DNA from: a virus | Reading direction: 5' to 3' (one strand) | DNA: 38,461 bases | Virus record (IMG/VR): IMGVR_UViG_3300035688_000024 | Location: 1-38,461 of that record | In this document: one piece after another, positions 1-38,461 of the stretch | How the letters are laid out: each line of letters starts with the position of its first letter | Numbering within the stretch: the first letter of the stretch is position 1 | Notes under the pieces: model-generated | What the model was told of the DNA's origin: nothing | Seen by the model: only the letters and a program-made list of their open reading frames with translations | The model's database searches: none | Position numbers and translations under genes: made by a program

Positions 1-158
1 ATCTAAAATATGAAGATGCTCGGCGTTCTTGACTCCGATCAACCTTTGCTCTTTGTAATGGACTGCCGAATTGAAGCCCACTAAATCGTAGAGGTAGAGC
101 AGTCCAATCTCAGGGTCCTTGTAGAAGTCCTCTACTGTGCCTTGCCAATCATTCCACT
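1..158. repeat. Terminal overlap, left copy (circular contig)
   Basis: Bases 1-158 match 38304-38461 in the same orientation with one mismatch, G at 127 versus A at 38430. Joining the copies gives a unit of about 38,303 bp and restores one continuous minus-strand gene. The mismatch is silent (GAC/GAT, Asp). This reads as assembly overlap of a circular or permuted genome from a mixed population rather than a true phage terminal repeat. Confidence 0.95.
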
Positions 159-897
159 TATCAGCCAGTTGCTTGATTGCGAAGCCTTCCGATACAAGGT
201 CTTCTACTCCCTTCCCTAGATACTCAGCGAGGTCTTTTTTAATTTCCTGTTTCTCTGGCTTAACGGTCATGTTCTCAATAGCTTCTCGCGTTGTGTAAAT
301 CCGTTCTTTCAGATGCGCAAGCTGAATACCGGTGTGGGCATAAACTTTGGCCCCGGCCTGTCTGACCTTGTTGCAGAAGTCCCAGTCCTCTGAAATGAAG
401 ATGTCTTCAAACCTACCATCCTCAAAAACTGGGTAACATTCAGACCAGTTTCCCTTATTAAGCACTGGCATATCCTTGGTAATCTTCTCAAGGATATTAC
501 GACTAATCCCAATAAACCCCGTTGAGACAAATTGGACTTCCTCAAGATTGCCTGAAATATGGAATTGCCCGTTCCACCCTCTTTGAGCTAAGAAACTACC
601 CCCTCTTACCGGGTAGAGGCCCCCTACTACATCCTGACCGCCGCTTAGGGCATCCAGTAGCTTCTCAATGTCCTCAGGGGTGAATATAATGTCCCCATCA
701 AGGAATATCAGATAGGGTGCGCGGTTCTTTTGTAAGAACTGGTAGGCTGCTATGCTTCGACTTCGGCTTATAAGGGCGTCCCCTGTCTGGAACCACCATT
801 CAAACCTGTGATTTGTGTTGTGTAACTTCTCTACGCAGGTGATTGTCTCTACTGTAACCTGCCCGTAAGAGCAGGTATAGAGAACGAAATCTAGCAT
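1..897 (-). CDS. Glycosyltransferase-methyltransferase fusion, N-terminal part (runs off the left edge)
   Basis: The frame opens at ATG 897, with an AAGGAGGT ribosome site 5 bases upstream, and stays open to base 1. It continues at the right end of the window to 37908, giving a 430-residue protein on the circular molecule. Residues 1 to about 215 look like a family-2 GT-A glycosyltransferase: FLDGDI with the metal-binding DxD (residues 67-69), VGGLYP (about 91) and ISEDWDF (168-174) as the likely catalytic acid region. Residues 215-275 are a linker. The methyltransferase half starts near 290. The gene lies 37 bases after a decoration-like gene, so modification of a virion protein or surface sugar is a reasonable guess. 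The sugar and acceptor are unknown. Confidence 0.88.
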   Translation of the reverse strand, partial: MLDFVLYTCSYGQVTVETITCVEKLHNTNHRFEWWFQTGDALISRSRSIAAYQFLQKNRAPYLIFLDGDIIFTPEDIEKLLDALSGGQDVVGGLYPVRGGSFLAQRGWNGQFHISGNLEEVQFVSTGFIGISRNILEKITKDMPVLNKGNWSECYPVFEDGRFEDIFISEDWDFCNKVRQAGAKVYAHTGIQLAHLKERIYTTREAIENMTVKPEKQEIKKDLAEYLGKGVEDLVSEGFAIKQLADKWNDWQGTVEDFYKDPEIGLLYLYDLVGFNSAVHYKEQRLIGVKNAEHLHILD

Positions 898-911
898 AGC
901 AACCTCCTTGT

Positions 912-950
912 TACGGAATTATGTAGCTCACTGGCTACGGAATTATGTAG
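912..950. repeat. Direct duplication at a gene end
   Basis: The 15-mer tacggaattatgtag occurs at 912-926 and 936-950, period 24. The second copy covers the last codons and stop of the decoration-like gene; the first lies in the gap just upstream of the next gene's ribosome site. It looks like a small tandem duplication of the gene's 3' end. Confidence 0.9.
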
Positions 951-1363
951 TCCACATAGACATCCGCCACTAAACTGTCCGCGTTAGCGATGACACTTGC
1001 GCCAATTAGAATCCACGAATCAGTTGCATTATGGTTAGCGTTCGGAGCTGCCACTTTGCAACTGTAGTTCACGGCAGCAACGGGTCCAATCGCAACACCA
1101 ATGTTCAAGGCATTGCACCCAAGGAAATCCTTGCTGGCGTTAAGGCTATTATCAGTGGCATTATCTCCCAAACCAACCGCAAGAGTGCAGGCTGCCTCCG
1201 CCGCAGTTGTGATGTCTGCTACTATCCTATCAATGAGGATAATCGCATCTTCGGGATTCTCAACACCACCTACTAAAGCATTGGCATTAAAGTTGGTCTT
1301 GGATATTTTTATCGTGCCCTTGCGGACATAAGACGTGATTCCTGCGTCATATAAATTTGTCAT
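935..1363 (-). CDS. Putative capsid decoration or minor structural protein (142 aa)
   Basis: This is a small Ala/Asn/Val-rich protein with no recognised motif. It sits directly after the major capsid gene, 54 bases downstream, with its own AAGGAGG site. Alternating short hydrophobic segments and small residues suggest a beta-rich fold. Position after the capsid gene is typical of head decoration or stabilisation proteins, and that is the whole basis of the call. The glycosyltransferase-methyltransferase fusion follows immediately, so this protein is one candidate acceptor. Confidence 0.6.
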   Translation of the reverse strand: MTNLYDAGITSYVRKGTIKISKTNFNANALVGGVENPEDAIILIDRIVADITTAAEAACTLAVGLGDNATDNSLNASKDFLGCNALNIGVAIGPVAAVNYSCKVAAPNANHNATDSWILIGASVIANADSLVADVYVDYIIP

Positions 1364-1386
1364 GGTTAGTCCTCCTTAATGTATTT

Positions 1387-1409
1387 GGGGGGTTTAAGCC
1401 CAACCCCCC
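1387..1409 (-). other. Intergenic G-rich hairpin
   Basis: An 8-bp perfect stem (ggggggtt/aacccccc) with a 7-base loop lies between the capsid and decoration-like genes. On the minus strand it is followed by AAATAC rather than a T run, so it is more likely an mRNA-stability or processing hairpin, or a partial attenuator, than a terminator. Confidence 0.6.
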
Positions 1410-1417
1410 AGAAAGCC

Positions 1418-2410
1418 TTAACTGGTAGCATCTATGGCTGTTGTCTGACAGATACTATGAATACGAGACACAGACGAGGTTGAACCCATTGCTAGGGCAA
1501 CATAACAGTAAGCTCGGATGCCCTCAGCGTTGTAGTCCTCCAGTTTCTCGAAGTGGTCAACCTCGAAAAAGTCTTTCCCACCGGTTGAGCCGCCAACAAC
1601 AAGACTCACGCCACCATCTTCAATAGACCCGGTCCTGATAGCGTAGATGCTCACTAGGGCTGTGGAAGCCTTGCCGCCGGTGTTGTCGGTCTCGGTAGTT
1701 AGATAATCCGACACGACAATGGGAACACCATTGATGTATGAAATCATCTTGCCGAATTCATCTGCTTGCCTGGCCATAACAATAGCCCCGGCCTTGCCCA
1801 TGGAGTAGATAAACAACTTGTCTTGAATTGTCCCGGGCATCAGGATGAAACTCGGTCTTGGCTTGCATGCCCGCATAAGTCCGAGCAGAGCTGAGATTGA
1901 TAGGCCAATAGTACCCCCACCCATGTCCCAATCTTGGTAAGTAGCCCAGGCATTATGACCACCGGTAGCAGCACAGAGCTTATCTAGCCCGTCAAACTGC
2001 TTGGGGTACGTGGTGGCGTTGCCGTAAATAAGCTGGTCTTCAATGGTTCGCAGTGCTCCTTTTATGATTTGAGCCTGAATAACCCCTCTGTAATCATTGG
2101 GGTCTTTATAGGTCTCCTGAGCACCTTTAACCAATGCCCACTGGTCGCCGTATTCCTTTAGTCCCAGAGTAACCTGGGAGTAGGTGGCTACTTCCTTCCA
2201 CCCGTATTGCTCGCCCTTTGACTTCTCAGAGATGCTAGGTTGTGTTCCCTCTCGGTTCCACTTTAGCGTGTAAGCATCAACAGTCGTGACCGGCAATCGG
2301 GGTAAAAGTTGGCCAACCTCATATACCTGTTGAACAACACCGGGCAGTAACTTGGACTGCACCAGCTTGTTCATTTCATCGGGGCTGGCAAAATATCCTG
2401 TAATTGGCAT
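1418..2410 (-). CDS. Major capsid protein (HK97-like fold, inferred)
   Basis: The 330-residue size, the place after a charged scaffold-like gene and the sequence texture fit a major capsid protein. There is an N-terminal arm, an acidic and aromatic middle, an IEDQLIYGN segment near residue 144 followed by a FDGL motif as in many HK97-fold coats, and a C-terminal half of alternating beta strands. An AGGAGGA site precedes ATG 2410. There is no N-terminal protease-type cleavage signal or fused protease domain. I identify it by position and texture, not by a unique motif. Confidence 0.82.
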   Translation of the reverse strand: MPITGYFASPDEMNKLVQSKLLPGVVQQVYEVGQLLPRLPVTTVDAYTLKWNREGTQPSISEKSKGEQYGWKEVATYSQVTLGLKEYGDQWALVKGAQETYKDPNDYRGVIQAQIIKGALRTIEDQLIYGNATTYPKQFDGLDKLCAATGGHNAWATYQDWDMGGGTIGLSISALLGLMRACKPRPSFILMPGTIQDKLFIYSMGKAGAIVMARQADEFGKMISYINGVPIVVSDYLTTETDNTGGKASTALVSIYAIRTGSIEDGGVSLVVGGSTGGKDFFEVDHFEKLEDYNAEGIRAYCYVALAMGSTSSVSRIHSICQTTAIDATS

Positions 2411-2427
2411 GTGAATCCTCCTCTATT

Positions 2428-3132
2428 TTATTTTTGGTTTCGGAAGCTATCAGCATAAATCTGTGATGCTGATTTGCCTTTTGAGGTTTCTTTATGGCCA
2501 GATGTCACACCAGAAATAGGATTGAACTCAGTTTCACCTTCCGCTGGTCGTTTTTGCGTTCCGCTCAGCTCTTTTGCTAAAGTCTCAGCCTGCTCAGTAG
2601 TGGTGAGATTAAGTTTTTTCATACTGTCCTTGAGAGTTACCGGGTTAATCCCATGCTTGGCCCCGATTTCCCATATATCAATCTCTAATTGGGTTTCCTG
2701 AGCTGCCTGAATCGCTGCTGCGTGTTCAGCTTCCCGCTTGGTAAGGTCAGCCTCTCGTTTTTTAAGATTGACCTCACGAGTGGCAAATTCAGCATCCCGT
2801 GTTTTTTCGGTCTGCTTCTTTTGCCACGCAGCGAGCTTGTCAGGGTCTCGCCTCGCTTCCGCCAGTTCAGTTTCATCTCTTTGCCTTTGCCAGTCGGCTA
2901 TTTTGGTCTTCTCAGCCTCAATAGTCTCCCGTTCGGCCTTGAGAGTAGCTTCTCTATCGGAGAGTGATTTAGTATCTCTGCCTCTAGCAATGCGGTCAGC
3001 CTGTATCCTTTCGTTCAGTTCCTCTTCCGTGTAGTGAGTCTTGGCCTCCACTTTTGGAGTAATCCCTTCGCTACCCTCAAGAGCCTTTCCTTGTGGGAGG
3101 GAATCCTTTTGGGTTTCTTTGGTTTCGTCCAT
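2428..3132 (-). CDS. Scaffold-like protein (234 aa)
   Basis: This is a highly charged, almost fully helical protein. From about residue 40 to 160 it is a long coiled coil rich in Glu, Lys, Arg and Ala (repeated KREADL/KREAEH-type heptads), followed by a Gly/Ser-rich tail. It ends 17 bases before the capsid gene. Internal scaffolds of head assembly look like this. An upstream in-frame ATG at 3222 is unlikely because its first codons would encode a terminator hairpin (3198-3219). The ATG at 3132 is preferred, although the AGGAGGT site lies a rather long 15 bases upstream. Confidence 0.75.
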   Translation of the reverse strand: MDETKETQKDSLPQGKALEGSEGITPKVEAKTHYTEEELNERIQADRIARGRDTKSLSDREATLKAERETIEAEKTKIADWQRQRDETELAEARRDPDKLAAWQKKQTEKTRDAEFATREVNLKKREADLTKREAEHAAAIQAAQETQLEIDIWEIGAKHGINPVTLKDSMKKLNLTTTEQAETLAKELSGTQKRPAEGETEFNPISGVTSGHKETSKGKSASQIYADSFRNQK

Positions 3133-3197
3133 TGTTTCTGTTTGTGTACCTCCTCTAAATGATTGAAGCCAGCATCTTTGATTTACTGGCTCAAATG

Positions 3198-3219
3198 AAA
3201 AAGCCCGCATTGAGCGAGC
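3198..3219 (-). terminator. Rho-independent terminator after the polyvalent-protein operon
   Basis: On the minus strand, GCTCGC-TCAAT-GCGGGC forms a 6-bp stem (one G-T pair) followed by TTTTT. It separates the portal/polyvalent genes from the scaffold/capsid genes, so the capsid genes may have their own promoter or rely on partial read-through. Confidence 0.75.
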
Positions 3220-3243
3220 CATCCATCCTAAATATTGTTAGCT

Positions 3244-3495
3244 TTACTTCTTGAAAGTAGTGATGACTTCCATCTTCTTAATTACTGCACGTGGTATGAT
3301 AATGGTATCCCCTATGTCTTCTTCACCTGGACATATACTGTGTGCCACGCCTATGCTTCTCCCCTTTGTCTTAACCAAAATTCCATAAGAATAACAAGTA
3401 CAAGGTTCTATATCCCGTCGCTTGCTATAGTCCCTCCAACCAGGTGAATTTGTACTATCAATCCATTCTACCTTTACTATCTTGTGTGTTTTGAT
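3244..3495 (-). CDS. Small conserved-type phage protein with no standard start codon
   Basis: The frame is open from just after the polyvalent gene's stop to TAA 3244. Its product contains VKVEWIDS, a GW pair, SYGILV, GVAHSI and IIIPRAVI. This layout resembles a common small phage protein that starts a few residues before the VxWxD segment. No ATG, GTG or TTG occurs in the usable part of the frame. A GGAGG site at 3502-3506 sits 6 bases before an ATC at 3495, which I take as the start. An ATT at 3516 is the alternative. A base error in the assembly is possible. Confidence 0.55.
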   Translation of the reverse strand: MKTHKIVKVEWIDSTNSPGWRDYSKRRDIEPCTCYSYGILVKTKGRSIGVAHSICPGEEDIGDTIIIPRAVIKKMEVITTFKK

Positions 3496-3521
3496 GATTC
3501 GCCTCCATAAATCAATGACCC

Positions 3522-6500
3522 TTATCTATTGCCGATAGGTGTGTATCCTTTGGCTAGAACTAGCCAATCATCTAAGACAGGATTCGCTTTTCTGTAATCT
3601 AATCGGGGAGTCCCTGTCGGTTTTCCCATATAGGTTTTGTATAGGTTATAGACTTCCCGAGTAGGCACTTTGCTGAAGTCCTTTGGTTCTGTCCAGATGC
3701 CTAATTTATACATGGTATCGTAGAACTCTTTGTGTTCCATCAAGTACCAGTCGTCCTCATACCAGCCCGCCGAGTAATCCACGCCTTCTTTCTTCCTTAT
3801 CCCGAAGTAGTCAACATAAGTGGTAACAAGGTTTTCAGGTATGTTCTTTTGAAGCGCGTCTATAGTGTAGGACGCTACGCCGAAGCTCGTCATCTTCCCC
3901 TGAGAAAAGAGCATCGCTTCCCTGGCGTCCGCCCTTGCCGTGTCATTGGCGATATAACCAGGAGAGGCTTCGTTTCCATAATCATCATACTTGTCAAAGT
4001 CGTCTTTGTAATTGACCTCAAGTCTTAGAATGTCCTCGTTCCAGTCCTCGCCGGTATCACTTAACAGTCCGTTCTCTAAAGCCCACTGATGGACTTCCTT
4101 GTTGTCTATCAGCCAGAGTTTCATCTCGGCGCTGCTTGACCCGAACTCGTCAGCGATTTGCCCTCGCTCTACCCAGCCTTCAACCATAGTCTCAAGAGTA
4201 GGGTTGTCTTTCGTCCCCACATCTATAGCCTCAATTCGTCTCTCATCGTCTCTAAATTCAGGGTTATTAAGATATAGTTGCTGAACCGCCCTATCTCTGG
4301 CCGTCAAGCCGTCTGGCCCCTTTAAGGTGTCGTCTAGCCCTCCGTAGGCCTCAAGGAGGTCAGATAAATGCTGGTTCTTGAGTTTGAGTTCGGTTACTTC
4401 ATCCATGTCTTTCATTACTAGGGCGTTTTCTGGTATGTCCAGAGAGTGAGACAATGTAGAGACTTTATTCAACGCCTCTGTGCTGTAAACATTGGCCTTG
4501 CCCCATAAGGCTAAGAGAGCGTTCTCTTCGGGGTGAGTTCTCAGCCATTCTTCCCGGGGGTTAATGTAAAGCTCAGGGTGCCTGCCTAGAAAGTCTGCCT
4601 TTTGGTCTTCAGGAAGTGAATTGTATTGCACCAATAAGGCATATTGAGCCTGTGTCATGTTGCCAAGATAAGCGTCTGGGTAGTCTTTATCGAACTGCAC
4701 TAACTCCTCTTCATTGGTGATTTTCTGTCTTGCCAGCCATTGTGTTCTGTATTGTTCATAAGTATCGCCCTTTGTCGAATCGGCATTGATATTCGTTAAT
4801 CTCTTGTTGGGGAGTAAATCTATCTCCCTTAGAATGTCTTTGGCTTTAGCAACCGATAACACCTTTTCAGGTATGTTTTTCTTATCTGAAAGCATCTCAT
4901 AGGTTGCCCCGCCAATCATTCCGCTTATCTCGGAATAGTAATCTTTTACATCATAAACTGCGTTTTCTACTGTGTAAGGTAGATTGTCAGACCTTTGAGG
5001 TAAACCAAGTTTTAATTCGGCTGACCCCCAGTTGTCGCTATATGTTTGAACTCCTAGTCCTAGCATTGATAGAATACCGAATACTGTACCTGTTACCCAA
5101 CCTGAATCCCGTACCGCATCAATCCAGTCCTGAACACCCATTGGGGTTAATTGTTCATAAATTATCTTCTCGGCGTTCTCAGCATTTAGCTCTTCGCCTA
5201 TGAATGTTTTGCCTGACTTCAAATCCCAGAGTAACCCCGGCACTGGAGCGAGCTTTGACCTGAAGAAATTTACGCCTATATCTATTGGGTCTATCTTGTA
5301 TATTTCCCCTGTCTGAGTGGACTTCCGTTCCTCTGTAATTATTTGGGCAATGACACGCACATAAGGTTGAAACCCAGCCCAAAAGTCTATGCGTGTATTG
5401 CCGATTTTGATTTTACCGAAGTCGCTAGAGCGGGGGTCTTTTTCTCTATCCCCGCCACCTAACTCAGCTAAAACCTGTGCCAGTAAGCCCACGCCAACAA
5501 AGCTAACAAGGTTGCGAGCAATTACCTTTCTCACTGCTGGCGTTGTGGTAATAAGGTCAAGAGGGGCTTGAATACGGGACATTATGAACCTCGGAGAAAA
5601 GAAGGTAGCAGAAAGCCAGGGTGCAGCTCGACTAAACGCTCCCAAATCGCCACGCCCTGAAGCATGGTTAATAAATGAGGCTAATTTGCCATAATCAGCA
5701 ACACTTTTACCTGTTCCCTCCCATTGCCGGCAGTAATATGCCCATGTTTCCATTCTCAAGACGTTAAGGAAGGTTACATAAGCCCTCTCTGATGCACGGA
5801 CTATTGAGCCGACGATTGGCACTCTTTCAATTAAGCGCCCCATAAAGGCTTCTTCACGAGCGGTTACACTAACAACTTCACTTATAGGTGCAATATAAAG
5901 TTTGTGCTGTTCCGCCTTGTCTGCATAGACGTTATTGTGAACAATCTCATCTATTAACTTAAAGTTCTTTTCACTGAATACGACTTTAAGTTGTTCTTTG
6001 AACGCCTCGGCAAATTGGACTGGTTGCCCAATTAGCATTGCACCTTGCCTGAAGGTGGCGGATATGTCTGCTATTGTTTTCAGAGTCCTTGGTATATTGG
6101 CTATATCCTGTAATATTTTTAACGCCTTCGCCCCTGCTGGCAACTTTGACATGATAGCCTTTGTCAATTCTGGGCCAAACTCTTTTTCAAGGAGAAGTAA
6201 TTCGCCTTCCGTTGGTATGGCACCCATGACTAAATTAGTAAAAGCCTCATAAGTATTAAGTTTCTGGAATGGCTGAAGTTTATCGTCAAGGCGAATTCTG
6301 TCAATCATTCGCTCAATATCTGCATCGGTTACACCGAACTTCTGTAAGTCTAAGAGATACTCGCCCTGTGGTAAAAATCCCTTCAGAGCCCCCTTAGCCT
6401 TCTCAAATGCCTTGTATCCCTCCCCGCCCTGTAAAATACTAGCGAAGATAGCAGAACGCCTTTGTAACTCTTCGTGCTTCAATGCCTCAGTGACTTCCCT

Positions 6501-9500
6501 TGCTGGTTTGGCATCCTTGATACAGTCAATAAACTTCTTTAAGATGATTTCATCTGAGGCTGGAGTCGGGTCGGTCTTGACTCTGTTAATGACCTCTGGC
6601 GGTGGTTGAGGTAGAGGAACTTCCGCTTTAGGGAGTGTTACCTCAGGAGTAACCCACGGTAATACCCTATCTGGTGCTCTCCATATTCCGTCTTTGCCAC
6701 GCACTAAACCCTTTTCTGCTTCAATCTCCCCTGTACCACTATTAAAATCAACATCCCTAGGGTCAGCCTTTATCTCTAAGACTTCTGGACCGTATTGTTT
6801 AGCCCCCTCACTGCCAAAGGCAGCCCTAGATTTAGCATGACTAAAGAAACTCATCTCATCAAAGCGACCACTTTGCCTTATCGCATTAGCAGCAACTTCA
6901 GATGTGCCGTGGTATATTGTAATTGTGCCATCGGGATTCTGATTAAGCCGATAACCATTTGCCTTGAGTTCATCTGCAATTTCTTTGCCAGCATCATACA
7001 TTTCACCTAAATCTTTTTGGAATAGACTTTCCTTCATTGGTGTCCATTTTGACTCGGGTGTAACCTTTTTGGCAACTTCAGGTATCATTTGCCTCGCCTG
7101 TTGATAGACATTACGCATCTCGTCTAATTGCCTTGTCGTGTATTCCTTAAACAGATTCCTTACCCCAGGTTGAATTGCCCGATTACCTAATTCAGTTTCA
7201 ATGTCCTTAATCACAGAATCAAGTTCTTGAATAGTCTCCACCTCGTCAAGCTCTTGCTGCACTTCAAGTCTGGCTAATTCAAGACGTAAGTCGCCCTTTG
7301 TTACCTGTGCTGTGGGAGTCTTGGCTAGCGTCTCTAATTGTTTCTTGATCTCGGCAATCCTCTCTGTAACGGCTTTAGCATTGTACTCCCTCAACCTTAA
7401 ATAGTCGTCTATCCGAGCTTGGACAAGTCTGCCTGTCGGTTGTGGTCTAACTGGTTCTGCTGTTGCCATTCCGGGGATACCTGCCTGTAACCCCTGCTCT
7501 GGCATACCTGGCGGAGTTTCGGGAATCTCACCTTCACCCCTTTCTAGTTGCTGTCTGAGTTTGTATATTCCTTTCAATCGGCGGATAAATTCCTCTTCAG
7601 TTGTGTGGAACTGTTCGGATAATTCATCTAGTACATAGGCAGACTCAACTCTGTTAGTGGCAATACCTCCTTTCTTAATCTTCGATTGCACCCACTCTAC
7701 AGGTTTCTGCATTAGGGCAGCAGCTTCCTTGACCGTGAACGTCTCAGGCCAGTCGCCATTCTTTAGGAAATAATCTAAGTGAACCTTGCGCTTGCCAACG
7801 TGGACTGTATAGGTAGCTATCGGGTCAGTAGCAAGAAATTCCTCTATCCCAGAAGGCTGAAGTCCTGCCTCTGGCATACCAGCTTCGGTGGTGGGGATTG
7901 CTACTTCGGGTTTAATGCGTGTCCATTTACCTTCACCAAACTGTTCCCTCATTTCTCTACTTGTTATAAAGTCCGACCGACCCCTTACAAGTTCTTTTTC
8001 ACCCCTTTTAATTTCTTTGACTGTCCAATAACCCGATAGGTCAGTTCTTAAACCGCTTGGAGTTTCTCTCCCCCACCATTTGGTAAGTTTAAATGTAGAA
8101 CCAGTTTCAGGAACGAAAAAGGTATCTCCCACCTTCGGTAAGATATATTTAGGTACTGTAACCTCTGTGGTAACAGGTGTAACCTTCTTAGCAACTTCCT
8201 CCGCAATTCTCATTTCATCCAGTAACTTGTCTGCTAATTCAGCCTGGACGGGGGTTACAGGATGTTCTTCCTGATACTCCTCTCGGGCAACCTCAATCGC
8301 CTTGAACATCGCTGCTTCCCCTTCTAGAGTCATAGCGATTTCGTTAGCAGCCTGCACCTGGGCTTGCCCTTCGGTAAGCCCGGCATTTTGAAACTTCTTT
8401 ACCGCCTCGTCATATTTCTGCCCTGTCTCTGTGGATAAGTTAGAGCGGAATGTTTGGAATGAGGCAGCTCCGCCAAGGACACCAAAGGGTAAGGCTCCTA
8501 TTGTGGCCTGAATATAAGATTGGCTTACGCCCTCTAAAATAGACTGCGTTGCATCGTAATGTTTAAGAATGGCGTTATACGCTACTTGACTGATTGCCTC
8601 CTCCAGACCTTCAATGTTTGGGATAATAACTCCAGCTATAACACCTTTGACAATTCGATTTGATACCCCCTTAAAAATGGTTTTCCATATCGGTGCCATT
8701 GCTGTCTTGATTGGCTTGAACAAAAGACCTAAGAGGGGTAAATCTGAGACCATTTCAATCCCACCAGCAATAGAACCATAAAGCGTACCCCACTTTGTAG
8801 CTTCCTCAAACGGTATGCCTTGCCTCACTAATTCCTCGGTCATACTACTAGCTTCAGGCGCACCCGCAACTAACATTCCCGCGGGAATACCGACAAAGGG
8901 AGTAGCTATGGCTGATACTGCTACGATAGTCCCCATAGTGCTGAGCGTATATGCAAGACTACTGGTAAAAGAATAGGCATAGTAACCAGGGTCTTTAAAT
9001 AATGCTGGGTTATCAAATGGACTTTCTGAATACTCAGGCTTGGGTGTGAGTTCAGGATGTACTTCAATCCAGGTCTTATTTTGTTCAACAAGCCGTAAGA
9101 ACTGCTGTTCGGCACCTTCCTGAATAATTTTAATATCTTTTTCATGGAACTCTTCCAGTCCAGATGGCATTATAGGTTTTTCTACACGTAGCCAGAACTC
9201 CCTTAGATTGGTCATAACACTAGGTAAAATAGAGGTAAAGGTTTGCTTTATCCCATGAACAAAACTTACTGCACCAGCATATAGAGGGTCTAAGATATTG
9301 TCCTTTAGCCAACTTTCTGGTACATATTGTGCTGGCACAACTCCTTGAAATAGTTGGGATATCTCATCATCTGTAAAATATTGGATATTTCCCGCTGCAT
9401 CCTTAAATTCAAGTGACTTGAGGAACGCCACCATATCCTCAGTCGGCCCGAGTTCTCTTATATCCGCCAGAAATCCTTCAGGATTATTCGTCATATAATC

Positions 9501-10097
9501 CAAGACTTCCTGTATATCTTGCTCAGGAAAAACCTTGCCGAAGATTTGCTCTGTCTCAAGCTGTTCCGATTGCTGCTCTTGCAACCATCCTGCAACATCC
9601 AGTCCCCCACCGGCAGTCTGGTATTCCCCATATAGTCGCTGCCCCTCTTCCGTCAGGTTTTCTATGGTTAGAGGAGTGGTAGGTATCTCTTCAGTGGTCA
9701 GCCCCCCCATCGGCACTGAAAGAAGCGCTACTATATCAGCTTCGCTATACTTTTCACCGGTTGGCGAGATGTATTGGCCGCCCTCGGTGATTTCCCACTT
9801 TGTTGGTGTAATAAAACTCGATGTATAGCCTTCACCACCCTCGATAGGACTCATCTTCAGCATCCAACCTTCTTGAAGCGCGAGCCCCATATCCTGAGCC
9901 TCGCTCGGGGTGAAGAATAAAGGCTGTGTCGGGAAGGCAGTCGTGAGTTGCCTCTGTGAAATAGCCCCTGTTAATTGCGGGTACATCTCCCTGACTTCTT
10001 TCAGAGAACTGCCATATTGCTCCAATAGGCGCCCTATCTCCGTATCCTTGGCTTGAGCATATTGCCTTAACAGGTTCTCTTCGTCTATATCAATCAT
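3522..10097 (-). CDS. Giant polyvalent protein (2191 aa) with ADP-ribosyltransferase-like segment
   Basis: This is the largest gene, immediately after the portal. About 1-250 is acidic and low in recognised motifs. About 370-540 has several hydrophobic, Gly-rich stretches that could insert in a membrane. About 650-735 is a small beta domain, and 760-850 resembles a helix-turn-helix module. About 900-1010 is coiled coil. About 1035-1130 resembles an ADP-ribosyltransferase (IYHGTS, FFSHAKS, YGPEVLEIKADPRDVDF, GEIEAE, an H-Y-E-like pattern). About 1340-1680 matches the texture of the helical, partly hydrophobic 'large polyvalent protein associated' regions. The rest is helical. Such proteins are thought to be packaged and ejected with the DNA. 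An ejection or early host-takeover role is inference. It is not a typical tape measure because long heptad repeats are absent. Confidence 0.72.
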   Translation of the reverse strand: MIDIDEENLLRQYAQAKDTEIGRLLEQYGSSLKEVREMYPQLTGAISQRQLTTAFPTQPLFFTPSEAQDMGLALQEGWMLKMSPIEGGEGYTSSFITPTKWEITEGGQYISPTGEKYSEADIVALLSVPMGGLTTEEIPTTPLTIENLTEEGQRLYGEYQTAGGGLDVAGWLQEQQSEQLETEQIFGKVFPEQDIQEVLDYMTNNPEGFLADIRELGPTEDMVAFLKSLEFKDAAGNIQYFTDDEISQLFQGVVPAQYVPESWLKDNILDPLYAGAVSFVHGIKQTFTSILPSVMTNLREFWLRVEKPIMPSGLEEFHEKDIKIIQEGAEQQFLRLVEQNKTWIEVHPELTPKPEYSESPFDNPALFKDPGYYAYSFTSSLAYTLSTMGTIVAVSAIATPFVGIPAGMLVAGAPEASSMTEELVRQGIPFEEATKWGTLYGSIAGGIEMVSDLPLLGLLFKPIKTAMAPIWKTIFKGVSNRIVKGVIAGVIIPNIEGLEEAISQVAYNAILKHYDATQSILEGVSQSYIQATIGALPFGVLGGAASFQTFRSNLSTETGQKYDEAVKKFQNAGLTEGQAQVQAANEIAMTLEGEAAMFKAIEVAREEYQEEHPVTPVQAELADKLLDEMRIAEEVAKKVTPVTTEVTVPKYILPKVGDTFFVPETGSTFKLTKWWGRETPSGLRTDLSGYWTVKEIKRGEKELVRGRSDFITSREMREQFGEGKWTRIKPEVAIPTTEAGMPEAGLQPSGIEEFLATDPIATYTVHVGKRKVHLDYFLKNGDWPETFTVKEAAALMQKPVEWVQSKIKKGGIATNRVESAYVLDELSEQFHTTEEEFIRRLKGIYKLRQQLERGEGEIPETPPGMPEQGLQAGIPGMATAEPVRPQPTGRLVQARIDDYLRLREYNAKAVTERIAEIKKQLETLAKTPTAQVTKGDLRLELARLEVQQELDEVETIQELDSVIKDIETELGNRAIQPGVRNLFKEYTTRQLDEMRNVYQQARQMIPEVAKKVTPESKWTPMKESLFQKDLGEMYDAGKEIADELKANGYRLNQNPDGTITIYHGTSEVAANAIRQSGRFDEMSFFSHAKSRAAFGSEGAKQYGPEVLEIKADPRDVDFNSGTGEIEAEKGLVRGKDGIWRAPDRVLPWVTPEVTLPKAEVPLPQPPPEVINRVKTDPTPASDEIILKKFIDCIKDAKPAREVTEALKHEELQRRSAIFASILQGGEGYKAFEKAKGALKGFLPQGEYLLDLQKFGVTDADIERMIDRIRLDDKLQPFQKLNTYEAFTNLVMGAIPTEGELLLLEKEFGPELTKAIMSKLPAGAKALKILQDIANIPRTLKTIADISATFRQGAMLIGQPVQFAEAFKEQLKVVFSEKNFKLIDEIVHNNVYADKAEQHKLYIAPISEVVSVTAREEAFMGRLIERVPIVGSIVRASERAYVTFLNVLRMETWAYYCRQWEGTGKSVADYGKLASFINHASGRGDLGAFSRAAPWLSATFFSPRFIMSRIQAPLDLITTTPAVRKVIARNLVSFVGVGLLAQVLAELGGGDREKDPRSSDFGKIKIGNTRIDFWAGFQPYVRVIAQIITEERKSTQTGEIYKIDPIDIGVNFFRSKLAPVPGLLWDLKSGKTFIGEELNAENAEKIIYEQLTPMGVQDWIDAVRDSGWVTGTVFGILSMLGLGVQTYSDNWGSAELKLGLPQRSDNLPYTVENAVYDVKDYYSEISGMIGGATYEMLSDKKNIPEKVLSVAKAKDILREIDLLPNKRLTNINADSTKGDTYEQYRTQWLARQKITNEEELVQFDKDYPDAYLGNMTQAQYALLVQYNSLPEDQKADFLGRHPELYINPREEWLRTHPEENALLALWGKANVYSTEALNKVSTLSHSLDIPENALVMKDMDEVTELKLKNQHLSDLLEAYGGLDDTLKGPDGLTARDRAVQQLYLNNPEFRDDERRIEAIDVGTKDNPTLETMVEGWVERGQIADEFGSSSAEMKLWLIDNKEVHQWALENGLLSDTGEDWNEDILRLEVNYKDDFDKYDDYGNEASPGYIANDTARADAREAMLFSQGKMTSFGVASYTIDALQKNIPENLVTTYVDYFGIRKKEGVDYSAGWYEDDWYLMEHKEFYDTMYKLGIWTEPKDFSKVPTREVYNLYKTYMGKPTGTPRLDYRKANPVLDDWLVLAKGYTPIGNR

Positions 10098-10249
10098 TGC
10101 TTCTTTCCTAGCTTGGTTTTCGCTAACAACTCCTGAATCTTGATAGGCTTCTTGCCTTTCTCTTTAGACTCTATTGGTTCACCTCTAACAGCGTTAATGA
10201 AACGACGATATAAGTCCTCTTGCGTGTAGTCATAGTCCAGTTTAGACAT
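10094..10249 (-). CDS. Small basic protein (51 aa) between portal and polyvalent protein
   Basis: The frame MSKLDYDYTQEDLYRRF... overlaps the portal gene's end by 8 bases and the next start by 4 (ATGA), with a GAGGAGG site upstream of ATG. The C-terminal half is Lys-rich. Tight overlap on both sides and a strong ribosome site support a real gene. The function is unknown; it may chaperone or bind the adjacent structural proteins. Confidence 0.75.
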   Translation of the reverse strand: MSKLDYDYTQEDLYRRFINAVRGEPIESKEKGKKPIKIQELLAKTKLGKKQ

Positions 10250-11969
10250 TTGCTACCTCCTCACCCTTGGTAGTTTCTGGTGATCCTCGTGTTCCGCCAC
10301 CTCCGGCAGTCAATAAGGCCGCTGCCTCTTCAGCTTTCTTCCCTCCTGCCTCTTCCTTCGCCTTGCCCTCAATCGGGCTTAACTGCCCCATTGCTCGCCT
10401 TTGTGCTAGGATAGTCTCTGCTCGGCTAGTCAGAATATCAGCCTCAAGTTTCTCTACTATACTGGGCTTCTGCCCATTCTTTTCCTCCAGGAGACTATTA
10501 GCACTATTGAACAGGAATAGAACCTCATCAATTCTCTCCGCCCGCTCAGCCCTTAGTTGAGTCAACATTCCAGTTGGGTTTTCAGCCTTGATTATCTCTC
10601 TAATAACGTAATCATCAGGGAGAACACCACGAGCAGCAATCGCAAATTGTAAGTCAGCCATCTGTTGTTCCTTTGATATACTGCGGAATGTATATTGAAT
10701 CGAGTAGTCTCCCTCTAAGTCGGCTTTCGTGTAACTATTCTTGCTTCCTTCTTGCCCAAGCTCCAAGTTCTCGTCAAGCTGGATGCACTGTTTGATAATC
10801 ATCCTGCTCCCAGATTGATAGAACCAAGCCTTTGTATTTACTCTCGGCAGAAATATGTCATCTCTCGAACCCGTCAACTGGGTAATTGCTACATTGGATA
10901 GCGGGAATCCTAGTGTGCCATAGTCAATGGCTGATAGACTTCCTCTCTGATTCCCAGTCTCTATAATTGAGTAATATAACCTTGTAGCGTTCTTAATGTC
11001 GGAGATGGGCATGAACTTGTAACCTCCGCCTTTCTCCACGCCATGAACTGTCTTTTGCTTATATGGCGATTTCTCAGGTTTGGGCATATTCTCCCCATGA
11101 GAACTCTCATATTGTAGTGCCCTGGCTAGAGAATCTATATTCAATGTTCGGAGTATGGTAACCGCCTCATTCTTCATATCCCAGAGGTCACGATTCGCCC
11201 ACAGGAAACTTTCGCCCTGATGTTCTACTGCATCTTCTGTCCCTAAACTAGAACCAGTAGGACAGATAACACAAACGAATGGGACATATCCATAGGGATT
11301 GGGTTGCTCTCTGATTATCTGCTTATCCACAAAGACGACATTCTTCTCAGGGTCCCAGAAGTCAACCACCTCGGCATAACTTTCTATCTTTACCGCTGAT
11401 AACCTGTCCCCTGGCTTGGTATATTCCCTTTCAATCTGTGCCTTCGATTGCCTAAACCACGGAGCAGCCCAAACCAAGTCCTTGCCATCTATGTCATCGG
11501 TGTAACAACGAGTGTCTAGTGGCAGGACATCGGGAACTAAACCTCTTACTGGGTCAATTCTTATACATATCCTAGCAGCAATTCGCCCTCTCACACCTAG
11601 TTGTTCATTGAGGAAAGAGTCTAGCCCCGGTATTTTTCGCTTCGGCAGTTGCTCGTCTATTATGTAGAATATGTCTTTAAGAAACTGCTCGATTGTGTTA
11701 GTTTTCGTATCGCTCAGCCCCTTCCCTTCAATAACAATCTGCATATTAGCCCCGCCCAAGATTGATATGCACTTTTGAACATAAATCAAGGCGTCGTTCA
11801 GAGTGATATTGGCAACATCCTCCATTTCCTTTTTGCCATCAAGTTGCATCATCTTAAACGGCTTCATAAAATACAGGGCTTCGTCCACATCATTGCGGTC
11901 AAAGATGGGCTTCATCTCCTCCCGTTTATCGTCAAATAATTTGTATTCCTCTCTTGATTCGTCTGCCAT
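10242..11969 (-). CDS. Portal protein (575 aa)
   Basis: The size, the order terminase-portal-head genes and the composition fit a portal. There is a long acidic N-terminal part, a central mixed alpha/beta body including a Tyr/Phe-rich membrane-free core, a long helix near residues 440-520 rich in Glu/Arg/Ala, and a disordered Gly/Glu-rich C-terminal tail. An AAGGAG site precedes ATG 11969. The portal would form the dodecameric DNA channel at one capsid vertex and dock the terminase. I identify it chiefly by context and size. Confidence 0.8.
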   Translation of the reverse strand: MADESREEYKLFDDKREEMKPIFDRNDVDEALYFMKPFKMMQLDGKKEMEDVANITLNDALIYVQKCISILGGANMQIVIEGKGLSDTKTNTIEQFLKDIFYIIDEQLPKRKIPGLDSFLNEQLGVRGRIAARICIRIDPVRGLVPDVLPLDTRCYTDDIDGKDLVWAAPWFRQSKAQIEREYTKPGDRLSAVKIESYAEVVDFWDPEKNVVFVDKQIIREQPNPYGYVPFVCVICPTGSSLGTEDAVEHQGESFLWANRDLWDMKNEAVTILRTLNIDSLARALQYESSHGENMPKPEKSPYKQKTVHGVEKGGGYKFMPISDIKNATRLYYSIIETGNQRGSLSAIDYGTLGFPLSNVAITQLTGSRDDIFLPRVNTKAWFYQSGSRMIIKQCIQLDENLELGQEGSKNSYTKADLEGDYSIQYTFRSISKEQQMADLQFAIAARGVLPDDYVIREIIKAENPTGMLTQLRAERAERIDEVLFLFNSANSLLEEKNGQKPSIVEKLEADILTSRAETILAQRRAMGQLSPIEGKAKEEAGGKKAEEAAALLTAGGGGTRGSPETTKGEEVANV

Positions 11970-11978
11970 AGTTGCTCC

Positions 11979-12242
11979 TTAATGCCTGAAGTATTCAATA
12001 ATGGCTACGAGGATAGAGGCAATAACCCCGGCAGCACCGCCGATCCCTGCCGTTTGCCTCCTACTCAAGCCATGATTTGAGTCCTTAATCTGTTCTGTGA
12101 TAGTTGCTAATTGTGTGCTATGCCCATTAACAGTATCTACCACCTTCGCAAGCCCGACTTTCAATTCGATTACATCTTTCTGTATGTTCGCAGTTCTTTC
12201 GTCAATTCTAGCTACTATTGCTGGTAGTTTTTCCTGAGCCAT
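11979..12242 (-). CDS. XhlA-like coiled-coil membrane protein (87 aa)
   Basis: Residues 1-55 form an amphipathic helix/coiled coil (IDERTANIQKDVIELK-type heptads). Residues 65-83 are a hydrophobic segment (GGAAGVIASILVAIIEYF) at the very C terminus, giving a tail-anchored membrane protein. This architecture is that of hemolysin XhlA-type proteins found with phage lysis genes. Here it sits between the large terminase subunit and the portal, an unusual place. It could assist lysis or anchor head assembly at the membrane. An AGGAGGA site precedes the ATG. Confidence 0.65.
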   Translation of the reverse strand: MAQEKLPAIVARIDERTANIQKDVIELKVGLAKVVDTVNGHSTQLATITEQIKDSNHGLSRRQTAGIGGAAGVIASILVAIIEYFRH

Positions 12243-12251
12243 AATGTCCTC

Positions 12252-13421
12252 CTAAAATTGCCAGACTGGTGATTCGCCTGATGGGACAAACTTATGAGAT
12301 GCTACGGCATATCTTCTAGTGTCCATACCGTGCGACCAAGTGTGTGTAGTCTTGTCAGTAAGCACCCCGGTAATCCTGTCTTTGATATACCGAAAGTTCC
12401 TTTGCTCTTTGATACAGTTCAGGCTATCCTTGGTCCAGTGCTGGTAATACTGATTGACTCTTTGAATACCGAACTCAACGCTCCCTTTGCCCTTGACCGC
12501 CTCGACCACATTAAACCCCAGTTGTCGTATTTCCTCAGCACTCTTAGGTTCATCGGGATCAGGATAGATGGGTTCTTTGTTAATGCCCAAGAGCTTTAGT
12601 TTCCTGGCTATTTGGTCATTGGTGAGCGCTGATTTGTCGTAGAACATCTCTTGCGAATAGAGTTTGTCTCCCAGGATCACGTTCTTAACTAAGACTGTGG
12701 GATCAACTGCAAAGCCGAAGTCCAGCCCATAAAAGACCTCACCCATTGGCAAGACATCCACCTGCTCGAAATGAGGATAGACTAAGCCCTCTATCTTCCC
12801 TATCAGCCCTAGCCCGTAGATGTTCCACCAGTTCGGGTCCTTATCCCGGTAGGACTCTATGTCAATCACTTTGCTTTGGGGAATGACATCTATGGCATCC
12901 AGATAAGTTGAGTGGTCATAAGCGTTAACATCTTCTAGCCATTGTTCGTGAGCCCAGAACTCACCGACAGGGTTCCAGTCCAAGATAGTAAACAGCTCAG
13001 TTCTAATATCTAATCCCCGCGCCGTCTCCCAGGGTATGTTATTGGCCTCATTGATAAACAGAATGTGCCGGCGCGGTCCCCTCACTTTGCTGTCATCATC
13101 AGCACCAAAGAACTGAAACTTGCCCTTCCAACCAGGCCGGTTGTAGATGTGATCGGTCTTGTTATAGAGCGGGTTGTTTTCCTTATCTTCCCCCAGGATA
13201 TTGAAGAAGTCCCTGATACAGCCTTGCTTCAAGTGGGGTAAGGATTCTGACACGACACTAATATCAAGGGGAATCTCGGCCTTCTCAGCGATGACCTGGA
13301 GTGCTTGCAGGGCAGAGTATGTCTTGCTACTCCATGTCCCCCCTTCTAACTTAATGCGTCTCTTGCCCTGAACCCATGCTTCCAGAACCGCCTTGAATAC
13401 TTTGGTCGTCCTCATGTCCAT
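12252..13421 (-). CDS. terL: Terminase large subunit
   Basis: This is the DNA-packaging motor: an N-terminal ATPase plus a C-terminal nuclease. A deviant Walker A, GGTWSSKT, lies near residues 27-34 and Walker B, HILFINEAN, near 119-127. Nuclease acidic residues are visible in GLDFGFAVDP (about 224), PDPDEPKSAEE (about 285) and HGMDTRRY (about 370). At 389 residues it is slightly short but complete, of the PBSX-like type. The start overlaps the small-subunit gene by 71 bases. Codon 3 (ATG at 13415) is an alternative start. Confidence 0.93.
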   Translation of the reverse strand: MDMRTTKVFKAVLEAWVQGKRRIKLEGGTWSSKTYSALQALQVIAEKAEIPLDISVVSESLPHLKQGCIRDFFNILGEDKENNPLYNKTDHIYNRPGWKGKFQFFGADDDSKVRGPRRHILFINEANNIPWETARGLDIRTELFTILDWNPVGEFWAHEQWLEDVNAYDHSTYLDAIDVIPQSKVIDIESYRDKDPNWWNIYGLGLIGKIEGLVYPHFEQVDVLPMGEVFYGLDFGFAVDPTVLVKNVILGDKLYSQEMFYDKSALTNDQIARKLKLLGINKEPIYPDPDEPKSAEEIRQLGFNVVEAVKGKGSVEFGIQRVNQYYQHWTKDSLNCIKEQRNFRYIKDRITGVLTDKTTHTWSHGMDTRRYAVASHKFVPSGESPVWQF

Positions 13422-14007
13422 TGTTTAATAGCTTTGTCCTTTCTCCCACCCGGGAAATCAGTGTTTTAGTCTCGCTATCTATGACATAGATATTAACTTG
13501 CCTGTTATCTATGTTGACTGGCACCCCCTCAGCATAGAGTTTGTCCATCTTGTTCAGTAGGTCTATTGCCTTTGTAGGGTCGTGTAGGCTGACTCTTATA
13601 AAGACAGCATCATCAGCGCCATCTTTCCCTAATACCGTTTTACTCTGGACTGACTGAATGGCTCTATTATTAAGATTCGTTTCATCTATGTTGAACCATG
13701 CCCCGTCTTGCCCTACCTCAACGAAGTTAGTCATGTTTGCCCTAGCTATCTCAGTCAGGATTTGCTTTCGTTCCTTAACGTCCGCTATGGTAGCATCCTC
13801 AGCCTTTTGCCTAAGTTCTTGAATTCTTACCGAGACCTTACCATGATTCGCCAACTCCGAAGCCTTAACATCTATAACCGATAAAGCCATATTTGCAGAA
13901 TAACCAGCCTTCAAATAGGCTTCACGTTGACTCATCCCCTGAAATACATTAAGGCAGAATGTCTCCTGCTTTTGGGTAAGCCTTTTCCTTTTTGTCTCTC
14001 CAGTCAT
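13351..14007 (-). CDS. terS: Terminase small subunit
   Basis: The 218-residue protein begins with a DNA-binding helix-turn-helix region typical of the Terminase_2 type (LTQKQETFCLNVF, SQREAYLKAGYS, residues 10-40). It then has a helical oligomerisation region (ATIADVKERKQILTEIAR) and an acidic, disordered tail. It recognises the packaging site and loads the large subunit, whose gene overlaps its end. The start is coupled by an ATGA overlap to the small gene upstream. Confidence 0.9.
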   Translation of the reverse strand: MTGETKRKRLTQKQETFCLNVFQGMSQREAYLKAGYSANMALSVIDVKASELANHGKVSVRIQELRQKAEDATIADVKERKQILTEIARANMTNFVEVGQDGAWFNIDETNLNNRAIQSVQSKTVLGKDGADDAVFIRVSLHDPTKAIDLLNKMDKLYAEGVPVNIDNRQVNIYVIDSETKTLISRVGERTKLLNNGHEDDQSIQGGSGSMGSGQETH

Positions 14008-14135
14008 ATCTTAACTAACCTCTTTCGATTCCTTCTTAAAAAAGCTCTGCGGTCTTTTCTGTTTGCCTGGAATAGTTTCACTCCATCCGGGCTTTTTATC
14101 CTGATGATTCCCAAGGAACTAGGCGTGAACTTCAT
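14004..14135 (-). CDS. Small basic protein upstream of terS (43 aa)
   Basis: MKFTPSSLGIIRIKSPDG... ends in an Arg/Lys-rich tail (RRAFLRRNRKRLVKI). It has a GAGGGA site and a 4-base ATGA overlap with terS, supporting coupled translation. Its basic C terminus suggests nucleic-acid contact. No family is recognised. Confidence 0.65.
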   Translation of the reverse strand: MKFTPSSLGIIRIKSPDGVKLFQANRKDRRAFLRRNRKRLVKI

Positions 14136-14214
14136 CTTGTCCCTCAGTCGTTCTTTCCTCTGTCTCTGTTATGCTGCCTTCAATCCAGCTAAAAGCGTCA
14201 TTCTCAAATTCCAT
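14119..14214 (-). CDS. Small acidic ORF (31 aa)
   Basis: An acidic peptide (MEFENDAFSWIEG start) overlaps both neighbouring small ORFs (11 and 17 bases). It is supported only by the overlapping chain of frames, as no strong ribosome site is seen. Confidence 0.4.
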   Translation of the reverse strand: MEFENDAFSWIEGSITETEERTTEGQDEVHA

Positions 14215-14290
14215 GCGATTGCATCCATAGTAAGGCGACAACTAATATACTCAAGATTCCGATTATGACGAGTAAAATCTTATTGTTCAT
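14204..14290 (-). CDS. Single-span membrane microprotein (28 aa)
   Basis: After MNNK comes a 19-residue hydrophobic helix (ILLVIIGILSILVVALLWM) and a short polar tail. An AAAGGAA site lies upstream. It may be a minor holin-type or spanin-like peptide, but nothing beyond one membrane span can be seen. Confidence 0.5.
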   Translation of the reverse strand: MNNKILLVIIGILSILVVALLWMQSHGI

Positions 14291-14298
14291 GTTTTCCT

Positions 14299-14391
14299 TT
14301 AGTGTTCTTTGCCATCAAACCAACCCTGAAATATCATGCACTTATTATTACTTTCTGGGTGTAGTATAAGTTCAAGAATTGGGAACTGAAT
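14299..14391 (-). CDS. Possible small ORF with ATT start (30 aa)
   Basis: An open frame (IQFPILELILHPESN..., ending WFDGKEH) follows the tRNA gene and ends 9 bases before the membrane microprotein. Its only ATG leaves 12 residues. An ATT at 14391 with a weak GGGAT site upstream would give 30. The mixed hydrophobic/polar pattern looks protein-like, but support is thin. Confidence 0.3.
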   Translation of the reverse strand: MQFPILELILHPESNNKCMIFQGWFDGKEH

Positions 14392-14415
14392 CTTATCCCG
14401 CTGTCATTTCCTTAA

Positions 14416-14486
14416 TGGCGGGGCTGGGAATTGAACCCAGTTCTCAGGGATATGAGCCCTGTGTGTTACCGTTTCACTTCCCCGCG
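14416..14486 (-). tRNA. tRNA-Met (anticodon CAT), initiator-like
   Basis: The 71-base cloverleaf has acceptor CGCGGGG against CCCCGCC, leaving C1 opposite C72. The D arm is GTG/CAC, and the anticodon arm CAGGG-CTCATAT-CCCTG gives anticodon CAT. The variable loop is AGAA, the T arm CTGGG-TTCAATT-CCCAG, and the discriminator A. No CCA is encoded. The unpaired 1-72 position and three consecutive G-C pairs at 29-31/39-41 are hallmarks of bacterial initiator tRNA. The T11-A24 pair is elongator-like, and position 8 is A instead of the usual T. Confidence 0.85.
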
Positions 14487-14497
14487 ATGTAAGTCAG

Positions 14498-14520
14498 TGG
14501 CCCGGCACTGAACCGAGCCA
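14498..14520 (-). other. Hairpin upstream of the tRNA
   Basis: An 8-bp stem (TGGCTCGG/CCGGGCCA, one G-T pair) with a 7-base loop lies between the holin-like gene and the tRNA. There is no T run, so it is not an obvious terminator. It could guide RNA processing near the tRNA or be a decayed tRNA T arm. Confidence 0.5.
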
Positions 14521-14567
14521 CCAACACCTATAAAGGAGATTGAGGTTGAAAAGAATTATTCTACTTT

Positions 14568-14861
14568 TTACTTTGGGGGGCTGGTTGAAGTCGGGCCAGT
14601 AGTTGTAATGCTCCCAGCAAGACGGTTGCCAAGAACATCTACACCAGCACCGGTCAGGAAAGCACCGATAAGCCCAGTCCACAAGCCCAAAGTCTGAATG
14701 AGTGGATAACTTACTGCGACAATCCCGCCAGCAATAACCGCCCTCAAAATGGTCGGCCAGAATTTGCGGGGGTTAAATACCTCGCCCGATCCGAACCACC
14801 CCAAGAGACCGGCTACCACAGCCCCAATAGTCGCTGCTATTGCTATAAATATTAAATCCAT
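14568..14861 (-). CDS. Holin-like membrane protein (97 aa)
   Basis: Hydrophobic segments at about 2-22 (Gly/Ala-rich), 37-57 and 60-85 are separated by short polar turns, with a Thr/Ser/Pro tail. Two or three spans in under 100 residues fit a holin or phage membrane protein. No adjacent lysin gene is visible, so the role is inferred. ATG 14861 follows AAGGAGG by 5 bases and is preferred to the GTG two codons upstream, which falls inside the ribosome site. Confidence 0.6.
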   Translation of the reverse strand: MDLIFIAIAATIGAVVAGLLGWFGSGEVFNPRKFWPTILRAVIAGGIVAVSYPLIQTLGLWTGLIGAFLTGAGVDVLGNRLAGSITTTGPTSTSPPK

Positions 14862-14949
14862 ATTCACCTCCTTGATTTGTATTTTGGTGTAACGGTGAGT
14901 TCTATTTCTTCACTGTTCACCTCCTTCTCCAATAAGTATCCTGAAATAG

Positions 14950-14971
14950 AAAAGCCACCCTTTCGGATGGC
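14950..14971 (-). terminator. Terminator, downstream of a tandem pair
   Basis: The minus-strand stem GCCATCC/GGGTGGC (one G-T pair) with a GAAA loop is followed by TTTT. It backs up the stronger terminator 3 bases before it. Confidence 0.75.
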
Positions 14972-14974
14972 AAC

Positions 14975-14998
14975 AAAAAAACCCGCCGAAGCAGGCTT
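14975..14998 (-). terminator. Terminator, upstream of a tandem pair
   Basis: The minus-strand 8-bp stem with a TTCG loop (GCCTGC-TTCG-GCGGGT core) runs straight into seven Ts. Together with the next hairpin it closes the middle operon before the holin/terminase block. Confidence 0.88.
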
Positions 14999-15047
14999 GG
15001 GGCATAATTTGCCTTGTCATAAAGTCTATCCTCCCGATTAAAATTTG

Positions 15048-15515
15048 TCAAGGTGCCACCTTTTTGGCTAAAAATTGCCCTTTTTGGGCATCTTGAGACC
15101 GATAATAGACCTTCCTCAACCACCTTTTGAACCCTGTGCTTTTTCTTGAAAGCCCTTTGACATACATTAAGACTTCCCTGGCGCCATCGCTTAGATTACT
15201 TAAGGTTCTGCCATCCTCAACTTGAGTTATTAAAAGCTCCGCTTGGATGCCGGTTCTTTCTAGTCTCTTCTCCACCTCGGCGATTATGATTCCTGGTTTT
15301 ACAAAGGATGCTTCGGTCTTGATACTTCTCTGCCCAAGATTGTCGCTTGGGTTATCGGGGTCTTGTGGCCAGTGTCCAGTTCGTAGCGTGTCGGCGTTCA
15401 AGAGTATCCAGAGGATTTGATAGATGCAAAATTTAATCTCAGCAAAATTGAACCAGGGTTTACCAATACATTCTCGATAATCTCGACAGTGCCGGCAGTC
15501 CCCAGGTTCGCTCAT
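15048..15515 (-). CDS. Putative late transcription regulator with Cys cluster (155 aa)
   Basis: The N terminus carries CRHCRDYREC and then GKPWFNFAEIKFC, a likely metal-binding cluster (residues 7-30). The C-terminal half (about 95-145) has a sigma/ArpU-like helix-turn-helix texture: LSDGAREVLMYVKGLSRKSTGFKRWLRK. Genes of this size just before the terminase block often act as late activators. That role is inference from place and texture. It overlaps the HExxH gene by 4 bases and is followed by two terminators. Confidence 0.5.
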   Translation of the reverse strand: MSEPGDCRHCRDYRECIGKPWFNFAEIKFCIYQILWILLNADTLRTGHWPQDPDNPSDNLGQRSIKTEASFVKPGIIIAEVEKRLERTGIQAELLITQVEDGRTLSNLSDGAREVLMYVKGLSRKSTGFKRWLRKVYYRSQDAQKGQFLAKKVAP

Positions 15516-15859
15516 AGAATTAAATTCCCCAATCTATTTGCTAACTCCTCAGTAGCTTCATATATTTCATTTTCCGATGTATAACGGTAGCGCCCATTCT
15601 GCTCTAACCTTGCTACCAGTAAATGTATCGCCTCATGCTTGGCACTTCGCTTAATATGCTTGAAGGGTTTATCTTTATTGGGAAGTTTGCTATTTAATGT
15701 TACAGTAGCCACCATACTCCCTTGATTAACACAGATGGCGGCAAAATCGGTACCCAGTGGCTCGTATTTGAAATAAACCTTATAGCCAGTTAGCCCAAAT
15801 AGCTTCTGCCACTTCTTGAACTCACTCTGGAATAGAGTAAAATCCTTGTTCATTTTCAT
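15512..15859 (-). CDS. HExxH (SprT-like) putative metallopeptidase (115 aa)
   Basis: The motif KHEAIHLL (residues about 78-85) is a zincin HExxH site. A downstream ENEIYEATEEL helix could give the third metal ligand. The length, and a beta-rich first half ending in TVTLNSKL before the metal helix, match small SprT-like or toxin-type phage metallopeptidases. The substrate is unknown. It is translationally overlapped with genes on both sides, so it is part of the middle operon rather than an isolated insertion. Confidence 0.7.
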   Translation of the reverse strand: MKMNKDFTLFQSEFKKWQKLFGLTGYKVYFKYEPLGTDFAAICVNQGSMVATVTLNSKLPNKDKPFKHIKRSAKHEAIHLLVARLEQNGRYRYTSENEIYEATEELANRLGNLIL

Positions 15860-16065
15860 TCCCTCCCTTGAACATCAATCGGATAATTTGGGGTTTCCTT
15901 CATCAACTTATCTAGCTCAGGCAGGCTTTCAATCTTTACCTCACAGTGAATCCCACGCTTGTCCTCGCCCTTCGGGGGCACAAAGTCGAGTCCTGTCAGG
16001 TTCTTATAAACCCTTGCTAGGTTCACCTTGCTTATTGGTGAGAGTGAGTCCCAAAGTTTTGCCAT
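15856..16065 (-). CDS. Hypothetical protein (69 aa), first gene of the middle block
   Basis: The protein starts MAKLWDSLSPISKVN and has an amphipathic helix near 5-22 and another near 48-58. No motif is recognised. It starts 6 bases past the terminator at 16071-16109, so its promoter is not obvious and may be read-through. It overlaps the HExxH gene by 4 bases. Confidence 0.65.
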   Translation of the reverse strand: MAKLWDSLSPISKVNLARVYKNLTGLDFVPPKGEDKRGIHCEVKIESLPELDKLMKETPNYPIDVQGRE

Positions 16066-16070
16066 ATCAA

Positions 16071-16109
16071 CAAAAAAGGCGAGTCCGGGATTTCTCCCTG
16101 AACTCGCCT
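16071..16109 (-). terminator. Strong terminator ending the early operon
   Basis: The minus-strand 8-bp perfect stem AGGCGAGT/ACTCGCCT closes a 17-base loop, itself able to pair (GGGA/TCCC), and is followed by TTTTTTG. It lies between the early operon and the middle block. Confidence 0.9.
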
Positions 16110-16147
16110 CCAGTTCCTATGCTGGTCAGCTAATTTAGCTTAATTTC

Positions 16148-16627
16148 TTATTCATTTTGTAAAATCCAGTCCTCATTATTCCAAACTTTATTCCAACGTT
16201 CCTTTATCACAAAAGCCAGCCAAAGTTGCTCCATTGAGGTAAATTCAGAATTATGGATATTACCCTTAGCATTGGTTGAGATGGCACGATATAATCTCCA
16301 TAAAAGATTATAGGGAAAGAACTTTTCCCTTCCACGCTTCACCATCTCCTGCAACTGGTCTTGGCGAGGTAGCCAGACTACTTTGCGTTTATTGTAATGC
16401 CCTCTACCATCTTCTGCCGTGGCAATATACAATACCTTGCCATTGGCGTCTTGCCAATCACGGAGCGTGACAGACTTAATAGCATAGATGTAAATTTTAC
16501 CATCTACAAACAAAACATCACCATCTACAAACAAATCAGGATGCCTTTCATTAGAATACGGCTTTCTTAGTGCCTGTATCTCCACCGCCTTCTCACACAT
16601 CTTGATATAAGTTTCTGAAGTGTCCAT
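16148..16627 (-). CDS. Hypothetical protein (159 aa)
   Basis: Residues 32-48 contain a repeated FVDG element (LFVDGDVLFVDGK), visible in DNA as a duplicated 15-mer around 16503-16533. The C-terminal half is Trp-rich. A KSVTLRDWQDANGKVLYIATAEDG stretch is beta-hairpin-like. No family is recognised. It is the last gene before the early terminator. The FVDG word also occurs in the product of the next gene upstream, suggesting local duplication. Confidence 0.7.
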   Translation of the reverse strand: MDTSETYIKMCEKAVEIQALRKPYSNERHPDLFVDGDVLFVDGKIYIYAIKSVTLRDWQDANGKVLYIATAEDGRGHYNKRKVVWLPRQDQLQEMVKRGREKFFPYNLLWRLYRAISTNAKGNIHNSEFTSMEQLWLAFVIKERWNKVWNNEDWILQNE

Positions 16628-16828
16628 TTAGCCTCCATTTACTAGTTTATCAAATCTGACCATTTCTGTCCCAAGTCCATCCTCAGTATTTACAACAATC
16701 TTCATGGGTTGCCCATCTACAAACTCAAGTTCCCTAATCTTGCTATGCGGATGTTTTATCCCCCAATCCAATAGGGCTTTCTGTGCACGGGTGAGCTTGC
16801 ACTCTATCAGCTTTACGCCGTCAATCAT
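16628..16828 (-). CDS. Hypothetical protein (66 aa)
   Basis: The start is placed at ATG 16828, which overlaps the stop of the zinc-finger microprotein (ATGA). The longer frame from 16882 would run across that gene. The product has a Lys/Ala-rich helix (LTRAQKALLDWGIKH) and a FVDGQPMKIVV strand. It is unrecognised. Confidence 0.65.
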   Translation of the reverse strand: MIDGVKLIECKLTRAQKALLDWGIKHPHSKIRELEFVDGQPMKIVVNTEDGLGTEMVRFDKLVNGG

Positions 16829-16998
16829 GTTCTCTCTATAAAGGGTCTTACAACTATTCCTCTCCCCTCGCAAGTTTGGCAAGTTTCCATTGGTTTGTCT
16901 TCTGCCATGGTACTATCCCTTCGGGGATGTGCCCGATAGAAATCATGGGGAACTTGCCCTGTGCCGTTACAAACTGGACACTTTTGCCATTCCATCAT
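16825..16998 (-). CDS. DnaJ-type zinc-finger microprotein (57 aa)
   Basis: Two CxxCxGxG repeats, KCPVCNGTGQV (residues 6-16) and TCQTCEGRGIV (38-48), are exactly the pattern of the DnaJ cysteine-rich zinc domain, here alone with no J domain. A GGAGG site precedes ATG 16998. The gene overlaps the NinG-like gene by 32 bases and the next start by 4. It could bind partner proteins or nucleic acid. Confidence 0.78.
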   Translation of the reverse strand: MMEWQKCPVCNGTGQVPHDFYRAHPRRDSTMAEDKPMETCQTCEGRGIVVRPFIERT

Positions 16999-17440
16999 AT
17001 ACCTCCTTCAATAATTGCTTCAGATATAACTCAATTAAATTATAATCAATCGGCGACGATTTCGTGGTCATTTCGGCCAGAACATAAAGGCGCTCGTATT
17101 CCTCCTCGCCCAGTAAGCGACGGAATAATTCCTCTTTGGCTATAATCTGAGCATCAATGTATTTGTGACAACCACCGCATATTCCAGCGGCATTTCGAGG
17201 GTCCCACCGGACAGTATGTTTCCCTCGACCATGGCAGTGGCCACAATCGAGTTGTTTCCATGCGGGAAATATAGAGCCATTATCCTTCTGAATATCGAAT
17301 CTAGGACTATGACAACGTTGACAGCCGCCAACGAACATCATCGCCCTCTTGCGAATATACTCTGAATAGAGATCATCGCACCGGACTTCTGCTTTTTGCC
17401 TGTCGGTTTTCGTTTTCCTTTCTTTAGTCTTGAACATCAT
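16967..17440 (-). CDS. NinG/Rap-like recombination nuclease (157 aa)
   Basis: After a Lys/Arg-rich start comes CDDLYSEYIRKR, then a Cys/His region: CQRCHSP (about 40), LDCGHCHGRGKH (about 65-76), RWDPRNAAGICGGCHKYID (about 78-96). This order of CxxC, CGH-type, RxDxxN and CxxCH matches lambda NinG (Rap), a nuclease acting on branched recombination intermediates. It lies in the replication/recombination operon near the DnaD-like and annealing genes. The start is coupled to the upstream gene by ATGATG over its stop. Confidence 0.72.
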   Translation of the reverse strand: MMFKTKERKTKTDRQKAEVRCDDLYSEYIRKRAMMFVGGCQRCHSPRFDIQKDNGSIFPAWKQLDCGHCHGRGKHTVRWDPRNAAGICGGCHKYIDAQIIAKEELFRRLLGEEEYERLYVLAEMTTKSSPIDYNLIELYLKQLLKEVYDGMAKVSSL

Positions 17441-17655
17441 AGCTCCATATCATCTGTTAAATATTCTAAAATCTGCTCAGCCTCAGTGGACAAAGCTACT
17501 ATGTCTGTGTATAAAGTGAAGGCTAACTTTTGCCAGCGGTCATCAAGGTCATCAATGACAAAACCTTCTCGTTTCATCATTCGCTTCGCTTCTTCAACCT
17601 TGCCTTTGACGACTTCCAGAAACTTCTTTACCGTTGCACTTTGTTCTTCGTTCAT
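17437..17655 (-). CDS. Hypothetical helical protein (72 aa)
   Basis: This is an all-helical, charged protein (VKKFLEVVKGKVEEAKRMMKREGF, then a WQKLAF helix). Its last codons and the following ribosome site form one copy of the 15-mer repeat at 17441-17455. It is unrecognised. Confidence 0.65.
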   Translation of the reverse strand: MNEEQSATVKKFLEVVKGKVEEAKRMMKREGFVIDDLDDRWQKLAFTLYTDIVALSTEAEQILEYLTDDMEL

Positions 17656-17673
17656 TTCAGCTCCATATCATCT
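17441..17673. repeat. 15-mer repeated before two consecutive genes
   Basis: The word agctccatatcatct occurs at 17441-17455 and 17659-17673. On the minus strand it reads AGATGATATGGAGCT, and its GGAG lies 5-8 bases before each of two start codons, so a gene end plus ribosome site appears duplicated. Confidence 0.85.
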
Positions 17674-17685
17674 AACTGCTAAACT

Positions 17686-18039
17686 TCATAACTTCATAAT
17701 GGCTAGACAGAGAGCAAGAGCAGCATTTGGGATAATCAATTCTAGCTCTTGTAACCATTTCTTGAATAAAATAGTATAGGCAACATCACTACTACATTCC
17801 TGCTCAGCCATAACTTTCTCTATTGCTTTGGGCACAAGCCACTTAAAGCAGGCATTTAGGGATTGGGTGAAGCATAATCCGACATTGAGTCTGCCTTGTG
17901 CAACTCTTTTCCTAATGAGAGTTTTGAAATTAGGGTTGCCCCACAATATCCATACAGCCCAATCATCGTCTGGGGTATTTGATGTAAACCCTGCCCACCC
18001 TGCCAGTTTCTTATTTAGTTCTTGTTCTATATCGTTCAT
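17686..18039 (-). CDS. Phage ABA-sandwich-like protein (117 aa)
   Basis: The pattern LNKKLAGWAGF near the start, a central PDDDWAVWILWGNPNF, then FTQSLNACFKWLVPKAIEKV is typical of a widespread phage early protein (ABA-sandwich type). The tail ends in a hydrophobic helix. Function is unknown. ATG 18039 after AAAGGAG is preferred to 18099, which would overlap the upstream gene. Confidence 0.62.
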   Translation of the reverse strand: MNDIEQELNKKLAGWAGFTSNTPDDDWAVWILWGNPNFKTLIRKRVAQGRLNVGLCFTQSLNACFKWLVPKAIEKVMAEQECSSDVAYTILFKKWLQELELIIPNAALALCLAIMKL

Positions 18040-18062
18040 CTTCTCCTTTCGTATGGTTTCAT

Positions 18063-18278
18063 CTACTCGGATTCCAAATGTTTCGGGCAATAACCACAAA
18101 TAAGGTCATCATCAAGCTCTACCTCATCCTCGATTTGCCACCCTTTCGGCATACAACTATCTTTAAGGTCAAATAGCGATTCCCCCTCTTCCTCATAAAG
18201 CCAAACCCGAAACGACTCACTTACTCTGCTACACTCCACGCATTGAATCCTTGCTTGCCTGCTACCTTGTAGTTTCAT
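18063..18278 (-). CDS. Cys-rich small protein (71 aa)
   Basis: The ATG at 18278 follows GGAGGAG; a longer frame reaching into the HNH gene is rejected. Cys pairs CVEC (residues 11-14) and CGYC (63-66) flank an acidic middle and suggest a split zinc ribbon. The first lacks a basic DNA-contact stretch, so protein binding is as likely as DNA binding. Confidence 0.65.
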   Translation of the reverse strand: MKLQGSRQARIQCVECSRVSESFRVWLYEEEGESLFDLKDSCMPKGWQIEDEVELDDDLICGYCPKHLESE

Positions 18279-18288
18279 TTCTCCTCCA

Positions 18289-18708
18289 TTACTTGATTCT
18301 TTGTTTGTAAATCTTCCTACACGCCCTACATTCCCTTGAACCATCAGGGCGAATATGTGTGTTGAATAAATTATATGGATGCCCATGTAGGCAGCAATTC
18401 CTAGAAAGTTTCCTAGCCCTCAGAATATTAGGGAGTATGCCCCTCTTGATATTTTCGGTTCGTGTTACAACTTCCAAGTGGCTTGGGTTAACACATACCT
18501 TATTGCGGCATAGGTGGTCAATCTCAAACCCATCTGGGATGATATCCCTCGATTCTTCATAGGCAAATCTGTGTGCTCTTATCTTGCCATTCCCATCCCA
18601 AAATAAACCATAACCATTGCTTGTGAGACACCCAATCCACTCCCAACACCCCGATGATTGCTTTACGACCTTAGCCCAAAATCTCTCACTTGCTGTCTTA
18701 TTGCTCAT
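18289..18708 (-). CDS. HNH endonuclease (HNH_3 type, 139 aa)
   Basis: Motifs in order: GCWEWIGCLTSNGYG near 20, HRFAYE near 45, then the nuclease core IPDGFEIDHLCRNKVCVNPSHLEVV (about 57-81) with the paired DH, N and H residues. The C-terminal CCLHGHPY...CRACRK region is a zinc-binding tail. This is the stand-alone homing-type HNH common in phages. It overlaps the upstream gene by 4 bases, so it is embedded in the operon. Confidence 0.88.
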   Translation of the reverse strand: MSNKTASERFWAKVVKQSSGCWEWIGCLTSNGYGLFWDGNGKIRAHRFAYEESRDIIPDGFEIDHLCRNKVCVNPSHLEVVTRTENIKRGILPNILRARKLSRNCCLHGHPYNLFNTHIRPDGSRECRACRKIYKQRIK

Positions 18709-19010
18709 TCCGACACCAGTTTTCCTTTTCTTGGCAAATGGGGTAAATATCTAGCCTTGATGGTATCAACTAAGGGCTGTAACTGATTAGCTAATAATGT
18801 TCCTGCCTCTTTATCTTCTAGCATCAGATTCCCTGCAAGGCAACAAATGAGTCCTCCAATATCTTCTGCTACCTCAGCCTTGGCCAGATAGATTATCCTC
18901 CTTAAATGCTGGTCCTTGTAATAACCTCCCTTTAATTCCTCACCATTTAATATCAGTGGCTTCTCCACCTTCCCAGGTGTTTCATTTACCTTACAATAAA
19001 ATTCCTGCAT
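18705..19010 (-). CDS. Hypothetical protein (101 aa)
   Basis: This is mostly helical, with YYKDQHLRRIIYLAKAEVAED then a Gly/Cys segment (GGLICCLAGNLML) and a helical tail. It lies directly after the DnaD-like gene, where helicase loaders or replication accessory proteins are often found, but no motif supports that. Confidence 0.6.
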   Translation of the reverse strand: MQEFYCKVNETPGKVEKPLILNGEELKGGYYKDQHLRRIIYLAKAEVAEDIGGLICCLAGNLMLEDKEAGTLLANQLQPLVDTIKARYLPHLPRKGKLVSE

Positions 19011-19046
19011 TTACTCCTCCTTTACTCTATCTTTGCTTTGCAACGG

Positions 19047-19748
19047 CTATCTCTTCACGAGTCCTTGATACTTGCCCCTACTGTATTTATCCGGCGGCAC
19101 GGCATCCTTCCCGTACCGTTCCCAGTTCTTTAAGATTCCGCCGATGTATCTCCAATCCTTTCTATTGCGTTTCACTGCTTCCCGGATAGCGTCGGCCACC
19201 CAGGGAGCCGTGAATCTTTTTACCGCGAGCCCTATTTCGTTCTCTACGTCTTCACTTAAAGAGTCGGTCCCCAATGCTTTCTTATAAACTTCGTAAACTT
19301 CTTCTATAGATAAACAACAACCTTCTTCTTTAACTTGTTCTTTAACTTTAACTTGTTCTTTAACTTCTATTGGACTTACTCCGTCATTACTCTGGAGTAA
19401 TTCAGGAGGAATTGAGGGGATTTGTGATTGAGATTCCCTATCTTTTCTCAACCCAGGCTGGTGTTTTTCAAAGTTTTTCATCCATAAATATTGATTTCCA
19501 TTAACAGAATAACGGGAAATTAGCCCAGAAAGTTCTAATTCCTTGAGGTATTTTTCAATTTTTGGGACAGTGATTGTCCGCCGGGGGAACACAATGCTTT
19601 TCACGGTTGTCGCATCTCCGTGCATCCTGCCCTCACAATCCAAGTGAGTAATCAGCCAAGTAAAGAGTAGCCGACAAGTATCATCTGACAGTGCATCTAC
19701 TTTCTCGTCTAGACTAATTTCTTTGCTTACAAATCTGCCTCTAGCCAT
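19047..19748 (-). CDS. DnaD-like replication protein (233 aa)
   Basis: The N-terminal 90 residues resemble a phage replisome-organiser winged helix (MARGRFVSKEISLDEKV, FTWLITHLDCEGRM). A short linker contains a duplicated VKEQVK word (DNA repeats near 19326-19366). The C-terminal part ends with WRYIGGILKNWERYG, the signature of the DnaD/DnaB_2 domain. It should bind the origin and recruit the host helicase loader. No phage polymerase or helicase is seen, so replication probably depends on host machinery. Confidence 0.82.
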   Translation of the reverse strand: MARGRFVSKEISLDEKVDALSDDTCRLLFTWLITHLDCEGRMHGDATTVKSIVFPRRTITVPKIEKYLKELELSGLISRYSVNGNQYLWMKNFEKHQPGLRKDRESQSQIPSIPPELLQSNDGVSPIEVKEQVKVKEQVKEEGCCLSIEEVYEVYKKALGTDSLSEDVENEIGLAVKRFTAPWVADAIREAVKRNRKDWRYIGGILKNWERYGKDAVPPDKYSRGKYQGLVKR

Positions 19749-19766
19749 TCCTCTCTCCTGTCATAC

Positions 19767-20678
19767 TCATAACTTCTTTTGATGTACTAATTGATTATAT
19801 TTACTAAATCGGGCATTGCATCCTGTAACGCAGTGTGGGTCTTTCCCAGGATTGCCCGGAGGTGAAACATGGTCTCGGAATAAATGAGAGCAATAAAACT
19901 CTCTGCCATATTCGTCATAAAGACGCTCGGTCATAGAAAGGTAACATGGGATTTCTATGTTTTCAGGAAAGTAATTACCATTCATATGGTGAGTTGTGTC
20001 GAATATGTATTTTGAAACAGAATCAAGTTTTTCAGATGCCTTAAATAAGATAGCCACATCATCTTTTGTTAAAGCCATATCGCCATCACCCTTAAAGAAA
20101 GAGGCAGACACAGAATAGAGATTGGGGAAATTGTCTTGGCAAAATTCTATGAACCGTTCAAACCTTGAGGCGTTTTGATGTGTGGCCGTATAAGATACGG
20201 AAACGTGTGCCACATGATAAATTGCCTCTTTGATATTGGCTATAACTTTCTCGAAATAATCGCCACCAACAAGTTGATTCCATCGTTCAGCGTCATAATC
20301 ATCGAGAGAGGTTTTAATTCTAAAGAGGGATTTCATTGCCTTACGATTCGGGAGCCTTAATAAATTGGTATTTAGGGCCATCTTGGTAATATTTCGCTGT
20401 AAATATATCTCCTCATCTAGCCAGGGAACACAAGTTGGTTCTCCCCCTGTTATATGAATAATCCCTTTCTTTCCTGCCCTTTCGCATAGATTAGAAAAGA
20501 GCTTCCTATCCATTATTTTGCTCCCCTTAATCTCATGACAATAGATACAACTCATATTGCAACGATTGGTCAAATGAATGGCAAAGCGTACTATTTCAGG
20601 AGTTCTCTTTTCCCTTAATGCACTAATAGTTTCATCTGCCCGTTCTTGAATCCTATCCCAAAATATATTGTCATTCAT
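19767..20678 (-). CDS. Radical SAM enzyme (about 303 aa)
   Basis: The cluster motif CNMSCIYCH (CX3CX2C, about residue 39) binds a [4Fe-4S] centre, and ITGGEPT (about 75) is the SAM-contact GGEP motif. The C-terminal third adds cysteines (IPCYLSM, FYCSHL, CVTGC), resembling an auxiliary SPASM/twitch-type cluster. The substrate cannot be told. A second radical-SAM-type gene lies 37 bases upstream in the same operon. ATG 20678 is chosen; GTG 20690 is also possible. Confidence 0.85.
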   Translation of the reverse strand: MNDNIFWDRIQERADETISALREKRTPEIVRFAIHLTNRCNMSCIYCHEIKGSKIMDRKLFSNLCERAGKKGIIHITGGEPTCVPWLDEEIYLQRNITKMALNTNLLRLPNRKAMKSLFRIKTSLDDYDAERWNQLVGGDYFEKVIANIKEAIYHVAHVSVSYTATHQNASRFERFIEFCQDNFPNLYSVSASFFKGDGDMALTKDDVAILFKASEKLDSVSKYIFDTTHHMNGNYFPENIEIPCYLSMTERLYDEYGREFYCSHLFRDHVSPPGNPGKDPHCVTGCNARFSKYNQLVHQKKL

Positions 20679-20715
20679 CTTGTTGCCCACTTATCTTGAT
20701 AATAAGTCTTCATAC

Positions 20716-21375
20716 TCATTCATACCTCAATCTTTTAAGATTGTCTTTTATCTTTACTTCTGTGAATTTTGTCAGCCTCTCAATAAGCATATTTACTTTG
20801 TCAGGTGGCGGCTCTAGTAGATTATGTCCCTTACTATCAGCACCGATGCTCACAAAAACAGGGGCAATTTGTTTTGTCCAGTCAACGAGAATATCAAGGT
20901 CGAAGTCCATTATAGGTTCAATACTAACCATTTTAGGATGAGGCAAATCTCGCATCGCCAGCATCCTCGCTTCTGACGTAGGAGCTTGGGTTACGTCGTC
21001 ATAATCTCTATTAGACTCTATGGTTGTGCCGAGAATAAAATCAGGGGGCATAAACTCAAGAAGCATCTCGAACCTTGATGGGTCTTTACTTTGAAACAGA
21101 TAGCGGTTAAGGGGATATTTATAGCAATGTTTTAGGGTAATGAGTAGCCATTCCACAAGTGCCTTATAGCACCACATATCGGTTGAACTCCCAACAAAGA
21201 TAAAATTACCCTCCCCAAGATTAGTCCCCATTTCCTTCTCCACAAAATGAAACTCAGGCTGGGGAAACACCTTCATATAGCAATAAACGCAATCGTGAGG
21301 GCATTGCCCCCGTATAGGATTCCAAGTATGAGTTACAAAGGGATACATATTGCCTTTTTGCTTATTTAATCCCAT
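20716..21375 (-). CDS. DUF5131/Gp37-Gp68-type radical SAM protein (219 aa)
   Basis: The start matches the DUF5131 layout: a HTWNPIRG segment followed by CPHDCVYCY (CX3CX2C, about residues 24-31), then GNFIFVGSSTDMW and TTIESNR and MVSIEPIMDFD strands of the barrel. These proteins are radical-SAM relatives of spore photoproduct lyase and recur in phages with unknown substrate. The partner radical SAM gene follows directly. A 14-codon frame couples the two (ATG over the stop). Confidence 0.82.
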   Translation of the reverse strand: MGLNKQKGNMYPFVTHTWNPIRGQCPHDCVYCYMKVFPQPEFHFVEKEMGTNLGEGNFIFVGSSTDMWCYKALVEWLLITLKHCYKYPLNRYLFQSKDPSRFEMLLEFMPPDFILGTTIESNRDYDDVTQAPTSEARMLAMRDLPHPKMVSIEPIMDFDLDILVDWTKQIAPVFVSIGADSKGHNLLEPPPDKVNMLIERLTKFTEVKIKDNLKRLRYE

Positions 21376-21473
21376 TTCATCTTCTCCAATTCATACCTCT
21401 GGGAAAGGCGAGGATAAGCCCCGCTGCCCATATCTAAAAGAAAGGAGGTGAAAGGGTTAATAGTCTTCATCAT
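21366..21473 (-). CDS. Small ORF between hypothetical gene and DUF5131 gene (35 aa)
   Basis: MMKTINPFTSFLLD... overlaps both neighbours (ATGA at its start, 10 bases at its end). Continuous overlap suggests translation, but there are no motifs or strong ribosome site. Confidence 0.4.
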   Translation of the reverse strand: MMKTINPFTSFLLDMGSGAYPRLSQRYELEKMKWD

Positions 21474-21751
21474 ATTTTTATTGGCAAAGCCTCTATCTGC
21501 TTGGCGAAGAAGCGTCTCGCCTCTGTTATTACATCTTCCAATAATGGGGGGCTATCTATATTATTCGTTCTCTTATCTAGCCTATCCCAATTAGTTTGTT
21601 TCTGCCATTTTTTATGGCGTAGTGTTTCTCTAGTCTCAAAATTATAAGTATTCAAGTAGATAATCCCATTGTTAGCCCAATCAACAACAAGACTAAATGT
21701 CCATCGTTCCCGTTTCAAATCTCCGTCTGGTCTGATTACCTCGATATTCAT
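21470..21751 (-). CDS. Hypothetical protein (93 aa)
   Basis: Chosen start MNIEVIRPDG follows AAGGAGAC and overlaps the upstream stop by 4 bases; an in-frame ATG at 21775 would sit inside that gene. The protein has beta strands at the start (VIRPDG, WTFSLVVDW, IYLNTYNF) and a helical tail. No family is recognised. Confidence 0.65.
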   Translation of the reverse strand: MNIEVIRPDGDLKRERWTFSLVVDWANNGIIYLNTYNFETRETLRHKKWQKQTNWDRLDKRTNNIDSPPLLEDVITEARRFFAKQIEALPIKI

Positions 21752-21876
21752 TTCTTGTCTCCTTCCAAGCCCCATTTCTTGAATTGAATCCTCTTCTCAG
21801 CGTCAGGGATTAGTAAAGTAGTATGTTTCCCTTCTTTGCGAACCTCCTCACTGATAAAGCAAGTTTCATATTTCAT
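21748..21876 (-). CDS. Small protein (42 aa)
   Basis: MKYETCFISEEVRKEG... has an AAGGAGTG site before ATG 21876 and a 4-base overlap with the next gene. It is too short for a fold call. Confidence 0.58.
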   Translation of the reverse strand: MKYETCFISEEVRKEGKHTTLLIPDAEKRIQFKKWGLEGDKK

Positions 21877-22006
21877 AAACCACTCCTTCACTTCCTTCCA
21901 ATCTGGAATCCTGTCCAGCCTTGAAGGAGATTTCAGCTTGTTTATTTAATCTGTAGAACTCCTCTGGCGAATAGTGTCCTGGCATTACAGTCTCAATCGC
22001 TTTCAC
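21866..22006 (-). CDS. Small protein (46 aa, GTG start)
   Basis: GAGGAGG lies 5 bases before GTG 22006, a better start than the ATG at 22057 deep in the upstream gene. The product is VKAIETVMPGHYSPEEFYRLN..., likely helical. It overlaps both neighbours. Confidence 0.55.
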   Translation of the reverse strand: MKAIETVMPGHYSPEEFYRLNKQAEISFKAGQDSRLEGSEGVVYEI

Positions 22007-22355
22007 AATTCCCTCCTCTTTGGGAGACACCCTGACGCAATCTCTTAAAGTAGGCACGAAGTTTTGGTATCCTTACCTTCTGGTGATATTGACTATCATA
22101 AAACTTGTTTTCCTCTTCATGACCTTGGCAAGCCTTGTAACCAGACTCCATTGCCCAATCCATTGCCTTAATAATGAGATTGGAAAGAGCTCCATCTAAT
22201 TCATACACCCGCTTCCAGATTTGCTTTTCCTCATCTGTTAGGTTACCATGAGTCTCAAACATCTCATCAAGAAGAGGCTGGTCTCCATAGGCTCTTTCAA
22301 TATCATTCATTGTGCATCCTGGTGGTAAATCCCATCCAAATATACTGTGTGTCAT
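21993..22355 (-). CDS. Hypothetical protein (120 aa)
   Basis: This is an acidic helical protein with FGWDLPPGCTMNDIERAYGD at the start, a region typical of small phage early proteins. It then has LTDEEKQIWKRVYELDG and a basic tail (KLRAYFKRLRQG). No family is recognised. Confidence 0.65.
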   Translation of the reverse strand: MTHSIFGWDLPPGCTMNDIERAYGDQPLLDEMFETHGNLTDEEKQIWKRVYELDGALSNLIIKAMDWAMESGYKACQGHEEENKFYDSQYHQKVRIPKLRAYFKRLRQGVSQRGGNCESD

Positions 22356-22378
22356 TTTCCCCTCCTCTTATTTCAGTG

Positions 22379-22639
22379 TTATTTCTTTGGGATTACTTTA
22401 ATCCAATTCTGCTTGAGCATATCTTCTCTTGCTGCCCTAACGCTGGTAGCCTCACCTAAATTATAAGGGCCTGATAATGGCAAGCTTTGGTCATCACTCT
22501 TTATCTCTATGCCACTAAACTTTAGGATTTCAGTAGCAGCCTCTCCAAAAGTCATTTCCTTGAAGCCACAGCCCTGATTGATATTCTGTAATAACCAATC
22601 AGCAAGTTGCTCTCTTATCCGTTCATATTCTGTTGACAT
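22379..22639 (-). CDS. Hypothetical protein (86 aa)
   Basis: It starts on the last base of the upstream stop (TAATG). A helical first half (REQLADWLLQNIN) is followed by a mixed tail. Unrecognised. Confidence 0.62.
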   Translation of the reverse strand: MSTEYERIREQLADWLLQNINQGCGFKEMTFGEAATEILKFSGIEIKSDDQSLPLSGPYNLGEATSVRAAREDMLKQNWIKVIPKK

Positions 22640-22989
22640 TATTCCTCCTTCAAACTCTGCTCCGGCGATAACCCTCTTTTAATTAGCTTCCCTATCCTCT
22701 TCACCTGGCGGAGACTTTTAAACCGCCCTGCTACGGCTGAGGGAAACCCCCAATCTATCATTTTCTGGTAATAGGCCTTCCTCCGTTCTAGGTAATCCAT
22801 ATATGATTCCAAGGTTTTATGGTTACTGTATTTATTCTTTGGAACAAGACGATTTTCCCGATAGCTGAGTTTTGTCCTTGTCCCCTGGGGAACCCGGTAT
22901 AAGGAACACTGCCAGTTTAAGCAGAGATAGACAAAGTGTCTATTGAAGTCAGTCTCTACTAAGGGTTGCCCACATTGAGAACAAATCAC
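22639..22989 (-). CDS. Zinc-ribbon protein with basic tail (116 aa)
   Basis: MICSQCGQPL (CxxC at 3-6) pairs with CLNWQC (23-28) to form a zinc ribbon. The rest is basic and helical, with many Tyr, Arg and Lys residues (SYMDYLERRKAYYQK, RQVKRIGKLIKRG), consistent with nucleic-acid binding. The role is unknown. Confidence 0.65.
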   Translation of the reverse strand: MICSQCGQPLVETDFNRHFVYLCLNWQCSLYRVPQGTRTKLSYRENRLVPKNKYSNHKTLESYMDYLERRKAYYQKMIDWGFPSAVAGRFKSLRQVKRIGKLIKRGLSPEQSLKEE

Positions 22990-23041
22990 TCTATTCCTCT
23001 TAATTGAGCCTCTTAACTCTTTAAGAAGCTCTCAAAAAGGA

Positions 23042-23128
23042 TTAGCCTGTGCGTGGTCTCGGATGCGCACCCCCCACTATTTGTGGACACCCACCACTAC
23101 ATTTGACCTGATGCCAACGTGTTATCAT
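23042..23128 (-). CDS. Possible microprotein (28 aa)
   Basis: A strong AAGGAGG site lies 5 bases before ATG 23128 in the gap between the annealing and zinc-ribbon genes. The product has a CSGGC pair and a Gly/Arg/Pro tail. The ribosome site is the main support. Confidence 0.42.
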   Translation of the reverse strand: MITRWHQVKCSGGCPQIVGGAHPRPRTG

Positions 23129-23141
23129 GGTTTCCTCCTTT

Positions 23142-24053
23142 TTAAGGTTCAATCCCTTTTGCTTTCTTTATATCTGTCCAGGCTTTATCCAAATCTACAA
23201 GGTCTATGAATGAACCGATGCTCAGAATCTCGTACGCCTCTCGGGTCCCGACTTTGTGCTTTGCCATTAACCCCTTGAGTTCGGTTACGTTCTGAATCTT
23301 CTTGCCACTGGGAGATTCTTTACCCATGTTCTCCCAGGCTTCGTCAATAGTTCCAGATGTCTTCGCTGGCACTGGGGTTTTAGCTTCGGATGATGCTGGG
23401 AGTTGAGGTTCTAGCTTCGGTTCAGGCGCTTTCTCCTTAATTTCATTGCACCATTCACCAGTATCCTCGCCATTCTCATCCTTTATCGGATGAGCATAAT
23501 TCGTCATTTTCCCTCTCTTGAAGAACTGTGTTTGATGAATCGGGCAATAGTGTTCCGTCTGTTCACTCCCAAAGTCCTCAGTGATTTCCTCGGCAGGTGT
23601 GGCTTGGAAGCCTGCAAGGATTGCCACATAGCTGAAATTCATGCGGTATGCCTTACTTGTGGCGAAAGTCTGTGCTGCACTCATACAAGCCTTATGTTTT
23701 GCCTCGCCGGTCTTACCCTTGCAGCAATTCTCGGTGAAGTAACATGGCATAATCGCACCGCCGACTATAACGCCATCCTTCCATAATTGGACATGGGCTG
23801 CATAGCCAATGATTTCATCTTCTTTAATGATGGGCGTGATTTCTTTAGTTTCGGCGTGTGTGCGATTGAAGGCACCAATGGTTTCCCATGCTTCAACCTG
23901 AAGATATTTTTTGCCTGAGATTTCCTGATAGCACTTTGTTTGATTGACAATGTTCATCAGGAGCCTTGCCTGTGCTGTGGCACTCTCCACGACTTCGGCA
24001 GGACTCAGGGCAACCCCCTGGTCCTGAACAATTACTTCTTTTCCATCTGCCAT
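23142..24053 (-). CDS. Candidate single-strand annealing/recombination protein (303 aa)
   Basis: Residues 20-170 form the conserved part: KKYLQVEAWETIGAF (about 49), VQLWKDGVIVGGAIMPC, then SAAQTFATSKAYRMNFSYVAILAGFQATPAEEI (about 125-157). The A-Q-T-x-A-x-S-K-A-x-R then AG-x-x-ATPAEE layout recurs in phage proteins that I associate with Rad52-like annealing. A CPIHQTQFF region (about 170) is followed by a Pro/Lys linker and a small helical C-terminal domain. With the NinG-like nuclease and DnaD-like protein in the same operon, a recombination role is sensible but not proven. Confidence 0.55.
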   Translation of the reverse strand: MADGKEVIVQDQGVALSPAEVVESATAQARLLMNIVNQTKCYQEISGKKYLQVEAWETIGAFNRTHAETKEITPIIKEDEIIGYAAHVQLWKDGVIVGGAIMPCYFTENCCKGKTGEAKHKACMSAAQTFATSKAYRMNFSYVAILAGFQATPAEEITEDFGSEQTEHYCPIHQTQFFKRGKMTNYAHPIKDENGEDTGEWCNEIKEKAPEPKLEPQLPASSEAKTPVPAKTSGTIDEAWENMGKESPSGKKIQNVTELKGLMAKHKVGTREAYEILSIGSFIDLVDLDKAWTDIKKAKGIEP

Positions 24054-24227
24054 TTATTTTCCTCCTTTCGTTGCTACTTTATATTTGGCATATTTATCAA
24101 CATAGTCTGGGCAGTCGGGAACGCTGGCATCCTCGCTATATTTATCTTTTTTCCAGGGATGAATTTCACATTTCCCTTTCCATTGAGAAGTTGTTTGCCA
24201 GGATTCACAGTTCCGACAGAGTTGCAT
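24054..24227 (-). CDS. Cys-rich microprotein (57 aa)
   Basis: MQLCRNCESW opens with CxxC, then single Cys at about 21 and 39 (KCEIHPW, VPDCPDY) complete a likely metal site. Its stop is directly followed by the next gene's ATG, whose GGAGG site it contains. Unknown role. Confidence 0.65.
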   Translation of the reverse strand: MQLCRNCESWQTTSQWKGKCEIHPWKKDKYSEDASVPDCPDYVDKYAKYKVATKGGK

Positions 24228-24228
24228 A

Positions 24229-24435
24229 TTAACCGCCCTTCCTTATCATTTCTTGCTCCAACAGCCTATCCTCTTCCCCTTTCAGGTGAGCATCAACGGC
24301 CAGGGAACACTTGCCGAAACGCTCATTCCATAGAGGGCAATTACTTTGACAACAACTTGTATCAAACCAATCACCCCTATCTTTTCTTTCTTGGCTGAGA
24401 CTTGCCCATGCAATCAATCTAAATTGACATTCCAT
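24229..24435 (-). CDS. Cys-rich small protein (68 aa)
   Basis: Four Cys cluster in the middle (SCCQSNCPLWNERFGKC, residues 27-43), with a charged helical tail. A compact iron-sulfur or zinc site is possible. It lies 2 bases before the following microprotein. Confidence 0.6.
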   Translation of the reverse strand: MECQFRLIAWASLSQERKDRGDWFDTSCCQSNCPLWNERFGKCSLAVDAHLKGEEDRLLEQEMIRKGG

Positions 24436-24436
24436 C

Positions 24437-24652
24437 TTATTCCGTCCTTTCCACCACAGTTCGCCAGATCACTGGCGGGCTTTCTATTGCCCCGAAACTC
24501 ATGCACTCAAGGATATAGGCTATCCGCCATCTGTTCTCAGGTAATTTGAGCAATCGCTCAGCCTCTAATCTAGCCTCATCACAAGTGTAATGCTTGGTAT
24601 TTGGGATGCCTTGACCTTCAATCCATACCATCCAGAATTTATATTCGCTCAT
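24437..24652 (-). CDS. Hypothetical protein (71 aa)
   Basis: It begins MSEYKFWMVWIEG, then HYTCDEARLEAERLLKLPEN, a common small phage or plasmid pattern of a beta strand plus a helix rich in Ala/Glu/Arg. The start overlaps the upstream stop by 4 bases. Confidence 0.62.
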   Translation of the reverse strand: MSEYKFWMVWIEGQGIPNTKHYTCDEARLEAERLLKLPENRWRIAYILECMSFGAIESPPVIWRTVVERTE

Positions 24653-24843
24653 TTCATTCCCTCTTTTTCAGCTTCAGGCAAGGCATTAAACTTTGCCAAG
24701 ACTTTTGAAGCCTTCTCGACCACAGTAGCTAAGTCCGGGTTGATACAATTTCGCTTGATTTGTTTGGCTAGCTCCGCGGAGCTTGCGTTAAGCAAAGCCT
24801 GCGTTTCGCCCTTAGAGAACTCGATCCTCTTTTTAGTTATCAT
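24649..24843 (-). CDS. Hypothetical helical protein (64 aa)
   Basis: Three short helices (SKGETQALLNAS, AELAKQIKRNC, DLATVVEKASKVLAKF) could form a small bundle. It overlaps genes on both sides. Unrecognised. Confidence 0.62.
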   Translation of the reverse strand: MITKKRIEFSKGETQALLNASSAELAKQIKRNCINPDLATVVEKASKVLAKFNALPEAEKEGMK

Positions 24844-25012
24844 ATTTCCCCGCCTCGATTTCTTTTAAGACGTTGCATATCTCGACCCCGGTTTGGCTGA
24901 AGCGAGCGACAACCTGGCCGTCTTTGAGAAGTTCCAGGATATGATCGCCCTCTTCCCTCACATCAATGCCTTGCCTTCTCTGCTCTTCCGTGATATAATT
25001 AGACTTTAACAA
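24833..25012 (-). CDS. Small protein with TTG start (59 aa)
   Basis: Frame LLKSNYITEEQRRQG... opens at TTG 25012 with GGGGAG 8 bases upstream. DGQVVARFSQTGVEI suggests a beta hairpin. It overlaps the KGG gene by 14 bases and the next gene by 11. Confidence 0.55.
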   Translation of the reverse strand: MLKSNYITEEQRRQGIDVREEGDHILELLKDGQVVARFSQTGVEICNVLKEIEAGKYDN

Positions 25013-25286
25013 TTTCTCTACTCCCCGGGGCTGGAAGTAACTCCAGCCCCTCTTGTATTTCAGGACCGCTCGACTCCGCGGCTGATGTACTCTTTGGTCT
25101 CCCTCCCCTAAGTCCCATTTCTACATAGTGTTCTCTTCCGTATCTCTTAAATGTGGCTTCACCTCCTTTCTGCCCGTTCTCTGAAAAGAATTGGCTCTTT
25201 ATTAAGTGTCCGCACAAAGGACATAAAGTCGGATACTTGTCCCTTGTCGCTATTCCACCTTTATGCCCTGAGTCTTTAGGGTTCAT
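24999..25286 (-). CDS. KGG-motif protein with zinc knuckle (95 aa)
   Basis: Two Gly-rich repeats, GQKGGEATFKRYGREHYVEMG and GLRGGRPK (about 38-66), resemble the bacterial stress-type KGG motif. An N-terminal HKGGIATRDKYPTLCPLCGH adds a third KGG and a CxxC pair. Such proteins are often disordered and hydrophilic. The start overlaps the HNH gene's end by 11 bases. Confidence 0.68.
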   Translation of the reverse strand: MNPKDSGHKGGIATRDKYPTLCPLCGHLIKSQFFSENGQKGGEATFKRYGREHYVEMGLRGGRPKSTSAAESSGPEIQEGLELLPAPGSREIVKV

Positions 25287-25659
25287 TTCCCGCCTCGGTA
25301 ATCATCGTTATTGCCTCGCCAATTTGTGGCATAGTTGGTGATGTTTTCTGCCCATTTGGTCTATGTAAATTCAAGTGGCATTGATTGCAAAGGGTGATGA
25401 GATTAGAGAACTTATTGTTATTTACATTGCCATCGAGATGATGAACGACTAGGTTTTTCTCCTCTGCGCATTTTTGACATTTGCCACTATCCCTTTTAAT
25501 AACCATATTGTGAATTCGCCGATACCAGCCATTCTCATGTTTTAGGCTCGCACAATTTCTGTAGTAACCACTGATAAGTTGATGGACTCGTTGCCTTGAT
25601 ACGCCATATAGTGCCCCAATCGCTGCGTAGGAATAACCTAATTCTTTTAGACGAGCCAT
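25276..25659 (-). CDS. HNH endonuclease with helix-turn-helix, first early gene (127 aa)
   Basis: Residues 1-30 form a helix-turn-helix (LGYSYAAIGALYGVSRQRVHQLI). The nuclease core follows: KCQKCAEEKNLVVHHLDGNVNNN (about 58-80) and LITLCNQCHLNLHR (about 86-99), two CxxC zinc pairs around the HH and N residues. A frame from ATG 25722 is rejected because it would start inside the promoter's -35. ATG 25659, 35 bases past the -10, follows AGGGTTG. Confidence 0.82.
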   Translation of the reverse strand: MARLKELGYSYAAIGALYGVSRQRVHQLISGYYRNCASLKHENGWYRRIHNMVIKRDSGKCQKCAEEKNLVVHHLDGNVNNNKFSNLITLCNQCHLNLHRPNGQKTSPTMPQIGEAITMITEAGNEP

Positions 25660-25693
25660 GTTTTCAACCCTGTTCACTTTATCCACTGTGCCT

Positions 25694-25722
25694 ATCTTAC
25701 ACCCCCCTTGCGAAAATGTCAA
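25694..25722 (-). promoter_or_regulatory. Early leftward promoter
   Basis: A perfect TTGACA (25717-25722), 17-base spacer and TAAGAT -10 (25694-25699) drive the early operon. Upstream of the -35, three copies of a GGCTAT/AGCTAT word (25725-25730, 25736-25741, 25745-25750) may be a regulator site. Confidence 0.85.
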
Positions 25723-25779
25723 GGGGCTATTTCGTAGCTATTTTGGCTATAAAAGTCATCAAAATTGGGCGGTAGCAAA

Positions 25780-25808
25780 TTGCAACATACTGGTGACTAG
25801 AACATAGT
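25780..25808 (+). promoter_or_regulatory. Candidate repressor promoter
   Basis: TTGCAA, 17 bases, CATAGT. The -10 lies inside the palindrome at 25797-25813, which would allow autoregulation. An alternative, TTGTTA/TAATTA (25864-25894, 19-base spacer), would give an almost leaderless repressor mRNA. Confidence 0.4.
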
Positions 25809-25813
25809 TCTAG
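25797..25813. promoter_or_regulatory. Palindromic operator candidate
   Basis: A perfect 7-bp inverted repeat CTAGAAC-ATA-GTTCTAG lies between the divergent early and lysogeny transcripts. A second AGAACATA half site follows at 25812-25819, and reverse TTGTTCA words occur at 25831 and 25854. The GAAC/GTTC arms recall SOS-type boxes but with a 3-base spacer. Confidence 0.75.
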
Positions 25814-25908
25814 AACATAAGACCTTCCTATTGTTCAACACCAGATGTATCATTTGTTCACACTTGTTAAACTTGGCGACAGAGCAAATAATTAACCATG
25901 ATACTGCC

Positions 25909-26505
25909 ATGACCGAAGAGGCTATTGGGCACAAACTTAGACGCCTCAGAGAGCAAGCGCGTCTCAGTAAAAGAGAATTGGCAAGACGTTCAGGCATTGA
26001 TAGGGTACACATCATAAAAATAGAGAGTGGAAAGGTTAAAAGCATCACACTGAAAACAGCTCAGCGCCTTGCCAAAGGCTTAGACAAACCTCCAAGCGTC
26101 TTCTTTGGCGAGTCCCCTGAGTTAAAATTCGCGCCCAAAACCTCGCTGGCTGACTTGGAGCTCAGTATTAAGGCTTATATTCCCGTCTATACCGAAGTCT
26201 CCGCCGGGGACGGGATTGAACCAATAGATTGGGTTGCCTGCACTAGAGTTAAGGCAGCACCTGAATCCTTACGAGCTTATAGAGTGAAGGGCTTTTGTCT
26301 TATGCCAGAAATTCTTGAAGGGGATACGGTGATAGTTGATACTGAGCAACAGCCTAGCCCTGGTAAATTGGTAGTAGTCATCATAGATGGACAAGCATCA
26401 GTTAAGCGTTTTACCGGCGATTATCTTGAGGATAACAATGGCAAATACCGGCCTGATAATGTTCACACCCATGGCGTAGTCGTTGGCATTTATAGGGAAA
26501 AGTAA
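25909..26505 (+). CDS. Phage repressor: HTH plus S24-like domain with Cys in place of Ser
   Basis: Residues 1-60 are an XRE helix-turn-helix (LRRLREQARLSKRELARRSG, then IKIESGKVKS). Residues 95-198 are the LexA/CI-type C-terminal domain. In the usual G-D-S-M-x-P site the sequence reads GFCLMP, putting Cys130 where the catalytic Ser should be. The partner Lys166 (SVKRF) is kept. Self-cleavage may therefore be lost or altered. The start is placed at ATG 25909; the upstream frame from 25831 adds unrelated residues. No ribosome site is seen, so the mRNA may be leaderless as for lambda cI. Confidence 0.86.
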   Translation: MTEEAIGHKLRRLREQARLSKRELARRSGIDRVHIIKIESGKVKSITLKTAQRLAKGLDKPPSVFFGESPELKFAPKTSLADLELSIKAYIPVYTEVSAGDGIEPIDWVACTRVKAAPESLRAYRVKGFCLMPEILEGDTVIVDTEQQPSPGKLVVVIIDGQASVKRFTGDYLEDNNGKYRPDNVHTHGVVVGIYREK

Positions 26506-26514
26506 GAGGTTGAA

Positions 26515-26868
26515 GTGAAAAGGGTAGGAATAATTGTCGGTATCGTTGCAGTCATAATCATTATCGTTGTGATTGTTATGTGTACTGGTCCTAGAGATTC
26601 GGCATTTCAAATTAAAGTCTCAGGAACAGAGGGTCTATTTTTTTCGGGCAGTTACCTAGTAATTACGGCAGATGGTCAATCCATCTCTAAATCAGTAGAC
26701 AGTCTTATTCCCGCAGAATATTCTGTAACTGGGACAATGGTTTCAGTTACCTTTCAGAAACAAACTGAAGATGGTTTTCTTAAGGTAGAAATAATCAAGG
26801 ATGGTGAAGTCCTTGCCGATGAGTACACCATCGCTGCCTATGGCATTGTCTCTATTGCCACAGATTAA
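26515..26868 (+). CDS. Membrane-anchored beta protein beside the repressor (117 aa)
   Basis: Residues 3-22 are a very hydrophobic span (VGIIVGIVAVIIIIVVIVM) ending at a Cys, so it is a signal anchor or imperfect lipobox. The rest is an extracytoplasmic beta domain (VSGTEGLFFSGSYLVITADG, YSVTGTMVSVTFQKQ), somewhat like MmpS-type domains. GTG 26515 follows AGAGGTTG. Co-transcription with the repressor suggests expression in lysogens, for example in surface change or superinfection exclusion. That is inference. Confidence 0.65.
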   Translation: MKRVGIIVGIVAVIIIIVVIVMCTGPRDSAFQIKVSGTEGLFFSGSYLVITADGQSISKSVDSLIPAEYSVTGTMVSVTFQKQTEDGFLKVEIIKDGEVLADEYTIAAYGIVSIATD

Positions 26869-26899
26869 CAGAACATCCTTGCTAGTTTTTGAGAATAGG

Positions 26900-26943
26900 G
26901 ACTCTTAATCAGCAGGTTCAGGGTTCGAGACCCTGGCGGCTCA
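26900..26943 (+). other. Candidate attP core: 3' half of tRNA-Lys(CTT)
   Basis: Reading along the plus strand: anticodon loop CTCTTAA (anticodon CTT, 26902-26908), the 3' anticodon strand, variable loop, an intact T arm (CAGGG-TTCGAGA-CCCTG, 26919-26935), the 3' acceptor strand GCGGCTC and discriminator A (26943). The 5' half of a tRNA is absent. Tyrosine integrases commonly use exactly this part of a host tRNA, and the integrase starts 4 bases later. Confidence 0.85.
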
Positions 26944-26946
26944 CAA

Positions 26947-27933
26947 ATGAATCTAATTAAAAGAGGCTCGATTCAGTTTATACCAACTGACTTTTACGGC
27001 ATATTATCTCAAATAGGCGAAAACATACAGCTTTTACACCAAATGACTAATACTTTTATTCAAAAGGAATTGCACCAGGCAAGTGAAGAATTCCTCTTCA
27101 GCCTTAAGCTCGAAAACAGAACCCCTGCAACCCTCCGGTATTATCGCCAGCATTTAGATTATTTTCTCTCACAACCCCTGCCGCGATATATCCATGACAT
27201 TACCAAGGAACATATAAAAGATTATCTCAAAACAAAACAGGCTACTGTTTATATGATGCACGGCTCATATCGAGCTCTTAGAGCCTTTTTTAATTGGGCG
27301 ACCAAGGAACATTATTATATAGGCGCTAATCCCGTATTAAGCACGAAGGCTCCCACATTGCCCCGTAAAAATATCCCTACTATTGGTCCCACGGAGTTTA
27401 AGGCATTGGTCAAATCGTGTGATGATAAATTCCTGGGTAGGAGAGACAAGGCAATCCTCTTTATTCTATATGATACCGGGATAAGACTCCAGGAATTGAC
27501 GAATCTGAAGTTATCTGATATAGACCTGGGCAATGGACTTTTTAAGATCACCGGTAAGGGAAATAAGGAACGCATGGTAAGGATAGGGCGCGTGACAATT
27601 AAGGTACTCTGGAATTATCTAAAGATACGTAGTGGCCAGTATAATAACCTCTGGCTTACCGAGGAACGGATACCAATACAAGCGAATGGTTTAAGCCAAG
27701 CTATTAAGCGCATGAGCATAGCAGCCAATGTGCCTAATCTCTCCGCTCATAAATTCCGCCATAGCTTTGCGGTGAATTTTCTCAGAAATGGGGGGGATAT
27801 TTTCTCGCTCCAGATTTTATTGGGGCATTCTGACCTGGCTATGGTTCGGAGATATAGCGGTGCCTTAAATACTGATGATGCCCTGCTATCCCATGAAAAG
27901 TTTAGCCCGGTAGATAGACTCGGCCTAAAATAA
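26947..27933 (+). CDS. int: Tyrosine recombinase integrase (328 aa)
   Basis: Site-specific integration enzyme. An N-terminal extension (1-35) precedes a core-binding helical domain (about 45-135). The catalytic domain has Arg in TGIRLQEL (about 180), the H-x-x-R box HKFRHSF (about 268), LGHSDL (about 293) and the nucleophile Tyr in VRRYSG (about 303). All key residues are present. The ATG at 26947 sits against attP and lacks a ribosome site; ATG 27043 is an alternative. After integration the gene would lie just downstream of, and co-directional with, the host tRNA. Confidence 0.94.
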   Translation: MNLIKRGSIQFIPTDFYGILSQIGENIQLLHQMTNTFIQKELHQASEEFLFSLKLENRTPATLRYYRQHLDYFLSQPLPRYIHDITKEHIKDYLKTKQATVYMMHGSYRALRAFFNWATKEHYYIGANPVLSTKAPTLPRKNIPTIGPTEFKALVKSCDDKFLGRRDKAILFILYDTGIRLQELTNLKLSDIDLGNGLFKITGKGNKERMVRIGRVTIKVLWNYLKIRSGQYNNLWLTEERIPIQANGLSQAIKRMSIAANVPNLSAHKFRHSFAVNFLRNGGDIFSLQILLGHSDLAMVRRYSGALNTDDALLSHEKFSPVDRLGLK

Positions 27934-27939
27934 AAAGAG

Positions 27940-27964
27940 AACCCTGGATTTCTCCAGGGTTTTC
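27940..27964 (+). terminator. Integrase terminator
   Basis: An 8-bp stem AACCCTGG/CCAGGGTT with a 6-base loop is followed by TTC on the plus strand and preceded by an A-rich run, so it could work on both strands. Confidence 0.75.
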
Positions 27965-28040
27965 TGTGCGATGTTAAGGCAGGGTATTCGATATGGACTA
28001 AAGAGTCGCAAAACAAGTTCAACAGGCAGCCAGCAACCTC

Positions 28041-28223
28041 CTAGGGGCATACTAGCTTATTTGGGCTTAATTCCCCCTTAGCGATAATCTTTGTCTCTGA
28101 GTCCCTTGCAGCTTGGTCTAAGATAAAATGAATAACCTCTTCCCTAATCCCATCCTTGCGCATCCTTTGAATAAGTTGACTAAGTTCGTCTTCATATTTC
28201 TCGATTTTGGTAACATCATCCAT
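28041..28223 (-). CDS. Small helical protein (60 aa)
   Basis: This is an acidic, all-helical protein (MDDVTKIEKYEDELSQLIQRM, EEVIHFILDQAARD), pointing away from the zinc-ribbon gene. A GGGGG stretch lies 12 bases before the ATG. Unrecognised. It may be a small regulator of the accessory region. Confidence 0.55.
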   Translation of the reverse strand: MDDVTKIEKYEDELSQLIQRMRKDGIREEVIHFILDQAARDSETKIIAKGELSPNKLVCP

Positions 28224-28253
28224 TGTCCATTACCCCCTAGTAAGTGCTTGAGA

Positions 28254-28282
28254 TTGACATAGTTTTACATATATGCTATGCT
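28254..28282 (+). promoter_or_regulatory. Accessory-region promoter
   Basis: TTGACA, 17 bases, TATGCT with an extended TGC just before it. Transcription would begin near 28289, giving only about 7 leader bases before ATG 28296. Confidence 0.8.
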
Positions 28283-28295
28283 TATAAGTAAAGAT

Positions 28296-28427
28296 ATGAA
28301 GCTAAAAATACCGAGATTAACCTGTAAGCGATGCGGTCATACTTGGACACCACGCCAAGAAGAGGTTACTATCTGCCCGAAATGTAAATCTCCCTATTGG
28401 AATAAGGCTAGGAGAAAACATGCCTAA
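28296..28427 (+). CDS. Zinc-ribbon microprotein (43 aa)
   Basis: [12 protein letters not shown] (residues 9-20) and [11 protein letters not shown] (27-37) form the CxxC-x13-CxxC zinc ribbon common in phage and mobile-element proteins. It overlaps the HNH gene by 8 bases. It might help nuclease binding or act as a transcription modulator. Confidence 0.75.
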
Positions 28428-28953
28428 AATTGGGGAAATCAGAAGAGCACAAGAAATTTGGGTTGATAAATATCCTCAAGGCGACACAAGTAAGAAAAGC
28501 AAATATGTCAAATATATTTGGTACGCCTGTGTAAATTGTGGCAAGGAGCGATGGGTTCAATTAAAAAGAGGGTATCCCAAAGATAAACATTGTCTTTCAT
28601 GCGGGAAAAAGGGCAATAGGCATCCTAACTGGAAAGGGGGACGGATTTATGATGGACATGGTTATATTACTATATTACTCCTTCCAGATGATTTCTTTTA
28701 TCCAATGGCTGATAAAGAGGGGTATGTGTTTGAGCACCGCCTGGTCATGGCAAAGCATCTAGGATGATGCTTACATTCGTGGGAAGTTATCCATCATAAA
28801 AACGGGATAAAGGATGATAACCGCTTTGAAAATCTTGAATTACATGCCAGTAGAGGTGACCATATTATAAGTCACAACAAGGGTTACCGAGATGGGTATT
28901 TAAAAGGTTATCAAGAGGGATTGAAACAAGCATTAAAAAGTTCTGCAAATTAG
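28420..28953 (+). pseudogene. HNH endonuclease interrupted by in-frame TGA
   Basis: The frame spans 178 codons with TGA at 28765-28767. Before it are a zinc pair (CVNCGKE, CLSCGKK) and [12 protein letters not shown]. After it, in the same frame, is the rest of the HNH core, [26 protein letters not shown], then a helical tail to TAG 28953. Relatives usually have Arg at this point, so one CGA-to-TGA change explains the break. Other genes here use TGA as stop, so recoding of the whole genome is excluded. The N-terminal piece alone lacks the active site. Confidence 0.82.
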
Positions 28954-29114
28954 GGTTGTCCATTCTTTTGAAGCCTCGTTAATGCCCGAATCTCGCCCTC
29001 AAGTTTAAGAGCCTCCTGCAAAAGTGCCTGTTTCCTTTGCTCACCAGCGTTTATTTCGTTGACTACCTCGACTTGCTTTTTCTTGGCCTCTTCCAATTCT
29101 TTTTGAATGTCCAT
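28950..29114 (-). CDS. Coiled-coil microprotein (54 aa)
   Basis: [14 protein letters not shown]... is one uninterrupted charged helix with heptad spacing to about residue 46. Its stop overlaps the stop of the convergent HNH gene. A GGAGGCAA site precedes ATG 29114. Confidence 0.65.
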
Positions 29115-29177
29115 TTGCCTCCTAAATATAGTAGGTAAAATTGATAAAAGCGGGGGATAAGAAGTTGCGACTTGGGG

Positions 29178-29504
29178 TTATAGAACTCTAATCAAGCCTA
29201 TTCCATTGCGTAAACAGACAACGGAGAACACGACTATAAAGATGATTAAGGCTATTTTTAATGCGCGAGGGTGATTACTACCAGCCCACAATGCTATTGC
29301 TACAAGACCTATTGCCCATGTTATCTTAATGACCCATGCCCCCATCCCAAATTGCTCCAAAAGGTATCTCATTATCAGGTTGGTCTCACCCATTCCATTA
29401 TTTATAGCCATTTGAGTTAGTATAGCATCCAGAATATTCAGCCCAACCAAAACGCCAGCTAGTTTCAAATGTGGCAGTCTCTTAAGTTTATGTAATGCCT
29501 CCAT
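29178..29504 (-). CDS. Multi-span membrane protein, DUF5658-like (108 aa)
   Basis: Three hydrophobic spans (about 14-34, 55-73 and 82-100). The first holds LNILDAILTQMAINNG, followed by ETNLIMRYLLEQ, matching the DUF5658 pattern of small membrane proteins. It has its own promoter and possibly no leader. Possible roles include lysis or membrane alteration in the lysogen. Confidence 0.65.
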   Translation of the reverse strand: MEALHKLKRLPHLKLAGVLVGLNILDAILTQMAINNGMGETNLIMRYLLEQFGMGAWVIKITWAIGLVAIALWAGSNHPRALKIALIIFIVVFSVVCLRNGIGLIRVL

Positions 29505-29511
29505 TTCTTAC

Positions 29512-29540
29512 AGACTAGGAGACTTTGACTGTTTTGTCAA
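29512..29540 (-). promoter_or_regulatory. Promoter for the membrane protein gene
   Basis: TTGACA (29535-29540), 17 bases, TAGTCT (29512-29517). Transcription would begin at about 29505, next to ATG 29504, implying a leaderless mRNA. Confidence 0.65.
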
Positions 29541-29549
29541 CTTTTAGTA

Positions 29550-31778
29550 TTAAGCCCAGCCCGCATCTCGGTTAAGATGATGCCACGCTCCGCCAAAGTA
29601 AATATTGGTATAACCTGTGCTGGAATTGAAAACCATCCTGCCTTCTGCCCCTGCTGGAGCAGAGGCTTGTCGGGGTAAGTCCATGTATGACATTTGACCT
29701 GCATTAAGTAATGTTCCAAGGAGTCTAATTTCATATCCAGAAGGAGCTTCTAATTCCAATCCTACTCCAGAAGATTTTATGTGAAACCAAAGAGATTCAG
29801 CGTCAATAAAACCCCGATTAGAAGTGCCATACAAGAAGGTTATCATCCCCGAACCCTTGAGGGTAATACCAGTAGAGCCTAGGATGATATTCCCAGCACC
29901 AGCATAAATCTTCCCGTCCGAACCCACATAGCACTGAATAGTGCCTGTCTTGGTCGCTCTAGTTGTGAGGGCGTTGTTAGTTCCGTAGATATTGATTCCG
30001 TGAGTAGCGTCTATTTCTACGCCCGATTCGTCATACCACTCGCCACTTATCACTGCAGCACTGGTTAATTTGATATGCCCTGATGATATGTCGGTAGCTA
30101 GGATTTTCTGATAGGTAACCCCGTTCACAATATCATCCATATCCTCCGGCTTGTTAGTCCAGTCTGTTTTCTGCGAATCGGTAACTGTTCTGTAACTGGA
30201 CGATTGAGTGACGGTTGAGAGTAGAATATGCCCAGCCGAAATGTCTGTGGCTTTGACTAGTCCATAAGTTCCCGCTACCACTTGGTCCAGTAGAATTAAC
30301 CCCGCGGCAGTTAAAGCAGCACTCTTGACTCTCTGGTAAGTCACGCCATCTGGTAAATCGTCTAAATCTTCACCTGTCCACTTGGTCGAGGGGTCATAGC
30401 CAGCTTTATATAGGATATTCTCGTCCAGTTTGATTATCCCGGCATCCAGATGTAAAGACTTAACTCTGGCGTAGACTTCACCGTTAGGAAGATGGTCTAG
30501 TGTATCCCCAATCTTATCGAGGTCAATGTTTCCCTCGGGGTCTATCCACACCATGTCCAGGCTATCGGCTAAGATATGTTCTACATAGAGGTCTCCAACT
30601 GAGAGCCGGGAGAAGTATTGGCCGGCATCCGTGTAGGTCTCTAAGTCTTTGAGTATTTGATTGTATCGGAGTTGGTCGAGCCAGTTCCCGAACCCGAAGG
30701 TCATTGTCCACTTATCTTTGCCAAACCTTCTATGAACGTAACCGAGGTTCCCAGTCCGGGTATCCCCCTGTCTTGAATCGGTAACTTTCACATAATCAAA
30801 GACTTCCGCGCCGACGTTTAACGGGACTTCGGCAGCTCCTCTTTTAGACCACATCTCGGCTTTAGCTATCAGCGCCTCTGCTATATCATCGGCCTGGTCA
30901 TCATCTTCCAGTTTGGCTTGAATATACCTGGTCTTCTTTACTTCGGCAGGTAAGGAGTCATAACCGTCAACCTGAGCCTCACCTGAGGAGTAGGGGTCGT
31001 CATCCTCATAAGACTGGACAACAATTTTGTTGGGTATGACGAGCGTGTTGCGGTACGCCTTCGAGAAGAATTTGTGGCCACTTCCCTCTAGGGAGTATTC
31101 GTAGCTATAGGTCTCTCCGCTTGTAACAGGTTTTAAGATGTGGACTTTGCCACCATCTTCAAAGCGTGCCACATTCGCCGTATAGTCTAAGACTCTTCTC
31201 AGGGCAGCTAATCTATTGCCACCAGTATAAATCCTGAATCCGTCTTTAGGCTTGTAAGAATCTGCGAGAGCGTCATACCCGCTATCCCAGGCCACCTCAA
31301 AGGCTTTGCAGTGAGTGAACGGAGTTAAAGTAGCCCCAACAATAGCGTTCACCAGTGTTTTAACTGTCTTGGTGTCATCTGCGTCAGGGATATAATTCGC
31401 AGATGCTTCATCATCTGCCATCAGATTGAAAGCACCTTGAAGTTCAAGTGTACAAGTTAATTTATTCGGATCTGAATCGAATTGCTGGTCTATCACCCAC
31501 ACAGGCGCGGTTGCTGAATACTCCTCCCCGCTTGCCACCGCGCCGTAAGAAAGGACTGCCTTGTATCCTTTGAGGTCAATATCATCTAAAGCTCCATCAC
31601 TGTTATTTAGAACGATTGTTGCCCGGTGGGAATACGGTTCTTCATCGTGTTCAGAAGGCAATATCCTTTCCTTTCCGTAAGTGTAGGATGTCGCTCCCTT
31701 TGTAAGCACAATCTTATAGAGGTTATTAACAAACGCAGCCTTTTGCGCCTTTAGTAAAGTTGAACTAAGTGTGCGCAT
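29550..31778 (-). CDS. Tail tip/baseplate-fibre protein (742 aa)
   Basis: The first 370 residues look like a tail hub domain (SSTLLKAQKAAFVNNLYKIVL start, then WVIDQQFDSDP and FGFGNWLDQL). From about 380 to 610 come repeated stretches around LPNGEVYARVKS, LPDGVTYQRVKS and VNGVTYQKI, three spaced copies of a related motif. The C terminus is beta-rich (VFNSSTGYTNIYFGGAWHHL), typical of fibre tips contacting the host. It is the last gene of the late operon, 45 bases before a separate promoter. Confidence 0.72.
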   Translation of the reverse strand: MRTLSSTLLKAQKAAFVNNLYKIVLTKGATSYTYGKERILPSEHDEEPYSHRATIVLNNSDGALDDIDLKGYKAVLSYGAVASGEEYSATAPVWVIDQQFDSDPNKLTCTLELQGAFNLMADDEASANYIPDADDTKTVKTLVNAIVGATLTPFTHCKAFEVAWDSGYDALADSYKPKDGFRIYTGGNRLAALRRVLDYTANVARFEDGGKVHILKPVTSGETYSYEYSLEGSGHKFFSKAYRNTLVIPNKIVVQSYEDDDPYSSGEAQVDGYDSLPAEVKKTRYIQAKLEDDDQADDIAEALIAKAEMWSKRGAAEVPLNVGAEVFDYVKVTDSRQGDTRTGNLGYVHRRFGKDKWTMTFGFGNWLDQLRYNQILKDLETYTDAGQYFSRLSVGDLYVEHILADSLDMVWIDPEGNIDLDKIGDTLDHLPNGEVYARVKSLHLDAGIIKLDENILYKAGYDPSTKWTGEDLDDLPDGVTYQRVKSAALTAAGLILLDQVVAGTYGLVKATDISAGHILLSTVTQSSSYRTVTDSQKTDWTNKPEDMDDIVNGVTYQKILATDISSGHIKLTSAAVISGEWYDESGVEIDATHGINIYGTNNALTTRATKTGTIQCYVGSDGKIYAGAGNIILGSTGITLKGSGMITFLYGTSNRGFIDAESLWFHIKSSGVGLELEAPSGYEIRLLGTLLNAGQMSYMDLPRQASAPAGAEGRMVFNSSTGYTNIYFGGAWHHLNRDAGWA

Positions 31779-31780
31779 TT

Positions 31781-32098
31781 CTAAAGTCCCTTCCTAACCT
31801 CAACGCTAAATTCTGCCGAACTGCTTTTGGCACTATCACCACTTCCGTCCACAGTCCAGACTTCGCCATTCCACCATCCTTCAGCACAATCAACTAGAGT
31901 GGTGTAGTAATAATCATAAATCCCCGTGTTAGTACCATCCTTTGTCATGGCTAGGGCATCCACCTTTACTACCCCGAGAGGGTCAACGAGTGTCAGTTTG
32001 ATTGAAGTGGTCGGGTCCACTAAAGCCCCATCCTTATCATAGACAAAGGCTCTTATCCAGATTGTTGATTTCGCTAGAAACTTTACTATAACTTCCAT
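31781..32098 (-). CDS. Small beta-sandwich tail protein (105 aa)
   Basis: Strand-rich with WIRAFVYDKDGALVDPT, IKLTLVDPLG and a TGIYDYYYT strand, an Ig-like arrangement frequent in tail accessory proteins. It follows the fibre gene by 1 base, with an AGGAGAA site. Function is inferred from position. Confidence 0.62.
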   Translation of the reverse strand: MEVIVKFLAKSTIWIRAFVYDKDGALVDPTTSIKLTLVDPLGVVKVDALAMTKDGTNTGIYDYYYTTLVDCAEGWWNGEVWTVDGSGDSAKSSSAEFSVEVRKGL

Positions 32099-32099
32099 G

Positions 32100-35000
32100 C
32101 TATTCTCCTAATATCAATGCTTTAATCTTTCTGTACTGCGATGTGGCGATCCTCACGATTCTATATTGTGAGGTAAGAATCTTGATGACTAATTGCCTTC
32201 CGGGTGCACCTCCACCTCCGCTTGCAATAATTTTAAGCCCTAGTAGAGCAGTCTTGACTCTGGACAATACTAAGATTCTCGTGGCGGTGGCTTTCAATCC
32301 AAGATACAGAGTCTTTACCCTAGTGAAACTGATAGATTTTGTGTATGAGGATTTTAAGCCCAACAATATTGTCTTAGTCCTCGCAAGGTTAATAACCCTA
32401 GTAGCAGTAGCTTCCAATCCAAGCAATGCCGAGTTAATTCTTTCAAAGTTGATGCTCTTTGAGGCAGTAACTTTTAACCCAAGATATACAGTTGCAATAA
32501 ATTCGCACCCTGCACTATATGTGGCAGTAACCTTTAACCCAAGCAAAGATACGTTGCTTCTTGCAAGAGTTATGACTCGGCTAACAATAGGCTTCAGCCC
32601 AAGCAATGCAGTCTTTGACCTCACCAGAATCCAAACTCTAGTTGCTGTCACTTTTAAGCCTAACAAGGCTGTGATTGACCTAGTAAATGTTCGTATCTTT
32701 GATGCAGTTGCCTTTAAGCCAAGTAGAGCTTCGTCTGCTCTTGTTATGCCGATTGCCTTTGTTGATGTTGCCTTCAGACCTAATAAAGCTGAGTGTGCGC
32801 GGTTGCGAGTAATATAAAGTTGATTTGAAGCTATCAAGCCTAGTAAGGCAGTGTAGGAACGGGTATATTGCTGTACCACTATATAATTAAGCACCAATTT
32901 CGGTTTATAACCTGTGCCTTTTTCACTAGCATAACCTTCAAGGTAACTCTGATGGAAGGTGGTACTGGTTGAGGGAGCTGAATTGGCAACATCATACTGC
33001 GCGTTTCTAAGTCCCAGTTTAGCTATACCATCATCATCTACTGCTGCTTGGAGAAAGGCAATCCCAGCAGCATTAAAGAGAAAATCATTATAACCGTTTA
33101 TGTTCCAGCCATTGTAGGTAATGGCAGTGTCACAAAATGGGGTTGTCCCCCACTTCTCTAAGTTATAATCTTCTGGTACTAAGGTACCTTCTGATGTTGG
33201 GTTTGAAGAATAAACGTTTGTATTTGGCGTAATAGAGAGTTGGTCAATCTTCCCAGAACCATATATTGATAATGTAGCATGTATAATCTTGGAATATTTA
33301 GGCAATTCCGATTGAATTTCCTTTATGTCGAATAGTATGACGGTGCGGAAAAGATCATACCATGTAGTAGAGGGATTTGATGAGTAGATATAAACCCCAT
33401 ATAAATACTGGTTAAAATCATTTGCGGCGTTCCCGGCACTATCATGTATCGTTGCCCAAGATTGAGCGGGGGCATCTCGATAGACATAGCCATCGATAAC
33501 TCTCGTAGGAATTTTGACTATATGGGCATGCTCTCCCGTACCTATTAAAAACTCATTATTGTCTAAGGAACACATACCCCAGATGGTTGTTTCTCCTGAT
33601 ACGGGCACACCCCAGTTCGTCCATGTTGCTCCTTTATCTGTTGACTTGATTAGGTATCCAGTAGGATAAGTCCCACCTACACAAATACCAGTGCTAGGAC
33701 AATAATCCAGACCCCATATCTCGTATTGCCCTGAGATTGTACTAATAAGAGACCAACTATCACCGTAGTTTGTAGACCTTATTATTTTAGCTGTATAGCC
33801 AGTTGCGCCAATGTAAATACCATTTCCTAGATTCCGCAGGTGCCAGATGAACTTTACTCCACTTTGCTGCCCTATATTAGTCCAGGTAGCACCATAGTCA
33901 GTTGACTTGAGTAAATAACAATCGGCCCCATATGGAGCTTGGTCTTCAGTACCGGCCCAACACAACCCACCCCCAAAGTAAGATGGAAGGAAATATTTCT
34001 GACCACTAACCATTTGACCCAAGTCTGTCCAGGTCTCTCCATAATTGATTGACCTTGCTGCATGACAATTAGGATAAGTTCCTGCTACGAATATCCCATT
34101 ACCACAATAGCAGATACCTGAGATATTTGTTTCTCCTGCAATAAGCACTCCCTTATCTGTCCATGTCAGACCATTATCAGTGGATTTGATTATGTGACCA
34201 TGATGACCTGTCCCTGCTAGGAGTACATTATCTCCATAGCATATTTCTCGAACCTCTACTTCGCCAGTTACAGGTTGACCTTTGTCTGTCCAGGTGTCAC
34301 CATAGTCTGTAGACCTTATTACATGGCCATTATAGCTAGTGCCCCCTATGACTATACCTCCACTTATAGGACAGAGGCTATTAACATAAGTTTCACCAGA
34401 TATAGGTATACCTAAATCTGACCTGCCCTTAGGATAAACAGTAATAGACTTTTTTGTTACCTCAGAAACCGCAGCAGGTAGCAATCCTAATAATCCTGTC
34501 TTAATTCTACTTAGAGATAAAGTCCTGGACTTAGCAGGTGTCAATCCTAACAAACCTGTCTTAGTCCTGTTAAGAGATAATATCCTTGACTTGGTCGGTG
34601 ATAGTCCTAGCAATCCTGTCTTGCTCCTACTTAGAGATACTGTTCGGGATTTGATAGGGAGTAACCCTAGAAGGGCGGTATAGGAACGTGTGTATGATTG
34701 TCCTTCCTGCAAGTCAAGAAGCTCTACATAGCCAGTTGCAGTATCGCCAACTTCATCAACATCATAACCTGTTAACCCATAAATATAGCGAAAGTCCTTC
34801 TTGCTGGTATGAAGGGCTTGACTTAGGGTACTAATCAGAGTTCCACCTAGCCCATAATAATTGCCTGTGCAGATATAACAATAAAGTGTGCCATAAGTAC
34901 CTATGGCTTCATCTCTTTCTACAGTGAGGTAATAAACTGTTGAGAGGGCTGGAGGCGTGTAGGAGACCTGATAAATATTAGCACCATCTTGTTCCCTCAA

Positions 35001-35735
35001 ATATAAGTAATGAACTGGAGTATTATTTGAGTACCAATACACAGCAAGGAAACTCTCACTTGCTCCTACAAGTTGTCCAGCGTCGCCCACAGCATTAGCC
35101 AATAACCAGAAAAAGAAGGCTGCCGAGTGTAATGAAGCACTTGCTAAGATTTTCTCTAGGTGCGTAAAATTCCCATTAAAGTGACCTACCCCTTTGTCCT
35201 TATAGACATAGAATTTATCACTTCTGGTCTCGGCGGTAGTAAATGTTATGCGGTCAGCCGTCTTAGAAACAGCAGTGCCCTCTTGGGATAAGGTGTATGT
35301 GGTAAAATCCTCAGTTGGGTCAACCCCTAACACTGGTGATAATTTGTTAATGTCAATAGTTTTGAGTTCATTTAGTTCTGAAGATGTCATCAGGGTTGGT
35401 TTTACACATTCAGCGGTCTTATCACCAAAAAGGGTTTGATATATGAGCTCTTGCTCTTCGATGGAAAGTTTGCTAACTGCCTCCCATTGTTTCGGAGTAT
35501 AGTTAGCCCACCTGATATTTTCCATTAGCTGATTCTGCTCAGCAAGAAGCTGGTTTAATAGTGCCTTTGACTGCTGGGCGTAACTTCTGAATTTAGTCTC
35601 GTATTTTGCCCAATCACCTCTCGCCAAAGTAACTGTCTTATTATGCTCAAGACGCATTTGCTCAATGAGAGAATAGCAAGCAAATAGCTTGTCCTTATTA
35701 GTTTTGATTTGAGATGGGTATATTACTCCTGCCAT
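32100..35735 (-). CDS. Large repeat-bearing tail fibre (1211 aa)
   Basis: N-terminal 1-130 is helical. About 150-345 is a beta jelly-roll-like region. About 355-420 has four 20-residue repeats with core GLLGL. About 447-745 holds six Asp-box/BNR motifs (STDYGDTWTDKG, STDNGLTWTDKG, STDYGATWTNIG and others), a beta-propeller of sialidase type without the catalytic residues of a glycosidase being evident. About 748-945 is a DNRLRE-like beta domain. About 955-1171 has 11 more repeats with core ALLGLK. The tail is basic. A host surface-binding fibre is likely. Confidence 0.8.
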   Translation of the reverse strand: MAGVIYPSQIKTNKDKLFACYSLIEQMRLEHNKTVTLARGDWAKYETKFRSYAQQSKALLNQLLAEQNQLMENIRWANYTPKQWEAVSKLSIEEQELIYQTLFGDKTAECVKPTLMTSSELNELKTIDINKLSPVLGVDPTEDFTTYTLSQEGTAVSKTADRITFTTAETRSDKFYVYKDKGVGHFNGNFTHLEKILASASLHSAAFFFWLLANAVGDAGQLVGASESFLAVYWYSNNTPVHYLYLREQDGANIYQVSYTPPALSTVYYLTVERDEAIGTYGTLYCYICTGNYYGLGGTLISTLSQALHTSKKDFRYIYGLTGYDVDEVGDTATGYVELLDLQEGQSYTRSYTALLGLLPIKSRTVSLSRSKTGLLGLSPTKSRILSLNRTKTGLLGLTPAKSRTLSLSRIKTGLLGLLPAAVSEVTKKSITVYPKGRSDLGIPISGETYVNSLCPISGGIVIGGTSYNGHVIRSTDYGDTWTDKGQPVTGEVEVREICYGDNVLLAGTGHHGHIIKSTDNGLTWTDKGVLIAGETNISGICYCGNGIFVAGTYPNCHAARSINYGETWTDLGQMVSGQKYFLPSYFGGGLCWAGTEDQAPYGADCYLLKSTDYGATWTNIGQQSGVKFIWHLRNLGNGIYIGATGYTAKIIRSTNYGDSWSLISTISGQYEIWGLDYCPSTGICVGGTYPTGYLIKSTDKGATWTNWGVPVSGETTIWGMCSLDNNEFLIGTGEHAHIVKIPTRVIDGYVYRDAPAQSWATIHDSAGNAANDFNQYLYGVYIYSSNPSTTWYDLFRTVILFDIKEIQSELPKYSKIIHATLSIYGSGKIDQLSITPNTNVYSSNPTSEGTLVPEDYNLEKWGTTPFCDTAITYNGWNINGYNDFLFNAAGIAFLQAAVDDDGIAKLGLRNAQYDVANSAPSTSTTFHQSYLEGYASEKGTGYKPKLVLNYIVVQQYTRSYTALLGLIASNQLYITRNRAHSALLGLKATSTKAIGITRADEALLGLKATASKIRTFTRSITALLGLKVTATRVWILVRSKTALLGLKPIVSRVITLARSNVSLLGLKVTATYSAGCEFIATVYLGLKVTASKSINFERINSALLGLEATATRVINLARTKTILLGLKSSYTKSISFTRVKTLYLGLKATATRILVLSRVKTALLGLKIIASGGGGAPGRQLVIKILTSQYRIVRIATSQYRKIKALILGE
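32226..32862 (-). repeat. Eleven 60-bp units in the fibre gene
   Basis: The word encoding A/Y-L-L-G-L-K recurs every 60 bases for 11 units, with variable sequence between. The consensus is about TALLGLKATATR-x3-L-x-R. Units 6 and 7 are the most diverged. Confidence 0.9.
34484..34690 (-). repeat. Four 60-bp units in the fibre gene
   Basis: Units with GLLGL-x-P-x-KSR-x-LSLSR-x-KT are more alike than the 11-unit block. They sit before the propeller, so the two blocks flank the globular domains. Confidence 0.88.
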
Positions 35736-35752
35736 ATTGTCCTTATAAACAA

Positions 35753-35773
35753 GGGCAGGTTAAAGCCCTGCCC
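35753..35773 (-). terminator. Hairpin, possible attenuator
   Basis: A perfect 7-bp GGGCAGG/CCTGCCC stem with a 7-base loop is followed by TTGTTTA on the minus strand. It may lower expression of the fibre gene relative to the gene before it. Confidence 0.55.
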
Positions 35774-35779
35774 CTGCTA

Positions 35780-36166
35780 TTACGTTCCTAACTTAGATTG
35801 CACCTTAATTGTCTGGGTAAGCGTGTCACTCGCTTCGAACGTGACTGAAGTAGCCCACTCATGGAAAGCCTGAAGATAAGCACCAGTTATGGCTGTGAAT
35901 ATCCCTGCTCCATAGACAGTAGCAGCTCCCGGTGTCCAGGCTGACTTTGACATGACTATTGTGTCGTCAGTCTTGGTTACAGTCTCCAATGTTGGAGTTA
36001 CTGCCACTCTGGTAAGTTCACTTGAAAAGGTTGTCGTATCCACATCCATACCTGCCATAGTTCCAGTGCTTAGACTCAGATGGCTGAATGTGGTCGGTGC
36101 ATCACCCTTCAGGAATTTGCTCACCTTCTGAAAAAGTAAAGCTGTAGGAATCGCCCTTTCGGCCAT
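35780..36166 (-). CDS. Structural protein, Thr/Ser-rich (128 aa)
   Basis: This is a beta-rich protein with SLSTGTMAGMDVDTTTF and TLTQTIKVQSKLG. It lies between connector and fibre genes with an AAGGAGG site. It could be a fibre-attachment or tail protein. Position is the evidence. Confidence 0.58.
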   Translation of the reverse strand: MAERAIPTALLFQKVSKFLKGDAPTTFSHLSLSTGTMAGMDVDTTTFSSELTRVAVTPTLETVTKTDDTIVMSKSAWTPGAATVYGAGIFTAITGAYLQAFHEWATSVTFEASDTLTQTIKVQSKLGT

Positions 36167-36169
36167 AGG

Positions 36170-36520
36170 TCACCTCCTTAAAAGATTTTTAATCCTTAGT
36201 TTTATTGCCTCTCTTTTTATACTAGGTGGAGGCTCACCTGTTCTTAGATACTCAGGAATACTATCTCTCCTGTGTCTCATTGCGTAAATGATTCTTTCCT
36301 TCTGGTAGAGTTGACTCCAAAAACCATTGATATCTTCCGAGCTGAAAGCGACAAGTAACTCCCCTACATTGCCACCACACTCAGGGCATCGGCGAATGTC
36401 TGGTATTTCATCTTCCTGTTCAATCACTTCAAGGGGAATATGGCATTTCACACAATTTCCACTTCTGATTTCTGTGTAGCCTTCTGCCTCAGTTCCCGCC
36501 GTGCTGGTGCAAGTACCCAT
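36170..36520 (-). CDS. Zinc-ribbon protein in the tail region (116 aa)
   Basis: ATG 36520 overlaps the connector stop (TAATG) and follows GAGGGG; an earlier ATG at 36544 is less likely. CVKCHIP (about 22-28) and CPECGGN (about 45-51) form a zinc ribbon, followed by a helical basic tail. A zinc ribbon between connector and tail genes is unusual. Confidence 0.65.
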   Translation of the reverse strand: MGTCTSTAGTEAEGYTEIRSGNCVKCHIPLEVIEQEDEIPDIRRCPECGGNVGELLVAFSSEDINGFWSQLYQKERIIYAMRHRRDSIPEYLRTGEPPPSIKREAIKLRIKNLLRR

Positions 36521-37326
36521 TAGCCCCTCGGATAAAACTCCCAAACCTTCGGCCTGGTTATGGAATTCAGACTATTCTGATAAAGCATGAGCTGAGTCGT
36601 TGCCCAAGACTGATAGAGTCTTATGGAGTTCGGGACTATCTGAGCACGCATCTTGTTGAGCCACGCCATGGCAGCCTTAGCGACAGCGCCTTCGATTAGC
36701 ACTTTTTCAAGGTCAGGGTTCAGCGTAGAGATGCCTTCGGTTAGTTGGTGAACCTTATGGCAATACAAAAAGACTTCATCGCCGTCAGTGGGTGTCGAAT
36801 CAATGTCCAGAGTTACAATATCGCCAAAGACCTTGACATTCCTGAAATCAGGCGGGTCTTGCCTTGTTAGGTATTCTGCCTTCTCCACTTCGATTAAATC
36901 GGTTATGGAACCGATGTTGAGGTCTTTGCCACTCGTTCCACCATAATGATAGATGTAATAGGATTCCCCACTTGCCATAATATCGGTATCAAGAGTAAGG
37001 TCAGATGTGCTATTGTAGGCAGTTACCTTAGCCGTGGTTTTATCAGTGTTGTTGTAGACCGTCTTGCCAACATCCCCAGCTACGAATTGGGCGTTTGTCG
37101 TGTCAATGAGATGGTTTGCCGTTGTTGCCGTTGCTGCACCCGATTTATTGCTGGCGGTTAGCGTCTCCCTGACCTCATAAGGTCGCTTCTCGGAGATTTC
37201 CACAAGGACTTCGTTGATGTGCAAATCTATCTCATCATCAGCAAACTCAGCGTCAACACTCTCCTGAAGTTCATCTCGGAGCATCTGGCGCACTATGGTT
37301 CGGATAGTCTTAATGTTTTTAGCCAT
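36520..37326 (-). CDS. Head-tail connector/adaptor-like protein (268 aa)
   Basis: The first 60 residues (RTIVRQMLRDELQ, ADDEIDLHINEVLVEISEKRPYEV) and the last 70 (ALEGAVAKAAM-like, WLNKMRAQI, SWATTQLMLYQNSLN) form the helices seen in adaptor proteins that sit below the portal. A beta insertion (about 65-135, TTANHLIDTTNAQFVAGDVG) looks like a separate decoration domain. With no tape measure seen, this is the likely neck protein of a short tail. Confidence 0.7.
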   Translation of the reverse strand: MAKNIKTIRTIVRQMLRDELQESVDAEFADDEIDLHINEVLVEISEKRPYEVRETLTASNKSGAATATTANHLIDTTNAQFVAGDVGKTVYNNTDKTTAKVTAYNSTSDLTLDTDIMASGESYYIYHYGGTSGKDLNIGSITDLIEVEKAEYLTRQDPPDFRNVKVFGDIVTLDIDSTPTDGDEVFLYCHKVHQLTEGISTLNPDLEKVLIEGAVAKAAMAWLNKMRAQIVPNSIRLYQSWATTQLMLYQNSLNSITRPKVWEFYPRG

Positions 37327-37333
37327 AGTTCAC

Positions 37334-37495
37334 CTACTTCTTAACGGGTGCTTTGCAATAGTCCGCTAATTGCTCTTCGGACATTGTCTCAGCCATCTTT
37401 GCAGCCTGGGCACTATAAGATTTCGGTGTTTCCCCCTTCTTTATCGAGAGAGCAATGCAAAAAAGGGTTCGTTGCGATTTTGAAGTTGCTGGCAT
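37334..37495 (-). CDS. DUF3008-like small protein (53 aa)
   Basis: MPATSKSQRTLFCIALSIKKG then SEEQLADYCKAPVKK matches the layout of the short DUF3008 family, seen beside phage structural genes. An AAGGAGG site precedes ATG 37495. Role unknown. Confidence 0.72.
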   Translation of the reverse strand: MPATSKSQRTLFCIALSIKKGETPKSYSAQAAKMAETMSEEQLADYCKAPVKK

Positions 37496-37512
37496 GGTTC
37501 ACCTCCTTGTGA

Positions 37513-37911
37513 TTAGATGTTAAACTTTGAACTTGAATAGGGCTTATCGTGGCCCCCTACCCCGAATATTATTTCGATGCCTAGTTCCTCACAGACTTCT
37601 TTCTCAGGCAGGTTATTTATATCCCAGGTATCGCCACCTTTAGCGAAGATGTCCGGCTTATAGAGTCGCAGGGAAGATTTGCAACAATTCTCTTTATCTA
37701 TGTTCTCTACCACCTTACCTCTTCCCTTCAGTCCCCATTCCAAGATTTGTTTTCTGGCTTCATAAGGGATGGCACACTTGCCCTTCTTTTTGATTAGTTG
37801 GTCGTCCCGAGCCAGAATAATTATTAAATCCCCAAGTTTCAGGGCTCCCTCTATGTGAGCGATATGTCCTGGGTGTAGTGGGTCAAAACTTCCAGCGGTA
37901 GCAACTATCAT
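37513..37911 (-). CDS. HldE/RfaE-like nucleotidyltransferase (132 aa)
   Basis: GSFDPLHPGHIAHI (residues 7-20) carries the HxGH nucleotide-binding motif of cytidylyltransferases. LYKPDIFAKGGDTW (about 84-97) matches the HldE/RfaE C-terminal family, and YSSSKF near the end stands for the ISST/YSTT phosphate motif. It should make a CDP- or ADP-activated sugar or polyol. Its ATG overlaps the fusion gene's stop by 4 bases, so the two are coupled. Confidence 0.87.
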   Translation of the reverse strand: MIVATAGSFDPLHPGHIAHIEGALKLGDLIIILARDDQLIKKKGKCAIPYEARKQILEWGLKGRGKVVENIDKENCCKSSLRLYKPDIFAKGGDTWDINNLPEKEVCEELGIEIIFGVGGHDKPYSSSKFNI

Positions 37912-38461
37912 TTCCCTTTAATACACCAATGGTTGTCGAAGATAACCAAGCCTGCCTCCTTCAACCAGTCATTTATGTTTTTACTGTGGTCAAAGTGCAT
38001 CGGGCTTACTTCGTGTTCCCAGAAACAATCGTAGTGATAGAACCTTGCGCCTTCCTTCATCTTCGCCCCTATCTTCAGGAGAAAGCTACGCAAGTCTTCT
38101 ATGTGTTCCAGTGTGTCTATGGCGATAATGAGGTCAAACCCCTCTATCTCTGGGAATTGACTGGTGAACTTCACATTTCTAGCACCTAGCTTATCGGCTC
38201 TGAACCTGGCGAAATCTAATGCCTTCTCGCTTATGTCATACCCGACTAGGTTCTTATTTTTCCAGCACAGTTCAAACAGGGCAGTCCCTATGCCACAGCC
38301 AACATCTAAAATATGAAGATGCTCGGCGTTCTTGACTCCGATCAACCTTTGCTCTTTGTAATGGACTGCCGAATTGAAGCCCACTAAATCGTAGAGGTAG
38401 AGCAGTCCAATCTCAGGGTCCTTGTAGAAATCCTCTACTGTGCCTTGCCAATCATTCCACT
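37908..38461 (-). CDS. Glycosyltransferase-methyltransferase fusion, C-terminal part (runs off the right edge)
   Basis: This continues the frame that starts at 897. The methyltransferase carries motif I LDVGCGIG (residues 298-305 of the whole), VGYDISEKALDFAR as the SAM-ribose region, and IIAIDTLEHIED as motif IV/post IV, a class I SAM-dependent enzyme of about 140 residues. A GTG at 38384 would allow a stand-alone enzyme, but the frame is open further upstream with no ribosome site there, so fusion is preferred. Confidence 0.88.
   Translation of the reverse strand, partial: WNDWQGTVEDFYKDPEIGLLYLYDLVGFNSAVHYKEQRLIGVKNAEHLHILDVGCGIGTALFELCWKNKNLVGYDISEKALDFARFRADKLGARNVKFTSQFPEIEGFDLIIAIDTLEHIEDLRSFLLKIGAKMKEGARFYHYDCFWEHEVSPMHFDHSKNINDWLKEAGLVIFDNHWCIKGK
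38304..38461. repeat. Terminal overlap, right copy
   Basis: This repeats 1-158 with one mismatch (38430 A, 127 G). It marks the point where the circular sequence was cut. Confidence 0.95.

Follow-up and report, generated by a model that had tools for sequence, protein, structure and literature searches.

In the literature found, the glycosylation of tailed-phage virions is shown mainly for mycobacteriophages. The primary paper on this modification in mycobacteriophages is reportedly that of Freeman et al. from 2023. The Che8 and Corndog groups offer a precedent for phage virion glycosylation (PMC12363180, PMC11600133). In cluster O mycobacteriophages, an O-methyltransferase lies beside three glycosyltransferases, and these enzymes are said to modify the capsid and tail tube (PMC11600133). 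In the chlorovirus PBCV-1, the protein A064R assembles the terminal rhamnose of the glycan on the capsid and adds an O-2 methyl group to it (PMC9614988), and A197 of STIV is an essential viral glycosyltransferase that possibly acts on the major capsid protein (PMC10551542).

We analyzed a viral DNA stretch of 38,461 nucleotides (IMG/VR record IMGVR_UViG_3300035688_000024), referred to here in its whole length as the window. A gene split by the two contig ends encodes a single fusion protein consisting of a glycosyltransferase (GT) and an S-adenosylmethionine (SAM)-dependent methyltransferase (MT). With a probability of roughly 0.58, we consider that this protein puts a sugar on a virion head protein and then O-methylates that sugar. 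The slot beside the capsid gene in which it is found is more interesting than the fusion alone. The features of the locus are the following:

1-897, minus strand: fusion residues 1-299, with the GT-A domain (about 1-210), the linker and the start of the MT domain (open reading frame, profile and structure)
1-158: left copy of a 158-bp end overlap, with one G/A mismatch to the right copy
935-1363, minus strand: 142-residue beta-rich head protein, probable cement or decoration protein and candidate acceptor (low-confidence model)
1418-2410, minus strand: major capsid protein, phrog_212 (PHROG match)
36520-37326, minus strand: conserved gene bounding the other side of the slot, connector-like by position only (gene order)
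37334-37495, minus strand: 53-residue open reading frame resembling the DUF3008-type small gene beside the fusion in relatives (homologue L001:11385-11546)
37513-37911, minus strand: CTP_transf_like nucleotidyltransferase, RfaE-II/TagD-like, best read as accessory (profile, gene order)
37908-38459, minus strand: fusion residues 248-430, the class I SAM methyltransferase and the stop codon (open reading frame, profile and structure)
38304-38461: right copy of the 158-bp end overlap

The split gene and its product

An earlier note on this DNA, made from the letters alone, had proposed that one 430-residue protein runs across the contig break, and this was confirmed. The minus-strand frame 897-1 stays open up to the contig end, and the frame 38459-37908 is likewise open at the opposite end. 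Positions 1-158 equal positions 38304-38461 save for one G/A mismatch, which is synonymous. When the contig was joined and translated over the junction, a continuous frame of 430 residues with 0 internal stops was obtained, and the protein was the same whichever overlap copy was used. The fusion is present in one piece, with no stop between the halves, in 14 IMG/VR viral contigs (L001-L014) from many metagenomes at 71-92% identity, and it is also uninterrupted in L015 at 39% identity. In addition, the gene order over the junction (capsid, cement-like, GT-MT, connector-like) matches the unbroken order in relatives. Because the fusion is unbroken in the 14 contigs and the junction has the gene order of those contigs, it is genuine and was not created by circularising the contig. 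A chimeric or misassembled junction was ruled out by the relatives that carry the fusion uninterrupted.

The record is classed as linear in IMG/VR despite its overlapping ends, a label that may stem from the single mismatch between the two copies of the repeat. Complete genomes like this record may escape screens for exact end repeats.

The GT half scored 29.6 bits against PF00535, above the Pfam cut-off of 23.3, and its DxD motif is D67-G68-D69. Its best PHROG match was phrog_1574 (1.5e-16), which is also the best PHROG match to the GT half of L036. In an AlphaFold model of the L001 orthologue (mean pLDDT 89.6), the pTM of 0.56 means that each domain is confident and their mutual placement is not. 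The nearest solved GT to residues 2-207 of this model was STIV A197 (Z 20.7, rmsd 2.5 over 174 residues). Seven residues (D67, D69, S169, E170, D171, W172, and H195) were invariant in 29/29 aligned GTs, in an alignment that reaches down to about 25-30% identity. The fusion holds one GT domain in its 430 residues, and it has no obvious membrane segment because the maximum 19-residue hydropathy is 1.37.

The MT half scored 66.3 bits against PF13847 (Methyltransf_31; cut-off 27) and contains the motif LDVGCGIG, with motif I (D-x-G-C-G-I-G) retained in nearly all MT rows of the alignment. In the L001 model, the MT domain (about 276-429) gave Z scores of 17-19 to YcgJ, UbiG, and RebM, the last of which is a sugar methylase. 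The top PDB match of the MT profile was a plant phosphoethanolamine N-methyltransferase, and the profile also matched AtmM, named as a D-glucose O-methyltransferase. A class I methyltransferase fold, as predicted here, by itself leaves the substrate unfixed. Taken together, the profile scores, motifs and predicted folds bear out what the earlier note had read from the letters, namely a GT-A domain with DxD (67-69) and, after it, a class I methyltransferase.

Among close relatives, the median dN/dS was 0.062 for the GT and 0.069 for the MT, against 0.19 for the linker. Judging from these values, both domains are subject to strong purifying selection, and the low values relative to the linker argue that both activities are needed.

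The capsid-side neighbourhood

The fusion had been placed inside a head-gene cluster, and the flanking genes agree with this both here and in relatives. The close group (L001-L014 and L020-L023) shows the order capsid (phrog_212), a beta-rich protein of 137-142 residues, GT-MT, and connector-like gene, which is kept wherever a contig includes those flanks. All of the viral loci found for the cement-like gene (16/16) were contigs bearing GT-MT. A weak model of the protein (pLDDT 53) had its best structural matches in the capsid chains of Pam1, KHP40, GP4, and KHP30 (Z 8.6-9.4), with Foldseek E-values of only 0.002-0.004. Two of these four top matches are titled as a cement protein or its capsid, and the KHP40 entry is a trimeric cement protein. 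The 142-residue protein is thus a probable capsid cement or decoration protein. In L022 (6062-6921) and L023 (7250-8109), the cement-like gene is tandemly doubled between the capsid gene and GT-MT.

More broadly, the GT, with or without the MT, sits directly after the major capsid gene or one or two small head genes downstream of it. The capsid proteins preceding it span three families, PHROG 212, 267, and 10; the phrog_267 capsid is beside the GT in L017, L024, L025, L027, L029, L030, and L067-L071, and the phrog_10 capsid in L033, L036, L037, and L044. There are exceptions: the GT lies two genes before the capsid gene in L034 and L040, and in an isolate relative, a Rhodobacteraceae phage (27% identity), it is among replication genes.

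A scan of genome contigs gave only a weak match, to the MT alone, in Winogradskyella. The terminase matched Bacteroides phages at 42%, and the capsid protein matched mostly large proteobacterial phages at 24-29%; since these matches suggest different hosts, no single host is indicated. Elsewhere in the window, a 2191-residue reading frame (3522-10097, minus strand) without a Pfam match lies between genes in the portal and scaffold positions, and it has a YHGT stretch that, by eye, recalls ADP-ribosyltransferases. In the early region (19767-21375, minus strand), the genes for a radical SAM protein and a DUF5131-like protein are neighbours, and a probable tail protein (32100-35735, minus strand) has BNR/sortilin-like repeats and many repeats of the 'ALLGLKATATR' type.

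Variation of the slot among relatives

The MT domain was gained or lost with at least 4 changes on the GT tree. A fusion in the reverse order, with the MT before the GT, occurs in L035 (9332-10666) and L036 (9185-10663), which form their own clade (100/99); it, too, follows the capsid gene, which in L036 belongs to phrog_10. Of 12 viral LicD-like loci found, 11 have the LicD-like gene (SGTLL...DHDID) directly downstream of the GT. The arrangement capsid, GT, LicD-like was seen in L010, L017, L026, L028, L030, L031, and L067-L071, and the major capsid gene precedes the GT in nearly all of them. Both partners were present in 2 cases, the MT only in 17, the LicD-like gene only in 8, and neither in 4 (Fisher p 0.002, without correction for relatedness). 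This distribution suggests that the LicD-like gene largely replaces the MT as the partner of the GT. A second GT2 was found in L024, L025, and L027; in L025 (12570-13211) and L027 (12162-14918), this GT2 and a NeuB-family synthase follow GT-MT. In L027, a gene for a B12-binding radical SAM protein lies between the second GT2 and NeuB.

These patterns led us to a tentative reading, to which we give somewhat less than even odds, that the capsid-side slot in tailed phages of three capsid families is a conserved site of glycan decoration, occupied by one GT clade with interchangeable finishing enzymes, which would be the MT fused on either side, the LicD-like enzyme, or the second GT with NeuB. 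If it is true, virion glycosylation would be widespread in environmental phages and not a speciality of mycobacteriophages.

Proposed function and alternative explanations

We propose that the fusion is a soluble two-domain enzyme, probably made late alongside the head proteins. The GT-A domain, presumably metal-dependent through its DxD motif, would move a sugar from a nucleotide sugar onto a head protein; the likeliest acceptors are the major capsid protein and the adjoining cement-like protein. The C-terminal SAM-dependent domain might then O-methylate the transferred sugar as a cap. Related phages may finish the GT product otherwise, either with a LicD-like phosphotransferase or through a second GT together with NeuB. 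The benefit could lie in a changed surface, in escape from binding or immune factors, or in stability. The sugar, the protein acceptor and the methylation of the sugar are all points that we infer for the fusion. A GT linked to the capsid gene over several capsid families, with exchangeable caps, would imply that a handful of genes is enough for many uncultivated phages to make a defined glycan on their surface.

The earlier note had gone further, suggesting a self-contained cassette that makes its own activated sugar, transfers it and methylates it on a capsid or tail component. The transfer and methylation are plausible for a capsid component, but the part on sugar activation was not supported. 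Under such a scheme, the neighbouring nucleotidyltransferase would make an ADP- or CDP-sugar as donor for the GT domain, and the MT would methylate it. The nucleotidyltransferase does adjoin the fusion, its start and the fusion stop sharing 4 bp (ATGA) with a similar overlap in L002, and it has an RfaE-II-like score together with the HxGH motif (HPGH, residues 13-16) and a KGGD motif. However, the 53.2 bits obtained against the RfaE-II equivalog TIGR02199 are far under the cut-off of 181.5, so the supposed HldE/RfaE-like enzyme is like this family and falls below its threshold. It is also not conserved: it adjoins the fusion in about 2/17 close relatives (this window and L002), being missing from the slot in about 15/17 with the same GT-MT, and the GT studied here is within 4 kb in 2/80 viral loci bearing the nucleotidyltransferase gene, the other 78 being away from it. 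No sugar kinase or other activated-sugar step was seen among the window reading frames scanned, and no epimerase near the fusion. A role as core partner was ruled out by the counts in relatives, and the gene is best read from sequence as an RfaE-II-like accessory gene. With the nucleotidyltransferase not conserved and no kinase seen, we consider the cassette quite unlikely. It is unlikely, too, that late in infection the enzyme alters a glycan on the host surface, for example to block superinfection or to keep progeny from adhering to debris, with the capsid-side place setting its timing only. Head-operon genes can act on non-head targets, LicD enzymes modify bacterial teichoic acids, a study of gut phages interpreted their LicD and GT genes in this way, and LicD, NeuB, and the second GT share the capsid-side slot. 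Nevertheless, the low hydropathy of the fusion, the lack of a flippase or Gtr-type partner in the neighbourhoods, as judged by reading the neighbours, and the linkage of the GT to capsid genes of three families instead of lysogeny genes all argue against a host target.

The MT might also act on something other than the sugar, for instance a protein side chain, or phosphoethanolamine that becomes a phosphocholine-type cap, as its top PDB match and the LicD-like and cytidylyltransferase-like genes in the same slot of relatives could suggest. This seems very doubtful to us, because LicD and the MT tend to be mutually exclusive, at least before correction for relatedness, and both the fusion to a GT and the sugar O-methyltransferases among the matches favour a sugar. 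Some phages have GTs and MTs with DNA as their substrate, and glucosylation or methylation of phage DNA might be imagined for the fusion as well. However, the fusion is located in the head module, no base-hypermodification genes were recognised among the window reading frames scanned, and the closest GT fold is that of A197, which makes a DNA target extremely improbable. Sugar transfer to a head protein followed by O-methylation is the reading that we prefer.

Comparison with known systems

No literature on this GT-MT and capsid-slot arrangement was found among open-access papers. The earlier note had called it unusual for a phage to supply its own sugar activation along with a transferase-methylase; the pairing of a GT with an MT is known from Che8 gp108 and cluster O. 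The phage family phrog_1574 spans the GT only, without a methyltransferase, and carries no assigned function. Unlike the Gtr-type serotype-converting GTs, the fusion has no hydrophobic segment, and no flippase partner was seen in the neighbours read. In structure, the GT domain comes closest to STIV A197, but A197 has no methyltransferase and belongs to an archaeal non-tailed virus. PBCV-1 A064R likewise has a GT followed by a SAM methyltransferase in one viral polypeptide; it has two GT domains, whereas the fusion has one, and a sequence relation is not apparent. Moreover, the MT of A064R modifies an N-glycan in a virus of eukaryotes, whereas the fusion is from a phage.

The sequence signature, a capsid gene and then a GT with an MT or LicD, can be applied to any isolate that carries it. 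Che8 gp108 (L062:6172-7347), which is annotated as a glycosyltransferase only, is a fusion of GT2 with TylF/Methyltransf_24 by Pfam; like the protein described here, it thus joins a GT to an MT, and virion glycosylation is known for Che8. The GT profile matched Che8 gp110 marginally (E 0.036 in a search of 3 proteins), and gp110 matches PF01755 instead. The genes gp108-gp110 are near the genome end, whereas the fusion is beside the capsid gene, and the MT of gp108 is of the TylF type, in contrast to the Methyltransf_31 type of the fusion.

Follow-up and report, generated by a model that had tools for sequence, protein, structure and literature searches.

Two neighbouring radical-SAM genes were analysed in the early operon of a temperate phage, and an even chance was given to the reading that they encode two functionally separate accessory radical enzymes brought together by chance. 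Gene 1 would be a minimal enzyme with the fold of spore photoproduct lyase (SPL) and gene 2 a radical-SAM/twitch protein. Gene 1 represents a broad phage family that is so far unstudied, and gene 2 is a rare orphan.

The window (the whole stretch of DNA analysed, 38,461 bases, corresponding to the complete record) derives from a temperate tailed phage with a major head protein, terminase subunits, a CI/S24-type repressor and a tyrosine integrase (Table 1). Both radical-SAM ORFs are located on the minus strand, each with a CX3CX2C motif, and are consecutive as the sequence-only reading had described. They lie in the early operon, which points away from the repressor, and immediately precede a DnaD-like gene; a NinG-like endonuclease follows at a greater distance, so that their placement among replication genes was a fair one. 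The 37-base gap given in that reading is obtained from ATG 20678, the start used by the single close relative of gene 2 in the alignment, but shortens to 25 bases from the GTG start. Codon-position identity at positions 1, 2 and 3 was 0.79, 0.88 and 0.47 for gene 2 against viral contig L082 and 0.76, 0.86 and 0.55 for gene 1 against L002. As the amino acids are kept and third codon positions are nearly randomised, both genes were taken to be real and under protein-level selection. A tRNA-Met (CAT) was located at 14415-14487, between the early and packaging genes of the window, and two HNH endonuclease-type genes were located in the early region at 18289-18708 and 25276-25722.

Table 1. Features of the window discussed in the text, with the basis of assignment.
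Feature	Coordinates	Strand	Basis
Gene 1: predicted DUF5131-clade radical-SAM protein, 219 aa	20716..21375	-	motif, Pfam, predicted fold
Gene 2: putative twitch-type radical-SAM protein, 307 aa from GTG, 303 aa from ATG 20678	19767..20690	-	motif, Pfam
Gap of 37 bases between genes 1 and 2 if gene 2 starts at ATG 20678	20679..20715	-	
Replication initiation / DnaD-like protein, next downstream of gene 2	19047..19748	-	
101 aa protein, phrog_33971, upstream of gene 1	21470..21775	-	
CI/S24-type repressor, divergent from early operon	25831..26505	+	
Tyrosine integrase	26947..27933	+	

Gene 1 carries the core motif C25-X3-C29-X2-C32 with YCY at residues 31-33. Both proteins carry CX3CX2C and the fold matches of gene 1 are radical-SAM enzymes, which places the two in the radical SAM superfamily; they are alike only as members of it. 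The DUF5131 assignment made earlier from sequence holds for the clade of gene 1, of which 69 of 73 members matched PF07505 at E ≤ 0.001 (best 3.1e-14), whereas gene 1 itself scored 22.3 bits, below the Pfam gathering cut-off of 28.9. All 73 members matched phrog_2045 and 28 of 73 matched PF04055 (Radical_SAM) at E ≤ 0.001, the window's gene 1 not being among the latter. A scan of viral sequences with gene 1 gave 102 related stretches, and the 80 best (39-70% identity) were retained; a genome scan gave 114, and 80 of these were retained. The clade is compact and is present in about 100 viral contigs and in many bacterial and archaeal genomes. Sixteen of the residues examined were invariant in 77 unique sequences (C25, Y31, C32, D66, K97, T118, E120, R137, E153, P154, G178, E188, P189, K210, N212 and R215).

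Record titles of the genomic relatives included Bacteroides, Prevotella, Dysgonomonas, Treponema, Desulfobacterales, Thermoplasmata, Nanoarchaeota and Bathyarchaeota. Most lineages with gene 1 relatives are presumably anaerobic; Pricia, Draconibacterium and a Bacillus sp. MAG, which also carry relatives, were assumed not to be necessarily, or strictly, so. An anaerobic host for the phage, as previously suggested, is plausible when judged from these relatives only, most of them being in records named for anaerobic lineages. Literature searches returned no paper naming DUF5131 or PF07505 in the collection searched. Searches for Gp37Gp68/TcmP returned mostly the unrelated TCMP, and two papers mention TcmP in tables.

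A conserved partner of DUF5131 was sought and rejected, the viral neighbours being diverse. All-against-all clustering of ORFs from the 80 viral DUF5131 loci gave no family in more than 9 loci besides DUF5131 itself and antisense ORFs inside it. A Pfam scan of 143 immediate neighbours, taken from 76 of the 80 viral loci after four near-duplicates were dropped, gave no family in more than 4. At the 80 genomic loci the commonest other families occurred in 16, 13 and 12 loci, mostly on Bacteroidales mobile elements, and were read as shared element backbone. Absence of other families in VIA-align was not counted as evidence. In a Desulfurococcales MAG (L159:645-2703) a DUF5131 gene is directly followed by TcmP (TIGR04474, 83.4 bits, above cut-off), and this DUF5131 gene also gave a weak match to 'radical SAM mobile pair A'.

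TcmP is the NCBIfam-named partner of DUF5131, and its position beside the archaeal relative, together with matches of 64 of 73 clade members to the PADLOC candidate-defence model PDC-M41B and of 61 of 73 to PDC-M30B, would be consistent with a counter-defence or superinfection-exclusion factor, i.e. a phage-borne copy of one part of a candidate defence system. This reading was considered unlikely. The window's gene 1 reached only E 0.02 against a PADLOC candidate-defence model and lies in the early replication operon, not next to the repressor. None of the 28 genomes or records tested that bear a clade member, a set that did not include the window, had TcmP (TIGR04474), and both window genes flanking gene 1 are other than TcmP.

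Gene 2 scored 38.7 bits against Pfam Radical_SAM, above the cut-off of 29.5. The features attributed to it in the sequence-only reading were all located, namely C44-X3-C48-X2-C51, GGEP and four further C-terminal cysteines at 249, 267, 287 and 291. The latter are arranged as C249-X12-G-X4-C267 followed by C287-X3-C291, which fits the CX9-15GX4C motif given for SPASM/twitch enzymes in two papers that also describe the four-cysteine auxiliary cluster of BtrN (PMC6231123, PMC9012708). All four cysteines are kept in the 77% identical homologue, and a looser layout (last spacing 2-5) arose in 12 of 20000 shuffles of the gene 2 C-terminus. The proposal that the extra cysteines ligate an auxiliary cluster is supported in so far as their spacing fits a twitch layout. 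The AF2 model of gene 2 was of low confidence (pLDDT 41) for want of relatives, and the putative twitch domain was assigned from motif spacing.

The order of C-X12-G-X4-C and C-X3-C after a radical-SAM core is shared with BtrN, MoaA and NF033640, whereas gene 2 is an orphan sequence. Assignment as MoaA was rejected: the MoaA models were the best NCBIfam matches at 64.8 bits but fall far below the cut-off of 231, and MoaA has three C-terminal cysteines where gene 2 has four and no C-terminal QIGG tail. NF033640 matched at E 2.1e-10, below cut-off. Assignment as a prokaryotic viperin was also rejected (NF038283, 26.5 bits against a cut-off of 180).

Close relatives of gene 2 were obtained from two viral scans as L082 and L083 only, equal in score; these are one 77% identical gene on two contigs and were counted as one independent close relative. 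A scan of genome contigs gave no relative. None was obtained from 398 and 297 genomes of two phyla at E ≤ 1e-14, in scans run without a positive control, and among 25 DUF5131-bearing genomes 4 gave only generic, partial matches (best 1.4e-9). Other phage matches came from 8 records, covering half of the query or less at 27-35% identity; of three that were inspected, two (L172 and L173) carry MoaA-like sequence with a QIGG tail and the third is L171, described below. Plasmid matches were partial. Besides gene 2, the L082 phage shares with the window a head protein (25%), the 575-aa protein at 10242-11969 (23%) and the region 16148-16627, in pieces at 49-74%. Since only these few genes are common to the two phages, gene 2 looks to have been exchanged recently between phages. 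The phage with the gene 2 homologue also encodes, upstream, a long hexapeptide-type repeat protein (IGQNAV repeats; L082:572-1513). In the gut phage MT835491 (L171:2917-3879) a radical-SAM protein was found with a twitch-like C-X-G-X4-C and C-X3-C layout, located by eye, the last cysteines being left unaligned in a three-way alignment.

A further reading, also improbable, would make gene 2 a RiPP-type maturase of peptides. Peptides are frequent substrates of SPASM/twitch enzymes (PMC6231123, PMC9012708), and gene 2 gave weak NCBIfam matches to several maturases. However, short ORFs near gene 2 were listed and judged by eye and gave no convincing small precursor peptide, and the best matches of gene 2, far below cut-off as they are, were to MoaA models.

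None of the 80 viral DUF5131 loci had gene 2 in its surroundings (flanks of up to 5 kb, less where a contig ended), and neither did any of the 80 genomic loci (flanks of up to 6 kb; DUF5131 ORF recovered in 78). DUF5131 was in turn absent from the 42-kb L082 record that carries the gene 2 homologue. A conserved pair was rejected on these counts. The search for the gene pair in other phages that had been recommended in the sequence-only reading thus went against its suggestion that the two enzymes could act together in modification or repair, and gave the first of the two outcomes that it had named as refuting, a pair not conserved elsewhere. A second radical-SAM protein was present in 5 of 50 DUF5131 phage records (a subset of the 80) and within 5 kb in 2; this count was made by manual reading, with matches inside the DUF5131 gene set aside by coordinates or open-frame length. 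Two of these additional proteins were inspected and were of types other than gene 2. In one DUF5131 phage a different small radical-SAM ORF (L025:3202-4313) lies about 1 kb upstream of DUF5131 and is followed by a gene that was taken from its sequence to be ASCH-like.

A 'radical SAM mobile pair' A/B (TIGR04471/TIGR04470) is defined in NCBIfam and was met via the archaeal relative L159 and via Pseudomonas phage M6. It likewise consists of two radical-SAM genes on a mobile element, and pair A is about the length of gene 1, but the window matched neither model (0 matches at E ≤ 0.01). Phage M6 encodes a 503-aa SPL/PA0069-like radical-SAM protein (L175:20120-21628) that is weakly like 'radical SAM mobile pair B'. 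There are phage thymidine hypermodification pathways that involve a radical-SAM enzyme. M6 is described as a thymidine-hypermodifying phage (PMC6449724), and Yuavirus hydroxymethyltransferase and hmdU kinase genes are tied to the thymidine hypermodification pathway in another source (PMC11946847). The M6 protein resembles gene 1 in being a phage-encoded radical-SAM protein of SPL type, but is longer and belongs to another family. No thymidylate synthase homologue was located in the window, which speaks against the known thymidine-hypermodification route.

It is very unlikely that the genes encode a two-step pathway, in which a new modification of phage DNA or of a tRNA is put in place by one enzyme and completed by the other. 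Such a pathway would agree with the adjacency of the genes on one strand of one operon, with the radical-SAM gene of phage M6 and with the NCBIfam mobile pair as a precedent for paired radical-SAM genes on mobile elements. It is opposed by the absence of the pair from the 80 viral loci, the 80 genomic loci and the L082 record, by the lack of a mobile pair A or B match and of thymidylate synthase in the window, and by the scarcity and different types of other radical-SAM proteins in the 50 DUF5131 phage records. The arrangement is read as an ordinary adjacency of two uncommon enzymes, and the tests made lend no support to functional coupling.

The AF2 model of gene 1 was confident (mean pLDDT 95.1). 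Using Foldseek against the PDB, the best six matches were all SPL (E 4.6e-7 to 1.3e-5), followed by lipoyl synthase (E 1.5e-3). With a second structure aligner gene 1 matched SPL at Z 15.4 and 3.0 Å over 204 of 219 residues with 13% identity, the next family again being lipoyl synthase (Z 13.9). Lipoyl synthase, RlmN, viperin and others gave Z 12-14, so that gene 1 may instead act on a protein or a nucleotide. A viral structure search with the model returned mainly other radical-SAM proteins. Alignment of the DUF5131 and SPL profiles with hhalign gave a probability of 17.8%, a weak local match in the C-terminal part only. The relation to SPL that had been recognised from sequence is borne out at fold level by the Foldseek and second-aligner results, and the likeness at that level is supported by the predicted model; gene 1 is described here as a predicted radical-SAM enzyme of SPL shape and is not called an SPL. 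A shared fold with SPL is no demonstration of function.

The chemistry of SPL utilizes a cysteine hydrogen donor, C141, and two tyrosines (PMC5368176). These residues were compared in B. subtilis numbering, C141 with Y97/Y99. The YCY tyrosines are kept in the gene 1 clade (Y31 in 77 of 77 sequences, Y33 in 67 of 77). In the columns matched to C141 by eye, Cys occurs in 39 of the 77 sequences at column 65 and in 6 at column 64. The window's gene 1 has S64-T65 at these columns and C69 nearby. Gene 1 thus shares with SPL (PF20903; PDB 4FHC and relatives) its best fold match and a CX3CX2C motif with YCY, but is about 120 residues shorter, about 13% identical and without a significant full-length profile match, and its clade has no strictly conserved active-site thiol in the by-eye columns. 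A true DNA photoproduct lyase repairing UV lesions in phage DNA is highly doubtful, since the top fold match and the kept tyrosines in its favour are set against the shorter length, the lack of a strictly conserved counterpart of C141 in those columns and hosts of gene 1 relatives that are, we assume, mostly not spore formers.

Under the preferred reading of two separate accessory enzymes, gene 1 probably modifies or repairs a nucleic-acid base, as suggested by its predicted fold. As a stand-alone, minimal SPL-fold enzyme it would cleave SAM with a predicted [4Fe-4S] cluster, and the resulting 5'-deoxyadenosyl radical would take a hydrogen from a DNA or RNA base. Phage nucleic acid would be modified or repaired, or that of the host altered. 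Action on nucleic acid has no specific support for gene 2, which probably performs a two-electron oxidation, judged from its cysteine layout. Its four C-terminal cysteines would fully ligate a single auxiliary Fe-S cluster in the manner of BtrN, and following SAM cleavage this cluster would accept an electron, giving a net two-electron oxidation. Low oxygen would be required by both enzymes, which fits phages whose hosts are anaerobes.

It is also proposed, only tentatively, that the compact DUF5131 clade consists of widespread stand-alone phage radical enzymes with the SPL fold, which alter nucleic acid chemically while anaerobic bacteria and archaea are being infected; in the present phage such an enzyme would work next to a second one of twitch type. 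The role of the clade can be tested now, given the confident structure model, the 16 invariant residues and over 150 homologous loci. Should the clade act on nucleic acid, work in air would miss an oxygen-sensitive DNA or RNA chemistry present in a large group of phages that infect anaerobes of gut and sediment.
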